From: Candidatus Allofournierella merdipullorum
GTDB taxonomy: Bacteria; Bacillota; Clostridia; Oscillospirales; Ruminococcaceae
NCBI GenBank assembly: GCA_019116345.1
Contig: DXBV01000118.1
Coordinates: forward strand, 1-64,000
Direction: 5' to 3'
DNA length: 64,000 nt
Shown here: positions 1-64,000 of the stretch, one piece after another
How the letters are laid out: each line of letters starts with the position of its first letter
Numbering within the stretch: the stretch's first letter is position 1
Notes under the pieces: generated by a model
Seen by the model: the letters and a program-made list of their open reading frames with translations, nothing else
Told to the model about the DNA's origin: nothing
The model's database searches: none
Translations under genes and position numbers: made by a program

Positions 1-4
1 GTTT

Positions 5-51
5 CAAAAAGCCGCCGCACGCTTTAAAAACAGCGTGCGGCGGCCTTTTTT
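5..51. terminator. Intrinsic terminator (GC-rich hairpin + T-run)
   Basis: GCCGCCGCACGCT / AGCGTGCGGCGGC stem followed by CTTTTTT; A-run on the other side allows both directions. Confidence 0.85.
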
Positions 52-95
52 GAGGGGGTGCAACTGCCGGTTGCCAAACTTCCAAGGCGGCTTGG

Positions 96-124
96 TGGAC
101 ATCGGGCCGGCAAACGGATATACT
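96..124 (+). promoter_or_regulatory. SigA-like promoter for XRE gene
   Basis: TGGACA-N17-TATACT upstream of ATG at 159. Confidence 0.5.
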
Positions 125-158
125 TTTACCAGTACAGTCGAAAGGGGGGGGCCGCAAG

Positions 159-1010
159 ATGAGCCTGGGAGAAAGCATTGCCCGCCTGCGGGCACAAAAC
201 GGCTGGTCGCAGGGAGAGCTGGCAGACAAACTGGAGGTATCCCGCCAATCGGTGTCCAAATGGGAGACCGACGCCTCGGTGCCGGACCTGGATAAACTTG
301 TGAAACTGAGCGAAGCCTTTGGCGTTTCGCTGGACGAGCTGGTGCACGGACGAAGCGGCACAGCGCCCTGCCCTGCCCCATCGCCTGTCGCTTCTCTCCC
401 CTCTCCCATACCAGCACAGAAAACCGGTGTGAGCGGCGGGCAGAAAATCGCGGCGCTGGTGCTGTTTTTGTGCGGCCTGATGGTGCTTTTTGTCTTTCTT
501 CTTTTGGGCGGCGACATGTTCAGCTTTTTGTTCGCTGCACCCTTCTGGCTGTGCGCGGGCATCTGCGCGGTGTGCCGCAAAAACGCGGGGCTCTGGTGCG
601 GCTGGGCGGTGTATTTCTGCGCCGCGCTTTATATGCGGCTGGCCACAGGCATTTCCTGGAGCCTTGTTCTGCTGACCCACATCTATGAACCCAGCTGGAA
701 CTACGCCCGCCTCGCCGCGGCCTGGGTGGAGCTGGCGATCATCCTGGTGCTGCTGGCCGTCACGGTACTGCGCTTTCGCCGTCTGCCGCTGGCCACGGGG
801 CGGGACACCCTCATCGCGCTGGCCGCCGGATGGCTGGGCTTTCTGCTGGTGCGAGCTGTGGGCGGATACGTTCTCACCCACTACTTCCGCCTTGCCGGGG
901 CGATAGGGGTTTTGTACTATCTGTTCGGTTTTGCCCAGCTGGGCGCGCTGGCGGTGCTGCTCTGCTTCTCCGCCCGGTATCTCCACAGTCTGCGACACAA
1001 ACAACAATAA
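159..1010 (+). CDS. XRE-family helix-turn-helix regulator with C-terminal membrane segments
   Basis: N-term HTH (SLGESIARLRAQNGWSQGELADKLEVSRQSVSKWE) followed by multiple hydrophobic helices. Confidence 0.9.
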   Translation: MSLGESIARLRAQNGWSQGELADKLEVSRQSVSKWETDASVPDLDKLVKLSEAFGVSLDELVHGRSGTAPCPAPSPVASLPSPIPAQKTGVSGGQKIAALVLFLCGLMVLFVFLLLGGDMFSFLFAAPFWLCAGICAVCRKNAGLWCGWAVYFCAALYMRLATGISWSLVLLTHIYEPSWNYARLAAAWVELAIILVLLAVTVLRFRRLPLATGRDTLIALAAGWLGFLLVRAVGGYVLTHYFRLAGAIGVLYYLFGFAQLGALAVLLCFSARYLHSLRHKQQ

Positions 1011-1055
1011 AAAACGCCGGGGCGCTCCCAAACAGGAGTGCCCCGGCGGTGTTTT
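1011..1055. terminator. Intrinsic terminator between convergent genes
   Basis: CGCCGGGGCGCTC / GAGTGCCCCGGCG stem flanked by A-run and TTTT. Confidence 0.75.
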
Positions 1056-1911
1056 ATGCGCAGCGCCCGGCGGGATTCCCGGTGCAGACCACTTCGCCTT
1101 TGGCGGCGGGGTCGTCCCGGATGACTTCGCCCACGGCGGGAGCCTCGATGCGGCCCGCTTTGGGGTTCTTGACGCTGTCGATGGGGGTGGTGACGGTGGC
1201 CTCCACCTCGCTCTTTTCAAAAGCAAGGTCGGTGTGTTCCATGCGGCAGTTCACCAGCCGCAGCCCCTTGCAGTAGCACAGGGGCTGGGTGCCCCGGATG
1301 ACGCAGTTTTCAAAGGTGAGGTTTTGGCTGTACCAACCCAGGTACTCCCCTTCCAACACGCTGTTTCTCACCACCACGTTGCGGGCGTGCCAGAAGGCGT
1401 CCTTGGTGGTCAGGCGGCAGTTTTCCAGCACCGCGTCGCGAATGTACTGGAAGGAGTATTTGCCCGAGAAGGTCACGCCCCGAAACCGCAGACCGGAGGC
1501 GCGCATCATGAAATACTCGCTCTCGGCGGTGCAGTCCTCCATAGTCACCTTTTTGGAAGACCAGCCGAACTCCGGCGAGCGGATGTCGCAGCCTTTCAGC
1601 TCCACATCCGCACACTCCCGCAGGGCTTTGATGCCGTGGAGGCGGGTGTCCTTCAGGCGGATGCGCCGGGAATACCACAAAGCGGCGCGGCAGTTTTCGG
1701 TGAGGTCGCACCCCTTCACTTCCAAGCCACGATCGTGCCAGAAGGGGTAACGCAGGTCAAAAAAGCAGTGTTCGGCGGCGATGTTCGCGCACTCCTTGAA
1801 GGCGCTCTCGCCGTCGGCGGGGCCTTCAAAACGGCAATTCACCGTTTTCACGTTCCGCACGCCGTAAAGCGCGCGCTCCTGGTCAAAGCTCTCATTCTCG
1901 ATGATCTTCAT
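1054..1911 (-). CDS. DUF3737-family protein (pentapeptide/beta-helix-like)
   Basis: MKIIENESFDQERALYGVRNVKTVNCRFEGPADGESAFKECANI...; start moved to internal Met of listed ORF. Confidence 0.85.
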   Translation of the reverse strand: MKIIENESFDQERALYGVRNVKTVNCRFEGPADGESAFKECANIAAEHCFFDLRYPFWHDRGLEVKGCDLTENCRAALWYSRRIRLKDTRLHGIKALRECADVELKGCDIRSPEFGWSSKKVTMEDCTAESEYFMMRASGLRFRGVTFSGKYSFQYIRDAVLENCRLTTKDAFWHARNVVVRNSVLEGEYLGWYSQNLTFENCVIRGTQPLCYCKGLRLVNCRMEHTDLAFEKSEVEATVTTPIDSVKNPKAGRIEAPAVGEVIRDDPAAKGEVVCTGNPAGRCA

Positions 1912-2056
1912 ACTCGTTTCTCCATCCATGGGGCTCAAAGCGCCCTTTTCTTCACCCTCAGTATACGCCCCGCACCTCAAAAGCACAAATGCTTATATTT
2001 TATGCATTTCCATAGCTCGCAGGCATAGAACAAGCACAATATGCTCAAAGAGCAAA

Positions 2057-2095
2057 AAGCAGCGGGGCGCGCGTTTTGCCGCGTGCCCCGCAGAA
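2057..2095 (-). terminator. Terminator downstream of glmS
   Basis: GCGGGGCacGCG / GCGcgCCCCGC hairpin then TGCTTTTTGCTCTTT on minus strand. Confidence 0.7.
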
Positions 2096-2115
2096 GGGAG
2101 GATATAAGATTCAGG

Positions 2116-3954
2116 TCACTCCACCGTGACGCTCTTGGCCAGGTTGCGGGGTTTATCCACGTCCAGGCCTTTGCCCACCGCCACATAGTAGCTCAGAAGC
2201 TGCAGGGGCACCACCGCCAGCGATGCGGCGAACAGCGGGTCGGTGCGGGGCACATAGACCGCGAAGTCCACCGTGTCCTCGATGCCGTAGTTGCCGCTGC
2301 AGGTCAGGCCCATGAGATAAGCGCCCCGGCTTTTGCACTCCACCAGGTTGCTCACCGTCTTTTCGTAGAGTTCGGCCTGGGTGGCAAGGCCCACCACCAG
2401 CGTGCCCTCCTCGATGAGGCTGATGGTGCCGTGCTTCAGCTCACCCGCGGCGTAGGCCTCGGAGTGGATGTAGCTGATCTCCTTGAGCTTGAGGCTGCCC
2501 TCCAGGCTGATGGCGTAGTCGATGCCGCGGCCGATGAAGAAGCAGTCGTGCATGGCCACCTGCTTGGAGGCGAACCACTGCAGCCGCTCCTTGTCCTCCA
2601 GGATCTTCTCGATTTTGCCGGGCAGGCTTTCCAGCTCCTGCACCAGCCGGGCGCTGCGGTCGGCGTCGATGGCGCCCTTCGCCAGCGCCAGACGGATGGC
2701 CAGCACATACATCGCCACCAGCTGGGCGCTGTAGGCCTTGGTGGTGGCCACGGCAATTTCCGGGCCGGCCAGGGTGTACATCACGTTGTCCGCCTCGCGG
2801 GCAATGGAAGAGCCCACCACGTTCACGACTCCCAGGGTGCGGGCGCCCAGCTGTTTTGCCTCCCGCAGGGCGGCGAGGCTGTCCGCCGTTTCGCCGGACT
2901 GGCTGATGACCACCACCAGCGTGCCCTCCGCCAGCAGCGGCTGACGATAGCGGAACTCCGACGCCAGCTCCACCCGCACCGGCACCCGGGCCAGCTGCTC
3001 AATCACATACTGGGCGGTCATGCCCACATGCCAGGCAGAGCCGCAGGCCACCACGCAGACATTGCTCACCGACTTGAGTTCCTCGTCGGAAAGGCCGGCG
3101 GCGGAGAGGTCCGGCACACCGTCCTTGACAAAGGCGTGGAGGGTGTCCGCCACGGCCTTGGGCTGCTCGTGGATCTCCTTCATCATGAAGTACTCGTAGC
3201 CGGATTTCTCGGCGGCTTCGGAGTCCCACTGGATGGTGGTGATCTGCTTTTCGATGATGTCGCCGTCCAGGTTGTAGAAGGTCACCCGGCCCGGCTCCAG
3301 GCAGCCCAGCTCCATGTTGCCGATGTAGTAAACGTCCCGGGTGAACTTGAGGATCGCCGGCGCGTCGGAGGCCAGGAAGGTCTCCCCTTCGCCCACGCCG
3401 ATGATCATGGGGCTGTCCTTGCGGGCGGCCCAGATCTGGCCGGGGTAATCCTTGAACATCACCGCCAGCGCGTAGGAGCCTCGGATGCGCACCATGGCGT
3501 GGTTGATGGCGTCCACCGGGGTACCCTCGTATTTTTTGTAATAATAGTCGATGAGCTTCACCGCCACCTCGGTGTCGGTGGTGGAGTAAAAGCGGTAGCC
3601 CTTTTTGGTCAGCTTGTCTTTCAGCTGCTGATAATTTTCAATGATGCCGTTGTGCACCGCCACCACGTTCATGTCGTCGCTGCAGTGGGGGTGGGCATTG
3701 GTCTCGCTGGGCTCGCCGTGGGTGGCCCAGCGGGTATGGCCGATGCCGCAGTTTCCCGGCAGGGCCAGGCCCCCGTTGATCTTTTCCGAAAGGACCTTCA
3801 GCCGGCCCTTGGCCTTCACCAGCTGCACCGGGGCGTCGCCGTCCCGGGTGGCTACTCCCGCCGAGTCATAGCCCCGGTACTCAAGTTTGGAAAGCCCCTC
3901 CAGAAGAAGGGGCGCGGCCTGCTTTGCGCCCGTGTATCCCACGATCCCGCACAT
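2116..3954 (-). CDS. glmS: Glutamine--fructose-6-phosphate aminotransferase (isomerizing)
   Basis: N-terminal MCGIVGYTGAKQAAPLLLEGLSKLEYRGYDSAG and two SIS domains; C-terminal PRNLAKSVTVE. Confidence 0.98.
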   Translation of the reverse strand: MCGIVGYTGAKQAAPLLLEGLSKLEYRGYDSAGVATRDGDAPVQLVKAKGRLKVLSEKINGGLALPGNCGIGHTRWATHGEPSETNAHPHCSDDMNVVAVHNGIIENYQQLKDKLTKKGYRFYSTTDTEVAVKLIDYYYKKYEGTPVDAINHAMVRIRGSYALAVMFKDYPGQIWAARKDSPMIIGVGEGETFLASDAPAILKFTRDVYYIGNMELGCLEPGRVTFYNLDGDIIEKQITTIQWDSEAAEKSGYEYFMMKEIHEQPKAVADTLHAFVKDGVPDLSAAGLSDEELKSVSNVCVVACGSAWHVGMTAQYVIEQLARVPVRVELASEFRYRQPLLAEGTLVVVISQSGETADSLAALREAKQLGARTLGVVNVVGSSIAREADNVMYTLAGPEIAVATTKAYSAQLVAMYVLAIRLALAKGAIDADRSARLVQELESLPGKIEKILEDKERLQWFASKQVAMHDCFFIGRGIDYAISLEGSLKLKEISYIHSEAYAAGELKHGTISLIEEGTLVVGLATQAELYEKTVSNLVECKSRGAYLMGLTCSGNYGIEDTVDFAVYVPRTDPLFAASLAVVPLQLLSYYVAVGKGLDVDKPRNLAKSVTVE

Positions 3955-4090
3955 TGGTCATCGCCTCCTGTTATACTTTTTTCCCACCTGAAAATCGCCT
4001 CTTCGGGCGTTTTTTGTGTTTCTTCCTTATTTCATGCAACATGAGCCGTTCCCGTGAGGAAAAGCCTTTTGTGCAAAAAACACGGATATA

Positions 4091-4118
4091 AGTATAACAG
4101 ATTTTTCTCCGATTGCAA
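4091..4118 (-). promoter_or_regulatory. Putative glmS promoter
   Basis: TTGCAA-N16-TATACT on minus strand. Confidence 0.5.
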
Positions 4119-4179
4119 CCCGGTTTTGAGGCGGAAGTCCGCGCAAGCCACTGACAGCGCCGATGCAGAGGGGAAAATT

Positions 4180-5388
4180 TTATTTTTTCTGCGGGCCCTG
4201 AAGCAGTTTCTGATAGGTCAGGTCCATGCCCAGCGCGCCCAGCGGCGCGGTGAGCAGGATGCCCACCACCGCCACCGACAGCACCAACTGCCCGCAGGCA
4301 AGGCCCGCCGCCAGCGGCACCGAGCCGATGGCCGCCTGCACGGTGGCTTTGGGCAGATAGGCGATGACGCAGAACAGCCGCTCCTTGCGGGAAAGGGCGG
4401 TGCCCGCCAGGCAGAGGGTGACGCCCACCGCCCGGAACACCAGCGCCAGCGCGATCATCGCGATCACGCCCAGGCCCGCGCCCAGGGTATAGCGCACGTC
4501 CACCGCCGCGCCCACCAGCACGAAGAGGATGACCTCCGCCGCCAGCCACAGCTTGCCGAACTTCTGGCTCAGGCGCATCGAGACACCCGGCGCGCACCGT
4601 AGCTTGAGCACACAGGCCATACTGACCACCGCAAGCAGGCCGGAGACGGGCAGCGTGCCCTCCAGCCAGTCCTCCACCGCCATCAGCAGGAAGGACACCC
4701 CCAGCACCACGATCACCTTCATGCTGTTGCGCATCATATGGGCGTGGGCATAGGCGGTCTCAAAGAAGGCGCTGAGCACCCAGCCCGCCGCCGCGCCCAG
4801 GGCCACGCCGCACACGATGGACACCGGAATGGACGCGAACGCCGCCAGGTCCGCCCCCCCCCGCCCCTGGGCCATGCCCAGGAAGGCGGAAAAGAGCACG
4901 ATGACAAAGATGTCGTCGCAGGAGGCGCCGGCCATCACCATCTGGGGGATGCCCTGTTTTGTGCCCCAGCCCTCCTCCATCAGGCGCACCATGCGGGGCA
5001 CCACCACCGCCGGCGAAACCGCCGCCATCACCGCGCCCATCACCGCCGCTTCGGCCAGAGAAAGGCCCAGCAGCACCGGAGCCAGCAGCACATAGGCCGC
5101 GATTTCAAAGCTGGCGGGCACAAAGCTCATCATCACCGCCGGGCGGCCCACCTTTTTCAGGTCCGCCAGATTCAGCGAAAGGCCCGCCTTGAGCAGGATG
5201 ATGATAAGAGCCATCTGCCGCAGATCGGCGCTGATGGAGAGGATGGAATCATCCAGCACATTCAGCGCGCAAGGCCCCAGCACAACGCCCACCGCCAGCA
5301 TGCCGATGATGCGGGGCAGGTGCAGCTGCTGGCAGATGGCCGCCGCCGCGAGGCCCGCCAGAAACACGAACGCAAGACTTGTTAACAT
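4180..5388 (-). CDS. Cation:proton antiporter (CPA family)
   Basis: MLTSLAFVFLAGLAAAAICQQLHLPRIIGMLAVGVVLGP..., 12-TM-like hydrophobicity; GGAGGAA SD before ATG 5388. Confidence 0.88.
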   Translation of the reverse strand: MLTSLAFVFLAGLAAAAICQQLHLPRIIGMLAVGVVLGPCALNVLDDSILSISADLRQMALIIILLKAGLSLNLADLKKVGRPAVMMSFVPASFEIAAYVLLAPVLLGLSLAEAAVMGAVMAAVSPAVVVPRMVRLMEEGWGTKQGIPQMVMAGASCDDIFVIVLFSAFLGMAQGRGGADLAAFASIPVSIVCGVALGAAAGWVLSAFFETAYAHAHMMRNSMKVIVVLGVSFLLMAVEDWLEGTLPVSGLLAVVSMACVLKLRCAPGVSMRLSQKFGKLWLAAEVILFVLVGAAVDVRYTLGAGLGVIAMIALALVFRAVGVTLCLAGTALSRKERLFCVIAYLPKATVQAAIGSVPLAAGLACGQLVLSVAVVGILLTAPLGALGMDLTYQKLLQGPQKK

Positions 5389-5571
5389 ACCAGTTCCTCC
5401 TTCGGGACGCAAAAAAAGCCGACAGCTTCCGCGACCCAATCGATCACAGAAGTCATCAGCTTTTGAAAAAGCGGTTTAGGTTTCCCAAGGGAGAACTTCA
5501 TTCCCTGCCGGTCATTATCCACCGGCGCCGGCGGTTTGTAAAGGATGGATTTTTTGTGCCGGCCGACGCGG

Positions 5572-5600
5572 TTGATGGCCCCGCCGGGCCATGTTATAAT
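5572..5600 (+). promoter_or_regulatory. Promoter of cardiolipin synthase gene
   Basis: TTGATG-N17-TATAAT. Confidence 0.7.
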
Positions 5601-5638
5601 GGGAGCATCCCGGGAAAAGCTATTTTCGGAGGTGCGCC

Positions 5639-7216
5639 ATGAATCAGAATGACCTGAAATCCACCGGCCTGCGCCTGCTCAGGAAGGGGCAAAAAGGTCT
5701 TGTGCACGCGCTGTTCAGCCGGTTGGGCCTGTTTTTGGTCCTGCTGGTGATGGAGGTGCTGCTCGTTCTCAGCGCGTTCCGCTGGTTTGCCGGGCTGCTG
5801 CCCCACTTCATCGGCGGCGCAGCGCTGTTTTCGGCGGTGATGGTGCTGTATCTTCTCAACACCCGCATGGACGCCACCGCCAAGATCACCTGGCTGGTCA
5901 TCATCATGTCCGCGCCCGGCGCCGGCGCGCTTTTGTTTTGGCTGGTGCGAAGCGACCTGGGGCACCGGGCAGAGAAAGCCCGTGTGGCCCAGATGATCGG
6001 CCTCACCCGTGACACCCTGCCTCCGCAGCCCGAAGCCTTTGCCGCGCTGGAAGAAGAAAACCCCGGCGCCGCTTCACTGGCCCGCTATGTTGGCCGCACC
6101 GGCTGCCAGCCGGTGTATCAAAACACCGAGGTGACCTACTTTCCTCTGGGCCAGGACAAATGGGAGCGATTGCTCACCGAACTGGAACAAGCGGAAAAGT
6201 TCATCTTTCTGGAATACTTCATCATCGACGAGGGCGTGATGTGGGGCCGTATCCTGGAGATCCTGGCCCGCAAGGCCAAAGAGGGCGTGGACGTGCGGGT
6301 GATGTACGACGGCACCTGCGAGTTCTCCACCCTGCCCCACGACTATCCCCGGCGATTGGCGAAGCTGGGCATCAAATGCAAGGCTTTTGCGCCGGTGGTG
6401 CCGCTGGTCTCCACCCACTACAACTATCGGGACCACCGCAAAATTCTGGTCATCGACGGCCACACCGCTTTCAACGGCGGGGTGAACCTGGCGGACGAAT
6501 ACATCAACCGCATCGAAAAGTACGGCTACTGGAAGGACACCGCCGTGATGCTCAAGGGCGAGGCTGCCCGCAGTTTCACGCTGATGTTCCTGCAGATGTG
6601 GAACGTGACCGAGCAGCCGCCCCAGTTCGGAGACTTCTGCGCCGCGCCGGTGCCCGCCCGCGGCGCGCCCGGCTTTGTGATGCCCTTCGGTGATTGCCCG
6701 CTGGATGAGGACAAGGTGGGCGAACAGGTCTACATGGATATTCTGAACCGCGCCACAAGGTATGTGCACATTATGACGCCCTACCTGATTTTGGATGGCG
6801 AGATGCAGAGCGCGCTGGAATTTGCCGCCCGGCGGGGCGTGGACGTGCGCATCATGCTGCCCGGCGTACCGGACAAGACCGCGCCCTACGCGTTGGCCAA
6901 GACCCATTACGCGGCCCTGCTGGACGCGGGGGTGAAACTTTACGAATACACCCCCGGCTTTGTGCACGCCAAGGTATTCGTGGCCGACGGGCGGGAGGCG
7001 GTGGTGGGCACCATCAACCTGGACTACCGCAGCCTTTACCACCACTTCGAGTGCGCCACCTGGATGTACGGCGTGGAGTGCATCGCGGACATCGAAGCGG
7101 ACTTTGAATCCACCCTGGCCCAGTGCCGCGCGGTGGAAAAGGGCACCATCTGGCAGAACGCCCGGCGGCTTCGGCTGCTGGGGCCGGTGCTGAAGGTGGT
7201 CGCGCCCTTGATGTGA
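5639..7216 (+). CDS. cls: Cardiolipin synthase (two PLD motifs)
   Basis: HYNYRDHRKILVIDGHTAFNGG and FVHAKVFVADGREAVVGTINLDYRS (HKD motifs). Confidence 0.95.
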   Translation: MNQNDLKSTGLRLLRKGQKGLVHALFSRLGLFLVLLVMEVLLVLSAFRWFAGLLPHFIGGAALFSAVMVLYLLNTRMDATAKITWLVIIMSAPGAGALLFWLVRSDLGHRAEKARVAQMIGLTRDTLPPQPEAFAALEEENPGAASLARYVGRTGCQPVYQNTEVTYFPLGQDKWERLLTELEQAEKFIFLEYFIIDEGVMWGRILEILARKAKEGVDVRVMYDGTCEFSTLPHDYPRRLAKLGIKCKAFAPVVPLVSTHYNYRDHRKILVIDGHTAFNGGVNLADEYINRIEKYGYWKDTAVMLKGEAARSFTLMFLQMWNVTEQPPQFGDFCAAPVPARGAPGFVMPFGDCPLDEDKVGEQVYMDILNRATRYVHIMTPYLILDGEMQSALEFAARRGVDVRIMLPGVPDKTAPYALAKTHYAALLDAGVKLYEYTPGFVHAKVFVADGREAVVGTINLDYRSLYHHFECATWMYGVECIADIEADFESTLAQCRAVEKGTIWQNARRLRLLGPVLKVVAPLM

Positions 7217-7222
7217 CAAAAA

Positions 7223-7259
7223 TGCCCGGCGGACAAGCGTCCGCCGGGCGTTTCTTTGT
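7223..7259. terminator. Intrinsic terminator
   Basis: GCCCGGCGGAC-AAGC-GTCCGCCGGGC then GTTTCTTTGTTT. Confidence 0.8.
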
Positions 7260-8546
7260 TTATTCCGCGGGGATGAACTGGTAGGTCTGGACCGTGGTGT
7301 CGGTGGGATAGAAGTAGAGCCAGTCGCCCGGTTTCATCACACCGCAGGTCAGGGAGAAGGCTTCGCCCGACTCGATCTCGGACTCAAACTCCGCGATCCG
7401 CCGGCTGTCCTGATCGAAGGCCAGCACAGGGGTGATGGAAACATGGCGTTCCTCGTCGATGTACGGCTCGTTGGCTTTCAGCGAGGCAAGGCCGGCGTCG
7501 GTCAAAGGGTTCATCTCGCTGTCGTAGTGGTGAAGGGCTCTTGTGCCGTTTTCCTCCACATAGATGCTGCCGTCGGCCATCACATCGGAGATGTAGCGCA
7601 GGCTGTCGGGAACGGCCACCGAGCCGTTGGTGTTCAGAATGCCAAAGCCGCCCTTATCCAGAAAGACCGGGCGGGAACCGGCGGTGATGCCCACGATCTT
7701 GCGGCCGTCGGTGCCCAGCTTTGCGCCGGTGCGGTCATAAGGCACGCCGCTCACCACAACACCCTCTTCCCAGGTGGTGAAATCAGGCAGGGGGCAGTTG
7801 CCGAAGCTGTAAGGCACGTCCTCCAGCACCACCGAACCGTCGGCGTTGTAGAGCACCGCGATGCCGCCGTCGGACTCACTCACAAAGTAGTAGCCGTTGC
7901 GCGGGTCGCACCAGCAGTTCTTGCCGCTGACGATCACCGAGCCGTCGGGCTTAAGCACATTATACTCGGTGCCCGCGTCGCTCTCACGGGCGCCCCAGCC
8001 CAGCTGGCCCATGGGCGAAATGCGGACGTAGGCAGGCTGCACCAGCACATTGCCCGAAAGGTCACAGTAGCCCCACAGGCCGTCCTTGTAGAAAGGCACG
8101 ATGCCGCTTTCGGAACAGGAGTAAAGATCGGTGAGTTTTTCAACGTTGTCCTGCAGGGAAAAACCATCCGAGGTCATGCGCTCCACATCGATGTTGAAGA
8201 TGTCCTCCCGGGAAATGGAGTACAGCGCGGTATACTGGCCGTCCTCGCTCAAGTAGCCGGCCTCACCATTCGCCCACACCCAGGCATAGCCGTTTTTGAA
8301 CATGGTGAAGAGTTCATAATCGCCCAGATTGATCTCTTTTTCGGTCAGCTGCAGGCTGCCCTCGGCCACCGGCGCGGTGGTGGGTTCCGGCGTGGGCGTG
8401 GGCTCCGCAGGCTGGCTGGACACCGAGGACGGCGCTTCCACCGCCGAACCGGGGTGAGACACCGTCTCTCCGCCGCAGGCGGTCAGCACCGTGCAGGCAA
8501 GGGCGAGCGCCGCCGCGCGGGCCGCAAAGGTTCGATTCAATTTCAT
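7260..8546 (-). CDS. WG-repeat-containing lipoprotein
   Basis: Lipobox LTACGG; repeats GYAWVWANGEAGYLSEDGQ, GLWGYCDLSGNVLVQPAY. Confidence 0.8.
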   Translation of the reverse strand: MKLNRTFAARAAALALACTVLTACGGETVSHPGSAVEAPSSVSSQPAEPTPTPEPTTAPVAEGSLQLTEKEINLGDYELFTMFKNGYAWVWANGEAGYLSEDGQYTALYSISREDIFNIDVERMTSDGFSLQDNVEKLTDLYSCSESGIVPFYKDGLWGYCDLSGNVLVQPAYVRISPMGQLGWGARESDAGTEYNVLKPDGSVIVSGKNCWCDPRNGYYFVSESDGGIAVLYNADGSVVLEDVPYSFGNCPLPDFTTWEEGVVVSGVPYDRTGAKLGTDGRKIVGITAGSRPVFLDKGGFGILNTNGSVAVPDSLRYISDVMADGSIYVEENGTRALHHYDSEMNPLTDAGLASLKANEPYIDEERHVSITPVLAFDQDSRRIAEFESEIESGEAFSLTCGVMKPGDWLYFYPTDTTVQTYQFIPAE

Positions 8547-8590
8547 CGTGATGCACTCCCATTTGTTTTATTGCAATAAAATGCAACTTC

Positions 8591-8619
8591 AATATATCAC
8601 GGCCCGCAGGCGGTGTCAA
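8591..8619 (-). promoter_or_regulatory. Promoter of WG-repeat lipoprotein
   Basis: TTGACA-N17-TATATT on minus strand, flanked by two inverted repeats. Confidence 0.75.
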
Positions 8620-8673
8620 GGAAAATTTTATTCAAATAAAACATCCGTTTTTTCTCTTTGCCAAAATGCGCCC

Positions 8674-8702
8674 TTGACAAAATCCTTCCGGGATGGTAGG
8701 GT
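8674..8702 (+). promoter_or_regulatory. Promoter of the cysteine leader/cysK transcript
   Basis: TTGACA-N17-TAGGGT. Confidence 0.65.
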
Positions 8703-8721
8703 ATGCGACAAGGTGATTTTT

Positions 8722-8778
8722 ATGAATCTTGTCTATTTGATTTCTGTGAAAGAAAATATCTGTTGTTGTCGCTGTTGA
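8722..8778 (+). CDS. Putative cysteine-rich leader peptide MNLVYLISVKENICCCRC
   Basis: 18-codon ORF with AAGGTG SD, ends TGT TGT TGT CGC TGT TGA, just downstream of a promoter and upstream of a terminator and cysK-like gene. Confidence 0.65.
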   Translation: MNLVYLISVKENICCCRC

Positions 8779-8932
8779 GGGACGGCTGCTTTTCCGCGTT
8801 GGGCCAACGGGTCCGAGGGCGCGGCGGGCAGACGGCCCTGTTGGTGCTGTCTGCTGCCCCCTTCGACTGCGGCTCCCGGAAAGCGGGGCGAAGCCTTTGT
8901 GCTTTGCCTTTCAGGCTGACAGAGTCCTTTTG

Positions 8933-8968
8933 AAGGCTGTGTGCGCAGGCACGCAGCCTTTTTGTTTT
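8933..8968 (+). terminator. Attenuator-like intrinsic terminator upstream of cysK-like gene
   Basis: AAGGCTGTGTG-CGCAGG-CACGCAGCCTT (11 bp, one G-T) then TTTGTTTT. Confidence 0.8.
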
Positions 8969-9009
8969 GCCCGCCGCACACATGAACACAACACAAAAGG
9001 AGAACTGTT

Positions 9010-9975
9010 ATGAAGTCTTACGAAACTCTTTCCGGCAACACCCCGCTCATCCGCATCGACTACCGTCTGGACGGCCGCCCCGGCGCGGTGTACGCCAAGC
9101 TGGAAAGCTACAATCTCTCCGGCAGCATCAAGGACCGGGTGGCTGCCCGCATCATCTCCCGCGCCGAGGAAAGCGGCAAGCTGACTCCGGGCCAGTCCAT
9201 CGTGGAGGTGACCAGCGGCAACACCGGCATCGCCTTTGCCGCGCTGGGCGCGCTCACCGGCCATCCGGTACACATCTTCATGCCCGAGCGCATGAGCCGG
9301 GAGCGGCGGCAGCTGCTGGAGTTATACGGCGCGCAGCTGCACCTGGTGAGCGACGCCGAGGGCGGCTTTGAGGGTGCGCTGCGCCTTGCCCGCCTGGCCG
9401 CCGGGGAACTGGGGGCCTTTCAGCCGCTGCAGTTCGACAACGAGGAGAATGTGCTGGCCCACTACCACACCACCGGCGCGGAGCTTCTGGCGGCGCTGCC
9501 GGATGTGAAGGCTTTTGCGGCCGGAGTCGGCACCGGCGGCACGCTGATGGGCGTTGCCCGCCGTCTGAAGCCCCAGGGCGCTCTGATCGCCGCGCTGGAG
9601 CCCGACGCCGCGCCCCTTCTGAGCGGCGGCAACGTCACCGGCCCCCACAAGATCGAGGGCATCGGCGACGACTTTATCCCCTCCATCGTGGACCGCAGTC
9701 TCATCGACACGGTGCTGCAGGTAAACGACGACGACGCGGTGCTCATGGCCGCGCGGCTGGCCAAGGAACTGGGCCTTGGGGTGGGCATCTCCTCGGGCGC
9801 GAACCTGCTGGGCGCCATTGAGCTGACCCGGCGCGGCGCCGGCCCTGCGGCCACCGTCTTTGCCGACGACAACAAAAAATACCTCACCACCGCCCTGGCC
9901 CATCCGGCCCCCGCGCGGGAGGGATTTCTCTCCCCCCGGGTGGAGCTGCTGGGCTTGCAACGGGTGTCCGCGTGA
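9010..9975 (+). CDS. cysK: Cysteine synthase-family PLP enzyme
   Basis: SYETLSGNTPLIRIDYRL, KLESYNLSGSIKDRVA (PLP lysine), TSGNTG; AAAGGAGAA SD. Confidence 0.9.
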   Translation: MKSYETLSGNTPLIRIDYRLDGRPGAVYAKLESYNLSGSIKDRVAARIISRAEESGKLTPGQSIVEVTSGNTGIAFAALGALTGHPVHIFMPERMSRERRQLLELYGAQLHLVSDAEGGFEGALRLARLAAGELGAFQPLQFDNEENVLAHYHTTGAELLAALPDVKAFAAGVGTGGTLMGVARRLKPQGALIAALEPDAAPLLSGGNVTGPHKIEGIGDDFIPSIVDRSLIDTVLQVNDDDAVLMAARLAKELGLGVGISSGANLLGAIELTRRGAGPAATVFADDNKKYLTTALAHPAPAREGFLSPRVELLGLQRVSA

Positions 9976-9995
9976 GTTCAAATTTGCTTTTTTCA

Positions 9996-10029
9996 AGCCG
10001 CCGGCGTGCTGCCGGCGGCTTTTCTTTTG
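9996..10029 (+). terminator. Intrinsic terminator after cysK-like gene
   Basis: AGCCGCCGGC-GTGCT-GCCGGCGGCT then TTTCTTTT. Confidence 0.85.
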
Positions 10030-10090
10030 CTCTTTTTCACAACAACGGGCCACCCCCGGTGTCGAAAGCGCCGAAGTTCGCCGCGGGGCC

Positions 10091-10119
10091 TTGTGGTCTC
10101 TTTTTGCATATGCTAAAAT
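10091..10119 (+). promoter_or_regulatory. Promoter of ROK regulator operon
   Basis: TTGTGG-N17-TAAAAT. Confidence 0.5.
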
Positions 10120-10186
10120 TAAGACAAGAATTAGTAAGGTCGCTGAACAAAATAAGCACATCTTCGACTTTTTGAAGAAAGCAGGG

Positions 10187-11380
10187 ATGGCATTGATCAC
10201 CCAGCAAATCATCCGCAGCGAGAACCTGCGAAGGATCTACCGCCTGATCGACCGCAACGCCAACATCTCCCGCGCGACCCTTGCCGGCATCACCGATCTG
10301 AGCAAGACCACTGTTTCCAGCCTGGTGGATGAACTGATCCGCGGCGGATATGTGGTGGACTGCGGCGCCGGCATCAGCTCCCATCAGGGCCGCCGGCCCA
10401 ACGCCCTGCAGGTGCACGGCGACGGCAATGTGGTGGCAGTCATCAGCTGGCGGCGGGCGCGTCTGGACGCCGCCCTCGTCTCCTCCGACAGCCGCATCCT
10501 GTTCCGCACCGAAGCGCCGCTGAGCGCCCCGTCGGAAGGCGTAAAACAAATCAAGCGCGTCTTCTCCCGCAAGCTTCTGCCCGCGGCGGGCGATGCCCGG
10601 GTGATGGGCGTGTGCATCATCATTCCCGGCATCGTGGACGAAGAGCGTCAAAGCCTTTTTTCCACCGTCATCGGGGTGGATTTCAACGATCTTGTAGTGC
10701 CGCAGCTGCGGGAGGCCCTTGCGGGCTATCCCCTCTGCTTTTTGAACGACACCGCCTGTTTTGCCTATGCCGAGCGGGTGTTCACCCCGGTGCAGGAGCC
10801 CTATTTTGCCTATGTGAACGTCTCCGCCGGCGTGGGCGCCTGCCTGTTCGCCGAGGGGCGGATGCTGCGGGGCGCCGGCGCCATGGCCACCCAGTTCGGC
10901 CACTTCTCCATTGACCGGGACGGCCCGGCGTGCAGCTGCGGCGGCCGGGGCTGTCTGGAGTGTCTTGTGGGCGAGAACGCCCTGGGCATGCGGGCGGCCC
11001 GCCGGGGGGTGCCTGTCCCGGAGGGGGGCCGGCTCCTGTTCAGCGACGTGGCCGCCATGGCCGACGCCGGGAACGAAAACGCCCAGGCGCTCATCGCCGA
11101 TCTCGGCCGGGATCTTGCCTGCGGCATTTCCAATCTGATCTCGCTGTTCAACCCTTCTCTTGTGGTGGTGGGCGGCACGGGAACCAACCTGGGGCCCGCC
11201 TTCCTGGCGGAGATACGCACCTCTCTGCAGGATATGGGATTCGGCGAATTTGTGCGCCGGGTGAAGGTGAAATACTCCCGGCTGGGGCTGGGAGCCGAGC
11301 TCACCGGCGCGGCCCAGTATTACATCGACACCCACTACGATTTTTCCGGCAACACACAGCAGCAGCTGTTCCTGCGCTGA
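10187..11380 (+). CDS. ROK-family transcriptional regulator (NagC/XylR-like)
   Basis: N-term wHTH (NISRATLAGITDLSKTTVSSLVDELI) plus ROK domain with CSCGGRGCLEC zinc motif; start position approximate. Confidence 0.88.
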   Translation: MALITQQIIRSENLRRIYRLIDRNANISRATLAGITDLSKTTVSSLVDELIRGGYVVDCGAGISSHQGRRPNALQVHGDGNVVAVISWRRARLDAALVSSDSRILFRTEAPLSAPSEGVKQIKRVFSRKLLPAAGDARVMGVCIIIPGIVDEERQSLFSTVIGVDFNDLVVPQLREALAGYPLCFLNDTACFAYAERVFTPVQEPYFAYVNVSAGVGACLFAEGRMLRGAGAMATQFGHFSIDRDGPACSCGGRGCLECLVGENALGMRAARRGVPVPEGGRLLFSDVAAMADAGNENAQALIADLGRDLACGISNLISLFNPSLVVVGGTGTNLGPAFLAEIRTSLQDMGFGEFVRRVKVKYSRLGLGAELTGAAQYYIDTHYDFSGNTQQQLFLR

Positions 11381-11410
11381 AGCAAACACAGACGAAAGGC
11401 GGTTATTCCC

Positions 11411-12226
11411 ATGAGCAAACGGATCATTGCGGTCAATTCCAACTGCTACCACGGCTATTCCATCGAAGATGCGCTGGAAGGCATTGCGGCGGCAGGGTTC
11501 CACTATGTGGAGCTGACGGCCACCAAGGGCTGGACGGAACACGTGTTCCCCGACCAGAGCTTTGAGACCCTCTGCGCCGTGAAGGACAAATTGAAAGAGC
11601 TGGATCTGGTGCCCTTCTCCATGAGCGGTCACTGCAATCTGATGGACACCGCCCGTCTGCCCGATTTCGTCATGAACATGCGGCTGGCCAATTTCTTCGG
11701 CTGCGACTACATCGTTTCCTCCATCGGCGAGGCTCATCTGGCGGACAACGCCAAGGCCGGCAACGAACTGCTGGCCGAGAACATCCGCGGCCTTGTGCCC
11801 AAGCTGGAGGAGTACGGCCTGACGCTGGTGCTGGAGCTCCACGGCGAACACGCCACCGGCACCATCATGAAGGAGATCGTGGACCTGGTGGGCAGCGACC
11901 GGGTGAAGATCAACTACGACACCGCCAACTGCGTGTTCTACGGCAATGTGGACGCCGCCGAGGACGTGGACACCTGCATGGACGACATCGCTTATCTGCA
12001 TCTGAAGGACAAGGCCGGCGAGCGCAACGCCTGGGATTTCCCCGCGCTGGGCAAGGGATATGTGGACTTTGAGACCATCTTTGCCAAGCTGAAAGCGGCG
12101 AACAACAACGCTCCTTTCAGCGTGGAGATCGAGTTCACCCAGGCCGGCCCCAAGGACCTGGCGGAGATCAACACCGCCGTGAAAGACTCGGCGGATTATC
12201 TGAAAGCCCACGGCTTTGTGCTGTGA
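11411..12226 (+). CDS. Sugar phosphate isomerase/epimerase (TIM barrel, AP-endonuclease-2 fold)
   Basis: LVLELHGEHATGTIMKEIVDLVGSDRVKINYDTAN...DIAYLHLKDKAGE pattern. Confidence 0.88.
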   Translation: MSKRIIAVNSNCYHGYSIEDALEGIAAAGFHYVELTATKGWTEHVFPDQSFETLCAVKDKLKELDLVPFSMSGHCNLMDTARLPDFVMNMRLANFFGCDYIVSSIGEAHLADNAKAGNELLAENIRGLVPKLEEYGLTLVLELHGEHATGTIMKEIVDLVGSDRVKINYDTANCVFYGNVDAAEDVDTCMDDIAYLHLKDKAGERNAWDFPALGKGYVDFETIFAKLKAANNNAPFSVEIEFTQAGPKDLAEINTAVKDSADYLKAHGFVL

Positions 12227-12266
12227 GCATTTCATGAAAGGCGAGCACTGAAGGGGGAAATCTGTT

Positions 12267-13265
12267 TTGGTCAACGTAGCGATCGTGGGCGCAGGCTTCA
12301 TGGGCAAGACCCATCTGGCGGCCTATCAGGAAATGAACAATGTCACCGTCACCGCCGTGTGCGATCTGGGCGAAGCCGCGGGCAAGGCGCTGGCCGAGGC
12401 TGCCGGCTGCCCGTGGTTTGCCGACGGCGAGGAAATGCTGGCCGCCGTGCCGGTGGACGTGGTGGACATCTGCCTGCCCACCTTTTTGCACGAACAGTAT
12501 GTGCTTTTGGCCGCGCGGAACAAAAAGCACGTCATCTGCGAAAAGCCGGTCACCCTCTCCATGGAATCGCTGGAGCGGATGCTGGCCGCTGTTTCCGAGG
12601 CGGGCGTGCAGTTTGCCGTGGGGCAGGCGGTGCGTTTCTGGCCGGAATATGTCAAGACCAAGGAACTGTACGACGCGGGCGAGCTGGGCACGGTGAAGTA
12701 CGCCCGGGCCAGCCGCCTGTCGGTGCATCCGCTGTGGAGCGAGTGGTACCGCAAGCCGGAAAACAGCGGCGGCGGCCTGTTCGATCTGCACCTGCACGAC
12801 GTGGACTATCTGTGCTATCTTTTCGGCAAGGTCAAGCAGGTCTATGCGGTGGGCCAGAAAAACGGCGTGGGCTGCTGGAACCATGTGGCCAGCTCTCTCA
12901 CCTTTGAAAACGGGGTCCAGGCCACCGCCGAAGGCATCATCGAGATGCCCAAAGGCTTCCCCTTCACCATGGAGCTGAACGTGGTGGGCGACGCAAAATC
13001 GGTGAGCTACCTGATGCGCGCCGGGACCAATCTTGAGGACACCGCGTCCGCTTTGCGGGAGACCTGGCTCTACGGCGGCGACGAGCCGGAACAACTGGAG
13101 ATTGAGCCCTTCGACGCATACCGGCGGGAGCTGGAGGACTTCATCGGCCACATTGAGGCCGGCACCCCCATCACCTCCATCACCCCCGAGGATGTGCGGC
13201 ATGTACTGTCGGTCATTCTGGCCATCCGCACCTCGCTGGAGACCGGGCAGACCGTGACCCTCTGA
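12267..13265 (+). CDS. Gfo/Idh/MocA family oxidoreductase
   Basis: NVAIVGAGFMGKTHLAAY, HVICEKPVTLS (EKP motif); TTG start with GGGGGAAA SD. Confidence 0.92.
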   Translation: MVNVAIVGAGFMGKTHLAAYQEMNNVTVTAVCDLGEAAGKALAEAAGCPWFADGEEMLAAVPVDVVDICLPTFLHEQYVLLAARNKKHVICEKPVTLSMESLERMLAAVSEAGVQFAVGQAVRFWPEYVKTKELYDAGELGTVKYARASRLSVHPLWSEWYRKPENSGGGLFDLHLHDVDYLCYLFGKVKQVYAVGQKNGVGCWNHVASSLTFENGVQATAEGIIEMPKGFPFTMELNVVGDAKSVSYLMRAGTNLEDTASALRETWLYGGDEPEQLEIEPFDAYRRELEDFIGHIEAGTPITSITPEDVRHVLSVILAIRTSLETGQTVTL

Positions 13266-13270
13266 ACCAA

Positions 13271-13313
13271 ACAAAAGACCGGCGCATCGTGAAAGATGCG
13301 CCGGTCTCTTTTT
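13271..13313. terminator. Bidirectional terminator
   Basis: AGACCGGCGCATC-GTGAAA-GATGCGCCGGTCT flanked by A-run/T-run between convergent genes. Confidence 0.9.
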
Positions 13314-13316
13314 CTG

Positions 13317-13643
13317 TCAGCCGCGTGCCTGCTGCAGCAGCGCTTTGGCCTCGTCCTTATTCAGCACCCGGCCGCTGGAGAGCGCTTTGCCGTCCACCAG
13401 CAGCGCCGGCGTGGTCATCACGCCCAGGGCCGCGATCTGGACAAAGTCGGTCACATGGCCCACTTCCTCCTGCCAGCCCAGTTCCGCCAGCGCGGCGCGC
13501 ACCGAAGCTTCCAGCTCATTGCACTTGGCGCAGCCGCCACCCAGCACAAAGACGCCGCGGCTGGCGTCCACGGCGGGAGCACTGCAACCGCCCGCACAGC
13601 CGCAGGCGGTCTTTTCTTCCTTTTTCTTTCCGAACAGTCCCAT
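13317..13643 (-). CDS. Thioredoxin-fold (redox-active disulfide) protein
   Basis: VFVLGGGCAKCNELEASVRAALAELG..., MTTPALLVDGK; Cys-rich N-terminus ACGCAGGCSAP. Confidence 0.85.
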   Translation of the reverse strand: MGLFGKKKEEKTACGCAGGCSAPAVDASRGVFVLGGGCAKCNELEASVRAALAELGWQEEVGHVTDFVQIAALGVMTTPALLVDGKALSSGRVLNKDEAKALLQQARG

Positions 13644-13672
13644 CGTTTTTTCTTCCTTATTCCTCCTTATAT

Positions 13673-14680
13673 TTAGATAAAGAATACCTGAAGGGCGTTG
13701 AACAGATAGCCCACCGCCACGATCCCGGCCACGCACACGCCCACGAACAGCGCCAGCAGCGGCAGACGCACCGCCTTGCGCAGCATGATGAGAGAGGGCA
13801 GCGACAGGGTGGTGACCGCCATCATAAAGGCCAGCACCGTGCCCAGCTGGGCGCCCTTGGCCAGCAGCGCTTCCGCCACCGGAATGGTGCCGAAGATGTC
13901 GGCGTACATGGGCACGCCCACCACCACTGCCAGCAGCACTCCAAAGGGATTGCTGCCGCCCAGCAGCGCCTCCACCCAGCCGGCAGGGATCCAGTTGTGG
14001 ATGACGGCGCCCACGCCCACCCCCGCCAGAATGTAGGGGAACACCTTTTTCAGCGTGCCGGTCATCTGGGCGCGGGCGTAGGTGAGACGGTCCCGCAAGG
14101 TCAATTCCGGCAGGGAAACGTCCACGCCGCCCGCCGACAGAATGAAGGGTTCCACATACTTTTCCATGCCCAGCTTTTGAATGAACACGCCGCCCGCCAC
14201 GGCCACCACCAGCCCCAGCGCCACATAGACCACCGCCACCCGCGCGCCGAAAATGCCGGTGAGCAGTACAAGGCTGCCCAGGTCCACCATGGGCGACGAG
14301 ATGAGGAAGGAGAAGGTCACCCCCACCGGCAGACCCGCCCCGGTGAACCCCATGAACAACGGGATGGAGGAGCAGGAGCAGAAGGGCGTGACCGTGCCCA
14401 ACAGCGCCGCCGCCACATTGGCCCACAGCCCCCGGAACCGCCCCAGGATGCGCTTGGAGCGCTCGGGCGGGAAGAAGCTCTGGATGTAGGAGATTCCGAA
14501 GATCAGCACGCAGAGCAGCACCGTGATCTTGACCGTATCATACAGAAAAAACTGCACGCTGCCCCCCAGGCGGCCCGCCGTATCCACTCCGAGGGCCCGC
14601 AGCCCCGCGCCGATGGCCTCGTTCAGCCAGCGCATCCCCAGCAGTTCGTTTTGTATCCATTGCCAAACCGACATTTGCAT
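13673..14680 (-). CDS. ArsP/UPF0718-type permease (metal/organoarsenical efflux-like)
   Basis: TPFCSCSSIPLFMGFTGAGLPVGVTFSFLISSPMVD motif, 8-10 TM. Confidence 0.88.
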   Translation of the reverse strand: MQMSVWQWIQNELLGMRWLNEAIGAGLRALGVDTAGRLGGSVQFFLYDTVKITVLLCVLIFGISYIQSFFPPERSKRILGRFRGLWANVAAALLGTVTPFCSCSSIPLFMGFTGAGLPVGVTFSFLISSPMVDLGSLVLLTGIFGARVAVVYVALGLVVAVAGGVFIQKLGMEKYVEPFILSAGGVDVSLPELTLRDRLTYARAQMTGTLKKVFPYILAGVGVGAVIHNWIPAGWVEALLGGSNPFGVLLAVVVGVPMYADIFGTIPVAEALLAKGAQLGTVLAFMMAVTTLSLPSLIMLRKAVRLPLLALFVGVCVAGIVAVGYLFNALQVFFI

Positions 14681-14695
14681 CGCTCTCTTTCTTAT

Positions 14696-14711
14696 ATCAA
14701 AAATATTTGAT
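14696..14711. promoter_or_regulatory. Putative ArsR-family operator upstream of permease
   Basis: ATCAA-AAATAT-TTGAT, same half-sites and spacing as 15076-15091. Confidence 0.7.
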
Positions 14712-14722
14712 GTTTTATCCGG

Positions 14723-14748
14723 TAAAAAACGCCATCCGCCGGATGGCG
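14723..14748 (-). terminator. Terminator between arsR and permease genes
   Basis: CGCCATCC-GGC-GGATGGCG then TTTTTT on minus strand. Confidence 0.8.
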
Positions 14749-14749
14749 C

Positions 14750-15070
14750 TCATTTTTTGCAGCCGCACTCCCCCGCTTCGGTGCCCGGGGCGGTGAGCTG
14801 TTCCAGCAGGGCCAGCGCCCGCCGCCGCCCGCTCTCGCTCAGGCGGTAGTGGGTCCATTTTCCCTCCTGGCGGCTCTCCACAAGGCCGGATTCGCACAGT
14901 ATCTTCATGTGGTAGGAAAGGCCGGACTGGGTCAGCCCCAGGTCCTGGCTCTGCAGCACACAGGCGCACTTTTCGCCGCTGCGCAGCCGCGCCAGAATGG
15001 CAAGGCGCTTTTCGTCGCACAAAGCGCGGAACACCGCCGCCTCCTGCCGGAAGTCCTCCATGCCGCTCAC
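14750..15070 (-). CDS. ArsR-family metalloregulator
   Basis: FRALCDEKRLAILARLRSGEKCACVLQSQDLGLTQSGLSYHMKILCESGLVESRQEGKWTHYRLSE; ECGCKK tail. Confidence 0.95.
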   Translation of the reverse strand: MSGMEDFRQEAAVFRALCDEKRLAILARLRSGEKCACVLQSQDLGLTQSGLSYHMKILCESGLVESRQEGKWTHYRLSESGRRRALALLEQLTAPGTEAGECGCKK

Positions 15071-15075
15071 CTCAA

Positions 15076-15091
15076 ATCAAATTTCATTGAT
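15076..15091. promoter_or_regulatory. Putative ArsR-family operator upstream of arsR
   Basis: ATCAA-ATTTCA-TTGAT immediately downstream of the arsR promoter. Confidence 0.75.
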
Positions 15092-15102
15092 GTGTTGAGC
15101 AA

Positions 15103-15131
15103 AGTATACACCCTGCCGGCAATTCTGTCAA
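15103..15131 (-). promoter_or_regulatory. arsR promoter
   Basis: TTGACA-N17-TATACT. Confidence 0.85.
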
Positions 15132-15143
15132 CAGGGTGTTTGT

Positions 15144-15935
15144 TCAAAAGTTGGGCCGGGGCCGCAGCAGATGGTCATAGCGTTCCGCCAGCCGCTGCCA
15201 TGCGGCCTCCGCCTCTTCGGGGATGTCCACATGGGCGATGAAATCCCGCCCATTGGGGCCGTAGCCCTGTTCGTCGTCCCGCAGGCGGGGAATCTCGCTG
15301 AGCAGAAGGCTCATGTAGTGCTCCGGCTGCCACAGGCCCCAGATGCGGTTGGGCGCAAAAACCAGGCCGCCCTCCCCCGCTTCCAGCCGTGCCCGGTAGG
15401 CGGCGAAGTGGACGAAGCGGGTCGTGTCGTTCGGCCACCAGCGGTCCAGCGTGGCGCCGATGCGCCGCTGCATGGTGGAGTCATGAAGCACGATGGCGGT
15501 GGCGGGCAGAGCATTTTGTTCCTTCAGGATGCGCAGGGCAAAACGCACGTTTTCGCCGCAGTTGGCGGAGGCGCACTCCACCAGCAGGTCCTCGTCGGGA
15601 ATTCCGAAAGCGCTTTGCAGGTATTCCTTCATGCACTCCCCTTCCGTGGCGCTGTGGCCGTCGGGCAGGGCGCTCTCGAACCGCTCCAGAAAGGCGGCGG
15701 TGGTGTGGCCCACCCCGCCGATGGTCATCACCTTCCGGGCAAGACCCGCCTGCCACAGCTGCCCTGCCAGACGGCAGCCCTCCGGCAGACTGCCGCCGAA
15801 CAGCAGCACCATGTCCGCCCGGGGCGTGCCAAGGGCCTTTTGCAGCGCGTCGGCGTCCGGACGAGGCACATCCCGCCGGGCCAGAAACTCCGCCAGCGTG
15901 TTGAAGTCCTGGGCATCCCGGACAAGTTCGTTCAC
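15144..15935 (-). CDS. YdcF-family (DUF218) protein
   Basis: [35 protein letters not shown]..., [17 protein letters not shown]. Confidence 0.8.
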
Positions 15936-16798
15936 TGGGTTTCCTCCTCCCGGTAGACTTTGCGGCTGACCATCCGGTTGACCCCTTCCAGCGCGCCGGA
16001 AAAGCGCTCGAAATCCTGCAGCATCACGCCCATGTAAAGGCTGTCCACGATGGCCAGCTGGGAGATGCGGGAGAACATGGTCTCGGTATAGAAGGCGGTC
16101 TCCACGTCGCCGGTGAGCAGGGCGATGTCCGCATGGCGCAGAATTTCCGCGCCTTTGAAGTTGGTGATGGCGATGGTCACCGCGCCCCGGGCGCGGGCCA
16201 TGGCCAGCGCGTCCACCGTGTCCCGGGTGGCGCCGGAGTGGGAGATGCCCACCGCCACGTCCCCCGGCTCCAGCGCCGAAGCGCAGATCTGCTGGAGATG
16301 GCTGTCCGGGTAGGCGCGGCAGACAAGGCCGATGCGCAGCAGCTTTATCACCATATCCTGGGCCACGGCGGCAGAATTGCCCACACCGTAAATGTCGATG
16401 AGACGGGCGGTGGCCAGCGCCCGCACCGCCTTTTCGTAGCTGCGGGCGTCCAGCATGCGGCGGGTATCCTCCAGGGCGGTGAGGGCCATGGAGATCATCT
16501 TGTCCGGCACGGTGGCCAGCTTATCTCCCGGCTGCACGTGCACGTCCAGCAGCCGCCGGGGAGCGGCAGGGGCCGCCTCTTTCGCCAGCGCCAGTTTCAG
16601 GGCGCTGAAGCCCCCAACACCCGCCGCCTCGGCAAAGCGGGCCACCGTGGGTTCGCTCACGCCTGCCGCCGCCGCCAGCTGGGCCATGGTCATCTCCGGC
16701 ACCCGGGCCGGATTGCAGAGCACCCAATCCGCCACCTTGCGCTCGGAAGCGCGCAGCTGAGCGTAGTTTTTCTTGATCTTGCCGACGGTCTGCCCCAT
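15932..16798 (-). CDS. MurR/RpiR-family transcriptional regulator
   Basis: N-term [49 protein letters not shown] and SIS domain. Confidence 0.93.
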
Positions 16799-16864
16799 GA
16801 GGCGTCCTCCTTTTTGGTTCGTACCCCCATTATACCCCGGAGGCGTGCGGGCCGCAAGAGCTTT

Positions 16865-16879
16865 TGTAGTAAAACTACA
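16865..16879. promoter_or_regulatory. Putative RpiR operator in the divergent rpiR/deoC region
   Basis: TGTAGT-AAA-ACTACA; second TTTGTAG half-site at 16893-16899 inside the deoC promoter spacer. Confidence 0.6.
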
Positions 16880-16887
16880 TATATTAA

Positions 16888-16916
16888 TTGACTTTGTAGC
16901 GCCGCTGTGGTATGCT
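16888..16916 (+). promoter_or_regulatory. deoC promoter
   Basis: TTGACT-N17-TATGCT. Confidence 0.65.
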
Positions 16917-16985
16917 GGAAACAGTGAAAGGAGATGCGCGGCCCCGCCTGTCTCACGGCAAATCCTCACCGCGCATGAACGTGTT

Positions 16986-17729
16986 ATGAAACCTGCAAAA
17001 AAAGCCGCCGACATGACCGTGGCCGAGCTGGCCGCCTACATCGACCAGTCCGTTCTGAAGCCGGAATTCACCCAGGAGGACATCCGCAAGTACATCCAGG
17101 AAGGCATCGACTTCGGCTGTCGCACCGTGTGCATCAACCCCGCCTCTCTGCCCATCGCCATCGAACTGTGCGAGGGCACCGACACCAAGATCTGCGTGGT
17201 GTGCGACTTCCCCTTCGGCCTGTCCACCACCGCCTCCAAGGTGATGCAGGCGGAGGAGTACTGCAAGACCGGCAAGATTTTTGAGCTGGACATCGTTGCC
17301 AACTACGGCTGGATCCGCAGCGGCATGTGGGCCGAGGTGGAGGCCGACATCAAGGCCGTGTGCGATGTGTGCCACAAGTACGGCACCGAAGTAAAGGTCA
17401 TCTTCGAGACCGACGCTCTGACCCTGGACGAGGTGAAGAAGGCCACCGAGACCGCCATCGCGGCAGGCGCGGACTTCGTGAAGACCAGCACCGGCTTCTT
17501 CACCGGCGGCAAGAACGAGGGCGCCACCTACGAGGTCATCCAGGCCATGATGGACACCGCCCAGGGCCGCTGCAAGATCAAGGGCTCCGGCTGCATCCGC
17601 ACCCGCGAGCACTTCCTCAAGCTCATCGACATGGGCATCGACCGCATGGGCATCGGCTACCGCTCCACCCCCGTGGTGCTGAACTGCACCCCCGAGGAAG
17701 CCAAGGCCATGCGCGAGGGCAAAGCGTGA
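16986..17729 (+). CDS. deoC: Deoxyribose-phosphate aldolase
   Basis: IDQSVLKPEFTQEDI, ADFVKTSTGF (Schiff-base Lys), GSGCIRTREHFLKLID. Confidence 0.92.
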   Translation: MKPAKKAADMTVAELAAYIDQSVLKPEFTQEDIRKYIQEGIDFGCRTVCINPASLPIAIELCEGTDTKICVVCDFPFGLSTTASKVMQAEEYCKTGKIFELDIVANYGWIRSGMWAEVEADIKAVCDVCHKYGTEVKVIFETDALTLDEVKKATETAIAAGADFVKTSTGFFTGGKNEGATYEVIQAMMDTAQGRCKIKGSGCIRTREHFLKLIDMGIDRMGIGYRSTPVVLNCTPEEAKAMREGKA

Positions 17730-17746
17730 CCCCACCTTTAAAGCAT

Positions 17747-17790
17747 AAAAAGACCGCCGTATCGGAGCGCCGATGCGGCGGTCTTTTCGT
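17747..17790. terminator. Bidirectional terminator between deoC and GRE activase
   Basis: AAAAAGACCGCCGTATCGG-AGCG-CCGATGCGGCGGTCTTTTC. Confidence 0.9.
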
Positions 17791-17798
17791 TGTGTTTT

Positions 17799-18725
17799 TC
17801 AGCCGCCCACCCGGGCGTCCAGACCCATGGAGCAGGCCAGCTGCCGCCAGGGTTCCACTTCTGCCTTGGTGAGCATGGGGACGTCGCCCAGCGGGTAGGC
17901 CCGGCCCAGCGCGGCGTACTTGTTTTTTCCCAGAGTGTGATAGGGCAAGAGGTCCAGCCGCTTTGCGCCGCAGTCCAGCGCCAAGGCAAAGATGCCCTTC
18001 ATGCCGGCCTCGTCGTGGTTGAAGCCGGGGATCACCGGCACACGAACCACCACTTCCCGGCCCAGCTCCACCGCGCGCCGCAGGTTGGCGGTCACACGGG
18101 CGAGGTCCGCGCCGGTCACTTCGGCAAGGCGGGCGCTGTCAGCGCTCTTCAAATCGAAGAGGAACAGGTCCAGATGCGGCGCGCACATTTCCAGCGCCGC
18201 GGGCGAAAATGCCCCGCAGGTCTCGGCGGCGGTGTGCAGGCCGTGCTGTTTGCAGAGAGCGAGAAATTTCGCCAGGGCTTCGGGCTGGGTTAGCGGTTCA
18301 CCGCCGGAGACGGTGACGCCGCCGCCGGAGGTCTCGTAATAGTCCGCGTCCCGCAGCACCTCTTCCAGCAGCGATTCGGGGGTGCGCTCGGTTCCCGAAA
18401 GCTGCAGCGCTCCGGCGGGGCAGACCGCCGCGCAGGCGCCGCAGGCGACGCACTTTTCCCGGTCCAGCCGGGGCTTTTCCCCCGGCCTGCCGCTTCTGGC
18501 CCCTTGCGGGCAGGCGGGCAGGCAGCCGCCGCAGGCGGTGCACTTATTGGTGAACCACAAAAGCTGCGGCACAGCGCTCTGGGACTCCGGGTTCGCGCAC
18601 CAGGGGCAGTGGAGGGGGCAGCCTTTTAAAAACACGGTGGTGCGGATGCCCGGCCCGTCCTTGGTGGCGAACCGCTCCACATCCATCACCCGCAGGGTCT
18701 TTGTCATGGCGCGCCTCTCATTCAT
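17799..18725 (-). CDS. Glycyl-radical enzyme activating protein (radical SAM)
   Basis: CPLHCPWC radical SAM motif; two ferredoxin-like clusters CTACGGCLPAC and CVACGACAAVC; overlaps GRE gene. Confidence 0.95.
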   Translation of the reverse strand: MNERRAMTKTLRVMDVERFATKDGPGIRTTVFLKGCPLHCPWCANPESQSAVPQLLWFTNKCTACGGCLPACPQGARSGRPGEKPRLDREKCVACGACAAVCPAGALQLSGTERTPESLLEEVLRDADYYETSGGGVTVSGGEPLTQPEALAKFLALCKQHGLHTAAETCGAFSPAALEMCAPHLDLFLFDLKSADSARLAEVTGADLARVTANLRRAVELGREVVVRVPVIPGFNHDEAGMKGIFALALDCGAKRLDLLPYHTLGKNKYAALGRAYPLGDVPMLTKAEVEPWRQLACSMGLDARVGG

Positions 18726-20997
18726 ACATGACCCGGCTCATCAGCTCCTGCTGGATGTCCGGCTCCAGATTGACGAACACCGCTGAGAAGCCGCTGACCC
18801 GCACGATGAGGTCGGGGTAGCGCTCGGGATGGGCCACCGCGTCCTCCAGAACGCCGTGGTCGATGACAGTGACCATCAGATGGCAGCCGCCCCGGGCGAA
18901 GTAGGTCTTGAACATGGCCTTGATCTTCTCCCGGTTCTCCTTAAAGAAGGGGGTGGCGAACTTGATGTTCTGCACTGACGCGCCGTGGAGGCGGGCATCG
19001 AACTTGGCCAGGGAGTTGAGCATGGCGGTGGGGCCGTGGGTGTTGGCGCCGCCCTGGGGATTGTTGGCGGGGTTCATGTACTGGCCCGCGTGGCGGCCGT
19101 CCAGAGAGGCGGCGGTGCGGCGGCCCCACTCGGTGTTCAGCTGGTTGTTGCTGATGACGATGAGGTAGTACTGCATGCCTGCGGCGATGCCCCGGTCACG
19201 CACGCCGTTTGCCACAAACTGATACAGCCGGTCGGCCATGCCGTCGGCGGTGTCCAGGTCGTTGCCGTACTTGTCGCACTTCCACAGGGCGGTGCGGATG
19301 TCCTCCGCGCCGGCGAAGTCGGCGTTGGCCGCGGCCACCAGCTGGGGCAGCGTGTACTTCTTCCGGTCGTACACCAGGTCCTTGATGGCCCACAGAGCGT
19401 CGGAGGTGTTGATGTTGCCGTAGGTCTCGTTGGTGCCGCCCAGATAGCGCACTCCGCCGTCCAGCACGGCCTTGCCCCGGGCGATGCAGTCGTCCATCAG
19501 CAGGCTGGTGAACAAAAAGCTCACCTGACGGCGCATGACTTCGTAGGAATGGACCTGGGCGTGGATGGAAAGGTCAAGGTAGTGGTCCAGCAAGCGGGTG
19601 TACTGGGCCCACAGGTCCTCGAAGGTGTGCAGTTCGCCGGCCGGGGCCAGGGGCACGCCGTCGCTCTTGTCCTTGCCGTCCATGGGGTCGATGCCCTCGT
19701 TGAGGGCGATCTCCAGCAGCTTCAGCAGGTTGATGCAGGTGTTGGGGGTACCGGTGCTCTGGCCGGCGATGACGTACTCGCCGCAGCCAAAGGGCACATA
19801 CTGCTCGGCGGTCTTTTCGTCCACCCGCATGGCGTAGGACACCGCGGGCACGTTCACGTCGTCGTTGTAGAGGGTGGGATAGGTGGCTCCCCGGCCCAGC
19901 GCCTCCATGGCGGAATCCCAAATCTCCTCCGGCATGTCTTTGGTGACACGCAGGGTGAACTGGGGCTCCACATAGCGCAGCTCGGTAGCCGCCCGCATGG
20001 CAAAGCGCAGGAACACGTCCGCCTCCCGGGGGTGTTTGCGGCCGTAGCCGCCCACGATGATGCGCCCGTTGACGGTGGTGCGGCGGTTCTCGATCATCCG
20101 CCACAGGCACTTGATGTACTCATAGGCCTCGTCCTCGGTGAGGCGGCCCGCTTCCAGGTCCGCCGCGAGGTAGGGCCCCAGCAGGTCGTCCAGACGGCCG
20201 TAGTTGATGACGCCCGCCATCAGCGCGTAGAGCCAGAACAGCTGCAGCGCCTCCGGGAAGGTCTTGGGCGCGCCGTGCTGGATGTTCGCCAGCACCGTGG
20301 CCATGGCGTTCAGCTGCGCTGCACGGGGGCCGTCGGCGGTTTTGGCCGCCTCCAGCGCCTCACCGCGCAGATGCTCGGCGCAGGTGCAGAACAAGTCCAG
20401 CGCCTGCCGGGAGGCGGCGTAGAAGGCGTTCTCGCCGTTGGCCGCCGCGCCCGCGTCGATGCGCGCGCGCAGGCCGTCCACACCGCCGCTGAGCAGGGCT
20501 TCGTAGTCCAGCATCATGCCGGACAGCCGCGCCGTGGCGATGAGGGGGGTCTCGCAGTCGATGAAGCGACCGATCACGTCGTCGATCAGCACTTCGTTGC
20601 AGTAGATGGTCTTGCAGTCATGGTCCAACCAGTACTGGTACAGCGCGTCCAGCTGCTGCTTTTCTGCCTCGGTGGGCAGGCTCTCCCGCATGGCTTTCAG
20701 CTTGCCGAACACACAGTAGTGCCCCACGCCGCCCAGAGAGGTGACGCAGCCGAAGCCGATGGGCAGGAAATCCAGCCGGCCCAGGAACAGATCGCCCGGC
20801 TCCATCCGGCGCAGCAGCGCGGGATACAGCACCTGCAGGCAGCGGATCTCCCGCTCTTCCTTGCTCAGATCCGCGCAGGCGCGGTGGGTATCGGTGTACC
20901 GCTGCATGAGCGCCAGCTGCTCGCTGGGCGACATCTGGGGAGGCAGCTTTTTGCTGACTTCCACATTTTGAATGCCGTCCACATTGAATTTTGCCAT
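18718..20997 (-). CDS. Glycyl radical enzyme (pyruvate formate-lyase superfamily, unknown substrate)
   Basis: Active-site segment YVPFGCGEYVIAGQS; C-terminal glycyl-radical segment LIVRVSGFSAVFV; adjacent activase. Confidence 0.95.
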   Translation of the reverse strand: MAKFNVDGIQNVEVSKKLPPQMSPSEQLALMQRYTDTHRACADLSKEEREIRCLQVLYPALLRRMEPGDLFLGRLDFLPIGFGCVTSLGGVGHYCVFGKLKAMRESLPTEAEKQQLDALYQYWLDHDCKTIYCNEVLIDDVIGRFIDCETPLIATARLSGMMLDYEALLSGGVDGLRARIDAGAAANGENAFYAASRQALDLFCTCAEHLRGEALEAAKTADGPRAAQLNAMATVLANIQHGAPKTFPEALQLFWLYALMAGVINYGRLDDLLGPYLAADLEAGRLTEDEAYEYIKCLWRMIENRRTTVNGRIIVGGYGRKHPREADVFLRFAMRAATELRYVEPQFTLRVTKDMPEEIWDSAMEALGRGATYPTLYNDDVNVPAVSYAMRVDEKTAEQYVPFGCGEYVIAGQSTGTPNTCINLLKLLEIALNEGIDPMDGKDKSDGVPLAPAGELHTFEDLWAQYTRLLDHYLDLSIHAQVHSYEVMRRQVSFLFTSLLMDDCIARGKAVLDGGVRYLGGTNETYGNINTSDALWAIKDLVYDRKKYTLPQLVAAANADFAGAEDIRTALWKCDKYGNDLDTADGMADRLYQFVANGVRDRGIAAGMQYYLIVISNNQLNTEWGRRTAASLDGRHAGQYMNPANNPQGGANTHGPTAMLNSLAKFDARLHGASVQNIKFATPFFKENREKIKAMFKTYFARGGCHLMVTVIDHGVLEDAVAHPERYPDLIVRVSGFSAVFVNLEPDIQQELMSRVMYE

Positions 20998-21026
20998 GTC
21001 TGTCCCCTCTTTTTATCTAAGGATGC

Positions 21027-21785
21027 TCATTTTTTCTGGTGCTTGCTCTTTTCGGCATCGCGCCAGTTGTTCTGGTAGCCGCTCATCAGGTCCACAAAGC
21101 GCTTGGCAGTGAGGTGCGGGCGGGTGATGGCGCTGCCCACCACCACGCTGTGGGCGCCCAGATACAGGCACTTGATGGCGTCTTCGGGCGAGTAGATGTG
21201 GCCCTCCATCACAAAGTATGCCTCATCGCCCATATCGCGGCACATGCGGGCGAACTCACGCAGGTCGGGATACTCGATGGAGGCGGTCTCCTTGGTGTAG
21301 CCGTACAGGGTGGGGCCCACGATGTCCGCGCCCAGCTCCACGGCGCGCTTGGCCTCGTTATAGTTGGAGACGTCGGCGAAGATCATCGCCTCGGGGATCT
21401 CCTTCTTCACGATGGGCAGCAGTTCCCATGCGGGACGGCCCTCGTGGGTGATCTGGTCGGTGCAGTCCAGCGCGATGATCTCGGCGCCGGCCTCCCACAC
21501 CTCGCGGGCGGCCTCCAGAGTGGGGGTGATGAACACGTCGGTGTCGTCGTGCCAAATTTTGTACAGGCCGATCATGGGCAGGTCCACCTTCTCCTTGATG
21601 GCGCGGATCTGCTCGGGAGAGTTGGCGCGGATGCCCACGGCGCCGGCCCAACGGGCGCCCTCGGCCATTTTTACCACCATGTCGTCGGTGTAGATGGGAT
21701 CGTCCCACTGGACCTGGCAGGACACGATGAGGCCGTTTTTGAAGCTTTCGAGGATGGCGCGCTTTTTCGGATCCTGGGTTTTCAT
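21027..21785 (-). CDS. NanE-like N-acetylmannosamine-6-phosphate epimerase family protein
   Basis: NGLIVSCQVQWDDPIYT...GAVGIRANSPEQIRAIKEKVDLPMIGLYK...; divergent at the catalytic strand (ALDCTDQITHEGRPA). Confidence 0.8.
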   Translation of the reverse strand: MKTQDPKKRAILESFKNGLIVSCQVQWDDPIYTDDMVVKMAEGARWAGAVGIRANSPEQIRAIKEKVDLPMIGLYKIWHDDTDVFITPTLEAAREVWEAGAEIIALDCTDQITHEGRPAWELLPIVKKEIPEAMIFADVSNYNEAKRAVELGADIVGPTLYGYTKETASIEYPDLREFARMCRDMGDEAYFVMEGHIYSPEDAIKCLYLGAHSVVVGSAITRPHLTAKRFVDLMSGYQNNWRDAEKSKHQKK

Positions 21786-21918
21786 GATTCCTTCCTTTCC
21801 CCACCCCACCGGGCGGAAAACCGCCGTTTCGGCCGCGGTGCGCCGTACTATGGGGCGAGCCCCTGCGCTGCCGCGGATGCAAAAAAATGCAAACCGCCGC
21901 GCCTTTGTTTCCATAACA

Positions 21919-21947
21919 ATTATAGCGCAAGCGGTTTGCATTTTCAA
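21919..21947 (-). promoter_or_regulatory. Promoter of nanE-like/GRE operon
   Basis: TTGAAA-N17-TATAAT on minus strand. Confidence 0.75.
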
Positions 21948-21957
21948 TACTAATTTT

Positions 21958-21987
21958 TCAAAAATGAACAATTCTCGTCATTTTTGA
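21958..21987. promoter_or_regulatory. 30-bp inverted-repeat operator, copy 1
   Basis: TCAAAAAT-N14-ATTTTTGA; same half-sites and spacing as copy 2. Confidence 0.75.
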
Positions 21988-22736
21988 ACGAGCTCAAAGT
22001 TCCTCGGAAGCTCCATGGGCTGCTGGGGGCGGGTGCAGTACACCCGGTCAAAAGCAGCCAGGTCCGCGAATCCGTAGAAGCCCCGTTTTTCCAGTTTGGA
22101 GTCGTCCAGCAGCAGATAGCGGTGCATGGCGTTTTCCATGCCGATGAGCTTGATGTTGGTGCTGGCCATGTCCAGATCGTAGCACTTGCCCTCGGCCAGC
22201 GACACGCCGTAGCAGCCGATGAAGGCATGGTCAAAGCGGAAGCTGCGCAGCATCTGCTCGGCCATGGTGCCGGTGAAGATGCTGTGGTGGGGGTCGTAGG
22301 AGCCGCCCAGCATCACCAGTTCAGCCTTGGGCATCTTCACCTGGCTCAGCAGCAAAGCGCTGTAGGTGACGATGCGCACCTTGCGCCGCAGCAGCATGGC
22401 GCCCAGCGGCGCAATGGAGGTGCCGCAGTCCAGAAAAACGGTGTCGCCGTCCTGCACGTTTTTTGCGGCTTCGGCGGCAACGGCCTGCTTTTCGGCATGG
22501 TTGATCTGCATTTTGCTGCGCATGGCAAGCTCGCTCATGTCGCCGGGCTCGTCGCCGCCGTTGCTGGTGGCGCCGCCCTGCACGCGGGTGAGCTTGCCCG
22601 CACGCTCCAGTTTTTCCAGGTCGCGGCGGATGGTGGCTTCCGAGGTGCCCAGCTCCACCGCTACTTCTTTCAGATTGATGACGCCGCGCTCATGGATCGC
22701 CCGCAGGATATACAGGCTGCGTTCCGATGCGATCAT
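21978..22736 (-). CDS. DeoR/GlpR-family transcriptional regulator
   Basis: ERSLYILRAIHERGVINLKEVAVELGTSEATIRRDLEKLERAGKLTRVQGGA. Confidence 0.95.
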   Translation of the reverse strand: MIASERSLYILRAIHERGVINLKEVAVELGTSEATIRRDLEKLERAGKLTRVQGGATSNGGDEPGDMSELAMRSKMQINHAEKQAVAAEAAKNVQDGDTVFLDCGTSIAPLGAMLLRRKVRIVTYSALLLSQVKMPKAELVMLGGSYDPHHSIFTGTMAEQMLRSFRFDHAFIGCYGVSLAEGKCYDLDMASTNIKLIGMENAMHRYLLLDDSKLEKRGFYGFADLAAFDRVYCTRPQQPMELPRNFELVQK

Positions 22737-23743
22737 ACAAAATCCCTCGTTTCTTCCGGCCGCGGGGTGTGCGGCCGATAATCGATCCCCGCCTGACCGC
22801 GGGCCTGGTCCAGAAGCGCCATTGCGTCCCGGGACCACTGCTGCCAGGGCGCAGGGTCCAGTTCGCCCCGCACCATGGCCATAAAGTCTTCTATTTCATA
22901 ATACATGTCCCGCTCGCAAATAGCAAGCTCTATCGTTTTCCACTCCTCGCCCCGCTGTTTCCAGCGTGCCCACCGGGGCGCGCCCACAGGGCCGAACTGG
23001 ATGGTGCCGTTTTCTCCGGCCACCTCACAGGGACAATGGCTCTCATGGAGTTTGCTGTAGGTCAGACAGGCGTTGAAGCCGGGGTAACGGGCGACAAGGT
23101 CGCCCATCGCGTCGATGGAACCGGGCAGGAAATCGGCATGGGCGCCGATGCTGCGGGGCATGCCCAGCAGCATGACCAGCATGTGCACGCAGTACACGCC
23201 CAGGTCGGTGAGCGCGCCGCCGCCCATGGTCGGGTCAAAGGCGTTCTCCACGATGCCCGCTTTCCACTTGTCGTAGCGGGAGGAATACTGGCAATAGGCG
23301 AAGGATGCGGTGCGGATGGGGCCGATCTGCTCCATAACGCTGCGCAGCGCGGGCACCACAGGACCGTGGGCGCTGCGCATGGCCTCCAGCAGCACAACGC
23401 CGTTGGCCTTTGCTGCCGCTTCCATCTGCGCCAGCTCTCCGGCGTCGATGGCCATGGGCTTTTCGCACAGCACATGCTTGCCGGCCTCCATCATCCGGAT
23501 GGCCTGTTCGGCATGGCAGATGTTGGGGCTTGCGATGTACACCGCGTCCACCGTATCGTCGGCGGCAAGGCTCTCCAGCGTGTGGTGGGCGTGAGGCACG
23601 TCCCACTCCCGGGCCAGCTTTTGCGCCCGCTCCTCCGTGCGGGAATACACGGCTGTGATCTCGCAGTCGGGACAGGGCGCGGCGGCCTCGCGGAACCAGT
23701 CCACGATGAAATTGCTGCCAATGATGCCGAATCGCACCTTCAA
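22733..23743 (-). CDS. Gfo/Idh/MocA family oxidoreductase
   Basis: LKVRFGIIGSNFIVDWF..., HVLCEKPMAIDAGEL; TTG start with GGAGGAA SD; 4-bp overlap with DeoR gene. Confidence 0.9.
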   Translation of the reverse strand: MKVRFGIIGSNFIVDWFREAAAPCPDCEITAVYSRTEERAQKLAREWDVPHAHHTLESLAADDTVDAVYIASPNICHAEQAIRMMEAGKHVLCEKPMAIDAGELAQMEAAAKANGVVLLEAMRSAHGPVVPALRSVMEQIGPIRTASFAYCQYSSRYDKWKAGIVENAFDPTMGGGALTDLGVYCVHMLVMLLGMPRSIGAHADFLPGSIDAMGDLVARYPGFNACLTYSKLHESHCPCEVAGENGTIQFGPVGAPRWARWKQRGEEWKTIELAICERDMYYEIEDFMAMVRGELDPAPWQQWSRDAMALLDQARGQAGIDYRPHTPRPEETRDFV

Positions 23744-23817
23744 CTGATATTCCTCCCTTGGCGCAGAAGGCCTCCACAACCGTCTGTGGAGGCCCCTGTA
23801 TGATCTGGTTTTCGCGC

Positions 23818-24768
23818 TCAGGCGCCCAGCAGCGCGGCGCCGATGATGCCGGCGTCGTTGCCCAGGGTCGCCTTGAGGATGGCAGGCGGATCCATCAGGT
23901 CGGAGGCGTAGACCGTCTCGCTCACCCGGCGGCGCACCGGCCCCAGAAGGTATTCGCCTTCGTTGCTCAGGCCGCCGCCCAGAATGACGACGGTGGGCCG
24001 GAAGGCGGTCACCAGGCTGCCGATGCCCGCGGCCAGGTATTCCACATAGTTGTGGACCACCTGCAGGGCCGCTTCGTCGCCCTGCTTGGCAGCGTCGAAG
24101 GCGGTGCGGCCGTTGACACGGCTCATGTTGCCGCCGCAGATCTCGCACATCAGGCTGGTGGGGCAGGCGGCCATCATCTCGATGGTCTCGCGGATGAGGG
24201 CCGTCACCGAGGCATAGGCCTCCAGGCAGCCGCGCCGGCCGCAGGTGCACTGCACGCCGTTGAAGACAAGGGTGGTGTGGCCGGGCTCGCAGCCATAGCC
24301 GTTGCCGCCCAGATAGATCTTCTTGTTCATCACGAAGCTGCCGCCCACGCCGGTGCCGAGGGTCAGCATCAACACGTTATCGTAGTCCTTCGCGGCGCCC
24401 GCGATGGACTCCGCCAGAGCGGCACAGTCGGCGTCGTTGGCAATGCGCACGGGAATGTCCCAGTGCTTGCGGAACTCGCCCGCAAGATCGGCCTTTTTCC
24501 AGCCGAGGTTGTTGGCAAACACGATGCGCTGGGTGCCCGGCTCGATGGTGCTGGGCGCGCCGATGCCCACATATTCGATGTCCTTTTCAGTCAGGCCGAC
24601 TTTCTCCACCACCGCGCGGGCGGCGGCCACGATGTCGCGCACCACCGTCTCAAAGGGGCGGGTGCCCTTGGTGGGCACACTGTGGCGGGCCACGAACTGA
24701 TAGTTTTCATCAATGACGCCGGTGGCGATGTTGGTGCCGCCGAGGTCGATGCCGAGGTAATACTTCAT
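23818..24768 (-). CDS. ROK-family sugar kinase
   Basis: YYLGIDLGGTNIATGVID, LGTGVGGSFV, CTCGRRGCLEAYAS. Confidence 0.93.
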   Translation of the reverse strand: MKYYLGIDLGGTNIATGVIDENYQFVARHSVPTKGTRPFETVVRDIVAAARAVVEKVGLTEKDIEYVGIGAPSTIEPGTQRIVFANNLGWKKADLAGEFRKHWDIPVRIANDADCAALAESIAGAAKDYDNVLMLTLGTGVGGSFVMNKKIYLGGNGYGCEPGHTTLVFNGVQCTCGRRGCLEAYASVTALIRETIEMMAACPTSLMCEICGGNMSRVNGRTAFDAAKQGDEAALQVVHNYVEYLAAGIGSLVTAFRPTVVILGGGLSNEGEYLLGPVRRRVSETVYASDLMDPPAILKATLGNDAGIIGAALLGA

Positions 24769-24810
24769 GGATGTTCCTGCCTCTCGTAAGAATGGGATGG
24801 CGGAGCGGTT

Positions 24811-25713
24811 TTATACGCCCGCGTTCTTCAGCACGCCGTCCACGAACTCCTTGGCGCGGGGGATGCCACCCTCGTCCAGGTGCTCGATGATCAGCGGCAT
24901 GTTGGGATGATGCTTGGCCAGCAGCCGCACATACAGGTCGTAGTTCAGGGAGCCCAGACCCGCGGCGGGCAGCTCCACGTCGCCGGAGCCACGGAAGGAA
25001 TGGGACTCGTCGGCGTCGATGTCGGCGTGCTTCTCGGACACGTCCTCCGCCAGTTTGCAGTCCTTGGCGTGGGCGATGCGCATATAGGGGGCCAGCCGGT
25101 CGAAGATCTTTTCCAGCTCGGCGTCCATATTGCCGATGTTGGCGCCGGTGAAGTAGTTGGTGGGGTCGCAGATCAGCGCCAGGTTGGGGCTGTTCACGTC
25201 GGCCATCAGGCGCTCCACCTGCTCCACGCTGCCGATCACGTTGTTGATGTAGTTCTCCACGATGAAGGTCACGCCGTTTTCCTCAGCGCAGGCCACCAGC
25301 TCTTTGATGATGGCCAGGGCCTCCTGGTAGGCCTCCTCAGAAGCGTTCTTGTCGTCCCACACCCAGTCGCTCTCGGGATTGTAGGTGCCGGTCTCGCTGG
25401 CCACATAGCCGCAGCCCAGCTTGCGGGCAAAGCGGATCATGTCCTTGAAATAGGCGATGTTGGCAGCCCGCTTTTCCGGGTCGGGATGAACGAAGTTGGT
25501 ATAGGCAGACAGAGCCACAACAGGCAGGTTGGCGTCGCGGAACTTGTTGCGGATCTCCTCCGCCTTTTCGTCGGTCAGCTCGCCCTTGGTGGCGTCGCAG
25601 TCCTTAAAGGAGACGTCCAGCTGCACGCAGGAGAAGCCCTGCTCTTTGATGCGGCGGATGGTCTCGTCGATGGTGCAGGGATAATAGCCGGTGAAAATAC
25701 CAACAGGGATCAT
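24811..25713 (-). CDS. Sugar phosphate isomerase/epimerase (TIM barrel)
   Basis: Xylose-isomerase-like pattern FIVENYINNVIGSVEQVERL...LALICDPTNYF...RIAHAKDCKL. Confidence 0.88.
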   Translation of the reverse strand: MIPVGIFTGYYPCTIDETIRRIKEQGFSCVQLDVSFKDCDATKGELTDEKAEEIRNKFRDANLPVVALSAYTNFVHPDPEKRAANIAYFKDMIRFARKLGCGYVASETGTYNPESDWVWDDKNASEEAYQEALAIIKELVACAEENGVTFIVENYINNVIGSVEQVERLMADVNSPNLALICDPTNYFTGANIGNMDAELEKIFDRLAPYMRIAHAKDCKLAEDVSEKHADIDADESHSFRGSGDVELPAAGLGSLNYDLYVRLLAKHHPNMPLIIEHLDEGGIPRAKEFVDGVLKNAGV

Positions 25714-25728
25714 GTCAGTTTCCTCCTT

Positions 25729-26841
25729 TTACGCGTTCAGCACTTCGTCCAGGGTGACGGTGCGCTTTTCGGCAATGGACTTGTAGCAGGTCTCCACGCA
25801 GGCGATGGTGTTCAGGTTGTCGCGCACGGAGATCTCCGGCTCAGCACCGGCCTCGATGGCGCACAGCAGGCTGGACATGGTGCCGCGGAAGGCGTCGGGG
25901 AACCAGACGGTGTCCCAGGTGGGGCGCAGCCACTCGCCGGGGAACTCCTTGCAGGCCATCTCAAAGGTGCTGGGGCAGTGCTCGGGGTACTTGGGCCAGC
26001 CCACAGTGCCCTGGGCGAAGCCGTCGGTGCCCTCCACACGCCACTTGATGTAGGTATCCTTGGCGCAGGGGTCGTTGGGCCAGGCCCACACGTCGTCCAG
26101 GCTGGTGGCCATCAGGCCGTTCTTGTAATGATAGGTGTACTGGGTGATGCCGTCGGTGTGCTCGAACTGGGTGCGCGGGTCGGTGCGGCACACGCAGGTG
26201 ATGCTCTCGGGATCGCCGAACAGGTAGCGGAAGATGTCCACATGGTGGATGCCCATGCCGAAGATCTCCAGCTTGTCGTACTCCTGCAGGAAGGTCTGCC
26301 AGTGAGGAATGGCGCGCATCTCGATGGTGGCGATGACCGCGTCGCCCAGCAGGCCCTTGTCCAGAACGTACTTCAGCGCGCGCATGGACTGGTCGTAACG
26401 CATGTTGGAGTTCACAGCCACGGTCACGCCGGCCTCGCGGCACAGGCGCTCGGTCTCGCGGGCATCCTCCAGGGACATGGCCAGAGGCTTCTGGCACAGG
26501 ATGCCCTTGATGTTGGGATGCTTGACCGCCTCGCGCACCACGTCCAGCTGCTTATCGGGCGGGATGGCGATGTCCACGATCTCCACCTCGGGGTCCGCCA
26601 GCAGTTCCATCCAGCTGTCGTACACCTTGGGGATATCATACTGCTTGGCTACCGCCTCGCTCTCCTCGCGGGAGAGGGAGGTGATGGCATAGGGAGAGAA
26701 GCCCATGTCGCGATAGGCCGCCAGCTGGCAGTCACGCATAATAAAGCCGGCTCCCACGCAGCCGATCCTCCAATCCTTGCGCTTGGGCACGGGAGGCAGG
26801 GTTGCCGCTACGATCTCTTTGAGCAAAGTCTCTTTATCCAT
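25729..26841 (-). CDS. Gfo/Idh/MocA family oxidoreductase
   Basis: WRIGCVGAGFIMRDCQLAAY, ILCQKPLAMSLEDARETE. Confidence 0.9.
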   Translation of the reverse strand: MDKETLLKEIVAATLPPVPKRKDWRIGCVGAGFIMRDCQLAAYRDMGFSPYAITSLSREESEAVAKQYDIPKVYDSWMELLADPEVEIVDIAIPPDKQLDVVREAVKHPNIKGILCQKPLAMSLEDARETERLCREAGVTVAVNSNMRYDQSMRALKYVLDKGLLGDAVIATIEMRAIPHWQTFLQEYDKLEIFGMGIHHVDIFRYLFGDPESITCVCRTDPRTQFEHTDGITQYTYHYKNGLMATSLDDVWAWPNDPCAKDTYIKWRVEGTDGFAQGTVGWPKYPEHCPSTFEMACKEFPGEWLRPTWDTVWFPDAFRGTMSSLLCAIEAGAEPEISVRDNLNTIACVETCYKSIAEKRTVTLDEVLNA

Positions 26842-26898
26842 CGTGTGCGATCTCCTTTTTTGAAAAGATTTTATACTTTAAAAATACTCCAAATTTTT

Positions 26899-26928
26899 TC
26901 AAAAATCAACATTTTCGAAAATTTTTGA
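26899..26928. promoter_or_regulatory. 30-bp inverted-repeat operator, copy 2
   Basis: TCAAAAAT-N14-ATTTTTGA upstream of the Gfo/Idh-TIM-ROK-DeoR operon. Confidence 0.75.
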
Positions 26929-26969
26929 GCATTATCAGTGAAACGCACAACATTTTTTGCTCTTTTGCA

Positions 26970-27016
26970 CAAAAAAGGCCGGGACCGCGCGATGCTGCCG
27001 CATAGGGGGTCCCGGC
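26970..27016 (-). terminator. Terminator of the ABC importer operon
   Basis: GCCGGGACC...GGTCCCGGC then CTTTTTTG on minus strand. Confidence 0.85.
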
Positions 27017-27027
27017 GCTTTGATGCC

Positions 27028-28005
27028 TTACTGGCGCACCGGTTTGGCCCGGTTGTAGGCCGTCAGAAGGATGATGAGCACAACGCCCATGATGAGGTTC
27101 TTCATGCTGTCGGAAACCTGGAGCACCGCCAGGCCGTTGGACAGGATGATGAGCAGCAGGGCGCCGGCAGCGGTGCCCACATAGCTGCCCTTGCCGCCGC
27201 TGAGCAGGGTGCCGCCGATGACAACGGCCACGATGGAGTCCATGGTCATGCTGTCATAGGTGCCGCACTTGATGAAGCCGGAGTTGCCCGCGCCGATGAA
27301 ACCGGCCAGGCCGCCCAGCATGCCCGCGATGGTGTAGTTGAGCATCTTGACCTTGGTGGTCTTGATGCCGGTGAGGAACGCCGCCCGGTTGTTGTTGCCG
27401 GTGAGGGTGAGCTGCTGGCCGTACCGCGTGCGGGACAGCAGGAAGAACACCACCACCAGGAAGGCCACCGCGAAGAAGACGATGGTGGGGAAGAAACCGA
27501 ACAGGCGGGTGGTGATGAGTTTGCGGAACCAGTCGGGCACGCTGGTGTACTCAGGGGTGCCGCCGGTGAACACGTACTGCAAACGGGTGACGATGTTGGA
27601 GATGTACAGGGTGACGACCATGGGAGGCAGGCCGGCGCGAACGGCGCCGATGCCGTTGCACAGGCCGATGACCGCGCCCACCACAAGGCAGGCGGCCATG
27701 GCGGCGAACATCAGGCCGATGCTGTCCTTGCCCTGCATCACAGCCACGGTGATGAGGGCGGTCATGGACATGGTGGCGCCCACGGACATATCGATGCCGT
27801 CGCTGATGATGACCAGGGTCTGGCCGGCGGCGGCGATGAGCAGCATGGAGGTCAGGGACAGGATGCTGCCGAAGGCCACGGGGTTCAGGCTCTTGGGGTT
27901 GAGGATGATGGTGGCCAGGAACAGGACGGCGCTGATGATCAGCGCCATGCCGATCTGGTTGTTTTTGGTGAAGGTCTTGATTTTGGAGGCAGTGTTACTT
28001 TTCAT
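27028..28005 (-). CDS. Ribose-type sugar ABC transporter permease
   Basis: RbsC-like multi-TM protein; DGIDMSVGATMSMTALITV, GGTLLSGGKGSYVGTAAGALLL. Confidence 0.92.
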   Translation of the reverse strand: MKSNTASKIKTFTKNNQIGMALIISAVLFLATIILNPKSLNPVAFGSILSLTSMLLIAAAGQTLVIISDGIDMSVGATMSMTALITVAVMQGKDSIGLMFAAMAACLVVGAVIGLCNGIGAVRAGLPPMVVTLYISNIVTRLQYVFTGGTPEYTSVPDWFRKLITTRLFGFFPTIVFFAVAFLVVVFFLLSRTRYGQQLTLTGNNNRAAFLTGIKTTKVKMLNYTIAGMLGGLAGFIGAGNSGFIKCGTYDSMTMDSIVAVVIGGTLLSGGKGSYVGTAAGALLLIILSNGLAVLQVSDSMKNLIMGVVLIILLTAYNRAKPVRQ

Positions 28006-29041
28006 CGCTCATTCCTCCTTTGATCTGCTTCTTGATGCCCTTGAGCAGGGTCTCACGCTGAGCCTTGACCGCGAAGATGGTGCAGATCAGACCGATGAGG
28101 ATGATGCTGTCGGACACGAGGTTGTGCCAATAGGTGTTGTACTGGCCGGGGATCATGGAGAAGATCTTGGGAACGGAGGTCTGGACCAGCAGCTGGAAGC
28201 CGACGCCGAACAGAGCGCAGGCCATGGTGCCCCAGCCGCCCGCCAGAGAGATGCCGCCCAGGATGCAGGCGCTGATGGTCTGCAGGCCGTAGGCCTCGCC
28301 GGTGATGGGGTTGCCGGTGGAGTAGGCCGCGGTGTAGCACAGGCCGGCGATGCCGGTGAGCAGGCCCGCGATGGCGTATACCTTCACCTTGGTGGCGGCA
28401 CTGTTGATACCGGTGGCGAAGGCGTTGCGCTCGTTGCCGCCGATGGCGTACACATGGTGCAGCAGCGGCGTGCGCTTGAGGTACATCCAGCCCAGATAGC
28501 ACAGGAAGATGATGATGACACTGGTGGGAACAACGCCGCCCCACAGATGGTCGTAGAAGCGGTTGATCTCGGTGGGAACGCTGCCGCCCGGAGCGGGACG
28601 GATCAGCAGGTTGATGCCCTTGACGATGTAGATCATGGCGTAGCCGGCCAGCAGGGGCGGGATACGCAGGTAGGAGACCACCAGGCCGTTGATGGTGGCG
28701 AGCACCACGCTGGCGCAAACGGTGAGCACCCACGCCAGAGCCACAGGCATGCCGGTCCACTCAGGCAGCATGACCGCCAGCACGTTGGCAAAGCTCAGCT
28801 GAATACCGATGGAGATGTCGATGATGCCCATCAGCATCAGCAGGGCCTGGGCCATGGTGATGAGGATCAGGGGCGTGTAGTTCTTGAACAGGGCCGCGAA
28901 GTTGTTGTAGGTCTTCACGGTGAAGAAGGTGCCGGGGTCCTGGATGTACTGCACCAGGAAGTAGACCACCAGCGCCGCGACCATCAGGACCAGACCCGAA
29001 TAAGAGGGAGAGGTCTTGAGCTTATTGAATCTCTCTTTCAT
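27995..29041 (-). CDS. Ribose-type sugar ABC transporter permease
   Basis: GIIDISIGIQLSFANVLAVML, ACILGGISLAGGWGTMACALFGV. Confidence 0.92.
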   Translation of the reverse strand: MKERFNKLKTSPSYSGLVLMVAALVVYFLVQYIQDPGTFFTVKTYNNFAALFKNYTPLILITMAQALLMLMGIIDISIGIQLSFANVLAVMLPEWTGMPVALAWVLTVCASVVLATINGLVVSYLRIPPLLAGYAMIYIVKGINLLIRPAPGGSVPTEINRFYDHLWGGVVPTSVIIIFLCYLGWMYLKRTPLLHHVYAIGGNERNAFATGINSAATKVKVYAIAGLLTGIAGLCYTAAYSTGNPITGEAYGLQTISACILGGISLAGGWGTMACALFGVGFQLLVQTSVPKIFSMIPGQYNTYWHNLVSDSIILIGLICTIFAVKAQRETLLKGIKKQIKGGMSDEK

Positions 29042-29046
29042 CTTCG

Positions 29047-30564
29047 TCAGGCCTCCCCTTTTGCGGTGTTTTCGCTCAGGCCCAGCATCGCCGCCACCAG
29101 TTTCTCTTCGGTGCGGTCGGCGCCGACCAGCTGAGCGCTGATCTTGCCTTCATAGAAGACATAGATGCGGTCGGAGATCTCCAGCAGCTCTTCGTTGTCG
29201 CTGGAGACATAGATCACGCTCATGCCGTCTTCCAGGCACTTTTTCAGGATCTCGTGGATCTCGTGACGGGAGTGGATGTCCACGCCCTTGGTGGGGTCGT
29301 CCAGCAGGAGCAGCGCGGGCGACAGGGCGATCCAGCGGCCCACCACCAGCTTCTGCTGGTTGCCGCCGGACAGCGAACTGGCCGGATGAGCTTTGCTGCC
29401 GGCCACGATGCCGTAGTCGTCCATGGCCTTCTGAGCGAAGTCGTTCACGGTCTTGGGCATCAGCGGGGCGAACAGCTTGCCCTTGGCAGCGCTGCCGGCG
29501 AAGATGTTTTCCGCCACGCTGCGGATGGGGAAGATGGACTCACGGGCGCGGTCGCCGCTGATGAAGCCCATGTCATCGGCGATGGCGTCGGCGGGGCTGT
29601 GGTAGTGGACCTCGCGGCCCTTGTAGACGATGGTGCCGCTGGAGGGTTTCTGGTCCGCCAGCAGGGCGCGGATGAAGTCCGCCTGGCCCTGGCCGTCCAG
29701 ACCGCCGATGCCCACAACTTCGCCGCGGTAAGCGCGGAAGTCCACACTGTCCAGCTTGGGAGGCAGCGACAGACCCTTGACGTCCAGCAGGAGGTCTTCT
29801 TCCTTGTTGGTGTGCTCCAGGTGCTGGCCGGCGCCGGCGGAGTGGTCCGGCTTTTTGCCGGTCATATGGAACACGATCTCGTCCAGATCCATGTCCTTGA
29901 TATTGCCGCTGGCAACCGTCTCGCCGCCCTTGAGGATGGTGCAGCGGTCGCACACGCGGAAGATCTCGCTCATACGGTGGGTCACGATGATGATGGCCAC
30001 GCCCTGGGCTTTCAGCTCCTGCAGGACCTCAAACACCGTGTCCACTTCGTCGGAGTGGAGGGACGCCGTCGCCTCGTCCAGGATCAGGATCTTCGGCTTG
30101 AGGGCCAGGGCCTTGGCGATCTCCACCATGCTCTGGGTGCTGGGCATCAAAAACTGCACCAGCGCGTCGGGCTCCACGTCGATCTTGAGTTTTTTCAGGT
30201 AGAACTCCGCCGTTTCCAGCGCCTTTTTGCGGTCCACCATGCCAACTTTGCCGCTGGGCTCCGCGCCCAGGGCGATGTTGTCCACCACGCTCATCTGAGG
30301 CACAAGCGACAGGTCCTGGTAGGCCACTGCAACACCGTTGCGGCGCGCGTCGGCGCCGGAGCGGATCTGCACGGTCTTACCGTCGATCTTGATGGTGCCC
30401 GCCGTGGGGTTCACAAGGCCGCTGAGGACTTTGACCATGGTGGATTTGCCGCTGCCGTTGGAACCGAGCAGCGCCATGATCTCGCCCGCTTTGACTTCCA
30501 GCGACGCATTGTTCAGCGCTTTGACGGCGTCGAAATTCTTACTGATCCCGGTCATCTCCAGCAA
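29047..30564 (-). CDS. Sugar ABC transporter ATP-binding protein (two ABC domains)
   Basis: LLGSNGSGKSTMVKVLSG; SSLSGGNQQKLVVGRW; TTG start with GGAGGG SD preferred over the listed ATG. Confidence 0.9.
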   Translation of the reverse strand: MLEMTGISKNFDAVKALNNASLEVKAGEIMALLGSNGSGKSTMVKVLSGLVNPTAGTIKIDGKTVQIRSGADARRNGVAVAYQDLSLVPQMSVVDNIALGAEPSGKVGMVDRKKALETAEFYLKKLKIDVEPDALVQFLMPSTQSMVEIAKALALKPKILILDEATASLHSDEVDTVFEVLQELKAQGVAIIIVTHRMSEIFRVCDRCTILKGGETVASGNIKDMDLDEIVFHMTGKKPDHSAGAGQHLEHTNKEEDLLLDVKGLSLPPKLDSVDFRAYRGEVVGIGGLDGQGQADFIRALLADQKPSSGTIVYKGREVHYHSPADAIADDMGFISGDRARESIFPIRSVAENIFAGSAAKGKLFAPLMPKTVNDFAQKAMDDYGIVAGSKAHPASSLSGGNQQKLVVGRWIALSPALLLLDDPTKGVDIHSRHEIHEILKKCLEDGMSVIYVSSDNEELLEISDRIYVFYEGKISAQLVGADRTEEKLVAAMLGLSENTAKGEA

Positions 30565-30675
30565 GGAGTATCCCTCCAATTCTGCAAATTTGAGTGATGC
30601 CGCGGCGCAGCCGGCGGCAGGTCGTTTGAATGGATTTTTTAAGGAGAAGTCATGAAACATACATTAAGTACGGTT

Positions 30676-30707
30676 TTCGCCGGCGGACCTGGTGGTCCGC
30701 CGGCGAA
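30676..30707 (-). repeat. Perfect 14-bp intercistronic stem-loop between SBP and ATPase genes
   Basis: TTCGCCGGCGGACC-TGGT-GGTCCGCCGGCGAA, no U-tract. Confidence 0.85.
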
Positions 30708-30750
30708 CCCGTCGCTTTCGCGTTGCACTTGGCTGTGCAGCCGCGGCTTT

Positions 30751-31866
30751 TTACTTGAAGTAAGCGGCCTTGGCTTCCTCGACGGTCATGTAGGAGGACA
30801 CAGAGGTGGAATCGGGCAGATCAGCCACGGAATCCAGCATCTCCTGCATGTTGTCGTAGGTCATGATCCACTGGGGATCATAGTAGATGGCGTTCTCGCC
30901 GGTCATCTTGGCGGGATCCAGCTCGTTGCCCTGACGGATGTTCAGAGCGATGGCCAGAGCGGTAGCACCGATTCCCGGAGGGTTCTCAACAACGATGAAC
31001 GGGCAAACCAGCTCATCCTTGTTGATGTCGGCGATACGGCGGATCCAGGCGATCTCCTCGGAAGAGGTGATGCAGCCGGGGTAATCAGCGCCGGCTTCCT
31101 CGATGGCGTCCATGATGCCGTTGGCGGCCTCTTCGTTGATGATGCCGTCAAACTCCAGGCCGGAGGCCAGGATCTCGCTCATCAGCTGCTTGGACTCAAC
31201 GTCGCTCCAGTTGTGAGCCACGCTCTTGACGATCTCGACGCCAGCGGCCTCCAGATCGGTGGTCCAGCGAGCGTTGCGGATCTCGGTGGCAGAGTTGCCC
31301 TCGATGCCCTTGAACTGGATGACCTTGCCGCCCTCGCCCAGGGTCTCGATGACGAAATCAGAGGCGTTCTTGGCCCAGGCGTCCTGGTTCACGACAACGT
31401 TCAGGATCTTGTCGGAGTCGTAGACGCAGTCGGCGTTCACGTAGGTGATGCCGGCTTCAACAGCCTTGTCGATGACCGCATCCAGGCCGGAGGCCGCGAT
31501 GGGGTTCACGAGGATGATGTCGTAGCCTTCGTTGATGGTCTGCTCGATCTGCTGGGTCTCCAGAGCAGGGTCATTGTTGGCCACGAAGCTGTTGTACTCG
31601 CTGATCAGGCCATCGGCCTTGGCCAGCTCAACAGCCTCAGACATCTGGTCCTCATACACGGCACGATAGGCGTTGCCCTCGATGACCGCGTTGTGAGAGG
31701 CCACTTTGAAACCGCCGGTGGTTTCCCCGGCGGGCTCAGAGGCGGGAGTGGAAGTGCTGGTCCCGCCGCTGCTGGGAGTGGAAGTGGAAGTACCACCGCC
31801 GCCGCAAGCGACGAACAGGGTGCTCACCAAAGCCACAGCCAAAAGAACGCTGAGAACTTTTTTCAT
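30751..31866 (-). CDS. Sugar ABC transporter substrate-binding lipoprotein
   Basis: Signal peptide/lipobox FVACGGGG; VELAKADGLISEYNSFVANNDPALETQQIEQTINEGYDIILVNP. Confidence 0.92.
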   Translation of the reverse strand: MKKVLSVLLAVALVSTLFVACGGGGTSTSTPSSGGTSTSTPASEPAGETTGGFKVASHNAVIEGNAYRAVYEDQMSEAVELAKADGLISEYNSFVANNDPALETQQIEQTINEGYDIILVNPIAASGLDAVIDKAVEAGITYVNADCVYDSDKILNVVVNQDAWAKNASDFVIETLGEGGKVIQFKGIEGNSATEIRNARWTTDLEAAGVEIVKSVAHNWSDVESKQLMSEILASGLEFDGIINEEAANGIMDAIEEAGADYPGCITSSEEIAWIRRIADINKDELVCPFIVVENPPGIGATALAIALNIRQGNELDPAKMTGENAIYYDPQWIMTYDNMQEMLDSVADLPDSTSVSSYMTVEEAKAAYFK

Positions 31867-31975
31867 GGGTTTTCCTCCTTAAAAAATTTATAATCCAAGG
31901 AGCGACCTCCGCTCCCCAAATTATCACGCTGATCTGCGGCCACGCGACCGCATTTCCCCTCTCTAACGCATTTTC

Positions 31976-32004
31976 ATTTTAGCACATTTTCTTGCATTTC
32001 TCAA
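31976..32004 (-). promoter_or_regulatory. Promoter of SBP/ABC operon
   Basis: TTGAGA-N17-TAAAAT on minus strand. Confidence 0.65.
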
Positions 32005-32054
32005 CATAAAATATCAGATTTATGCAAAAAAACAGTTTCGACTCGTTATTTTTG

Positions 32055-33488
32055 TCACCATTCCACAGAAAAACTTTCTCCGCTGGAATAGGCGGCACAG
32101 GCGTTCAGCAACACATCCAGATAATTCTGCCGCATGGACGCCTCGCAAACACCGTTCACTTCCACATACAGCCGCCGCTGGCCCGCATCGTAGAAGTTCA
32201 GCACATCGTCTGCTTTTTCCGCGTCGTGGTACTGATAGCGGATGGTGAGCAGCGGCTCATCGGGCAGCACCGGTTCTTCCGCCAACAGCGCGCCGTCGGA
32301 AGCGGCCGAGGTGGTCAGATTGAACAGCGAAGAGAAGCCGGTGCTGTCCATGGGATTGCCCTGACCGTCGGTCACGGTCAATTCCTTGGCCGTGGCTCCC
32401 TCCAGTTTATATGTATATTCACTGTCGGGCGAAGAAATGGTCAGCTGTTCCACGTCGGTGATGAAAGGAGAGACGAACCAGCGCAGCACCACATCGTTGT
32501 AGGTGATGTGCAAGAAATCCTGGTCCAGGATGCGGTAAACGATGCCCTCATCGTTCACGGTGGCGATGTAGCCCTCTTCGTCCTGGCTCACCCGCAGGCA
32601 GTAGGGCGTCACAGGGGCGTCCTTGCCGTTTTTATAGTCGAAGTCGATCTGCAGCCAGGGCTCGTCGAACCCGTAGGCGGCCAATTCTTCCTCGGTGCAG
32701 TTGTAGGCCACGATGCCCTCGGAAATGAGGCCGAACAGCTGGTCGGCAATGGTGCTCAGCGCGGTGGCGCTGGCCTCATGCAGGCCGGGCTCCACCACCA
32801 GATGGGTCAGTGCGCCGTAGCTCAGGCCGGTGCGCTGCAGATCCGCCCGCTCGGGCAGGACGGCCTTCAGCACGATGGGCGTTTCCAGGCTGGTGCCGGA
32901 GAAGGTGATGTCCTGCAGCTCGCTGAGCACGGAGGTGGTCTCCTCCGGCGGGATGATGATGAAGTCGATGTAGTTCTCCACCGGCATGGTGAAACGGATG
33001 CTGCGGTTGTCCTTCATCAGAAGGATCTTGTCGCCGCCATCCTCCATGAAGTAACGGCCGGAGTCCACCGGCTCCTTCGCGCCGATGAGCAGTCGGCGGG
33101 AGGCGCCGTCGGTGTAGGTGATCTCCACCACCGCTTCGGGCTCGGCCAGACCGTAGTCCGCCAGGCGGGAGAGATCGTCGGTGACTTCGGTGAGGTACTG
33201 GATGCTGGACGCCTCGTCCAGCAGCATATCCAGATACTCACTGTTCACCTGCTCCGCCGGGATGTCGTGGAGGCGGTAGCCCTCCCCTTCCTTCTCGACG
33301 GTGTAGCCCCCGCTGAGGTTATCCACCGCGATGGACTGGATCTGGTCGGGGGTGCGGGTCTCCAGATAAAGAGTGCTGTCCTCAGGCTCCGCCGTTTCCT
33401 GCGGGGCGGTGAGCAACAGCCACACGCCCGCGCCCAGCGCCACGGTGGCCGCCAGCACGAAAACAAGCATCTTGAGTGGTTTGCTCAT
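32055..33488 (-). CDS. DUF4340 domain-containing protein
   Basis: N-term TM anchor; repeated IRYQYHDAEKADDVLNFYDAGQRRLYVEVNG-type segments; adjacent to GldG-like gene. Confidence 0.75.
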   Translation of the reverse strand: MSKPLKMLVFVLAATVALGAGVWLLLTAPQETAEPEDSTLYLETRTPDQIQSIAVDNLSGGYTVEKEGEGYRLHDIPAEQVNSEYLDMLLDEASSIQYLTEVTDDLSRLADYGLAEPEAVVEITYTDGASRRLLIGAKEPVDSGRYFMEDGGDKILLMKDNRSIRFTMPVENYIDFIIIPPEETTSVLSELQDITFSGTSLETPIVLKAVLPERADLQRTGLSYGALTHLVVEPGLHEASATALSTIADQLFGLISEGIVAYNCTEEELAAYGFDEPWLQIDFDYKNGKDAPVTPYCLRVSQDEEGYIATVNDEGIVYRILDQDFLHITYNDVVLRWFVSPFITDVEQLTISSPDSEYTYKLEGATAKELTVTDGQGNPMDSTGFSSLFNLTTSAASDGALLAEEPVLPDEPLLTIRYQYHDAEKADDVLNFYDAGQRRLYVEVNGVCEASMRQNYLDVLLNACAAYSSGESFSVEW

Positions 33489-34948
33489 TACTTATGCCTC
33501 CTGCTCAGCCAGACGAACGCGCCCAGCGCCAGCGTGACCAGCGGGATGACGAACACGAACAGGTTGCCCAGCGTATCCGCCTGCGCCTGGGTGATGTTCA
33601 GGGCTTTGCCGGCGATGGTCTTGGGGGTAACAGCGATGGTGTCGGTGCGCTCGCACAGGCTGTTGAGCACACTGGTGAGGTACTGGGCGTTGGCGAAGGA
33701 GTTGTTGTTGAGCACATAGCTCGCCAGCATCTCCACCGAGCCGCTCACCAGCACGCTGGAGCTGGCCTTGACCACGCTGGCGTTCTGGCTGTCGTACACG
33801 CGGTAAGAGCACTGCGCCAGCGCGGGCATGGGCCCGGTGCGGGTGGCGTCGTCGGAAGTGAAGCCCTCGCCCGCGTCAGAGGGACGCACGCCGGAACTGG
33901 CGCCGAACTCCAGAAGGGTGTCGGTGTAGTAGTTCTCCTGCTGGGTGAACAGGATCTCCAGCGGGCGGCTCACCGGCACCAGCATGGGCACGTCGGTGTC
34001 CACCATGGCGGCGTAGGTCTCGTTCACATAGTCCGCAATGGCGTAGAAGGGCTGGGTGGAGTACACCCGGTTGGGGTCGGTCTCGAACACGAGGCCGTCG
34101 CCCACTGCCACGCCCCACTCGGCCAGGAAGGCCTCCAGGTTGGGCAGAACCGCCTGTTCGGGGCTGGCGCAGTACAGCAGGGTCCGGCCGTATTCGCCGT
34201 TGTTCTTCAGGAAGGCGTCCAGCAGCTCGATCTCTTCCGGAGACAGGTCGGTGGTGGGCGCCAGCAGGGCGATCACCTGGGCATCTTCCGGGAGGGTGCC
34301 GGTGAGGAGGTTGACCTCCTGCACATTATAATTGTTGGTGCTCAGCAGCTTGGTGAATGCGGAGGCGCTGGTCTCGCCGTGGCCGCTCACCACCGCCACG
34401 CCGGGGATGGTGTCGCTGGTGACGTAGAGCACCGCGCTGAGGATGGCTTCCTCGGCCCGGGAAGAGGCAATGGTCAGGTTGCCGCTGGAATCATATGTAT
34501 AATTGAACAGTTCCTCGGTCTTGACCTGGCGGTCCCTGCCGTTGCCGGAGACGATGATGTCGCCCTGCTTGAGGCTCATGTCCGGGTATTTGGAAGCAAA
34601 GGTGGGGTCGGAAACATAGTCCACATAGACCAGGTCCACCGCGTCGGAGTACTTTTCGAACTGACGCATGATCTCGCTGGCCTGGGCGTTGTAGGTGGAG
34701 TTGCTCTCGAACACGTCCTCCGTGGCCAGCACCTGGATGGTCACAGGGTCCTGCAGCGTTTCAATGTAAGAGACGGTCTCGTCGCTCAGGCCGAACAGGC
34801 CGTCGCTGGTGAGGTCAAAGGTGAGGGGGTAGCGCTCGGCAATGGCCCCCGCGGCGATGTTCAGCAGCATCACCAGCACCAGCGCCAGCGCCCCTGCGAT
34901 CAGGTAGACGCTCTGCACGCCGGTCTTTCGGTTGAAGATCTTTTTCAC
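33488..34948 (-). CDS. GldG-family auxiliary ABC protein
   Basis: RYPLTFDLTSDGLFGLSDETVSYIETLQDPVTIQVLA, C-terminal TM. Confidence 0.82.
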   Translation of the reverse strand: MKKIFNRKTGVQSVYLIAGALALVLVMLLNIAAGAIAERYPLTFDLTSDGLFGLSDETVSYIETLQDPVTIQVLATEDVFESNSTYNAQASEIMRQFEKYSDAVDLVYVDYVSDPTFASKYPDMSLKQGDIIVSGNGRDRQVKTEELFNYTYDSSGNLTIASSRAEEAILSAVLYVTSDTIPGVAVVSGHGETSASAFTKLLSTNNYNVQEVNLLTGTLPEDAQVIALLAPTTDLSPEEIELLDAFLKNNGEYGRTLLYCASPEQAVLPNLEAFLAEWGVAVGDGLVFETDPNRVYSTQPFYAIADYVNETYAAMVDTDVPMLVPVSRPLEILFTQQENYYTDTLLEFGASSGVRPSDAGEGFTSDDATRTGPMPALAQCSYRVYDSQNASVVKASSSVLVSGSVEMLASYVLNNNSFANAQYLTSVLNSLCERTDTIAVTPKTIAGKALNITQAQADTLGNLFVFVIPLVTLALGAFVWLSRRHK

Positions 34949-34959
34949 GCCGCACCTCC

Positions 34960-35664
34960 TTATGCGATCCTGCGTTTTTCAAAGGCGCAGCAGGTAAAGA
35001 ACACGAACAGCGCGCTGACGCTGACGTAGAACAGCACGTCGGAGAAATCAAAGATGCCCAGTGTGAAGTTCTGGTAGTGGGTCTGGAAGGACAGATCGGA
35101 CACAAAGCCCGCCAGCACCGAGTTGCTGATCATACCGGCCAGCGAGTCCAGAAGCATGAGGAAGAAGCCCACGCAGAAGCCGCCGATGGCCGCGATGATC
35201 TGGTTTTCGGTCAGCGCAGAGATGAACAGCCCCACCGCGATCAGCGCCATGCCCATCAGCAGAAGGCCCAGGAAGTGGCCGATGATCACGCTCCACTCCA
35301 CCGCGGCAAAGGTGGACAGCACCGCCGCCTGCACCAGAGTGATGCACAGGGCGGTGAGATAGACGATGACGGCGGCCAGCATCTTGCCCATTACGATGGA
35401 CAGGGTGGACACCGGCGCCATCATCAGCAGCTGATCGGTGCGGGTGCGCCGGTCCTCGCTCATCAGGCGCATGGTGAGGATGGGGATGAGGAACAGCGTT
35501 ACGGTGAACAGAATGCTGAACAGCGAACGCATGTCCGTGGAGTTGCCGTAGAGGTTGTAATGGAAGAAGAAAAAGCCCGCGAACAGATAGTACACCGCCA
35601 GAAAAACATAGCCCAGCGGGGTGTCGAAGTAGGCGTTGGTCTCCCGTTTGAGGATGGCGATCAT
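34960..35664 (-). CDS. ABC-2 type permease (GldF-like)
   Basis: AILKRETNAYFDTPLGYVFLAVYYLFAGFFFF..., MSEDRRTRTDQLLMMAPVS. Confidence 0.88.
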   Translation of the reverse strand: MIAILKRETNAYFDTPLGYVFLAVYYLFAGFFFFHYNLYGNSTDMRSLFSILFTVTLFLIPILTMRLMSEDRRTRTDQLLMMAPVSTLSIVMGKMLAAVIVYLTALCITLVQAAVLSTFAAVEWSVIIGHFLGLLLMGMALIAVGLFISALTENQIIAAIGGFCVGFFLMLLDSLAGMISNSVLAGFVSDLSFQTHYQNFTLGIFDFSDVLFYVSVSALFVFFTCCAFEKRRIA

Positions 35665-36626
35665 TCCTGCGCAGCCTCCTCTCCTGCAGTCTCAGTCTGC
35701 GCGCCCACCAGCCGGAGGAACACGTCCTCCAGGGTGACATGGGCGCTGCGGGTGCCCAGAAGGGGCAGATGAGCCTCGCTGAGCACGTTGAACACGTCCC
35801 GGCGGATGTCGGCGTCCTCTTTGCCGCGGATGCGGTATTCCCAGACACCGGGCTCGGAAAGGCCCAGCCGTTCGGTGCTCTCCACGCTGGGCGCGCGCTC
35901 CAGCGCCGCCAGCACCTGCTCCGGCTCGCCCTCGATCAGCGCCACACAGCTGTTCTTGCTCTGGATGGCGTTCTCCAGATTTTCGGGCGTGTCGTCGGCC
36001 ACCAGCCGGCCCTCGTTCAGCACGATGACCCGCTCGCACACCGCCTGGATCTCCGACAGGATGTGAGAGGACAGGATGACCGTGTGCTCCCTGCCCACCT
36101 GCTCGATGAGGGAGCGGATCTCGATGATCTGGGTGGGGTCGAGGCCCACGGTGGGCTCGTCCAGAATGAGCACGGCGGGCTCGCCCAGCATGGCGGCCGC
36201 AAGGCCCACCCGCTGGCGGTAGCCCTTGGAAAGGTTTTTGATGATGCGCCCGCGCACGTTGGTGACGCCGGCTTTCTCGCATACCTGCCCCAAAGCCCCC
36301 CGCTTGTCGCCACGCAGGCCTTTGAGTTCATAGACAAAGGAGAGGAAGTCCTCCACCTTCATGTCCACATAAAGCGGCGGGATCTCGGGCAGATAGCCGA
36401 TTTTTTTCTTGGCGGCCAGAGGGTCTTTCACGATGTCCACCCCGTCGATGGTCACGGTGCCGCTGGTGGCGGCAAGGCACCCGGCGATGATGTTCATGGT
36501 GGTAGACTTTCCGGCGCCGTTCAGGCCCAGAAGGCCCAGCACCTGGCCGCGCGGAACAGAAAAGCTCACGTCGTTCAGCGCCGTTTTGGCGCCGTATTGT
36601 TTTGTGAGGTGCCGCACTTCGATCAT
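35661..36626 (-). CDS. ABC transporter ATP-binding protein (GldA-like)
   Basis: GLNGAGKSTTMNIIAG, LSKGYRQRVGLAAAML, LILDEPTVGLDP. Confidence 0.93.
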   Translation of the reverse strand: MIEVRHLTKQYGAKTALNDVSFSVPRGQVLGLLGLNGAGKSTTMNIIAGCLAATSGTVTIDGVDIVKDPLAAKKKIGYLPEIPPLYVDMKVEDFLSFVYELKGLRGDKRGALGQVCEKAGVTNVRGRIIKNLSKGYRQRVGLAAAMLGEPAVLILDEPTVGLDPTQIIEIRSLIEQVGREHTVILSSHILSEIQAVCERVIVLNEGRLVADDTPENLENAIQSKNSCVALIEGEPEQVLAALERAPSVESTERLGLSEPGVWEYRIRGKEDADIRRDVFNVLSEAHLPLLGTRSAHVTLEDVFLRLVGAQTETAGEEAAQE

Positions 36627-36725
36627 GGGCTGCGCCTCCTTTCAAAGATGCAGGTTCGGGGCTGCCCGCGCGCCGTTTTTCGGCGCGCGGGCGCTCCCGT
36701 TCAGATGTTATTTCCCGGGGACTGC

Positions 36726-37640
36726 TCAGACGAACTGGCGCATATAGCGGTAGCTCTGCTCGATGCCGCTCTTCACGTCCTCGAGGCTGCCCTCAAAGGC
36801 ACGGTCCTCCACCTCGATGCAGGCGGGGCCGGTGTAGCGGATGTCGTTGAGCGCGGAGCAGAAGGCGCCGAAGTCCACGCCGCCCAGACCGGGCAGTTTG
36901 GGAGAGTGCCACAGGGCGGGATGAGCGAAGCGGCCGTACTCGTTGACCTTGTCCTGGTCGATCTTGATGTCCTTGAAGTGGACATGGAAGATGCGGTCCT
37001 TGAACTCATACAGCGGCTTGACGTAGTCGGCGCCCAGCAGATAGGGGTGGCTGGGGTCGTAGTTCAGGCCCAGATTCTGAGTGGGGATGAGTTCGAACAT
37101 CTTGCGCCAGATGTAGGGGGTGGAGGCCAGATTGTTGCCGCCGGGCCACTCGTCCTGGGTGTAGTACATGGGGCAGTTCTCGATGCCGATCTTCACGCCC
37201 TTCTCCTCGGCGTGGCGCACGATGGGGGTCCAGACCTTGACGTACTTCTCCAGGTTCTCTTCCACAGACTTGGTCTTGTCCTTGCCGATGAAGGTGGTGA
37301 CCATGTTCACGTCCATGGCGGCGGAAGCGTCGATCAGCTTCATGATGTGGTCGATGGCCACCTGCGCGGCTTCCTCGTTGCCGTCCAGGGGGTTGGGATA
37401 GTAGGCCAGGGAGCTGATGGCCACGCCCTTGGAGGCGGCGTAGTCGGTGTAGTACTTCATCTTCTCCTCGGTGAGGGTCTCCAGGTCGATGTGGGTCACG
37501 CCCGCATAGCGCCGGGCAGCCTTGCCCTTGGGCCAGCAGCAGACCTCCACGCACTCAAACCCCACGCCCGCGGCATAGTCGATCAGTTCCTCAAAGGTCA
37601 GGGTGGGCAGGATCGCAGAAACAACGCCAAGCTTCATCAT
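36726..37640 (-). CDS. Sugar phosphate isomerase/epimerase (TIM barrel)
   Basis: GVKIGIENCPMYY...NLGLNYDPSHPYLLG...IFHVHFKDIKID. Confidence 0.88.
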   Translation of the reverse strand: MMKLGVVSAILPTLTFEELIDYAAGVGFECVEVCCWPKGKAARRYAGVTHIDLETLTEEKMKYYTDYAASKGVAISSLAYYPNPLDGNEEAAQVAIDHIMKLIDASAAMDVNMVTTFIGKDKTKSVEENLEKYVKVWTPIVRHAEEKGVKIGIENCPMYYTQDEWPGGNNLASTPYIWRKMFELIPTQNLGLNYDPSHPYLLGADYVKPLYEFKDRIFHVHFKDIKIDQDKVNEYGRFAHPALWHSPKLPGLGGVDFGAFCSALNDIRYTGPACIEVEDRAFEGSLEDVKSGIEQSYRYMRQFV

Positions 37641-37729
37641 AAGGGTTTTCCTCCTTCAATGGCGCCTTTGAAAACAAAGCGCTTTTTATCACCCGCGCCG
37701 CGCGCGGTTTTCGTCGAATGGCCGATGCC

Positions 37730-38866
37730 TCAGACCAGGCTCACCCAGCGGCGCTCGCGGGCGCTCTCCACGATCTTCTCGCACAGGCGCATCTCACGCA
37801 GGCCGTCCTCAAAGGTGGCGTAGTCCTCGGGCTTGCCGCCGGCGATGGCGGCGTAGATCTTCTTGAAGTTCTGCTTGAAGGTGTCGGGGAAGCCTTCCAC
37901 ATGGCCGCCCGGATAGCTGATGACGCCCTTGGTGCCGGCGTCCAGGATGGAGGGGTCCTTCACCAGTTCGCCGTTGTCCCGCTCGCGGCGGCCGATCCAC
38001 AGGGCGTTGGAGTTCTCGGAGTCCCAGTGCATGGCGCAGCGGGAACCCGCCACGGACACGATCATCTGGTTCTTGCGGCCGGCGAACACCTGGCTGATGT
38101 TGCAGGAAACGCAGGCGCCGTTCTCCATATGGAACAGGACGGTGGCATAGTCCTCGGTGTTGATGGGCACTTCCTCGTAGTCCTCGGGACGCAGGGCCAT
38201 GCCGGAGTAGGTGGCGATCTCCTTGGTGGGCTTTTTGCGGGTCTTGTGGAAGATGGCAAAGTCCGCCATCACCTCCACCGCCCGCAGGCCGGTGATGTAC
38301 TCCACCAGGTCGATCCAGTGGGAACCGATGTCCGCGAAGGCGCGGGAGGCGCCGGTGAACTCAGGCTCCAGACGCCAGCTGTAGTCGGTGTCCAGGAACA
38401 GCCAGTCCTGCAGGTAGCCGCCGTGGACGGTGTAGATGTCGCCCACCTCGCCGCTGCGCACCATCTGGCGCATCTGATAGGCCATGGGGTAGAAGCGGCA
38501 GTTGAAGTTCATGGCGTTCACCAGGCCCTTCTCCTTGGCGTAAGCCTGCAGCTTCTCCGCCTCTTCCACAGAGCAGGTCATGGGCTTTTCGCACACGACG
38601 TTCACGCCCCGCTCCATGGCGTACATGGCGATTTCGTAATGGGTGCTGTTGGGAGTGCAGATATGAACGCAGTCCAGCTGCTCGTTGTCGATCATATCCT
38701 TGTAGTTGGTGTACGCATGGGGAACATACAGCGCGTCGGCCTTTTCCTGGGCGCCGGCTTCGTCCGCCAGGGCAACGACCTCCACGTTGCCCAGACGGCG
38801 CAGCTGCTCGATGTGCACCGCACCGATGAACCCAACGCCAACCACGCCAGCCTTCAGTTGTTTCAT
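37730..38866 (-). CDS. Gfo/Idh/MocA family oxidoreductase
   Basis: KAGVVGVGFIGAVHIEQLRRLG, NVVCEKPMTCSVEEAEKL. Confidence 0.92.
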   Translation of the reverse strand: MKQLKAGVVGVGFIGAVHIEQLRRLGNVEVVALADEAGAQEKADALYVPHAYTNYKDMIDNEQLDCVHICTPNSTHYEIAMYAMERGVNVVCEKPMTCSVEEAEKLQAYAKEKGLVNAMNFNCRFYPMAYQMRQMVRSGEVGDIYTVHGGYLQDWLFLDTDYSWRLEPEFTGASRAFADIGSHWIDLVEYITGLRAVEVMADFAIFHKTRKKPTKEIATYSGMALRPEDYEEVPINTEDYATVLFHMENGACVSCNISQVFAGRKNQMIVSVAGSRCAMHWDSENSNALWIGRRERDNGELVKDPSILDAGTKGVISYPGGHVEGFPDTFKQNFKKIYAAIAGGKPEDYATFEDGLREMRLCEKIVESARERRWVSLV

Positions 38867-39097
38867 GTGTAACTACTCCTTTCAATGGGGCTTTGCGCCC
38901 GCTGCATCCATCCTTTCCCCGTTGCGGGGCCGCGCGCTTCATAAAAACAGGCAGGTACAAAACAGGGCAAAAGGCCGTGAACGTACCTGCACAAACGGAA
39001 CTGCGCGCGGTTGTTTTAAGCCGGCCGGAATGTCGGTCCGCGTCATCGCCGGCAGAACGAACATTTTATCCAGTGGCCTTACAAATTTCTTGTTCTA

Positions 39098-39125
39098 ATT
39101 ATACAATAACCACGTTCAACGTCAA
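39098..39125 (-). promoter_or_regulatory. Promoter of Gfo/Idh-TIM operon
   Basis: TTGACG-N16-TATAAT on minus strand; palindrome TTGTATTAAAATACAA upstream. Confidence 0.65.
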
Positions 39126-39217
39126 CGCATTGCCCGCAACTTTGTATTAAAATACAAGAGTGTTAAAAACCTTTTGTGCAACATTCCGTTTAAATGTGAA
39201 TTTTTTTGCAAAAATTT

Positions 39218-39257
39218 GAAAGGCCTCCACGCAAATGCGCAGAGGCCTTTTTATGTG
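39218..39257. terminator. Terminator near manA 3' end
   Basis: AAAGGCCTC...GAGGCCTTTTT. Confidence 0.7.
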
Positions 39258-39258
39258 T

Positions 39259-40194
39259 TCAGATTTGCGCAGCGGGAACCCGGCAAACCAGCGCCGAAGC
39301 GCCGCCGGCAAGCTTCCATTCGCCGCTGCCGGCGGGCAGGAACAGGCTGTCGCCCTTGCGCACCGCCGGCGTTTCGCCGTCGCAGGCAAGGCTGCCCTCG
39401 CCGTCGGTGATGAGCAGGCTGGTGAAAGAATCCTCATCGCAAAGCCCTTCGGCGCTGCCCTGCACCGCGTCCGCCGTGAAGTACTCACAGGCCGCCAGAT
39501 GCCCGCCGAAGTCCCGGGGCTGGGGCGGGGCGCACTGGGTCACTTCCAGCGCCTGGGCCACATGCAGCTGCCGGGGCTTGCCGTCCGCGCCCACGCGGCC
39601 GTAGTCGTAGACCCGATAGGTGACGTTGGAGTTCTGCTGAATCTCCGCGATAACGATTCCCTTGCAGATTGCGTGCAGTGTGCCCGCCGGAATGAAGAAC
39701 ACGTCTCCCTTCTTCACCGGGGCGGCGTTCAGCACCTCGGTGAGGGTGTTGTTCTCGATGCGGGTCTTATATTCCTCTTTGGTGATGGGGTGCTTGAAGC
39801 CGTAGTAAAGGAAGGCGTTCGGCTCCGCTTCCAGCACGTACCACATCTCGGTCTTGCCGTACTGGCCCTCGTGCTCCAGGGCATAGGCGTTGTCCGGGTG
39901 CACCTGGATGGACAGATCGCCTTTCGCGTCGATGAACTTGGTGAGGATGGGGAAATCCTCGAACCGGGCGCAGTGTTTGCCCAGCACTTCCCTGCCGTGC
40001 TTTTCGATATACTCCGGCAGGGTCAGCCCCGCGTCGGGGCCGTTTTCCACCACGCTGGGGCCGTCCGGGTGACAGGAGAGCACCCAGGCCTCCGCCAGCG
40101 GATTCAGCTCCGAGGGGATGTTGTATTCCTCCCGCAGCTTGCTGCCGCCCCAAAGATAATCCTTGCAGGCGGGCTTCAGTTTCAGAATGGGCAT
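39259..40194 (-). CDS. manA: Mannose-6-phosphate isomerase, class I
   Basis: LKLKPACKDYLWGGSKLREEYN, LSIQVHPDN, FIPAGTLHAI. Confidence 0.95.
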   Translation of the reverse strand: MPILKLKPACKDYLWGGSKLREEYNIPSELNPLAEAWVLSCHPDGPSVVENGPDAGLTLPEYIEKHGREVLGKHCARFEDFPILTKFIDAKGDLSIQVHPDNAYALEHEGQYGKTEMWYVLEAEPNAFLYYGFKHPITKEEYKTRIENNTLTEVLNAAPVKKGDVFFIPAGTLHAICKGIVIAEIQQNSNVTYRVYDYGRVGADGKPRQLHVAQALEVTQCAPPQPRDFGGHLAACEYFTADAVQGSAEGLCDEDSFTSLLITDGEGSLACDGETPAVRKGDSLFLPAGSGEWKLAGGASALVCRVPAAQI

Positions 40195-40259
40195 GGGAAC
40201 ATCGCTCCTTTTCCGGCGTTGTTTTTCTGCCCACTATTGTAGCACACCGGCGACCGAAA

Positions 40260-40655
40260 TCAATCCCGGCAAGCCTCGCCCGCGGGGATGGTGCGCACCC
40301 CGAAGGTGAAATAGAGGATGTGGAACACCCACACCGCTCCCAGCACGATGCGCCCGATGAGCACGGCGTGCATCATGGCAAAGCCCACGGCCATGAGCAG
40401 GGTCACGGTGACCATGATGCGCAGTTTGGTTTTGCGGGTCATGCCCTTGCCCGCCACATAGTCCGCCAGATTCTCCCGGTAAAGGCGGGTGTTTTTGAAC
40501 CAGGCGTCCAGCTTTTCGCTGCTTTTTCCAAAGCCGAAGGCCGCCAGCAAGAGGAACGGAAATGCGGGCAGCAGCGGCAGCACCGCTCCCACAGCCCCCA
40601 GGGCGAGGCCCAGAAAGCCCAGGGCCAGATACATCGCTTTTTTCAGTTTCATCAA
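40260..40655 (-). CDS. DUF454 (YbaN-like) membrane protein
   Basis: LGFLGLALGAVGAVLPLLPAFPFLLLAAFGFGKSSEKLDAWFKNTRLYRENL. Confidence 0.88.
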   Translation of the reverse strand: MMKLKKAMYLALGFLGLALGAVGAVLPLLPAFPFLLLAAFGFGKSSEKLDAWFKNTRLYRENLADYVAGKGMTRKTKLRIMVTVTLLMAVGFAMMHAVLIGRIVLGAVWVFHILYFTFGVRTIPAGEACRD

Positions 40656-40987
40656 ACACTCTCCTGTCGTTTTTTCTCCCGGCGGCTCTCAATGAGATGC
40701 CGCACCGCCGCCACCGGGTGCACAAACAGCATCCGGGGCCCGGCGAAGCGCATGACTTCCCGTATTTTCTGCCGCATCTCCGGGCGGTAGCAATGGACCT
40801 TGCAGTTGGAGCAGAAGGTCTTGGTCTCCATAAAAGGGCAGCAGTCGCTGCGCCGGCAAGCGTACTCCAGCAGCGCCTCGCACTCGGGGCAAAGGCCCTT
40901 GCGTGTGCCGTGCTTTTTGCGGCAGTAGAGGGCGATCATCGCCCCCACCATCTCCTTTTCCCGCTGCCGTTTGCTCTGCACATCCAT
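40652..40987 (-). CDS. Nitrous oxide-stimulated promoter family protein (Cys-rich)
   Basis: MIALYCRKKHGTRKGLCPECEALLEYACRRSDCCPFMETKTFCSNCKVHCYRPEMRQKIREVMRFAGPRM. Confidence 0.85.
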   Translation of the reverse strand: MDVQSKRQREKEMVGAMIALYCRKKHGTRKGLCPECEALLEYACRRSDCCPFMETKTFCSNCKVHCYRPEMRQKIREVMRFAGPRMLFVHPVAAVRHLIESRREKKRQESV

Positions 40988-42648
40988 CAGCTCAGTCTCC
41001 CCCGCTCCACGCTCACCACCCGGTCGGCGATGCGCAGGGTGCTGCGCCGGTGGCTCACCAGCACCACCGTTCGGCCCGCGCTCTCCTTGCTCAGCGAGCG
41101 CAGGATGACCGCCTCGTTCAGGCTGTCCAGGTTGCTGGTGGGTTCGTCCAGAAGCAGGAAGGGCGCGTCGTGGAGGAAGGCCCGGGCCAGGCCCAGCCGC
41201 TGGCGCTCGCCGCCGGAGAGGGTCTCGCCCAGCTCGCCCACCGGGGTATCGTAGCCCCGGGGCAGGCTTTGGATGAACTCGTGTACCGATGCCTTTTTGC
41301 AGGCGGCCTCGATCTCGGCGTCGGTGGCGTCGGGCTTTGCCAGCCGCAGATTGCTGCGGATGGAGTCCCGGAACAGGTGGGTCTCCTGGGTGACATAGGC
41401 CTCCATGGCCCGCAGGTCGGCGGTGTTCACCCCGTCGATGGGCCGGCCGGAGATCTCCACTTTGCCCTGCTGCACCTGCCAAAAGCGCATGAGCAGCTTG
41501 AGAAGGGTGGATTTTCCGCTGCCGCTGCGGCCCACCACACCGATGACGCTGTGTTCCGGGATATCCAGCGACAGATCGTCCAGAATGCGCTCGTCGCCGT
41601 AAGAGAAGGTCACCTTCTCCGCCTTCGCACCGGAAAAAGCGGTGGGCGCGCAGCCCTCCACCTCCGCCGTGACGGGGGTCTCCTCCAGGATGTCCAGCAC
41701 CCGGTTGCCGGCGGCAAAGGTGCTCTGCAGGCCTGCGCCCAGATTGGCCAGGGCCACCACCGGCCCGAAGGAACTCATCAGCGCCACGGTGGCCACCGCC
41801 GCGCCGGCAAAGTCCAGCCGGCCGTTCATGCACAGCAGCGCCGCCGCAAAGAGCATCGCCAGATCAAAGCCGAGGATGAGGCTGTTGGTGGCGGCGGTAC
41901 CCACCGCCGCGGCCCGCTTCATCCGCTTTTCGTGGCCGGCCAGCTCGCCGGTGCAGCGCTCCATCTCCGCCAGCCGGCGCCCGCCCGCGCCGTACTGCAA
42001 GATCTCCGGCAGGCCGCGCAGGCTGTCCAGCACAAAGGCGGACAGCTCCCCCGACCGGCGGCGGAACTCCATGCCCGCGCTGCCGGAGGCCCGCGCTGCG
42101 GCCAGCGGCGTGAGCACGCCCACCGTCAGCCAGGCGGCCAGGGCGACAAGGCCCAGCAGCGGATGGATGGAACCGATGAAAACCGCCATGCCGGCGCAGA
42201 AGAGCACCGCGATGGCCACCGGCGAGATGGTGTGGGCGTAGAACACTTCCAGCAACTCGATGTCGCTGGTGATGACGGCGATCAGATCGCCCTTGTCCCG
42301 GCCTTCCAGTTTTGCGGGGGCAAGCCGCCGCAGGGCGGCGAACACCTTGTCCCGCAGAAGGGCCAGCAGCTTGAAGGCGATGTAGTGGTTGCAGGCCTGT
42401 TCGCCGTAGCGCAGCAGGCCCCGGGCCAGAGCCATCGCCGCCGCGGCAATGAAAAGGGCCGGCAAGAGCAGCGGGCCGCCCATGCCCAGCACCCGCAAAA
42501 GGCCGAACACGCCGAAGATGGTGATGAAAGCCGCGCACAGATGCCCCGCAAGGCCCATCAGAATGGCCAGCACCATCCGGCCCGTAAGAGGCTTTACCAG
42601 CCCGATGAGCCGGGCCATCACGGCAAAGCCGCTTCGCTCTTTGTTCAT
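40987..42648 (-). CDS. ABC transporter ATP-binding/permease (CydC-like)
   Basis: Fused TMD-NBD; VGRSGSGKSTLLKLL, LSGGERQRLGLARAFL, LLDEPTSNLDS. Confidence 0.88.
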   Translation of the reverse strand: MNKERSGFAVMARLIGLVKPLTGRMVLAILMGLAGHLCAAFITIFGVFGLLRVLGMGGPLLLPALFIAAAAMALARGLLRYGEQACNHYIAFKLLALLRDKVFAALRRLAPAKLEGRDKGDLIAVITSDIELLEVFYAHTISPVAIAVLFCAGMAVFIGSIHPLLGLVALAAWLTVGVLTPLAAARASGSAGMEFRRRSGELSAFVLDSLRGLPEILQYGAGGRRLAEMERCTGELAGHEKRMKRAAAVGTAATNSLILGFDLAMLFAAALLCMNGRLDFAGAAVATVALMSSFGPVVALANLGAGLQSTFAAGNRVLDILEETPVTAEVEGCAPTAFSGAKAEKVTFSYGDERILDDLSLDIPEHSVIGVVGRSGSGKSTLLKLLMRFWQVQQGKVEISGRPIDGVNTADLRAMEAYVTQETHLFRDSIRSNLRLAKPDATDAEIEAACKKASVHEFIQSLPRGYDTPVGELGETLSGGERQRLGLARAFLHDAPFLLLDEPTSNLDSLNEAVILRSLSKESAGRTVVLVSHRRSTLRIADRVVSVERGRLS

Positions 42649-44378
42649 ACCGCGTCCTCCCTTTTGTACTGTTCCAGTTCCTGCTGGGCGTTCCACGGCC
42701 GGGCGTAAGCCCCGCCCCGGGCCAGCAGGTCGACATGGCTGCCCTCCTCGGCCACACGGCCGTTCTCCATGACGTAGAGTTTGTCCGCGCCGGCCACGTT
42801 GGCCAGACGATGGGAGATGAGGATGACCGTCTTGGTCTTTGCCAGCTCGGTGATGCGGGCCATGATGTCGTTTTCGCTCTCCACGTCGATGTTGGAGGTG
42901 GCCTCGTCAAAGATGTAAACGGGGCTGTCGTGCAGCAGCGCCCGGGCCAGCGCAAGGCGCTGGCACTGGCCGCCGGAAAGGTTCGAGCCCTTTTCCGCCA
43001 CCGAGGCGTTCAGACCCCCTTCCGCCCGCACAAAATCCGCCAGGTTCACCTGCTCCAGCGCCTGCCAGAGGGCTTCGTCCGGCGCGTCGGGCCGGGCCAT
43101 GCGCAGGTTCTCCGCCACAGTGCCCTTGAACAGGTAGCTGTTGTGGGAAATATAGGTGATATGCCGGGCCAGGGCCGCCTCGTCGATGTCCGCCAAAGGC
43201 CGCCCGCCCACCGTGACGCTGCCCTTCTCCGGGCTGCGCCGGCCCGTAAGCAGCGAGGCCACGGTGGACTTGCCGCAGCCGGACTCGCCCACCACCGCGC
43301 AAAAGCTGCCGGCGGCAAACTCCATGGTCACGCCACGCAGCACCGGGCGGTCCGCCTCGTAGGCAAAGGCCGCGTCCCGCAGGGCGATGCCACCCTCGGC
43401 CGGGGCTTTCCCGCCGCCCGCCGCAGGTTCCGGCAGATCCAGCAAACGGAAGATGCGCTCCGCCGCCGCCATGCCGTTCATGGCCACATGGAAGAAGCTG
43501 CCCAGCAGCCGCATAGGCAGAAAGAACTCCGCCGCCAGCAGAATGATGAACAGCGCCCCCGCCAGGCTCACCTGCCCGGCGGCAAAACGGCTCACCGCCA
43601 GGGCCATGCCTGCCGCGGCGCCGCCGTAGGCGATGAGGTCCATGATGGTGATGGAGTTCAGCTGCATGGTAAGCACCTTCATGGTGATGCGGCGGAACTG
43701 CTCCGCCTGCTCGTTCATCTCGGCGTGCTTCTGGGCGTCCGCGCCGTAGATCTTTAAGGTGGTCAGGCCCTGCAGGTTTTCCAGAAAGGTGTCGCCCAGG
43801 GCGGTGTACTGACCCCAGTAGCGGCCCAGCAGCTTTTTGGCCCAGGTCTGCACCGCCGCGATGGACACCGGGATCAGCGGCACACACACCAGCAGCACCA
43901 CGGCGCTCGTCAGATCCACCGGCGCCAGCACCGCGAACAGGGTAAGCGGCGCCAGCATGGCGTAGAAGAACTGGGGCAGATACTGGCCGAAGTAAATCTC
44001 CAGCTGGTCCACCCCTTCCACCGCCACTTGCACGGCCTCGCTGGTGTTCACCTGCTGCCGGCCCGCTGTTCCCAGCCGCAGCAGCTTTTCATAGATAAGG
44101 CGGCGGAGTTTTGCCTTCACCGCCCGGCTGGACCTCCAGCTCATATTGGCGGAAGCCATCGTGCAGCCAAAGCGCACCGCCAGAGCGGCGGCGGCCAGCG
44201 CCCCCAGTTTGAAAAGGTCGGCCGGCGCGGCCGTGCCCGCCCACAGCGCAGCCAAAAGGCGGCAGATGGCCCCGGTGAGCAGGATGTTCGCCGCCAGCGA
44301 CACCCACTGGAAGGCCACCCCCGCCGCCACATATTTTTTGCTCTCGCTGACCATGCCGATCAGCCGTTTGTTGATCAT
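42645..44378 (-). CDS. ABC transporter ATP-binding/permease (CydD-like)
   Basis: FGQYLPQFFYAMLAPLTLFA, VGESGCGKSTVASLL, LSGGQCQRLALARALL. Confidence 0.88.
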   Translation of the reverse strand: MINKRLIGMVSESKKYVAAGVAFQWVSLAANILLTGAICRLLAALWAGTAAPADLFKLGALAAAALAVRFGCTMASANMSWRSSRAVKAKLRRLIYEKLLRLGTAGRQQVNTSEAVQVAVEGVDQLEIYFGQYLPQFFYAMLAPLTLFAVLAPVDLTSAVVLLVCVPLIPVSIAAVQTWAKKLLGRYWGQYTALGDTFLENLQGLTTLKIYGADAQKHAEMNEQAEQFRRITMKVLTMQLNSITIMDLIAYGGAAAGMALAVSRFAAGQVSLAGALFIILLAAEFFLPMRLLGSFFHVAMNGMAAAERIFRLLDLPEPAAGGGKAPAEGGIALRDAAFAYEADRPVLRGVTMEFAAGSFCAVVGESGCGKSTVASLLTGRRSPEKGSVTVGGRPLADIDEAALARHITYISHNSYLFKGTVAENLRMARPDAPDEALWQALEQVNLADFVRAEGGLNASVAEKGSNLSGGQCQRLALARALLHDSPVYIFDEATSNIDVESENDIMARITELAKTKTVILISHRLANVAGADKLYVMENGRVAEEGSHVDLLARGGAYARPWNAQQELEQYKREDAV

Positions 44379-44411
44379 TCGCTTGCTCCCCTCTGCGCTC
44401 TTTCCACATAA

Positions 44412-44427
44412 GTTAGTTGCAGCTAAC
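44412..44427. promoter_or_regulatory. Inverted-repeat operator A upstream of CydD-like gene
   Basis: GTTAG-TTGCAG-CTAAC. Confidence 0.75.
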
Positions 44428-44445
44428 CTCGCCTCAAGAAAATAA

Positions 44446-44461
44446 GTTAGCTTTCGCTAAC
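44446..44461. promoter_or_regulatory. Inverted-repeat operator B upstream of CydD-like gene
   Basis: GTTAG-CTTTCG-CTAAC, lying between TTGTGG and TATTTT promoter elements (minus strand). Confidence 0.75.
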
Positions 44462-44535
44462 CACAATACAGAATACCACACCGGTTTTCCGTTTGTCAAG
44501 AAAAAAGGCAGGAAGGGCAAAATGAGAGGCGCGCC

Positions 44536-45804
44536 TCACATTTGCCCTGTCGGCAGGCAGACCACCAGCCGGAAATCCCCCTGCTCCTCCCCCGCCTGCA
44601 ACGTGCCGCCGCACCGCTGGGCGATCTCCCGCATACCGGGGATGCCGAAGCCGTGGGCAGTGCGGTCTGCCTTGGTGGTGGCAAGGTCCGGGGCCACCGG
44701 CCCGGCAACGGGGTTTTCCACCTGCAGCATGAACAGGCCTTTGTCCTGCCGGCAGCGCAGCCGCACCCAGGGGTCGGGGCAGCGTGCCGCGGCCTCCCGG
44801 GCGTTGTCCAGCGCGTTGCCCAAAAGGGCGCACAGGTCGGTATCCGTCAGCGGCAGCGACAAAGGCAGCTGCGCCTTGAAATCGGCCCGAACGCCCGCCT
44901 GTTCCAGCTCCGCCGCCTTCACCGCAAGCACCACGTTGGCCGCTTCGTTCTCGCAAAAGCGCACCGGCCCCTGCAGGCCCTCCTGGCGGCCCAGTTCGTC
45001 CAGATAGGCGCAGGCCTCCGCCCACTGCTGCCGGTCCAGCAGACCGCCCAGCACCGTGAGGTGGTTGCGCAGGTCGTGGCGCAGCTGGCGCACCTGGCTC
45101 TCCCGTGCACGCAGGGACTGATAATAGGCCTCCCGCAGAGAGGCCAGCCGCCGGGCCTGTTCCAGCGTCTCATGCTCGGCCAGAACGGTGATGGAGAAGA
45201 GCAGCAGCACCGAGGTGACCAGCGCCACCGGCAGCACCGCAAGTCCCATCTTCAGAGCGAGGGTGTCCAACTGGGGCGCATGTTCTTCCCAGCCGGTGAG
45301 CAGCACCACCGCCGCCAACGAACACAGCGGCATGGCGGCAAGCCCCAGCACCAGCCGCCACAGCCGGGGCGAAAGGCTCATCGGCTGCTCCGGCAGGCGT
45401 TTTTTCAGCGCCAGCCATATTCCTGTCAGTACCGCGGCCCGCAGCAAAAGGGCAAACACATCGCTGGTGAATCCGCCCCAGAGCACCTCCGCCGCGTAGT
45501 TGTCGACGAGGGCGCTCAGCGACATGATAAGGCAGAAGAAGATGACCGCCACCGCCAGCCGTCCCGCCCCATCGCCCCGGGTGCAGAGCAAAAACGCCGC
45601 CAGAAACACCGGCAGCGCATAAAGCAGGTTCGGGTCTCCCACCCAGATGGGCAGGCTGCCCATGTAGCCCAGGCCCAGCAGCATCAACGCCTTTTGCCAC
45701 CGGCGGCCCCGCAGGTCGGCAAAGGGGCGGCAGAGCAAAAAGGCAGGCGTGCCGATGCAGGCGGAGCACCCAAGGCTCAACAAGATCAGGAGCAATCCAT
45801 CCAT
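44536..45804 (-). CDS. GHKL-domain sensor histidine kinase (AgrC/NatK-like)
   Basis: N-term TMs; VRQLRHDLRNHLTVLGGLL, LLGNALDNAREAA, GFGIPGMREIAQRCGG. Confidence 0.92.
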   Translation of the reverse strand: MDGLLLILLSLGCSACIGTPAFLLCRPFADLRGRRWQKALMLLGLGYMGSLPIWVGDPNLLYALPVFLAAFLLCTRGDGAGRLAVAVIFFCLIMSLSALVDNYAAEVLWGGFTSDVFALLLRAAVLTGIWLALKKRLPEQPMSLSPRLWRLVLGLAAMPLCSLAAVVLLTGWEEHAPQLDTLALKMGLAVLPVALVTSVLLLFSITVLAEHETLEQARRLASLREAYYQSLRARESQVRQLRHDLRNHLTVLGGLLDRQQWAEACAYLDELGRQEGLQGPVRFCENEAANVVLAVKAAELEQAGVRADFKAQLPLSLPLTDTDLCALLGNALDNAREAAARCPDPWVRLRCRQDKGLFMLQVENPVAGPVAPDLATTKADRTAHGFGIPGMREIAQRCGGTLQAGEEQGDFRLVVCLPTGQM

Positions 45805-45807
45805 AGG

Positions 45808-46521
45808 TCAGTCCTCCAGTTCCGCCCGGGCCATGGCCAGCAGCGCCGTCTGCCGGCAGGAGCGGCTCACCGGCAGCGAAGCGCCTCCGTCGAGATACAC
45901 CTCCGCGCCCTCCAGCCGTTCCACCGCCGCCGCCCGCACCAGATACCGCTGATGCACCCGCACAAAGCCCGGCCCCAGCTGGGCGGCCACATCGTCCAGC
46001 TTGCCGTAGAAAGTATATTCCCGGTCCCTCGTCACGCAGGTCACCTGCCGCCGGTCGGAGGAAAAATAGCGTATTTTTTGCAGCGGGATGCGGTAATACA
46101 CCTCGCCGCTGCGGCAGACAAAGGCACGCTCCAGTTCCCGGCACAGCGCCGCCCCGGCCCGGTCCAGCATTTCTTCCAGCGCCTCGGGAGCCGGTGGCTT
46201 GAGCAGGTAGCCCAGCGCCCCCACGCCGTAGCCGTCGAACACCCGGTCGGCGTGGCCGGTGACAAACACGATCTGCAGCCCCTCGTCCGCTGCCCGCAGC
46301 CGCCGGGCGGTCTCGATGCCGTCCACCTCGCCCATCTCCAGGTCCAGAAACACCAGGTCCAGTTCCCCTGCGTGGCTCTCCAGCCAGCGCAGCAGGTTTT
46401 CCCCGGCGGAAAATTCAAAAAACGCGGCGGCGGTGCGTCGTTTTTCCACCGCGCGTTCCAGCGCGGCCCGCAGCACCAGCCGGGCGTCGTATACGTCGTC
46501 GCAGATGCCGATGCGAAGCAC
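45808..46521 (-). CDS. LytTR-family response regulator
   Basis: LRIGICDDVYDARLVL..DLVFLDLEMGEVDGIETARRL; C-terminal LytTR (RYFSSDRRQVTCVTRDREYTFYGKLDDVAAQLGPGFVRVHQRYLV); GTG start. Confidence 0.92.
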   Translation of the reverse strand: MLRIGICDDVYDARLVLRAALERAVEKRRTAAAFFEFSAGENLLRWLESHAGELDLVFLDLEMGEVDGIETARRLRAADEGLQIVFVTGHADRVFDGYGVGALGYLLKPPAPEALEEMLDRAGAALCRELERAFVCRSGEVYYRIPLQKIRYFSSDRRQVTCVTRDREYTFYGKLDDVAAQLGPGFVRVHQRYLVRAAAVERLEGAEVYLDGGASLPVSRSCRQTALLAMARAELED

Positions 46522-46745
46522 GGCTCTCCCCCCTTCCGGCCTTTCTGCGGGTATTGTACCACGGAGCAGCCCCCCGCGCCAAACCAAACTTGACGGCAAA
46601 AGCGCCAAATTTTACACGCCGCGGCCATGCCGCGCAAAAGCTGCCCTTTGCCGGGCCGAAAATGACCGGCCCGTTTGCCCCTGCGGGCCGGGCGGACTAC
46701 TCTTGAAGCAGAGGGCTCCCGGCCCCGGAAAGGACGGAACGCAAT

Positions 46746-47489
46746 ATGCTCACGGTGAAAAACCTTTACAAATCCTATCAGGTGGGGAAAAACCGCTTCG
46801 ACGTGCTCTGCGGGGTGGACCTGGCGGTGAGAAAAGGCGAGTTTGTGGCGGTGATGGGGCCCTCCGGCTCCGGCAAGACCACCCTGCTCAACTGCATCTC
46901 CTGCTACACCCCCGCCGACTCCGGCAGCATTCTGCTGGACGGAGTGGAGCTTGCCCGGCTGAAGGAGGACGAACTGGCCGAAGTGCGCAACCGCAAACTG
47001 GGCTTCGTTTTTCAGGATTTTCTTTTGCTGGACGGCCTCTCGGTGCGGGAGAACATCCTGCTGCCGGCCATCCTGAGCGGGAACATCAACAGCACCGCCG
47101 AGGCCCGGGCAGATCAGCTGTGCGACGTGTTCGGCATCAGCGCCATCCGCGACAAATACCCTGCCGAGATCTCCGGCGGCGAAAAGCAGCGCACGGCGGT
47201 AGCCCGGGCGCTCATCAACCACCCGCTGCTGGTGCTGGCGGACGAACCCACCGGCAACCTGGACTCCAAATCCGCCCGGGCGGTGATCGGCACCTTTGAA
47301 CAGGCCCGGCAGGCGCTGGGGGCCACCATCTTCATGGTGACCCACGACTCCTACGCCGCCTCCCACTGCGACCGGGTGGTCATTTTGCAGGACGGCCGGG
47401 TGCGCCGCACGCTGGAAAAAGGCGGCATGGAGCGGGGCGCCTTTCAGGACGCGCTGCTGGACGTCATCCGGGAAATGGGAAAGGAGTGA
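46746..47489 (+). CDS. ABC transporter ATP-binding protein (BceA/LolD-like)
   Basis: MGPSGSGKTTLLNCISCY, ISGGEKQRTAVARALINHPLLVLADEPTGNLDS. Confidence 0.94.
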   Translation: MLTVKNLYKSYQVGKNRFDVLCGVDLAVRKGEFVAVMGPSGSGKTTLLNCISCYTPADSGSILLDGVELARLKEDELAEVRNRKLGFVFQDFLLLDGLSVRENILLPAILSGNINSTAEARADQLCDVFGISAIRDKYPAEISGGEKQRTAVARALINHPLLVLADEPTGNLDSKSARAVIGTFEQARQALGATIFMVTHDSYAASHCDRVVILQDGRVRRTLEKGGMERGAFQDALLDVIREMGKE

Positions 47490-49615
47490 GCGGAGTGAAC
47501 AGCTTTACTTCCGTGTGGGCGCGGCTGCGCAGCCGGGGCCGCAGCCGCTACGCTCTTTTGGCCGGGTGCTGCTTTTTCTCCACCCTGCTCATCACCGCCT
47601 ACGCCTTCATGATGCGTGCGCCCACCATCCTCGAGGTGCTGCCGGAAGGGGGCGACAGCCGCAAGCAGATGGACATGATCTTTGTGCTGGCGGTGCTGGG
47701 CTGCGGGGTGTTCACCGCCTACGCCGCCGGGCTGTTCCTGCGTCAGCGCTCCCGGGAAACGGGGGTGTTTCTGGCGCTGGGGGCCAGCCGGGCGCAGGTG
47801 CAGTCGCTGCTGCTTCCGGAATTGTGCATGCTGGGGCTGGCGTCCTGCGGAGCGGGAGCCGTTCTGGGCGCGCCGCTGGCCTTCGGGCTGTGGCAGCTGT
47901 TCCGCGTCTTTGTGGTGGACAGCAGCGAAATGCTCCTGCGTTTTGACTTCAAATCGCTGGTCTGGCCGCTTGCCTTTGCCCTTTACACCGTGCTCATGCT
48001 GCTGTGGCTGGGGCGGCGCTCGGTGCGCAAGGCCAGCATCATGGAGGTGGTGCGCCAGAGCCACACCGCCGAGCCGGTGCGGGCGGTGCCCCGCCGGTAC
48101 GGCTGGCAGGGCATCCTGCTGACGGTGGCAGGCTGTCTGTGCGGCTACCTTGTGCCCACCATCTGTGTGCGGTGGCTGCACTGGTATGCCCCCTCTTTTT
48201 TCACCGCGCCCTTTTACCTCCCGGCTCTGGCGGGGCTGTACATGATGCTGCTGCACACGGTGGCCAACGGCTGGGGCCGGAAAACCCTTTGGCACCGGGA
48301 CATCCTCTCGGTCTCCATGATGCGTTTTGAGGGCCGCCAGACCGTGCGCAACATGCTGGTGATGACGGTGCTCATCGGCGGGGCGTGCTTCGCGGGATTC
48401 TACGCGCCCATGCTGGGCACCGGCTCCATGATGAGCTACGACGCGCGTCCGGTGGATTTTGCCTTCCATTACCGGGCCGACCAGGATATGCCGCAAAAGG
48501 ACGAAGTGCTGGCGCTGGCCGGAGAGTACGGCGTGGAGGTGACCCGCTGGGCCGAAGCGCCCATGGCGCGCCTGGGGGTGGACGGCGAGCATCAGGTGGA
48601 GACCGAGGGCCCGCTGGGCACCACCTGGGAGGCAGTGTACAGCGAGCTGGATTCCTCGGCGCTGTTTTTGCCCGAGAGCGGCTGGAACGCACTCACCGGC
48701 GAGAGCGTGGACATCGCCCCGGGGCAGGCCGCGGCGGTGCTGGACGCTTCCGGCAGCAGCCAGGGCAGGTTCGACCCTTCCATCGGTCTGGTGACCAACA
48801 CCGCCACCGGCGAAAGCCGGCCCGTCAGCGCCGCCGCGCCGCTGCGCCATGACATGCTGTTCGGGTACTTTGTGCTGGACGACGGCGACTGGGCCGCGAT
48901 GACCGCCGGCCTGCCCGGCGCCTGGCGGGAGGAGATGGTCTTTTTTGACGTGGCGGAAAGCGGCGATGAATACGCCTTTGCCAAAGCGCTCTTCAATGAG
49001 ATCGTGGACCGCTCCGGCCCGGAGGTAGCTCTGCACAGCAGCTGGGACCCGGTGGTGCGCCAGCGTTGCATCGAAGAGGAGGGCTCCTATTTTCTGGACC
49101 GGGAATCCCTCTTGGCCAACGGCGAGACCGCCATCGACTATTCCCTGCGGGACAGCTCCGAGTTCCGGCTCTTCTGGCAGTATATGCCCCAGTTCCGCGT
49201 GCTGGACAAGGTGGACTTCGTGCGCACGCTGGCGGTGTTCCTGATCCTGTTCATCTTCATCTGCATCGTCTGTTTCGCGGCTGCGGCGGTCATCGGCTTT
49301 GTGCGCAGCCTCACCATCGCGCTGGAGAACCGCCGGGTCTACGAGGACCTGCGCCATCTGGGTGCTTCCAGGGGCTGGATGCGGCGCTCGGCCCGCAGCC
49401 AGGTGCGGCGGGTGTTCACCGTGCCGGCCGCCGCGGGCATCGGGCTGATCTATATATTCTATGGTATGATCATGTTCTTCAACGATGGCCGGCTCTCCGC
49501 CGGGGAACTGGCAGGCCTCGGCAGCTGTCTGCTTCTCATTGCCGTGGTGGCCGCGGCGCTCTGGGGCGTGTACCGGCTGGCGGTGCGGGGCGTGTTCCGT
49601 GTGCTGGAGCTGTGA
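47486..49615 (+). CDS. FtsX-like permease (BceB-like)
   Basis: 10-TM-like topology with large extracytoplasmic domain; ETGVFLALGASRAQVQSLLLPE. Confidence 0.88.
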   Translation: MSGVNSFTSVWARLRSRGRSRYALLAGCCFFSTLLITAYAFMMRAPTILEVLPEGGDSRKQMDMIFVLAVLGCGVFTAYAAGLFLRQRSRETGVFLALGASRAQVQSLLLPELCMLGLASCGAGAVLGAPLAFGLWQLFRVFVVDSSEMLLRFDFKSLVWPLAFALYTVLMLLWLGRRSVRKASIMEVVRQSHTAEPVRAVPRRYGWQGILLTVAGCLCGYLVPTICVRWLHWYAPSFFTAPFYLPALAGLYMMLLHTVANGWGRKTLWHRDILSVSMMRFEGRQTVRNMLVMTVLIGGACFAGFYAPMLGTGSMMSYDARPVDFAFHYRADQDMPQKDEVLALAGEYGVEVTRWAEAPMARLGVDGEHQVETEGPLGTTWEAVYSELDSSALFLPESGWNALTGESVDIAPGQAAAVLDASGSSQGRFDPSIGLVTNTATGESRPVSAAAPLRHDMLFGYFVLDDGDWAAMTAGLPGAWREEMVFFDVAESGDEYAFAKALFNEIVDRSGPEVALHSSWDPVVRQRCIEEEGSYFLDRESLLANGETAIDYSLRDSSEFRLFWQYMPQFRVLDKVDFVRTLAVFLILFIFICIVCFAAAAVIGFVRSLTIALENRRVYEDLRHLGASRGWMRRSARSQVRRVFTVPAAAGIGLIYIFYGMIMFFNDGRLSAGELAGLGSCLLLIAVVAAALWGVYRLAVRGVFRVLEL

Positions 49616-49621
49616 CCGGCG

Positions 49622-49650
49622 TTGACAACCCGCTCCCGGCGTGGGATACT
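49622..49650 (+). promoter_or_regulatory. Promoter
   Basis: TTGACA-N17-GATACT. Confidence 0.65.
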
Positions 49651-49680
49651 TGTGTCATATATAAGGAAGGAGCTGTCCCC

Positions 49681-50295
49681 ATGACACAAAGCCAAACCGC
49701 CTGGCCGGCGCGGTATTACGAGGAATTCGACGCGGAAAAGCGCCGCTGGATGCTGGAGGAAGCCATAGCCATCGGCGAGGGCGACGCAGCGGAGAACGAG
49801 ATGCGCCGCAGATTGTGGGATGCGCGCTACGTGCGCCCGCGCAAAAACGCTCCTTTGGCCGACCGGTATGTCGCCCTCTGGCTGGGGCTGGACCGCTGGC
49901 GCAAGCTGGGCCTTGCGCCCCGGCAGGTGCGCGCCGCCGAAAAGGAGCTTCGGGAGACGGCCGCTCTGCTGCTGCCGGAAGCGACCCGCACAGACCCCGG
50001 CCGCACGCTGCTGCACTGTGAGCTGGTGCATGCGGTGCGGCTGTATCTGAAGACCTGCACCGAGAGCAGCTACGGCACCACGCTGATGGGCCTGATGCGG
50101 ATGAAAAACGAGCAGCTCATCGAAAAAGCCGCGGCGGAAACGGCGGAGGTCACCGTGCTGGTGCCCCGCTGGGCAGGTGTGGAGGAAGCGTTCGCGCCTC
50201 TGGCCCCCGCCGCCCGGGAGGCGTTCACGCTGGTTTTCCCGGATGGCGGCGAAGCGCTGGAACGCGCCTTCGCCCGGTGCGCGCAGGGCAAATAA
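49681..50295 (+). CDS. Uncharacterised protein (DUF6553-like)
   Basis: MTQSQTAWPARYYEEFDAEKRRWMLEEAIAIGEGDAAENEMRRRLWDARYV; internal Met start of listed ORF, AAGGAAGGAG SD. Confidence 0.75.
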   Translation: MTQSQTAWPARYYEEFDAEKRRWMLEEAIAIGEGDAAENEMRRRLWDARYVRPRKNAPLADRYVALWLGLDRWRKLGLAPRQVRAAEKELRETAALLLPEATRTDPGRTLLHCELVHAVRLYLKTCTESSYGTTLMGLMRMKNEQLIEKAAAETAEVTVLVPRWAGVEEAFAPLAPAAREAFTLVFPDGGEALERAFARCAQGK

Positions 50296-50302
50296 AAAAG
50301 CG

Positions 50303-50335
50303 AGGCAGGGCCCCGGCGGGGGCTCTGCCTTTGTT
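50303..50335 (+). terminator. Intrinsic terminator
   Basis: GGCAGGGCCCC-GGC-GGGGGCTCTGCC then TTTG. Confidence 0.75.
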
Positions 50336-50417
50336 TGTGCGCTGGGTGACGTCATCACAGAAGAACGTCACATTTTGGGGTATACTAAATTCAAACAAAG
50401 GAAAGGAGCTGACCGGT

Positions 50418-50741
50418 ATGGCAGCCATGAACATAAACGCGGAACAATTCAAGCAGAGTGTGGCGGGGGACAAGCCCCTGCTGGTGGACTTCTGGGCCCC
50501 CTGGTGCGGCTACTGCCGGCGCATCGGCCCCGCCTATGACCAGATCGCCGGGGAATATTCCGACCGGCTGACCGTGGCCAAGGTGAACATCGACGAGGAC
50601 GGCCAGCTGGCAAAGGACGCCGGCGTGGAGGTCATCCCCACCCTGGTGCTCTACCGGGACGGCAAGGTGCTTGGTTCCATCGTCGCCCCCGATTCCAAGG
50701 CAGCCATCGACCGGTTCATCCGGGAGACGCTGGAGCAGTAA
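50418..50741 (+). CDS. trxA: Thioredoxin (CGYC active site)
   Basis: LLVDFWAPWCGYCRRIGPAYDQIA; AAAGGAG SD. Confidence 0.93.
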   Translation: MAAMNINAEQFKQSVAGDKPLLVDFWAPWCGYCRRIGPAYDQIAGEYSDRLTVAKVNIDEDGQLAKDAGVEVIPTLVLYRDGKVLGSIVAPDSKAAIDRFIRETLEQ

Positions 50742-50754
50742 GGAGACAGTGGAC

Positions 50755-51684
50755 ATGAGCGGGACCCATGTGTATGATATGATCGTGGTGGGCGGCGGCC
50801 CGGGCGGTTACACCGCCGCCCTCTACGCCGCCCGGGCCGGGCTGGACACGCTGGTGCTGGAAAAGCTGTCAGCGGGCGGGCAGATGGCTCTGACCGGCGT
50901 CATCGACAACTACCCCGGCTACGAGGAAGGCATCGACGGCTTCACGCTGGGCGAAAAGATGCAGCAGCAGGCGCAGCGGTTCGGCGCAAAGACCGAGTAC
51001 GCCCAGGTGGAGCGGGCGGACCTGACCGCCTCTCCCAAGGTGCTGCACACCAGCGAGGGCGATTTTTACGCCCGCACCGTGGCGCTGGCCACCGGAGCCG
51101 ACCCCCGGCAGCTGGGGCTGGAACACGAGGCAGCCCTCACCGGCCGCGGCGTGGCTTACTGCGCCGCCTGCGACGGCATGCGCTACAAGGGCAAGACCGT
51201 TGTGGTGGTGGGCGGCGGCAACTCCGCCGCCGAGGACGCCCTGCTGCTGAGCCGCATTGCCGAAAAGGTGATCCTTGTCCACCGGCGGGACACCCTGCGG
51301 GCCACGAAGGTCTATCATCAGCCGCTGATGCAGGCGAAAAACGTGGAGTTTCGCTGGAACAGCACCGTTGCCGAACTGCTTCATGACGACAAACTCACCG
51401 GCGTGAAGCTGCGGGATGTGAACACCGGCGAAGAGACCGTTCTGCCCTGCGACGGGGTGTTCATCAGCGTGGGCCGCAAGCCCGCCACTCAACTGGCCGA
51501 GGGCCAGCTGGAGCTGGACGCGGGCGGCTACATCGTGGCGGACGAGACCACCCGGACCAGCGTGCCCGGCGTTTACGCCGTGGGCGACGTGCGCACGAAG
51601 CTGCTGCGGCAGGTGGTCACCGCGGTGGCCGACGGGGCCATGGCGGTACACATGGCCGAGGAATATCTGGCGAGCGGCATTTGA
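50755..51684 (+). CDS. trxB: Thioredoxin-disulfide reductase
   Basis: VVGGGPGGYTAALYAARAGL, YCAACDG redox motif. Confidence 0.95.
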   Translation: MSGTHVYDMIVVGGGPGGYTAALYAARAGLDTLVLEKLSAGGQMALTGVIDNYPGYEEGIDGFTLGEKMQQQAQRFGAKTEYAQVERADLTASPKVLHTSEGDFYARTVALATGADPRQLGLEHEAALTGRGVAYCAACDGMRYKGKTVVVVGGGNSAAEDALLLSRIAEKVILVHRRDTLRATKVYHQPLMQAKNVEFRWNSTVAELLHDDKLTGVKLRDVNTGEETVLPCDGVFISVGRKPATQLAEGQLELDAGGYIVADETTRTSVPGVYAVGDVRTKLLRQVVTAVADGAMAVHMAEEYLASGI

Positions 51685-51696
51685 ACGTTTTCACAG

Positions 51697-51729
51697 CACA
51701 CCGCGGGGAGACCCGCGGTGTGTTTTCTT
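51697..51729 (+). terminator. Intrinsic terminator after trxB
   Basis: CACACCGCGGG-GAGA-CCCGCGGTGTG then TTTTCTTTT. Confidence 0.9.
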
Positions 51730-51738
51730 TTGCCCCGA

Positions 51739-51767
51739 TTGCCAGACGGAGCCGCCCGTGCTATGAT
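51739..51767 (+). promoter_or_regulatory. Promoter
   Basis: TTGCCA-N17-TATGAT. Confidence 0.6.
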
Positions 51768-51820
51768 GAAGCTGCGGGCGGCAAAGCCGGCCTGCAAAAA
51801 CCGCCGGGAGGGAGAGCCGC

Positions 51821-52327
51821 ATGGTCATTCTGATCGCGGGGGCGTCCCACACGGGAAAGACCGTCCTCGCCCAAAAACTCGTGAAGCGGTACGGCTGCTT
51901 CTGCCTTTCCATCGACCATCTGAAGATGGGCCTCATCCGCAGCGGCCGCACCGGCCTGACCCCCTTGAGCAGCGACCGGGAACTGACGAACCTGCTGTGG
52001 CCGGTGGTGCGGGAGATGGTCAAGACCGCCATTGAGAACGGGCAGGATCTGATCGTGGAGGGCTGCTACATCCCCTTCGACTGGGCAAAGGATTTTCCGG
52101 AGGAATACCGCGCCCACATCCGGTACCGCTGCCTGGTGATGAGTGAAGACTACATCCGCGCCCATTACCGGGACATTCTGGCCCATGCCAACGACGCGGA
52201 GCAGCGAACGTGCGACGACTGCACGCAGGAAGCCCTGCTTTGGGACAACGCCCGGGCGCTGGAGGCCTGCCGCAAATACGGCGCGGAATACATCCTCATC
52301 GACGGGAACTATCAGGTGGACTTTTAA
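51821..52327 (+). CDS. P-loop kinase (2-phosphoglycerate-kinase/AAA-like)
   Basis: MVILIAGASHTGKTVLAQKLVKRYGCFCLSIDHLKMGLIRSG. Confidence 0.85.
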   Translation: MVILIAGASHTGKTVLAQKLVKRYGCFCLSIDHLKMGLIRSGRTGLTPLSSDRELTNLLWPVVREMVKTAIENGQDLIVEGCYIPFDWAKDFPEEYRAHIRYRCLVMSEDYIRAHYRDILAHANDAEQRTCDDCTQEALLWDNARALEACRKYGAEYILIDGNYQVDF

Positions 52328-52345
52328 AGGAAGGAGGCGGCCCCT

Positions 52346-53314
52346 GTGCCCCTGCGCATCGTGCGAAACGACATCACCACCATGAGGGTGGACGCCATCG
52401 TCAACGCCGCCAACGAGAGCCTGTTGGGCGGCGGAGGGGTGGACGGCGCCATCCACCGGGCCGCCGGGCCCGAACTTCTGGCCGAATGCCGCGGTCTGGG
52501 CGGCTGCAAAACGGGCCGGGCCAAAATCACCAAGGGCTACCGCCTGCCTGCAAAATACGTCATTCACGCCGTGGGCCCTGTGTGGCAGGGCGGCAGCCAC
52601 GGCGAGCGGGAACTGCTGGCGGGGGCTTACCGTGCCTCGCTGGAACTGGCGCTGGAGCACGGTTGCCAAACGGTGGCGTTCCCCCTCATTTCCGCCGGGG
52701 CCTACGGCTACCCCAAAGACCGGGCGCTGAAAACCGCCGTGGACGTGATCGGGGATTTCCTTTTGGCTCACGATATGACCGTCTATCTGGTCATCTTTGA
52801 CCGGGCGGCCTTTTCCATCGGGGAAAAGCTCTTTGCCGACATCGCCGCCTACATCGACGACCGCTATGTGGAGCAGCACACCAGCCCCCGGGAAGAGGAA
52901 TACCGCCGGGCCGCGGCCTTTGCGGCTGCTCCGATGGCGATGCCCGCCGGGCTGGACGAGGCGCTGGACCGGCTGGACGAAAGTTTTTCCCAGATGCTGC
53001 TGCGCAAAATCGACGAAAAGGGCATGACCGACGCCCAGTGTTACAAAAAGGCCAACATCGACCGCAAGCTGTTTTCCAAAATACGCTCGGACGTGCACTA
53101 CCGCCCCTCCAAGCCCACCGCCATGGCCTTTGCCGTCGCGCTGGAACTGCCGCTGGCCGAGGCCCGGGAGCTGCTGGAAAAGGCGGGATTTGCCTTCTCC
53201 CACGCCAGCCGGTTCGACATCATCGTGGAATATTTCATCGCCCACCAGAACTACGATATTTTCCAGATCAACGAGGCTCTGTTCGCCTTTGACCAGAGCC
53301 TGCTGGGCGGCTGA
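52346..53314 (+). CDS. Macro-domain (ADP-ribose hydrolase-like) protein with C-terminal helical/HTH-like domain
   Basis: [27 protein letters not shown] macro motif; C-terminal [44 protein letters not shown] start. Confidence 0.88.
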
Positions 53315-53333
53315 GCCCGGAAAGGAGAATCCC

Positions 53334-53684
53334 ATGCCCCGCACCGATGTGACACAGATGCCCTTTTCGACCCTCTATCCCCTGCTGGTGAACAAGGCCG
53401 TGAAGAAGGGCCGCACCCGGGAGGAAGTGGACCGGGTGACCGCCTGGCTCACCGGCTACTCTCCGGAAGACCTCGCCCGCCTGGAGCAAAGCCGCATAAC
53501 CTACGGCGACTTTTTCCGGAATGCTCCCGCCATGAACCCCGGCCGAGCCCTTATCACCGGCAAGGTGTGCGGCGTGCAGGTGGAGGCCATCGAGGACCCG
53601 CTGATGCTGGCGATCCGCCAGCTGGACAAACTGGTGGACGAGCTGGCCAAGGGCCGGCCCATGGAAAAGATCCTGCGCGCATAA
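53334..53684 (+). CDS. DUF2200-family protein
   Basis: DVTQMPFSTLYPLLVNKAVKKGRTREEVDRVTAWLTGYS... Confidence 0.85.
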   Translation: MPRTDVTQMPFSTLYPLLVNKAVKKGRTREEVDRVTAWLTGYSPEDLARLEQSRITYGDFFRNAPAMNPGRALITGKVCGVQVEAIEDPLMLAIRQLDKLVDELAKGRPMEKILRA

Positions 53685-53715
53685 ATGTCGCCCGCCGGGC
53701 GACCCGATGCAAACG

Positions 53716-53764
53716 AAATCCCCCTATACTGTGTTTGTAAGCAAATCACAGTACAGGGGGTTTT
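53716..53764 (+). repeat. Long imperfect inverted repeat enclosing the SD of the VWA gene
   Basis: AAATCCCCCTATACTGTGTTTG...CAAATCACAGTACAGGGGGTTTT. Confidence 0.8.
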
Positions 53765-53767
53765 GTT

Positions 53768-54418
53768 ATGAAAAAAGATTTGACCGAACTGGTATTCATT
53801 CTGGACCGCAGCGGCTCCATGCAGGGGCTGGAAAGCGACACCATCGGCGGGTTCAATTCCCTGCTGGAAAAGCAGAAACGGCAGCCCGGCGAGGCTCTGG
53901 TCTCCACCGTTCTCTTTGACAGTCAGAGCGAAGTCCTCCACGACCGGGTGCAGCTGAGCTCCGTCCGCCCCATCACCGACCGGGACTACTTCGTGCGGGG
54001 CTGCACCGCCCTGCTGGACGCGGTGGGCGGCGCCATCCGCCACATTGGGAACATCCACAAGTACGCCCGGCCCGAGGACGTGCCGGAGCACACCCTGTTC
54101 GTGGTCATCACCGACGGCATGGAGAACGCCAGCCACCATTACACTGCCCGCCAGGTGCGGGAGATGATCCTGCGGCAAAAGGAGCGGTATGGCTGGGAGT
54201 TCCTTTTTTTGGGCGCCAACATCGACGCGGTGGAAACGGCGGGTGATCTCGGCATCGGCGCCGACCGGGCGGTGAACTACCGCTGCGACAGCGCGGGCAC
54301 CCGTTTGAACTACGATGTGGTGAGCCAGGCGGCCTCCGCCGTCCGCAGCAGCGCCCCGCTGAACGCCCACTGGAAAAACCCCATCGAACAGGATTTTCAT
54401 AACCGGCAAAAGAAATAA
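53768..54418 (+). CDS. VWA-domain protein
   Basis: LTELVFILDRSGSMQGLE (MIDAS DxSxS), TDGMENAS. Confidence 0.88.
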   Translation: MKKDLTELVFILDRSGSMQGLESDTIGGFNSLLEKQKRQPGEALVSTVLFDSQSEVLHDRVQLSSVRPITDRDYFVRGCTALLDAVGGAIRHIGNIHKYARPEDVPEHTLFVVITDGMENASHHYTARQVREMILRQKERYGWEFLFLGANIDAVETAGDLGIGADRAVNYRCDSAGTRLNYDVVSQAASAVRSSAPLNAHWKNPIEQDFHNRQKK

Positions 54419-54457
54419 CAAAAACCTCCGGCAGCCGCAGCGCAGCGGGGCCGGAGG
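54419..54457 (-). terminator. Terminator of AraC-family gene
   Basis: CCTCCGGC...GCCGGAGG then TTTTTG on minus strand. Confidence 0.7.
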
Positions 54458-54465
54458 CAGAGCCG

Positions 54466-55323
54466 TTATTTCTTTTCCACCGGGAGCCAGACCTCGCAAT
54501 AGTATTCCTGGTCCTGCGTGCCCTGTTCGAACTTGCTGGCGTCCGTGTACATTTCCACGTTGATCCCCGCCGCGATCTTGTAATCGGGGTTCGTGGGCAG
54601 CCACTGGGAGAAGATCTGCTGGTTCAGCCCCTGCAGCGCCTGGGGCATTTTGCCGGTGCAGGGGAACACCGCCCAGGTGTGGGCCGGGATGGTGCGGGTG
54701 GTGAAGCCGGCGGGCACCTCGCCGGCGGGGTCATAGTTGTCGGCAATGAGATATTCGAACTCGTTGCCTCCCATGCTCTCGTCCAGATTGATGCCGTACA
54801 TCCCGCGCACCACCTTGCCGCCGCCCTCTGCGAAGTGCTCGGCCCAGAACCGGGGCACTGCTGCGGCGCCCTCCTCATATTTAAAGGTCTTTGCCCGGCA
54901 GAGAACGGTGAACGCCTCTTTTTTCATGATTTTGCAATCCATGTTTTGACCACCTTCCAATGTCACTTTGATCCGAAGCGGCGCAAAGGAACGAACCGCG
55001 CCTCCGCTTTTTCGCAGCGCGGCAGGTGTGAGCCCATGGAAGCGGGCGAACGCTTTGGTGAAGCTGTTCGGCGAGTCGTAGCCGAACTCCAGTGCAATGT
55101 CGATGATCTTCCGGTCCGTCGTGAGGACCTCCAGCCCGGCGGCGGAAAGCCGGCGCTGGCGGATATAGTCGCCCACCGTCATGTCGCACAGCATGGCAAA
55201 GCCCTTTTGAAAATAAAAGGGCGACAGGGCTGCCTGCCGCGCGATGTCCCCGATGGTCAGCTCCTCCCGGAGATGGTCTTCGATGTACCGGATCGCCCGA
55301 TGAATGCTTTCCACCCAATCCAT
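54466..55323 (-). CDS. AraC-family regulator with GyrI-like effector domain
   Basis: AIRYIEDHLREELTIGDIARQAALSPFYFQKGFAML; C-terminal GyrI-like domain. Confidence 0.92.
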   Translation of the reverse strand: MDWVESIHRAIRYIEDHLREELTIGDIARQAALSPFYFQKGFAMLCDMTVGDYIRQRRLSAAGLEVLTTDRKIIDIALEFGYDSPNSFTKAFARFHGLTPAALRKSGGAVRSFAPLRIKVTLEGGQNMDCKIMKKEAFTVLCRAKTFKYEEGAAAVPRFWAEHFAEGGGKVVRGMYGINLDESMGGNEFEYLIADNYDPAGEVPAGFTTRTIPAHTWAVFPCTGKMPQALQGLNQQIFSQWLPTNPDYKIAAGINVEMYTDASKFEQGTQDQEYYCEVWLPVEKK

Positions 55324-55402
55324 TCGGTCACACCTTCCTTCTGGCACCAGCATACATCAAAGCGCCGGTCCCTGCCCGATTTTTTGTGCCCGAGTCTGTC
55401 TG

Positions 55403-55888
55403 CTATCGCTTGAGGGTGAACTCCTGCACCGGGCAGCCAAACTCTTCCCCCAGCCGCCCCTCCGAAAAGCCAAGGCGTTTGTAAAAGGCCCGGGCGGCGG
55501 CTCCCCGCGGGTCGCCCTCCCGGTAGGTGGTCACGGCGACGTCTTTTCCCTCGTCCATCTGCGCCAGCATGGAGGACACCAGTCTCTCTCCAATGTGCTG
55601 CCTGCGGCAGGCCGGGTCCACCGCCAGAAAGCACAGCGCACCGGCTTCCTTCGAGAACAAAAGCGCGCCCACAAGCCGTTCGCCCCGCACTGCGCAGAGC
55701 GCGGACCCGCTTTGCATAAAGCGGAGCGTCACTTCTCGATGTTCCCGCAGCCCCTCCGCGCTTTCCAGCCCCGGAAAATCGTCTTTCACGCGGCACACAA
55801 GGGCCATCCAGCCCTCGATGTCCCGGGGACATGCCGGGCGTATCTCCACCGTCTGTTCCTGCCTTTCAAACATTTTTCTCCGGTCCAT
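55403..55888 (-). CDS. GNAT-family N-acetyltransferase
   Basis: LAVDPACRRQHIGERLVSSMLAQM...RAFYKRLGFSE. Confidence 0.9.
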   Translation of the reverse strand: MDRRKMFERQEQTVEIRPACPRDIEGWMALVCRVKDDFPGLESAEGLREHREVTLRFMQSGSALCAVRGERLVGALLFSKEAGALCFLAVDPACRRQHIGERLVSSMLAQMDEGKDVAVTTYREGDPRGAAARAFYKRLGFSEGRLGEEFGCPVQEFTLKR

Positions 55889-55916
55889 CCCACGCCCCCC
55901 TTTTTCCAGTATACCA

Positions 55917-55950
55917 CAAAAAAGCGCCTCCCTGGCGGGAGGCGCTTTTC
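55917..55950 (-). terminator. Terminator of lysoplasmalogenase gene
   Basis: AAAAGCGCCTCCC-GCCA-GGGAGGCGCTTTTTT on minus strand. Confidence 0.85.
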
Positions 55951-55959
55951 ATTATTTTT

Positions 55960-56628
55960 TTAAAATCCCAGGCTGAGGCCCACCAGAAACATCCCGTAAT
56001 AATAAGTGGCCAGATTCGCGGGGTGGACCGCCGGATGAGGGTTGCGGTGAAAATAGAGGAACAAAATCAGCAGGTCGGAAATCCAGAACAGAGCCGCGCC
56101 TGCCAGAACAAGGAAGCACCAGGACTGGCCCAGTCCAATGGCCAGCTGAGCTCCTTTGCCCAAAAAGGCGGAGACAAAGGCGGCATAAATCGCCGCCATG
56201 GGCAAAAGGCGGCCGAAGTGCATGCCGGGCAGGCGGCTCAGGGCCAGCACTCCCAGCGCGCCGGCGGCAGCCGCCGCGGGCACCAGCCAGTTGGCCGGCT
56301 GCAGGCGGCACAGGCCCCAGACGAACAGGCCGTGCCCTGCCAGGAAGCAGGTCCCGCCCGCCACGAACCAGGGCAGCTTGCGGCGGCGGTTGTAGATGGC
56401 CAGCAGCACGTCGCCCGTCACGCAGCAGCCCAGCGCGGGCGCCAGATGCACAAAGGCCTCCGGCCGGCTGCCCACACGGGCCGACACCGCGGCCACCGCC
56501 ACGAAACTCAGGCTGCACAGGATCTTTTCCACCAGATAGCTCTTTTGATCGGAGCAGGCCTTGCGGATAAGCAGGCTCAGCACGGCGGTGTAGGCCAGCA
56601 GCATGCCTGCGATCAGGGTGGTGTTCAC
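55960..56628 (-). CDS. YhhN-family (lysoplasmalogenase-like) membrane protein
   Basis: LAPALGCCVTGDVLLAIYNRR...GGTCFLAGHGLFVWGL; 8-TM-like. Confidence 0.8.
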   Translation of the reverse strand: MNTTLIAGMLLAYTAVLSLLIRKACSDQKSYLVEKILCSLSFVAVAAVSARVGSRPEAFVHLAPALGCCVTGDVLLAIYNRRRKLPWFVAGGTCFLAGHGLFVWGLCRLQPANWLVPAAAAAGALGVLALSRLPGMHFGRLLPMAAIYAAFVSAFLGKGAQLAIGLGQSWCFLVLAGAALFWISDLLILFLYFHRNPHPAVHPANLATYYYGMFLVGLSLGF

Positions 56629-56772
56629 TGGGCGGTCCTCCCCTTGGTTTTGTTGCGCCTTTTGGGTGAAGGCGTTTCCTTACTGTAAGGATAGCACAGA
56701 ATGTGATTCCTGTCTGCTCTTCAGAGCGTTCTTTCCTTGTATCTGCCGGGCGTTCAGCGGGCCGCCTTTCTT

Positions 56773-58038
56773 TCAGAACAGCCGCCGGCCGGCCACATAC
56801 TTGGCCAGGGGCAGCCCGTCGGAGAGCCAGACCACCCGCTCCAGCCGCTCGGTGAGGGTACACTGGCGGGTGGTGGGCAGGGCGCTGTCGTCCATGACGA
56901 TGGCGTCGAACTCATAGCCGGGCTCGAAGCTGCCCACCTTGCCGAAGAATTCGCCGCCGCCCCTGGTGGCCAGATACAGCGCTTCGGGCAGGGTGAGGGC
57001 GGGCAGGCTGTCGTCCACCAGACGCCAGCGCAGCTTGGAGCTCTGGATGGCGTCGGTCATGGCGCGGAAGATGGAAAGATGCGCCCCGCCGGCCACGTCG
57101 CTGCCCAGGCCCGCTTTCTGGCCCTCGTTCAGCCAGGTGCGCACCGGGGCAATGCCGGAGGACACGTTCATGTTGGACTGGGGGCAGTGGGCCAGGAACA
57201 CGCCCTGTTCCTTCATCCGGGCCCGCTCCTCCTCGCTGCTCCAGATGCAGTGAGCCATCACGGTGCGGCACTCGCCGCCGAACAGGCCCGGCCGGTCATA
57301 GGCTTCGCCGTAGAACCTTGCCCAGGGGCGCAGCTGTTTGACCCACTCGATCTCGGAGAGATTCTCCGACAGGTGAGACTGCATCGCCGTGCCGAACTGC
57401 CGCTGCAGCTCGCCCAGGCCGTCCATCAGCTCTTCGGAGCAGCTGGGGATGAACCGGGGCGTGAGGATGGGCCGCACGCCGGAAAAAGCGGCGCTCTCCT
57501 CCAGCCAGCGACGGGTCTCGGCCAGCGAGCCTTCGGCGGTCTCCCGCAGGTAATCCGGGCAGTTGGAGTCCATGTTCAGCTTGCCCACAAAGCCCCGCAG
57601 GCCCGCCTTTTCCAGCAGTTCCATCAAAAGCAGAGTGGCCGGCCGGTGCACTGTGGCAAAGATGCTCGCCCGGGTGGTGGCGCTACGGGTCAGCTCATCG
57701 GTAAAAATCCGGTAGGCCGCCTGGGCATATTCCGGCGAAGAAAAACGGGCCTCCTCGGGGAAGGCGTTCTCCTCCAGCCAATCCAGCAGTTCCATGTCCA
57801 TGCCCAGCCCCCGGTAGGCGTACTGGCTGGCGTGGACGTGCAGGTCCACCAGACCGGGCAGGATGAGCCGGTCGCCGTGGTCGTGGACGGGGATGCCCGC
57901 GTACCTCTCGGGCAGCGTCTCAAAAATGCCCGCCACCAGTCCGTTTTCGCAGACGAGATACTGCTGCGGCCGCACTTCCAGCTGCCCGCAGACCGGTGTA
58001 AAAATAAGATTGCCCTTCAGGGCGAAAGTTTCTTTCAT
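56773..58038 (-). CDS. guaD: Guanine deaminase-like amidohydrolase
   Basis: LPGLVDLHVHASQYAYRGLGMDMELLDWLEENAFPEEARF; MAHCIWSSEEE. Confidence 0.9.
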   Translation of the reverse strand: MKETFALKGNLIFTPVCGQLEVRPQQYLVCENGLVAGIFETLPERYAGIPVHDHGDRLILPGLVDLHVHASQYAYRGLGMDMELLDWLEENAFPEEARFSSPEYAQAAYRIFTDELTRSATTRASIFATVHRPATLLLMELLEKAGLRGFVGKLNMDSNCPDYLRETAEGSLAETRRWLEESAAFSGVRPILTPRFIPSCSEELMDGLGELQRQFGTAMQSHLSENLSEIEWVKQLRPWARFYGEAYDRPGLFGGECRTVMAHCIWSSEEERARMKEQGVFLAHCPQSNMNVSSGIAPVRTWLNEGQKAGLGSDVAGGAHLSIFRAMTDAIQSSKLRWRLVDDSLPALTLPEALYLATRGGGEFFGKVGSFEPGYEFDAIVMDDSALPTTRQCTLTERLERVVWLSDGLPLAKYVAGRRLF

Positions 58039-58145
58039 TGTGCTCTCCTTGCTGCTGCGTGATGCCGGCACAGCGCCGGCCGCAGTTTATTGTACGGGAA
58101 CAGGGTCAAAAACGCAAGGACTTTCCGGCTTGTTCCGGGCAGGAA

Positions 58146-58177
58146 GAAGCGCTTCCGGCTGCCCGGAAGCGCTTTTT
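58146..58177. terminator. Hairpin/terminator
   Basis: AAGCGCTTCCGG-CTG-CCCGGAAGCGCTTTTT. Confidence 0.7.
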
Positions 58178-58186
58178 GTTCCGAAT

Positions 58187-58930
58187 TTATTCGCCGCGCA
58201 GGAACACCAGCGTGTTCTCCACCGAGTGGCGGGGCGAAAAGCGGTAGCCCAGCCGGTCGAAGGCCTGCAGGTCCTCCGGGCGAGCGGCGCCGGTCTCGGC
58301 CATGAAGCGCACCATCTCGCCCCGGGCCATCTTGCACAGGGTGCCCTTTTCCACCACCTTGCCCTCCTGCTCCTCACCAAAGACACACCGCACCAGCGGC
58401 ACCGACGCGGGCAGATGCTTTTCCACCGCGGCGCTGTATTCTTTCGAGGCCAGGTCCAGCACCCAGTCGGTGCCGTCCGCCAGCGCCGCCGCCAGATCCG
58501 CGCCCCAAAACTCATAGAGGTCTTTCGCGCCGTCCACTGAAAGCTTTGCCTGCATCTCCAGCCGGTAGGGCCGCACCCCGTCAAAGGGGCGCAGCAGCCC
58601 GTAAAACCCGGAAAGGATGCGCAGACGCTGCTGCAGATAGTCAAACTCCCGGTCGGTGAACACGTCCGGCGCCATGTAGCGGTACTGAATGCCCTCGTAG
58701 CTCAGAATGGCGGGCGTGAGGTTTCGGCGCAGGTCCATCGTTTCCAGCCGGCGCAGGTTTTCCTCCGCGATGGAGTCGTTGCACTTCCAGAGCGCTTTGA
58801 GCCGGTCATAGGGCATGGCCCGCAGCGTCTCCAGCAGCCGCCCGGTCTTTTCCAGAAAAGGGGGAAGGTCCTGCCAGGGCAGCACGTCGTCCACCTTCAT
58901 CTTCTTGGCCGGCGAGACGATGATCTTCAT
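58187..58930 (-). CDS. yaaA: YaaA-family peroxide stress protein
   Basis: MKIIVSPAKKMKVDDVLPWQDLPPFLEKTGRLLETL; FYGLLRPFDGVRPYRLEM. Confidence 0.95.
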   Translation of the reverse strand: MKIIVSPAKKMKVDDVLPWQDLPPFLEKTGRLLETLRAMPYDRLKALWKCNDSIAEENLRRLETMDLRRNLTPAILSYEGIQYRYMAPDVFTDREFDYLQQRLRILSGFYGLLRPFDGVRPYRLEMQAKLSVDGAKDLYEFWGADLAAALADGTDWVLDLASKEYSAAVEKHLPASVPLVRCVFGEEQEGKVVEKGTLCKMARGEMVRFMAETGAARPEDLQAFDRLGYRFSPRHSVENTLVFLRGE

Positions 58931-59307
58931 TCGGTGGTCACCTCATAGGGCCAGGTCATGATGCCGCCGAACTCATACACATTGGTATAACCCAGCTCCG
59001 CCAGCTTGGCCGCCGCCTGCTTGCTGCGGTTGCCGCTGCGGCAGTAGACCAGCACCTCGGCGTCCTTTTCGCCTATAGTATCCGCGGCGCTGGTCTCGTC
59101 GATGGTGCCCAGCGGCAGCAGAACCGCGCCGGGAATGTGGCCGCCGTCGTACTCGTCCTGTTCGCGCACGTCCAGCACCAGCACGCCGCCGGCGTCCATC
59201 CGTTCTTTGGCTTCCTGCTGGGTGATCTGCCGGTAGCCCTCGCCGCCCGCGCCGCAGCCGGTGAGCAGCAGCAGCGGGGCAAGCAGGGCGGAAAACATCT
59301 TCTTCAT
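58927..59307 (-). CDS. Rhodanese-like lipoprotein
   Basis: Lipobox LLTGCG; VLVYCRSGNRSKQAAAKLAELGYTNVYEFGG. Confidence 0.93.
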   Translation of the reverse strand: MKKMFSALLAPLLLLTGCGAGGEGYRQITQQEAKERMDAGGVLVLDVREQDEYDGGHIPGAVLLPLGTIDETSAADTIGEKDAEVLVYCRSGNRSKQAAAKLAELGYTNVYEFGGIMTWPYEVTTE

Positions 59308-59310
59308 GGC

Positions 59311-59775
59311 TCACTTTTCTCCTTTCAGCATCGCCAGCACATCGGCGGCGTTGGCATCCGGTTTGACCTTGGGCATCACTGCAGTGACCATGCCTTCCTC
59401 GTCGATGAGGAAGGTGGTACGCACCACGCCCATGCTCACCTTGCCGTAGAGCTTCTTTTCCTGCCAGACGCCGTAGGCCTGGATGGCTTCCAGCTGCGGG
59501 TCGCTGAGCAGCGTAAAGGGAAGGCCGTATTTATCGGCGAACTTGCGGTGAGAGGCAACGGAGTCCTTGCTGACGCCCAGCACCACCGCCCCCTGGGCTT
59601 TGATCTCGCTCAGCGAGCCCGCAAAGGCGCAGGCCTGCCGGGTGCAGCCGGGGGTGCTGTCCTTCGGATAAAAATAGAGCACCACTTTTTTGCCCAAAAA
59701 GTCCGCCAGGCTCACTTCACGGCCGTCCTGGTCCTGCAGGGTGAATTCCGGCGCTTTCATTCCAACTTCCAACAT
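59311..59775 (-). CDS. bcp: Thioredoxin-dependent thiol peroxidase
   Basis: VGMKAPEFTLQDQDGREVSLADFLGKKVVLYFYPKDSTPGCTRQACAF. Confidence 0.95.
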   Translation of the reverse strand: MLEVGMKAPEFTLQDQDGREVSLADFLGKKVVLYFYPKDSTPGCTRQACAFAGSLSEIKAQGAVVLGVSKDSVASHRKFADKYGLPFTLLSDPQLEAIQAYGVWQEKKLYGKVSMGVVRTTFLIDEEGMVTAVMPKVKPDANAADVLAMLKGEK

Positions 59776-59853
59776 AATCCCCAACTCCCTTCTGTTTTTC
59801 TTATTATAACACAAAACCGAACGCCCACAGTGATATGGTCACCGGAAACAGGC

Positions 59854-59882
59854 TTGGCGCAGCGCACAGTTGCGGTTATAAT
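59854..59882 (+). promoter_or_regulatory. cobO promoter
   Basis: TTGGCG-N17-TATAAT. Confidence 0.6.
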
Positions 59883-59925
59883 AAAGAAAAAGCAACGGCG
59901 CTCCGGCGCCGAAAAGGAGAAACGA

Positions 59926-60456
59926 ATGAGCAAGCTTTCTGTGGGAAAGGTGCAGGTATACACCGGCAACGGCAAGGGAAAGACCACCGCCTCTCTGGGC
60001 CTTGTGCTCCGGGCCGCCGGCGCGGGCATGCAGATCTATTTCGGCCAGTTCATGAAAAAGGGCAACACCAGTGAGATCCGGGCGCTGCGGGACTTTTTGA
60101 GCGGCGCGGTGACGGTGGAGCAGTACGGCAGCGGCGCGGAGCTTTCCGGCCCCGACCGCGAGCGGGACACCGCCTGCGCCCGGGCAGGCTATGAAAAGGC
60201 CCGGGAGGCCCTGACAAGCGGGAAATACGACCTGGTGGTGCTGGACGAAATCCTGGTGGCGGAACATCTGGGCCTGCTGGCCGTGGACGACCTGCTGCGT
60301 CTGATGGACCAGCGGCCGGAACACACCGAGCTGGTGCTCACCGGGCGCTGGGCCGCCGAGCAGGTGTGCCAGCAAGCGGACCTGGTCACCGAGATGGGCG
60401 AGGTGAAGCACTATTTCCACGCCGGGCTGCCCGCCCGCACCGGCATCGAGATGTAA
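59926..60456 (+). CDS. cobO: Cob(I)yrinic acid a,c-diamide adenosyltransferase
   Basis: VQVYTGNGKGKTTASLGLVLRAAGAGMQIYFGQFMKKG; DLVVLDEI. Confidence 0.94.
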   Translation: MSKLSVGKVQVYTGNGKGKTTASLGLVLRAAGAGMQIYFGQFMKKGNTSEIRALRDFLSGAVTVEQYGSGAELSGPDRERDTACARAGYEKAREALTSGKYDLVVLDEILVAEHLGLLAVDDLLRLMDQRPEHTELVLTGRWAAEQVCQQADLVTEMGEVKHYFHAGLPARTGIEM

Positions 60457-60458
60457 GA

Positions 60459-60495
60459 AAAAAGGATGGACCCTTTGCGGGGTCCATCCTTTTTG
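60459..60495. terminator. Bidirectional terminator
   Basis: AAAAAAGGATGGACCC-TTTGCG-GGGTCCATCCTTTTT. Confidence 0.9.
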
Positions 60496-60497
60496 TT

Positions 60498-60971
60498 TCA
60501 GTTCAGCAGCCACACGCCGGCGTTAAGATACCCTGCAAAAGCCACCCACACAAGATAGGGCAGCTGCAGCCGCGCCGCGAGGCTCTCGACGCGGTAAAAA
60601 ACCAGCACCATGGCCGCAATGAGCGCCCACATCACGAACAGCCAAAGCAGCGCGAAGCCGAACCACTGAAGGTTGAAGAAGATGATGCTCCAGAAGAAGT
60701 TGAAGGTCAGCTGCCCGGCGAACAGCCAGAGGCCCAGCCGCCGGGCATCGGAAGGCGGAGCCATCCAGATGCGGGCGGCGCTGACGCCCATCAGGGCATA
60801 GAGGCCAGCCCAGACGATGGGAAAGACGATGGCCGGCGGCGAGAGCGGCGGCTGCACGATGCTCTCGGTATAAAGCTTTGTGCCCTCCCGGGTGAGCCAG
60901 CCGGACAGGCCGCCCACCGCCTCGGCCAGCAAGATCCAGGCCGCATAGGTCTTCCAGGGAAATTTTTTCAT
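60498..60971 (-). CDS. tspO: TspO/MBR-family protein
   Basis: LSGWLTREGTKLYTESIVQPPLSPPAIVFPIVWAGLYALMGVSAARIW. Confidence 0.95.
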   Translation of the reverse strand: MKKFPWKTYAAWILLAEAVGGLSGWLTREGTKLYTESIVQPPLSPPAIVFPIVWAGLYALMGVSAARIWMAPPSDARRLGLWLFAGQLTFNFFWSIIFFNLQWFGFALLWLFVMWALIAAMVLVFYRVESLAARLQLPYLVWVAFAGYLNAGVWLLN

Positions 60972-61027
60972 TGTATCACCCTCTGGTAGGGTATGCAGCA
61001 AAGGGTGCGGCTATGCGCCGCGCCGGT

Positions 61028-61570
61028 TCACTTCTCCAGCGAAAGGGTGAAGGAGGTCTCGCCGCCGGAGAGGGCGTCTTTGAGCCCGTCGGTATCGGTG
61101 ATGCGGGCCAGTTTTGTATAGGACCAGGTGTTGCTGCCGTAAAACAGCACGACGGAATCGCCCCGGTACAGCATCACGTCCCCCGGCCCGGCGGTAAGGC
61201 GGGCGTCGTTCTGCGGCAGCGTTTCGGGCAGCGCGCCCACCTTTTCAAAGCCGCCGTAGTTTTCCGCCTTGAGGGTGACGGGGCCCTCCTCCAGCAGCGC
61301 CGCCAGCGCCTCGGCGGAGGGGTTATCTTCTAAAACGGCGGTGAGGGTCGTATCTCCCACTTGAATGTACAGCAACGTTTCTTCCTCCTGTGGTACGGCG
61401 GACGGGCCGCCGGTTGCCTGTGAACCGCTCGTCGGGCGGGAATCCGCCACGAAAGGTACGGCCGTCGGCGCGGTCTCGCTGCTTTGCGGCGCGGGAGCCG
61501 CTCCGCAGCCGGTCAGTGCCAGGGCCAGCAGCGCGGCAAGCGCCCGGCCCGGCCATGCCGCCCGGCTCAC
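61028..61570 (-). CDS. Cyclophilin-like-fold lipoprotein
   Basis: Lipobox ALTGCG; TTLTAVLEDNPSAEALAALLEEGPVTLKAENYGGFEKVGALPETLP. Confidence 0.82.
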   Translation of the reverse strand: MSRAAWPGRALAALLALALTGCGAAPAPQSSETAPTAVPFVADSRPTSGSQATGGPSAVPQEEETLLYIQVGDTTLTAVLEDNPSAEALAALLEEGPVTLKAENYGGFEKVGALPETLPQNDARLTAGPGDVMLYRGDSVVLFYGSNTWSYTKLARITDTDGLKDALSGGETSFTLSLEK

Positions 61571-62109
61571 AGCGACCGGCCCGCTTCCAGCGCGCGCTGC
61601 ATCGCCTCGCTGCCGCTCGCCTCGCCGGGCGCGGTGACGCCGCCGGCGAACACGACCCCTGCCAGCTTCGCCTTATCAAAGCACTCCACCCAGCCGCCAA
61701 GGCCTGCGGCGGCCCGCTGCCACACTTCGTCCCCCTCCTCGGCGGCGCAGGTCAGCAGCCACACCTCACGGAAAGCGTAATCGGCGGAATAAAGGGGGTT
61801 CGCCCGGTCCAGCAGGGTCTTCATCTGGCCGCTCATCTCGTAGTAATAGATGGGGGTGGCGAACACCAGCACGTCGGCATGGAGCATCTTCTCCTGCACG
61901 ATGGTGTCCGCGTCATCGTGGATGACGCACCGGCCGGTGGTCTGGCAGGCAAGGCAGCCCTTGCAGAAGCGGATGTCTTTGTCCACGAGGGATACCAGCT
62001 CCACCTCATGGCCCGCCTGGCGCGCGCCCTCGGCAAACTGCTGCGCCAGCAGGTGGGAGTTCGCGTTCTGACGCAGGCTGGTGGAAATGATCAGAACCCG
62101 TTTGCTCAT
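61567..62109 (-). CDS. Flavodoxin-fold NAD(P)H-dependent FMN reductase family
   Basis: VLIISTSLRQNANSHLLAQQFAEGARQAGHEVELV; CKGCLACQTTGRCVIHDDA. Confidence 0.92.
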   Translation of the reverse strand: MSKRVLIISTSLRQNANSHLLAQQFAEGARQAGHEVELVSLVDKDIRFCKGCLACQTTGRCVIHDDADTIVQEKMLHADVLVFATPIYYYEMSGQMKTLLDRANPLYSADYAFREVWLLTCAAEEGDEVWQRAAAGLGGWVECFDKAKLAGVVFAGGVTAPGEASGSEAMQRALEAGRSL

Positions 62110-62123
62110 GGTGTTTCCTCCTT

Positions 62124-62873
62124 TTATTTCAACATCTCATACTGCGCGTCGCTCACCGGCTCGCACCACTCGTTGTTCGTTTCCTCGCCGGGCACCTCCA
62201 GCGCCAGGTGGGAGAACCAGCTGTCCGCCGCGGCGCCGTGCCAGTGCTTCACTTCGGCGGGAATGTTCACCACGTCGCCGGGGCGCAGCGCCCGGGCGGG
62301 CTTGCCCTCCTCCTGGTACCAGCCGCGTCCGGCCACGCAGATCAAAATCTGGCCGCCGCCGCTCTTTGCGTGGTGGATGTGCCAGTTGTTGCGGCAGCCC
62401 GGCTCGAAGGTGACGTTGAACACCCCCACCTGGCTGCCGGAAAGGGGCGCAAGGTAGCTCTGGCCCACAAAGTATTGGGCGTAGGCGTCGTTGGGCTCGC
62501 CGATGGGGAACACCATCTCGCTCTGGTGGCGGGCCTTTGCGTCCTCCCCCTCCTCGGTCCAGACGTCCTTCGCCATGCGAAAGGCCGCCCATGCCTTGGG
62601 CCAGCCGGCGTAGAAAGCCGCGTGGGTGAAAATTTCGGCTATTTCGGCGCGGGTGATGCCGTTCTGCTTTGCGGTGGTGAGATGATAGCGGAAGGACTCA
62701 TCCACCAGCCCCTGGCCCATCAGCGACACCACCGTGACCAGCGAGCGGTCCCGCAGGCTGAGGGCCTCTTCCCTGCTCCACACCTCGCCGAAGAGCACGT
62801 CGTCGTTCAGACGGGCGAACTCCGGGGCAAACTGGCCCAGGGCGTCCCGCCCTGCCGTCTGTTTCACTGCCAT
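62124..62873 (-). CDS. Carboxymuconolactone decarboxylase-like domain fused to cupin domain
   Basis: N-term CMD-like SLRDRSLVTVVSLMGQGLVDESFRYHL; C-term cupin FEPGCRNNWHIHHAKSGGGQILICVAGRGWY. Confidence 0.9.
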   Translation of the reverse strand: MAVKQTAGRDALGQFAPEFARLNDDVLFGEVWSREEALSLRDRSLVTVVSLMGQGLVDESFRYHLTTAKQNGITRAEIAEIFTHAAFYAGWPKAWAAFRMAKDVWTEEGEDAKARHQSEMVFPIGEPNDAYAQYFVGQSYLAPLSGSQVGVFNVTFEPGCRNNWHIHHAKSGGGQILICVAGRGWYQEEGKPARALRPGDVVNIPAEVKHWHGAAADSWFSHLALEVPGEETNNEWCEPVSDAQYEMLK

Positions 62874-62889
62874 GGTCGTTTCCTCCCTT

Positions 62890-64000
62890 TCACATGCTTG
62901 CTTTCAGAATGTTCAGCACATCGTTCCGGGTAAGGGTGCGGTAACCGCCGGTCATCAGGAAGGCGCCGTCGGCGATGCCTTCCAGCATGTCCTCGGTGAC
63001 GCCCAGCTGCCGGATGTTCCGGGCCACGCCCAGTTCCTCCATCCAGCGCTCCATGGCCGCAAGCCCCGCTTCGGCCAGCGCCTCGGCGCTCTTGCCCGCC
63101 GGGTCGATGCCCCAGACATTCACAGCGAAGCGCCCGAATTTGGCAAGGCCGTCTGCCATGATATAGCGGTAATAGGCCAGGGACACGGCGGAGAGGGTCA
63201 TGCCGTGGGTGGCGTTGGTGTAGGCTCCGATGGACTGGCCGATCATGTGCACCTCCCAGTCGGTGGACTTGCCCATGGCCAGCAGGGTGTTCAGCGCCCA
63301 GGTGGCCGCCCACATGATGTTGCTGCGGGCCTCATAGTTTTCCGGCTGGCGCAGCGCGATGCGGGAACTGGCAACCAGCGAGCGCATCAGGCCCTCGGCG
63401 ATGTAGTCGGTGGTGTTGTCGTCCTCGCCGGAGAAATACTGCTCACAGATGTGGTTGAAGGCGTCGTAGATGCCGGCCACCATCTGCTCCATGGGCACGG
63501 TGTAGGTGAGGGTGGGGTCCAGAATGGAGAAACGGGGCATCACGTTGCTGCCGAACACATGGCCGATCTTGCGCTTCTGGGCCGGGTGGGTGATGACCGC
63601 GCCGCCGTTCATCTCGCTGCCGGTGCCCACCATGGTGAGCACGCAGCCCACCGGGATGATGGGGTTGGACACGTCCTCCATGCGCAGGAAGTATTTATCC
63701 CAGGGGTCCTCCTGGCACCAGGCGGAGACGGACACTGCTTTGGCGTAGTCGCACACCGAGCCGCCGCCCACCGCCAAAATCAGATCCACGTTGTTCTCCC
63801 GGGCCACACGGCAGCCCTCATACAGCTTTTCCACCGTGGGGTTGGGCATGACCCCCGGCACCTCGAACACTTCCTTGCCGCAGGCTTTGAGGATGGCGGT
63901 GACCTTGTCATAAAGGCCGTTTTTCTTGATGGAACCGCCGCCGTAGGCCAGCAGCACCCGGCCGCCGTAGTGTTTCAGTTCGCCCGCCAGCTGCTCCAGC
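62890..64000 (-). CDS. Iron-containing alcohol dehydrogenase (5' end beyond window)
   Basis: VLLAYGGGSIKKNGLYDKV, LAVGGGSVCDYAKAV; reading frame stays open to 64000. Confidence 0.92.
   Translation of the reverse strand, partial: LEQLAGELKHYGGRVLLAYGGGSIKKNGLYDKVTAILKACGKEVFEVPGVMPNPTVEKLYEGCRVARENNVDLILAVGGGSVCDYAKAVSVSAWCQEDPWDKYFLRMEDVSNPIIPVGCVLTMVGTGSEMNGGAVITHPAQKRKIGHVFGSNVMPRFSILDPTLTYTVPMEQMVAGIYDAFNHICEQYFSGEDDNTTDYIAEGLMRSLVASSRIALRQPENYEARSNIMWAATWALNTLLAMGKSTDWEVHMIGQSIGAYTNATHGMTLSAVSLAYYRYIMADGLAKFGRFAVNVWGIDPAGKSAEALAEAGLAAMERWMEELGVARNIRQLGVTEDMLEGIADGAFLMTGGYRTLTRNDVLNILKASM

What the first reader, a model, noticed from the sequence alone, without database searches (positions are those of the whole stretch)
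8674..9010. Candidate cysteine attenuator: Cys-rich leader peptide plus intrinsic terminator before cysK-like gene
Promoter TTGACA-N17-TAGGGT is followed by an SD (AAGGTG) and an 18-codon ORF, MNLVYLISVKENICCCRC*, with four Cys codons in its last five. Downstream is a GCAGAC/GTCTGC hairpin (8828-8854), then an 11-bp terminator with a T-run (8933-8968), then a cysteine-synthase-like gene at 9010. AGCCTTT (8892-8898) can pair with GAAGGCT (8932-8938), which would disrupt the terminator stem (a candidate antiterminator). A leader rich in the pathway's amino acid before a terminator is the classical attenuation layout (trp, his, leu), and cysteine-rich uORFs are known at actinobacterial sulfur loci. 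I do not know of a described case for cysK in Clostridia. The terminator lies about 155 nt past the leader stop, so the coupling mechanism may not be classical.
Basis: partly seen in the sequence, partly recalled or inferred. Interest (0 to 1): 0.8.

Follow-up and report, generated by a model that had tools for sequence, protein, structure and literature searches.

The report
Cysteine-sensing relay attenuator before cysK
A short cysteine-rich reading frame in front of a cysteine-synthase-like gene of a gut bacterium probably lets the ribosome sense cysteine shortage and, through a chain of mutually exclusive RNA hairpins, decide whether the gene is read; relatives of the same switch seem to serve other amino acids in other gut Clostridia.

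Summary
The leader peptide is conserved: its C-terminus (NICCCRC, NICRCRC or NTCCCC) is kept in all five held genomes of the genus (Allofournierella/Fournierella) and in two further genera, while the N-terminus drifts. It is not a T-box or any Rfam family. I infer that stalling at Cys codons allows 1:2 and 3:4 (readthrough), and that a ribosome reaching the stop masks segment 1, giving 2:3 and termination. This relay explains the 155-nt gap. A covariance model from diverged low-GC Clostridia found 46 places of the same layout: Cys leaders before cysK, cysS and cysE (31 of 31), Val/Leu leaders before ilvB (8 of 8), and a few His or Arg leaders. Regulation itself is untested, and equilibrium folding does not hold the ON state in the window's own sequence. 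Verdict: a well-supported new variant of ribosome-mediated attenuation.

The parts
8674..8702 (+). promoter -35 TTGACA, 17-nt spacer, -10 TAGGGT
   Evidence: sequence; -35 and spacing conserved in relatives with better -10 boxes
8710..8715 (+). ribosome-binding site AAGGTG of the leader ORF
   Evidence: AAGGTGAT conserved in all five congeners
8722..8778 (+). leader peptide MNLVYLISVKENICCCRC*
   Evidence: conserved in 5 congeners and 2 other genera, C-terminus most constrained
8761..8775 (+). control codons TGT TGT TGT CGC TGT (Cys Cys Cys Arg Cys)
8779..8789 (+). segment 1, GGGACGGCTGC, directly after the leader stop; pairs with segment 2
   Evidence: 82 of 98 cells paired in 9 leaders, 2 compensated pairs; p 0.98 when the ribosome is at the first Cys codon, 0.00 at the stop
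8794..8824 (+). inner hairpin between segments 1 and 2, completing the 1:2 stem-loop
   Evidence: minimum-free-energy fold; a comparable inner hairpin in all seven GC-rich leaders
8828..8838 (+). segment 2, GCAGACGGCCC; pairs with 1 or with 3
   Evidence: 2:3 62 of 63 cells, 3:4 63 of 63 cells, 2 compensated pairs each
8945..8954 (+). segment 4, GCAGGCACGC: terminator loop and start of the terminator 3' arm
8932..8968 (+). intrinsic terminator GAAGGCTGTGTGCGCAGGCACGCAGCCTTT plus T-run
   Evidence: 13 pairs; 4:5, 89 of 90 cells, 3 compensated pairs
9010..9975 (+). CysK-like PLP enzyme, 321 aa
   Evidence: PF00291 E 4.8e-61; TIGR01136 cysKM E 1.3e-86, below the curated cut-off; best solved relative 5b53

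Best explanation
It is a ribosome-mediated transcription attenuator that senses cysteine (charged tRNA-Cys) and controls cysK by a five-segment relay. When cysteine is short, the ribosome stalls at the Cys codons. Segment 1 stays free and pairs with segment 2, so segment 3 is free to pair with segment 4. That blocks the terminator and cysK is transcribed. When cysteine is ample, the ribosome runs to the stop codon and masks segment 1. Segment 2 then pairs with segment 3, segment 4 is left to form the terminator, and transcription stops. Shown by sequence: conservation of the leader, of the segments and of the terminator, with compensatory changes. Inferred: translation of the leader, stalling, and the direction of the response.
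For: Leader conserved with a drifting N-terminus and fixed Cys tail across three genera. All four pairings are kept in nine GC-rich leaders, each with compensated pairs: 3:4 63/63 cells, 2:3 62/63, 4:5 89/90, 1:2 82/98. The same layout occurs in about 50 low-GC leaders: pairings 1:2 and 3:4, which were not part of the model used to align them, are 87% paired with 12 of 20 pairs compensated, 0 of 500 shuffles reaching the covariation score; sliding the partners drops pairing to 25-52%. OFF pairings are 93% paired with 22 of 34 compensated. Folding with the ribosome masked: at the first Cys codon p(1:2) is 0.91-0.99 in all seven GC-rich leaders before segment 3 emerges, and 0.00 (0.2 in one) at the stop. 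In L065 and L098 the full switch appears: terminator 0.00-0.02 when stalled, 0.93-0.94 at the stop. First Cys codon to segment 1 is 15-20 nt in all 13 leaders examined. Relatives with other codons precede the matching genes. No T-box or other Rfam family at the site.
Against: No expression data. In the five Allofournierella sequences, the window's included, equilibrium folding goes to 2:3 and the terminator in both states once segment 3 is transcribed, so the ON state must be kinetic. For the window sequence alone, 3:4 is not clearly better than shuffled segments (18% as good); its support is comparative. 1:2 carries two internal mismatches. The own -10 box is weak. Only 7 to 9 GC-rich leaders exist, five from one genus, and those segments were aligned by hand.
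Confidence: 0.82

Rival explanations
1. A cysteine attenuator of the ordinary kind, with the antiterminator proposed by the first reader (AGCCTTT x GAAGGCT) and no relay.
For: The complement exists in the window sequence.
Against: Absent in all six relatives, whereas segments 1-4 are conserved with compensation.
Confidence: 0.05
2. The leader works on something other than intrinsic termination: stalling changes translation or stability of cysK mRNA, or access of Rho, as considered for actinobacterial polycysteine sORFs, and the hairpins are secondary.
For: [quoted passage not shown]
Against: Here a strong terminator is conserved in every leader, and its loop and stem covary with upstream segments. 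The cysK ribosome-binding site lies outside the predicted pairings.
Confidence: 0.06
3. A metabolite-binding riboswitch or T-box, with the Cys-rich ORF incidental.
For: T-boxes are common in this genome: 8 matches elsewhere.
Against: No Rfam match above the gathering score at this place and only chance matches at a relaxed threshold; no T-box on this contig. The leader's amino acids change in step with the downstream pathway in relatives, which a ligand-binding RNA would not explain.
Confidence: 0.03
4. The pairings 2:3, 3:4 and the terminator matter, but 1:2 is only a pause or coupling hairpin, and the ribosome frees segment 3 in some other way.
For: In the window sequence the equilibrium fold does not keep 1:2 against 2:3.
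Against: 1:2 overlaps 2:3 on segment 2 and is compensated both in GC-rich and in low-GC leaders; its position 15-20 nt after the first Cys codon fits masking by the ribosome.
Confidence: 0.1

Closest known systems
Ribosome-mediated attenuators of enteric bacteria (trp, his, leu leaders; Rfam RF00514 for his)
   Same: Leader peptide with runs of the pathway's codons, mutually exclusive hairpins, intrinsic terminator, readthrough on starvation. The his leader also uses a chain of alternative pairings (own knowledge).
   Different: Five segments in which the segment next to the leader must be free for readthrough; no Rfam match; different lineage and amino acid.
uORFC-8-2 motif before cysS, Rhodobacterales (Brewer 2021, PMC8632094)
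   Same: Predicted ribosome-mediated attenuator with tandem Cys codons and a terminator.
   Different: Alphaproteobacteria, cysS only, two prominent stems of which the first contains the Cys codons; no relay described.
Cysteine-rich leader peptides of Mycobacterium, Propionibacterium and Bifidobacterium (Seliverstov 2005, PMC1262725; Canestrari 2020 as cited in PMC9094748)
   Same: Runs of Cys codons near the stop of a short upstream ORF at sulfur-metabolism genes.
   Different: No conserved terminator there; Actinobacteria; leaderless in mycobacteria.
Histidine attenuators in Firmicutes (Naville 2010, PMC2965389; BMC Genomics 2022, PMC9413887)
   Same: Predicted leader-peptide attenuators in Bacilli, Peptostreptococcaceae and Erysipelotrichales, so the mechanism is known in the phylum.
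   Different: His genes only; whether they share this five-segment layout could not be checked because the alignments are in supplements.

Membership tests
Ribosome-mediated transcription attenuator | leader ORF with clustered codons for the product of the regulated pathway | tested here: met
Ribosome-mediated transcription attenuator | intrinsic terminator between promoter and gene | tested here: met
   the upstream gene (7260-8546) runs on the other strand, so the terminator is not its own
Ribosome-mediated transcription attenuator | mutually exclusive antiterminator supported by covariation | tested here: met
   3:4 pairing
Ribosome-mediated transcription attenuator | ribosome position decides which hairpin forms | tested here: inconclusive
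   yes for 1:2 in all GC-rich leaders and for the whole switch in some relatives; not at equilibrium in the window sequence
Ribosome-mediated transcription attenuator | more readthrough when the amino acid is short | not testable with these tools
   needs RNA from cultures
T-box (RF00230) | match to the covariance model at this place | tested here: not met
his leader (RF00514) and other Rfam leaders | match to the covariance model at this place | tested here: not met
uORFC-8-2 (cysS motif, Rhodobacterales) | Cys codons inside the first stem, two-stem architecture | tested here: not met
   Cys codons at 8761-8775 lie before the first stem, which starts at 8779; description of the motif from PMC8632094

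The most novel reading that the evidence does not exclude
Some gut Clostridia use one modular RNA chassis, the five-segment relay, as a general amino-acid sensor: the leader's control codons are exchanged (Cys, Val/Leu, His, Arg) while the switching hairpins stay, so it fills in these lineages part of the role that T-boxes fill elsewhere. The GC-rich cysK switch of Allofournierella is a diverged member of that family.
Probability: 0.6. Interest if true: 0.72.

Novelty: new variant of a known kind. Interest (0 to 1): 0.62.

Why it matters
It gives a concrete, testable cysteine sensor in gut Clostridia, a group better known for T-boxes, S-boxes and repressors. The low-GC relatives show one hairpin chassis carrying at least two clear and probably four amino-acid specificities, which makes the evolution of attenuator specificity directly testable by swapping codons. 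The regulatory logic also predicts that the enzyme, whose closest solved relative (Fusobacterium Fn1055) is studied as a cysteine-degrading, H2S-producing enzyme, makes cysteine here.

Tried and rejected
(2) Pairing of GGCTG after the stop with CAGCC of the terminator, considered by eye: the GGCTG is missing in G003 and G078, so rejected. (3) T-box or other Rfam family: none at the site; T-boxes coexist elsewhere in the genome. (4) More GC-rich members by covariance model R2 over 398 family genomes: only the seven known at E < 1e-20, the rest at E >= 5e-4; the best of these, L195, showed no such leader. (5) The first upstream ORF scan read minus-strand loci in the wrong direction and was redone. 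(6) MAFFT alignments of unoriented or wrongly bounded loci gave nothing useful.

Full report
The window belongs to a genome whose close relatives in the named collection are Candidatus Fournierella species, now Allofournierella, Oscillospiraceae.

Conservation. DNA search of the five held genomes of the genus finds the leader in all of them. Read in the right direction, the leader peptides are MNLVYLISVKENICCCRC, MDLVYLVSVKENICCCRC, MNIVYLVSVKENICCCRC, MSLVYLLSIKENICCCRC and, in the most diverged species, MKKFSDKIKTNNICCCRC. Two more genera of the family have MNSVYLLSKKQNICRCRC and (M)KKNWIVKKQNTCCCC before orthologues at 78% and 68% identity. The second of these genes appears frameshifted in its assembly. 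In the window, both strands, no other ATG ORF of 8-45 codons has four Cys in its last six codons.

Wider class. Loci around CysK relatives from 85,462 species gave Cys-rich leaders also in diverged Clostridia...FETCCCMTRGRL (L065), MMNFEVCFCCYTQGRP (L066), and a low-GC set of the type MILINIISNCCCMN. Among 76 loci with enough upstream sequence 13 carry a CCC-type ORF; 0.08 were expected from Markov-shuffled sequence. None of the loci checked carries an Rfam leader family.

Mechanism. Reading these leaders side by side shows five segments. In window coordinates: 1 = 8779-8789, 2 = 8828-8838, 3 = 8844-8854, 4 = 8945-8954 (terminator loop and start of its 3' arm), 5 = rest of the terminator 3' arm. 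In nine GC-rich leaders, aligned by hand, pairing 3:4 holds in 63 of 63 cells, 2:3 in 62 of 63, 4:5 in 89 of 90, 1:2 in 82 of 98 with two nearly constant mismatches; every helix has compensated pairs. For example UGUCUGC x GCAGGCA in the window is UGUCUGC x GCAGACA in G003, UGCCUGC x GCAGGCA in G134 and UGCCUGU x ACAGGCA in G078.

Test on other sequences. A covariance model of eight low-GC leaders was built with only the OFF pairings and a helix between the leader coding region and the stretch after segment 3. It found 2 of 388 genomes across the class and 33 of 391 in the order of one of them, 46 places in all. On the alignment fitted to the OFF structure the ON pairings 1:2 and 3:4, which the model did not contain, are 87% paired, with 12 of 20 pairs changed on both sides; no shuffle of 500 reached the covariation score, and sliding the partners lowers pairing to 25-52%. 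The OFF pairings: 93%, 22 of 34. Two of the 56 aligned rows are spurious reverse-strand matches, and the shuffles do not correct for relatedness.

Specificity. The genes behind the 46 places are cysK (9), cysS (17), cysE (5), ilvB (8), an argB-type gene with an extra N-terminal part (2), radical SAM (2), hisS (1), an amino-acid ABC substrate-binding protein (1) and one unassigned (NCBIfam names of representatives). All 31 cysteine genes have leaders with at least two Cys at or near the end (NCCCC, NCYCR, NNCCPIS and the like); all 8 ilvB genes have Val/Leu-rich ones (LKLVGLLLI, VLVGLLR). hisS follows a frame with LHHHC, one argB-type gene follows IIRRRRH, and the binding protein follows LHHHRRSL. 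These single cases are weak on their own; one argB-type locus (L186) gave no clear leader. The change of codons in step with the pathway is the best argument that the ribosome is the sensor.

Ribosome geometry. The first Cys codon lies 15-20 nt before segment 1 in all 13 leaders examined, even where the ORF runs on through segment 1 (L065, L066). With about 12 nt covered downstream of the A-site codon (assumed), a ribosome at the first Cys codon leaves segment 1 free, and one at the stop covers it. Folding under that mask gives p(1:2) 0.91-0.99 against 0.00 (0.2 in G003) in the seven GC-rich leaders before segment 3 is made. The whole switch appears at equilibrium in L065 and L098; in L066, L082, L131, L076 and G078 it is partial, seen mainly in transcripts ending at segment 4. 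In the five Allofournierella leaders and G134 equilibrium of the full leader ends at 2:3 plus terminator in both states, so there the mechanism needs 1:2 to persist kinetically. This is the main weakness.

The gene. 9010-9975 is a PALP-family enzyme, close to cysK/cysM models but under their curated cut-offs. The best solved relative, 5b53, is Fn1055 of F. [quoted passage not shown] The residue that differs between entries 5b53 and 5b55 (D to N) is D in the window protein. Attenuation by cysteine would fit a biosynthetic role, but the direction is untested.

Relation of the two groups. GC-rich and low-GC leaders share layout, position before the same gene family and similar motifs (GYAGRC, GYCTRC, CTRTGTG...CACAYAG), but the low-GC model does not detect L065 or L066, and segment 4 sits in a different register of the terminator. 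Common descent is likely, not shown.

Comparison with the literature. Cys leaders without terminators in Actinobacteria (PMC1262725), a cysS attenuator candidate in Rhodobacterales (PMC8632094) and His attenuators in Firmicutes (PMC2965389; PMC9413887) are known. Seven searches of the held library found no cysK attenuator and no general attenuator of this kind in Clostridia; most subscription papers and all supplements were out of reach, so absence from the literature is not proven.

Noticed in passing
window 5440-5514, minus strand: Fluoride riboswitch (RF01734, 44.6 bits) just before a minus-strand ORF (4180-5439) that looks by eye like a cation/proton antiporter.
   Followed up: no
L045 (G078), L065, L066, upstream of the leader ORF: The leader start codon lies about 6 nt or little more after a -10-like box, leaving little or no room for a ribosome-binding site: these Cys leaders may be leaderless, as in mycobacteria.
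   Followed up: partly
L142-L187 (low-GC Clostridia): One attenuator chassis before cysK, cysS, cysE, ilvB, hisS, argB-type and transporter genes, with matching leader codons; several copies per genome (for example G583, G603, G605).
   Followed up: yes
low-GC leaders, for example L082 2287-2299 with the stretch after segment 3: The leader coding region itself pairs with the sequence after segment 3, with all 13 pairs showing compensated changes in the alignment; this would favour termination when the leader is not translated.
   Followed up: partly
L045 (G078): The cysK-like gene seems frameshifted: only residues 148-314 matched in one frame, while the start reads in another frame.
   Followed up: no
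L067-L075 and others: CysK relatives at 54-56% identity in Methanobrevibacter, suggesting transfer between gut archaea and Clostridia; no Cys leader was found there.
   Followed up: no
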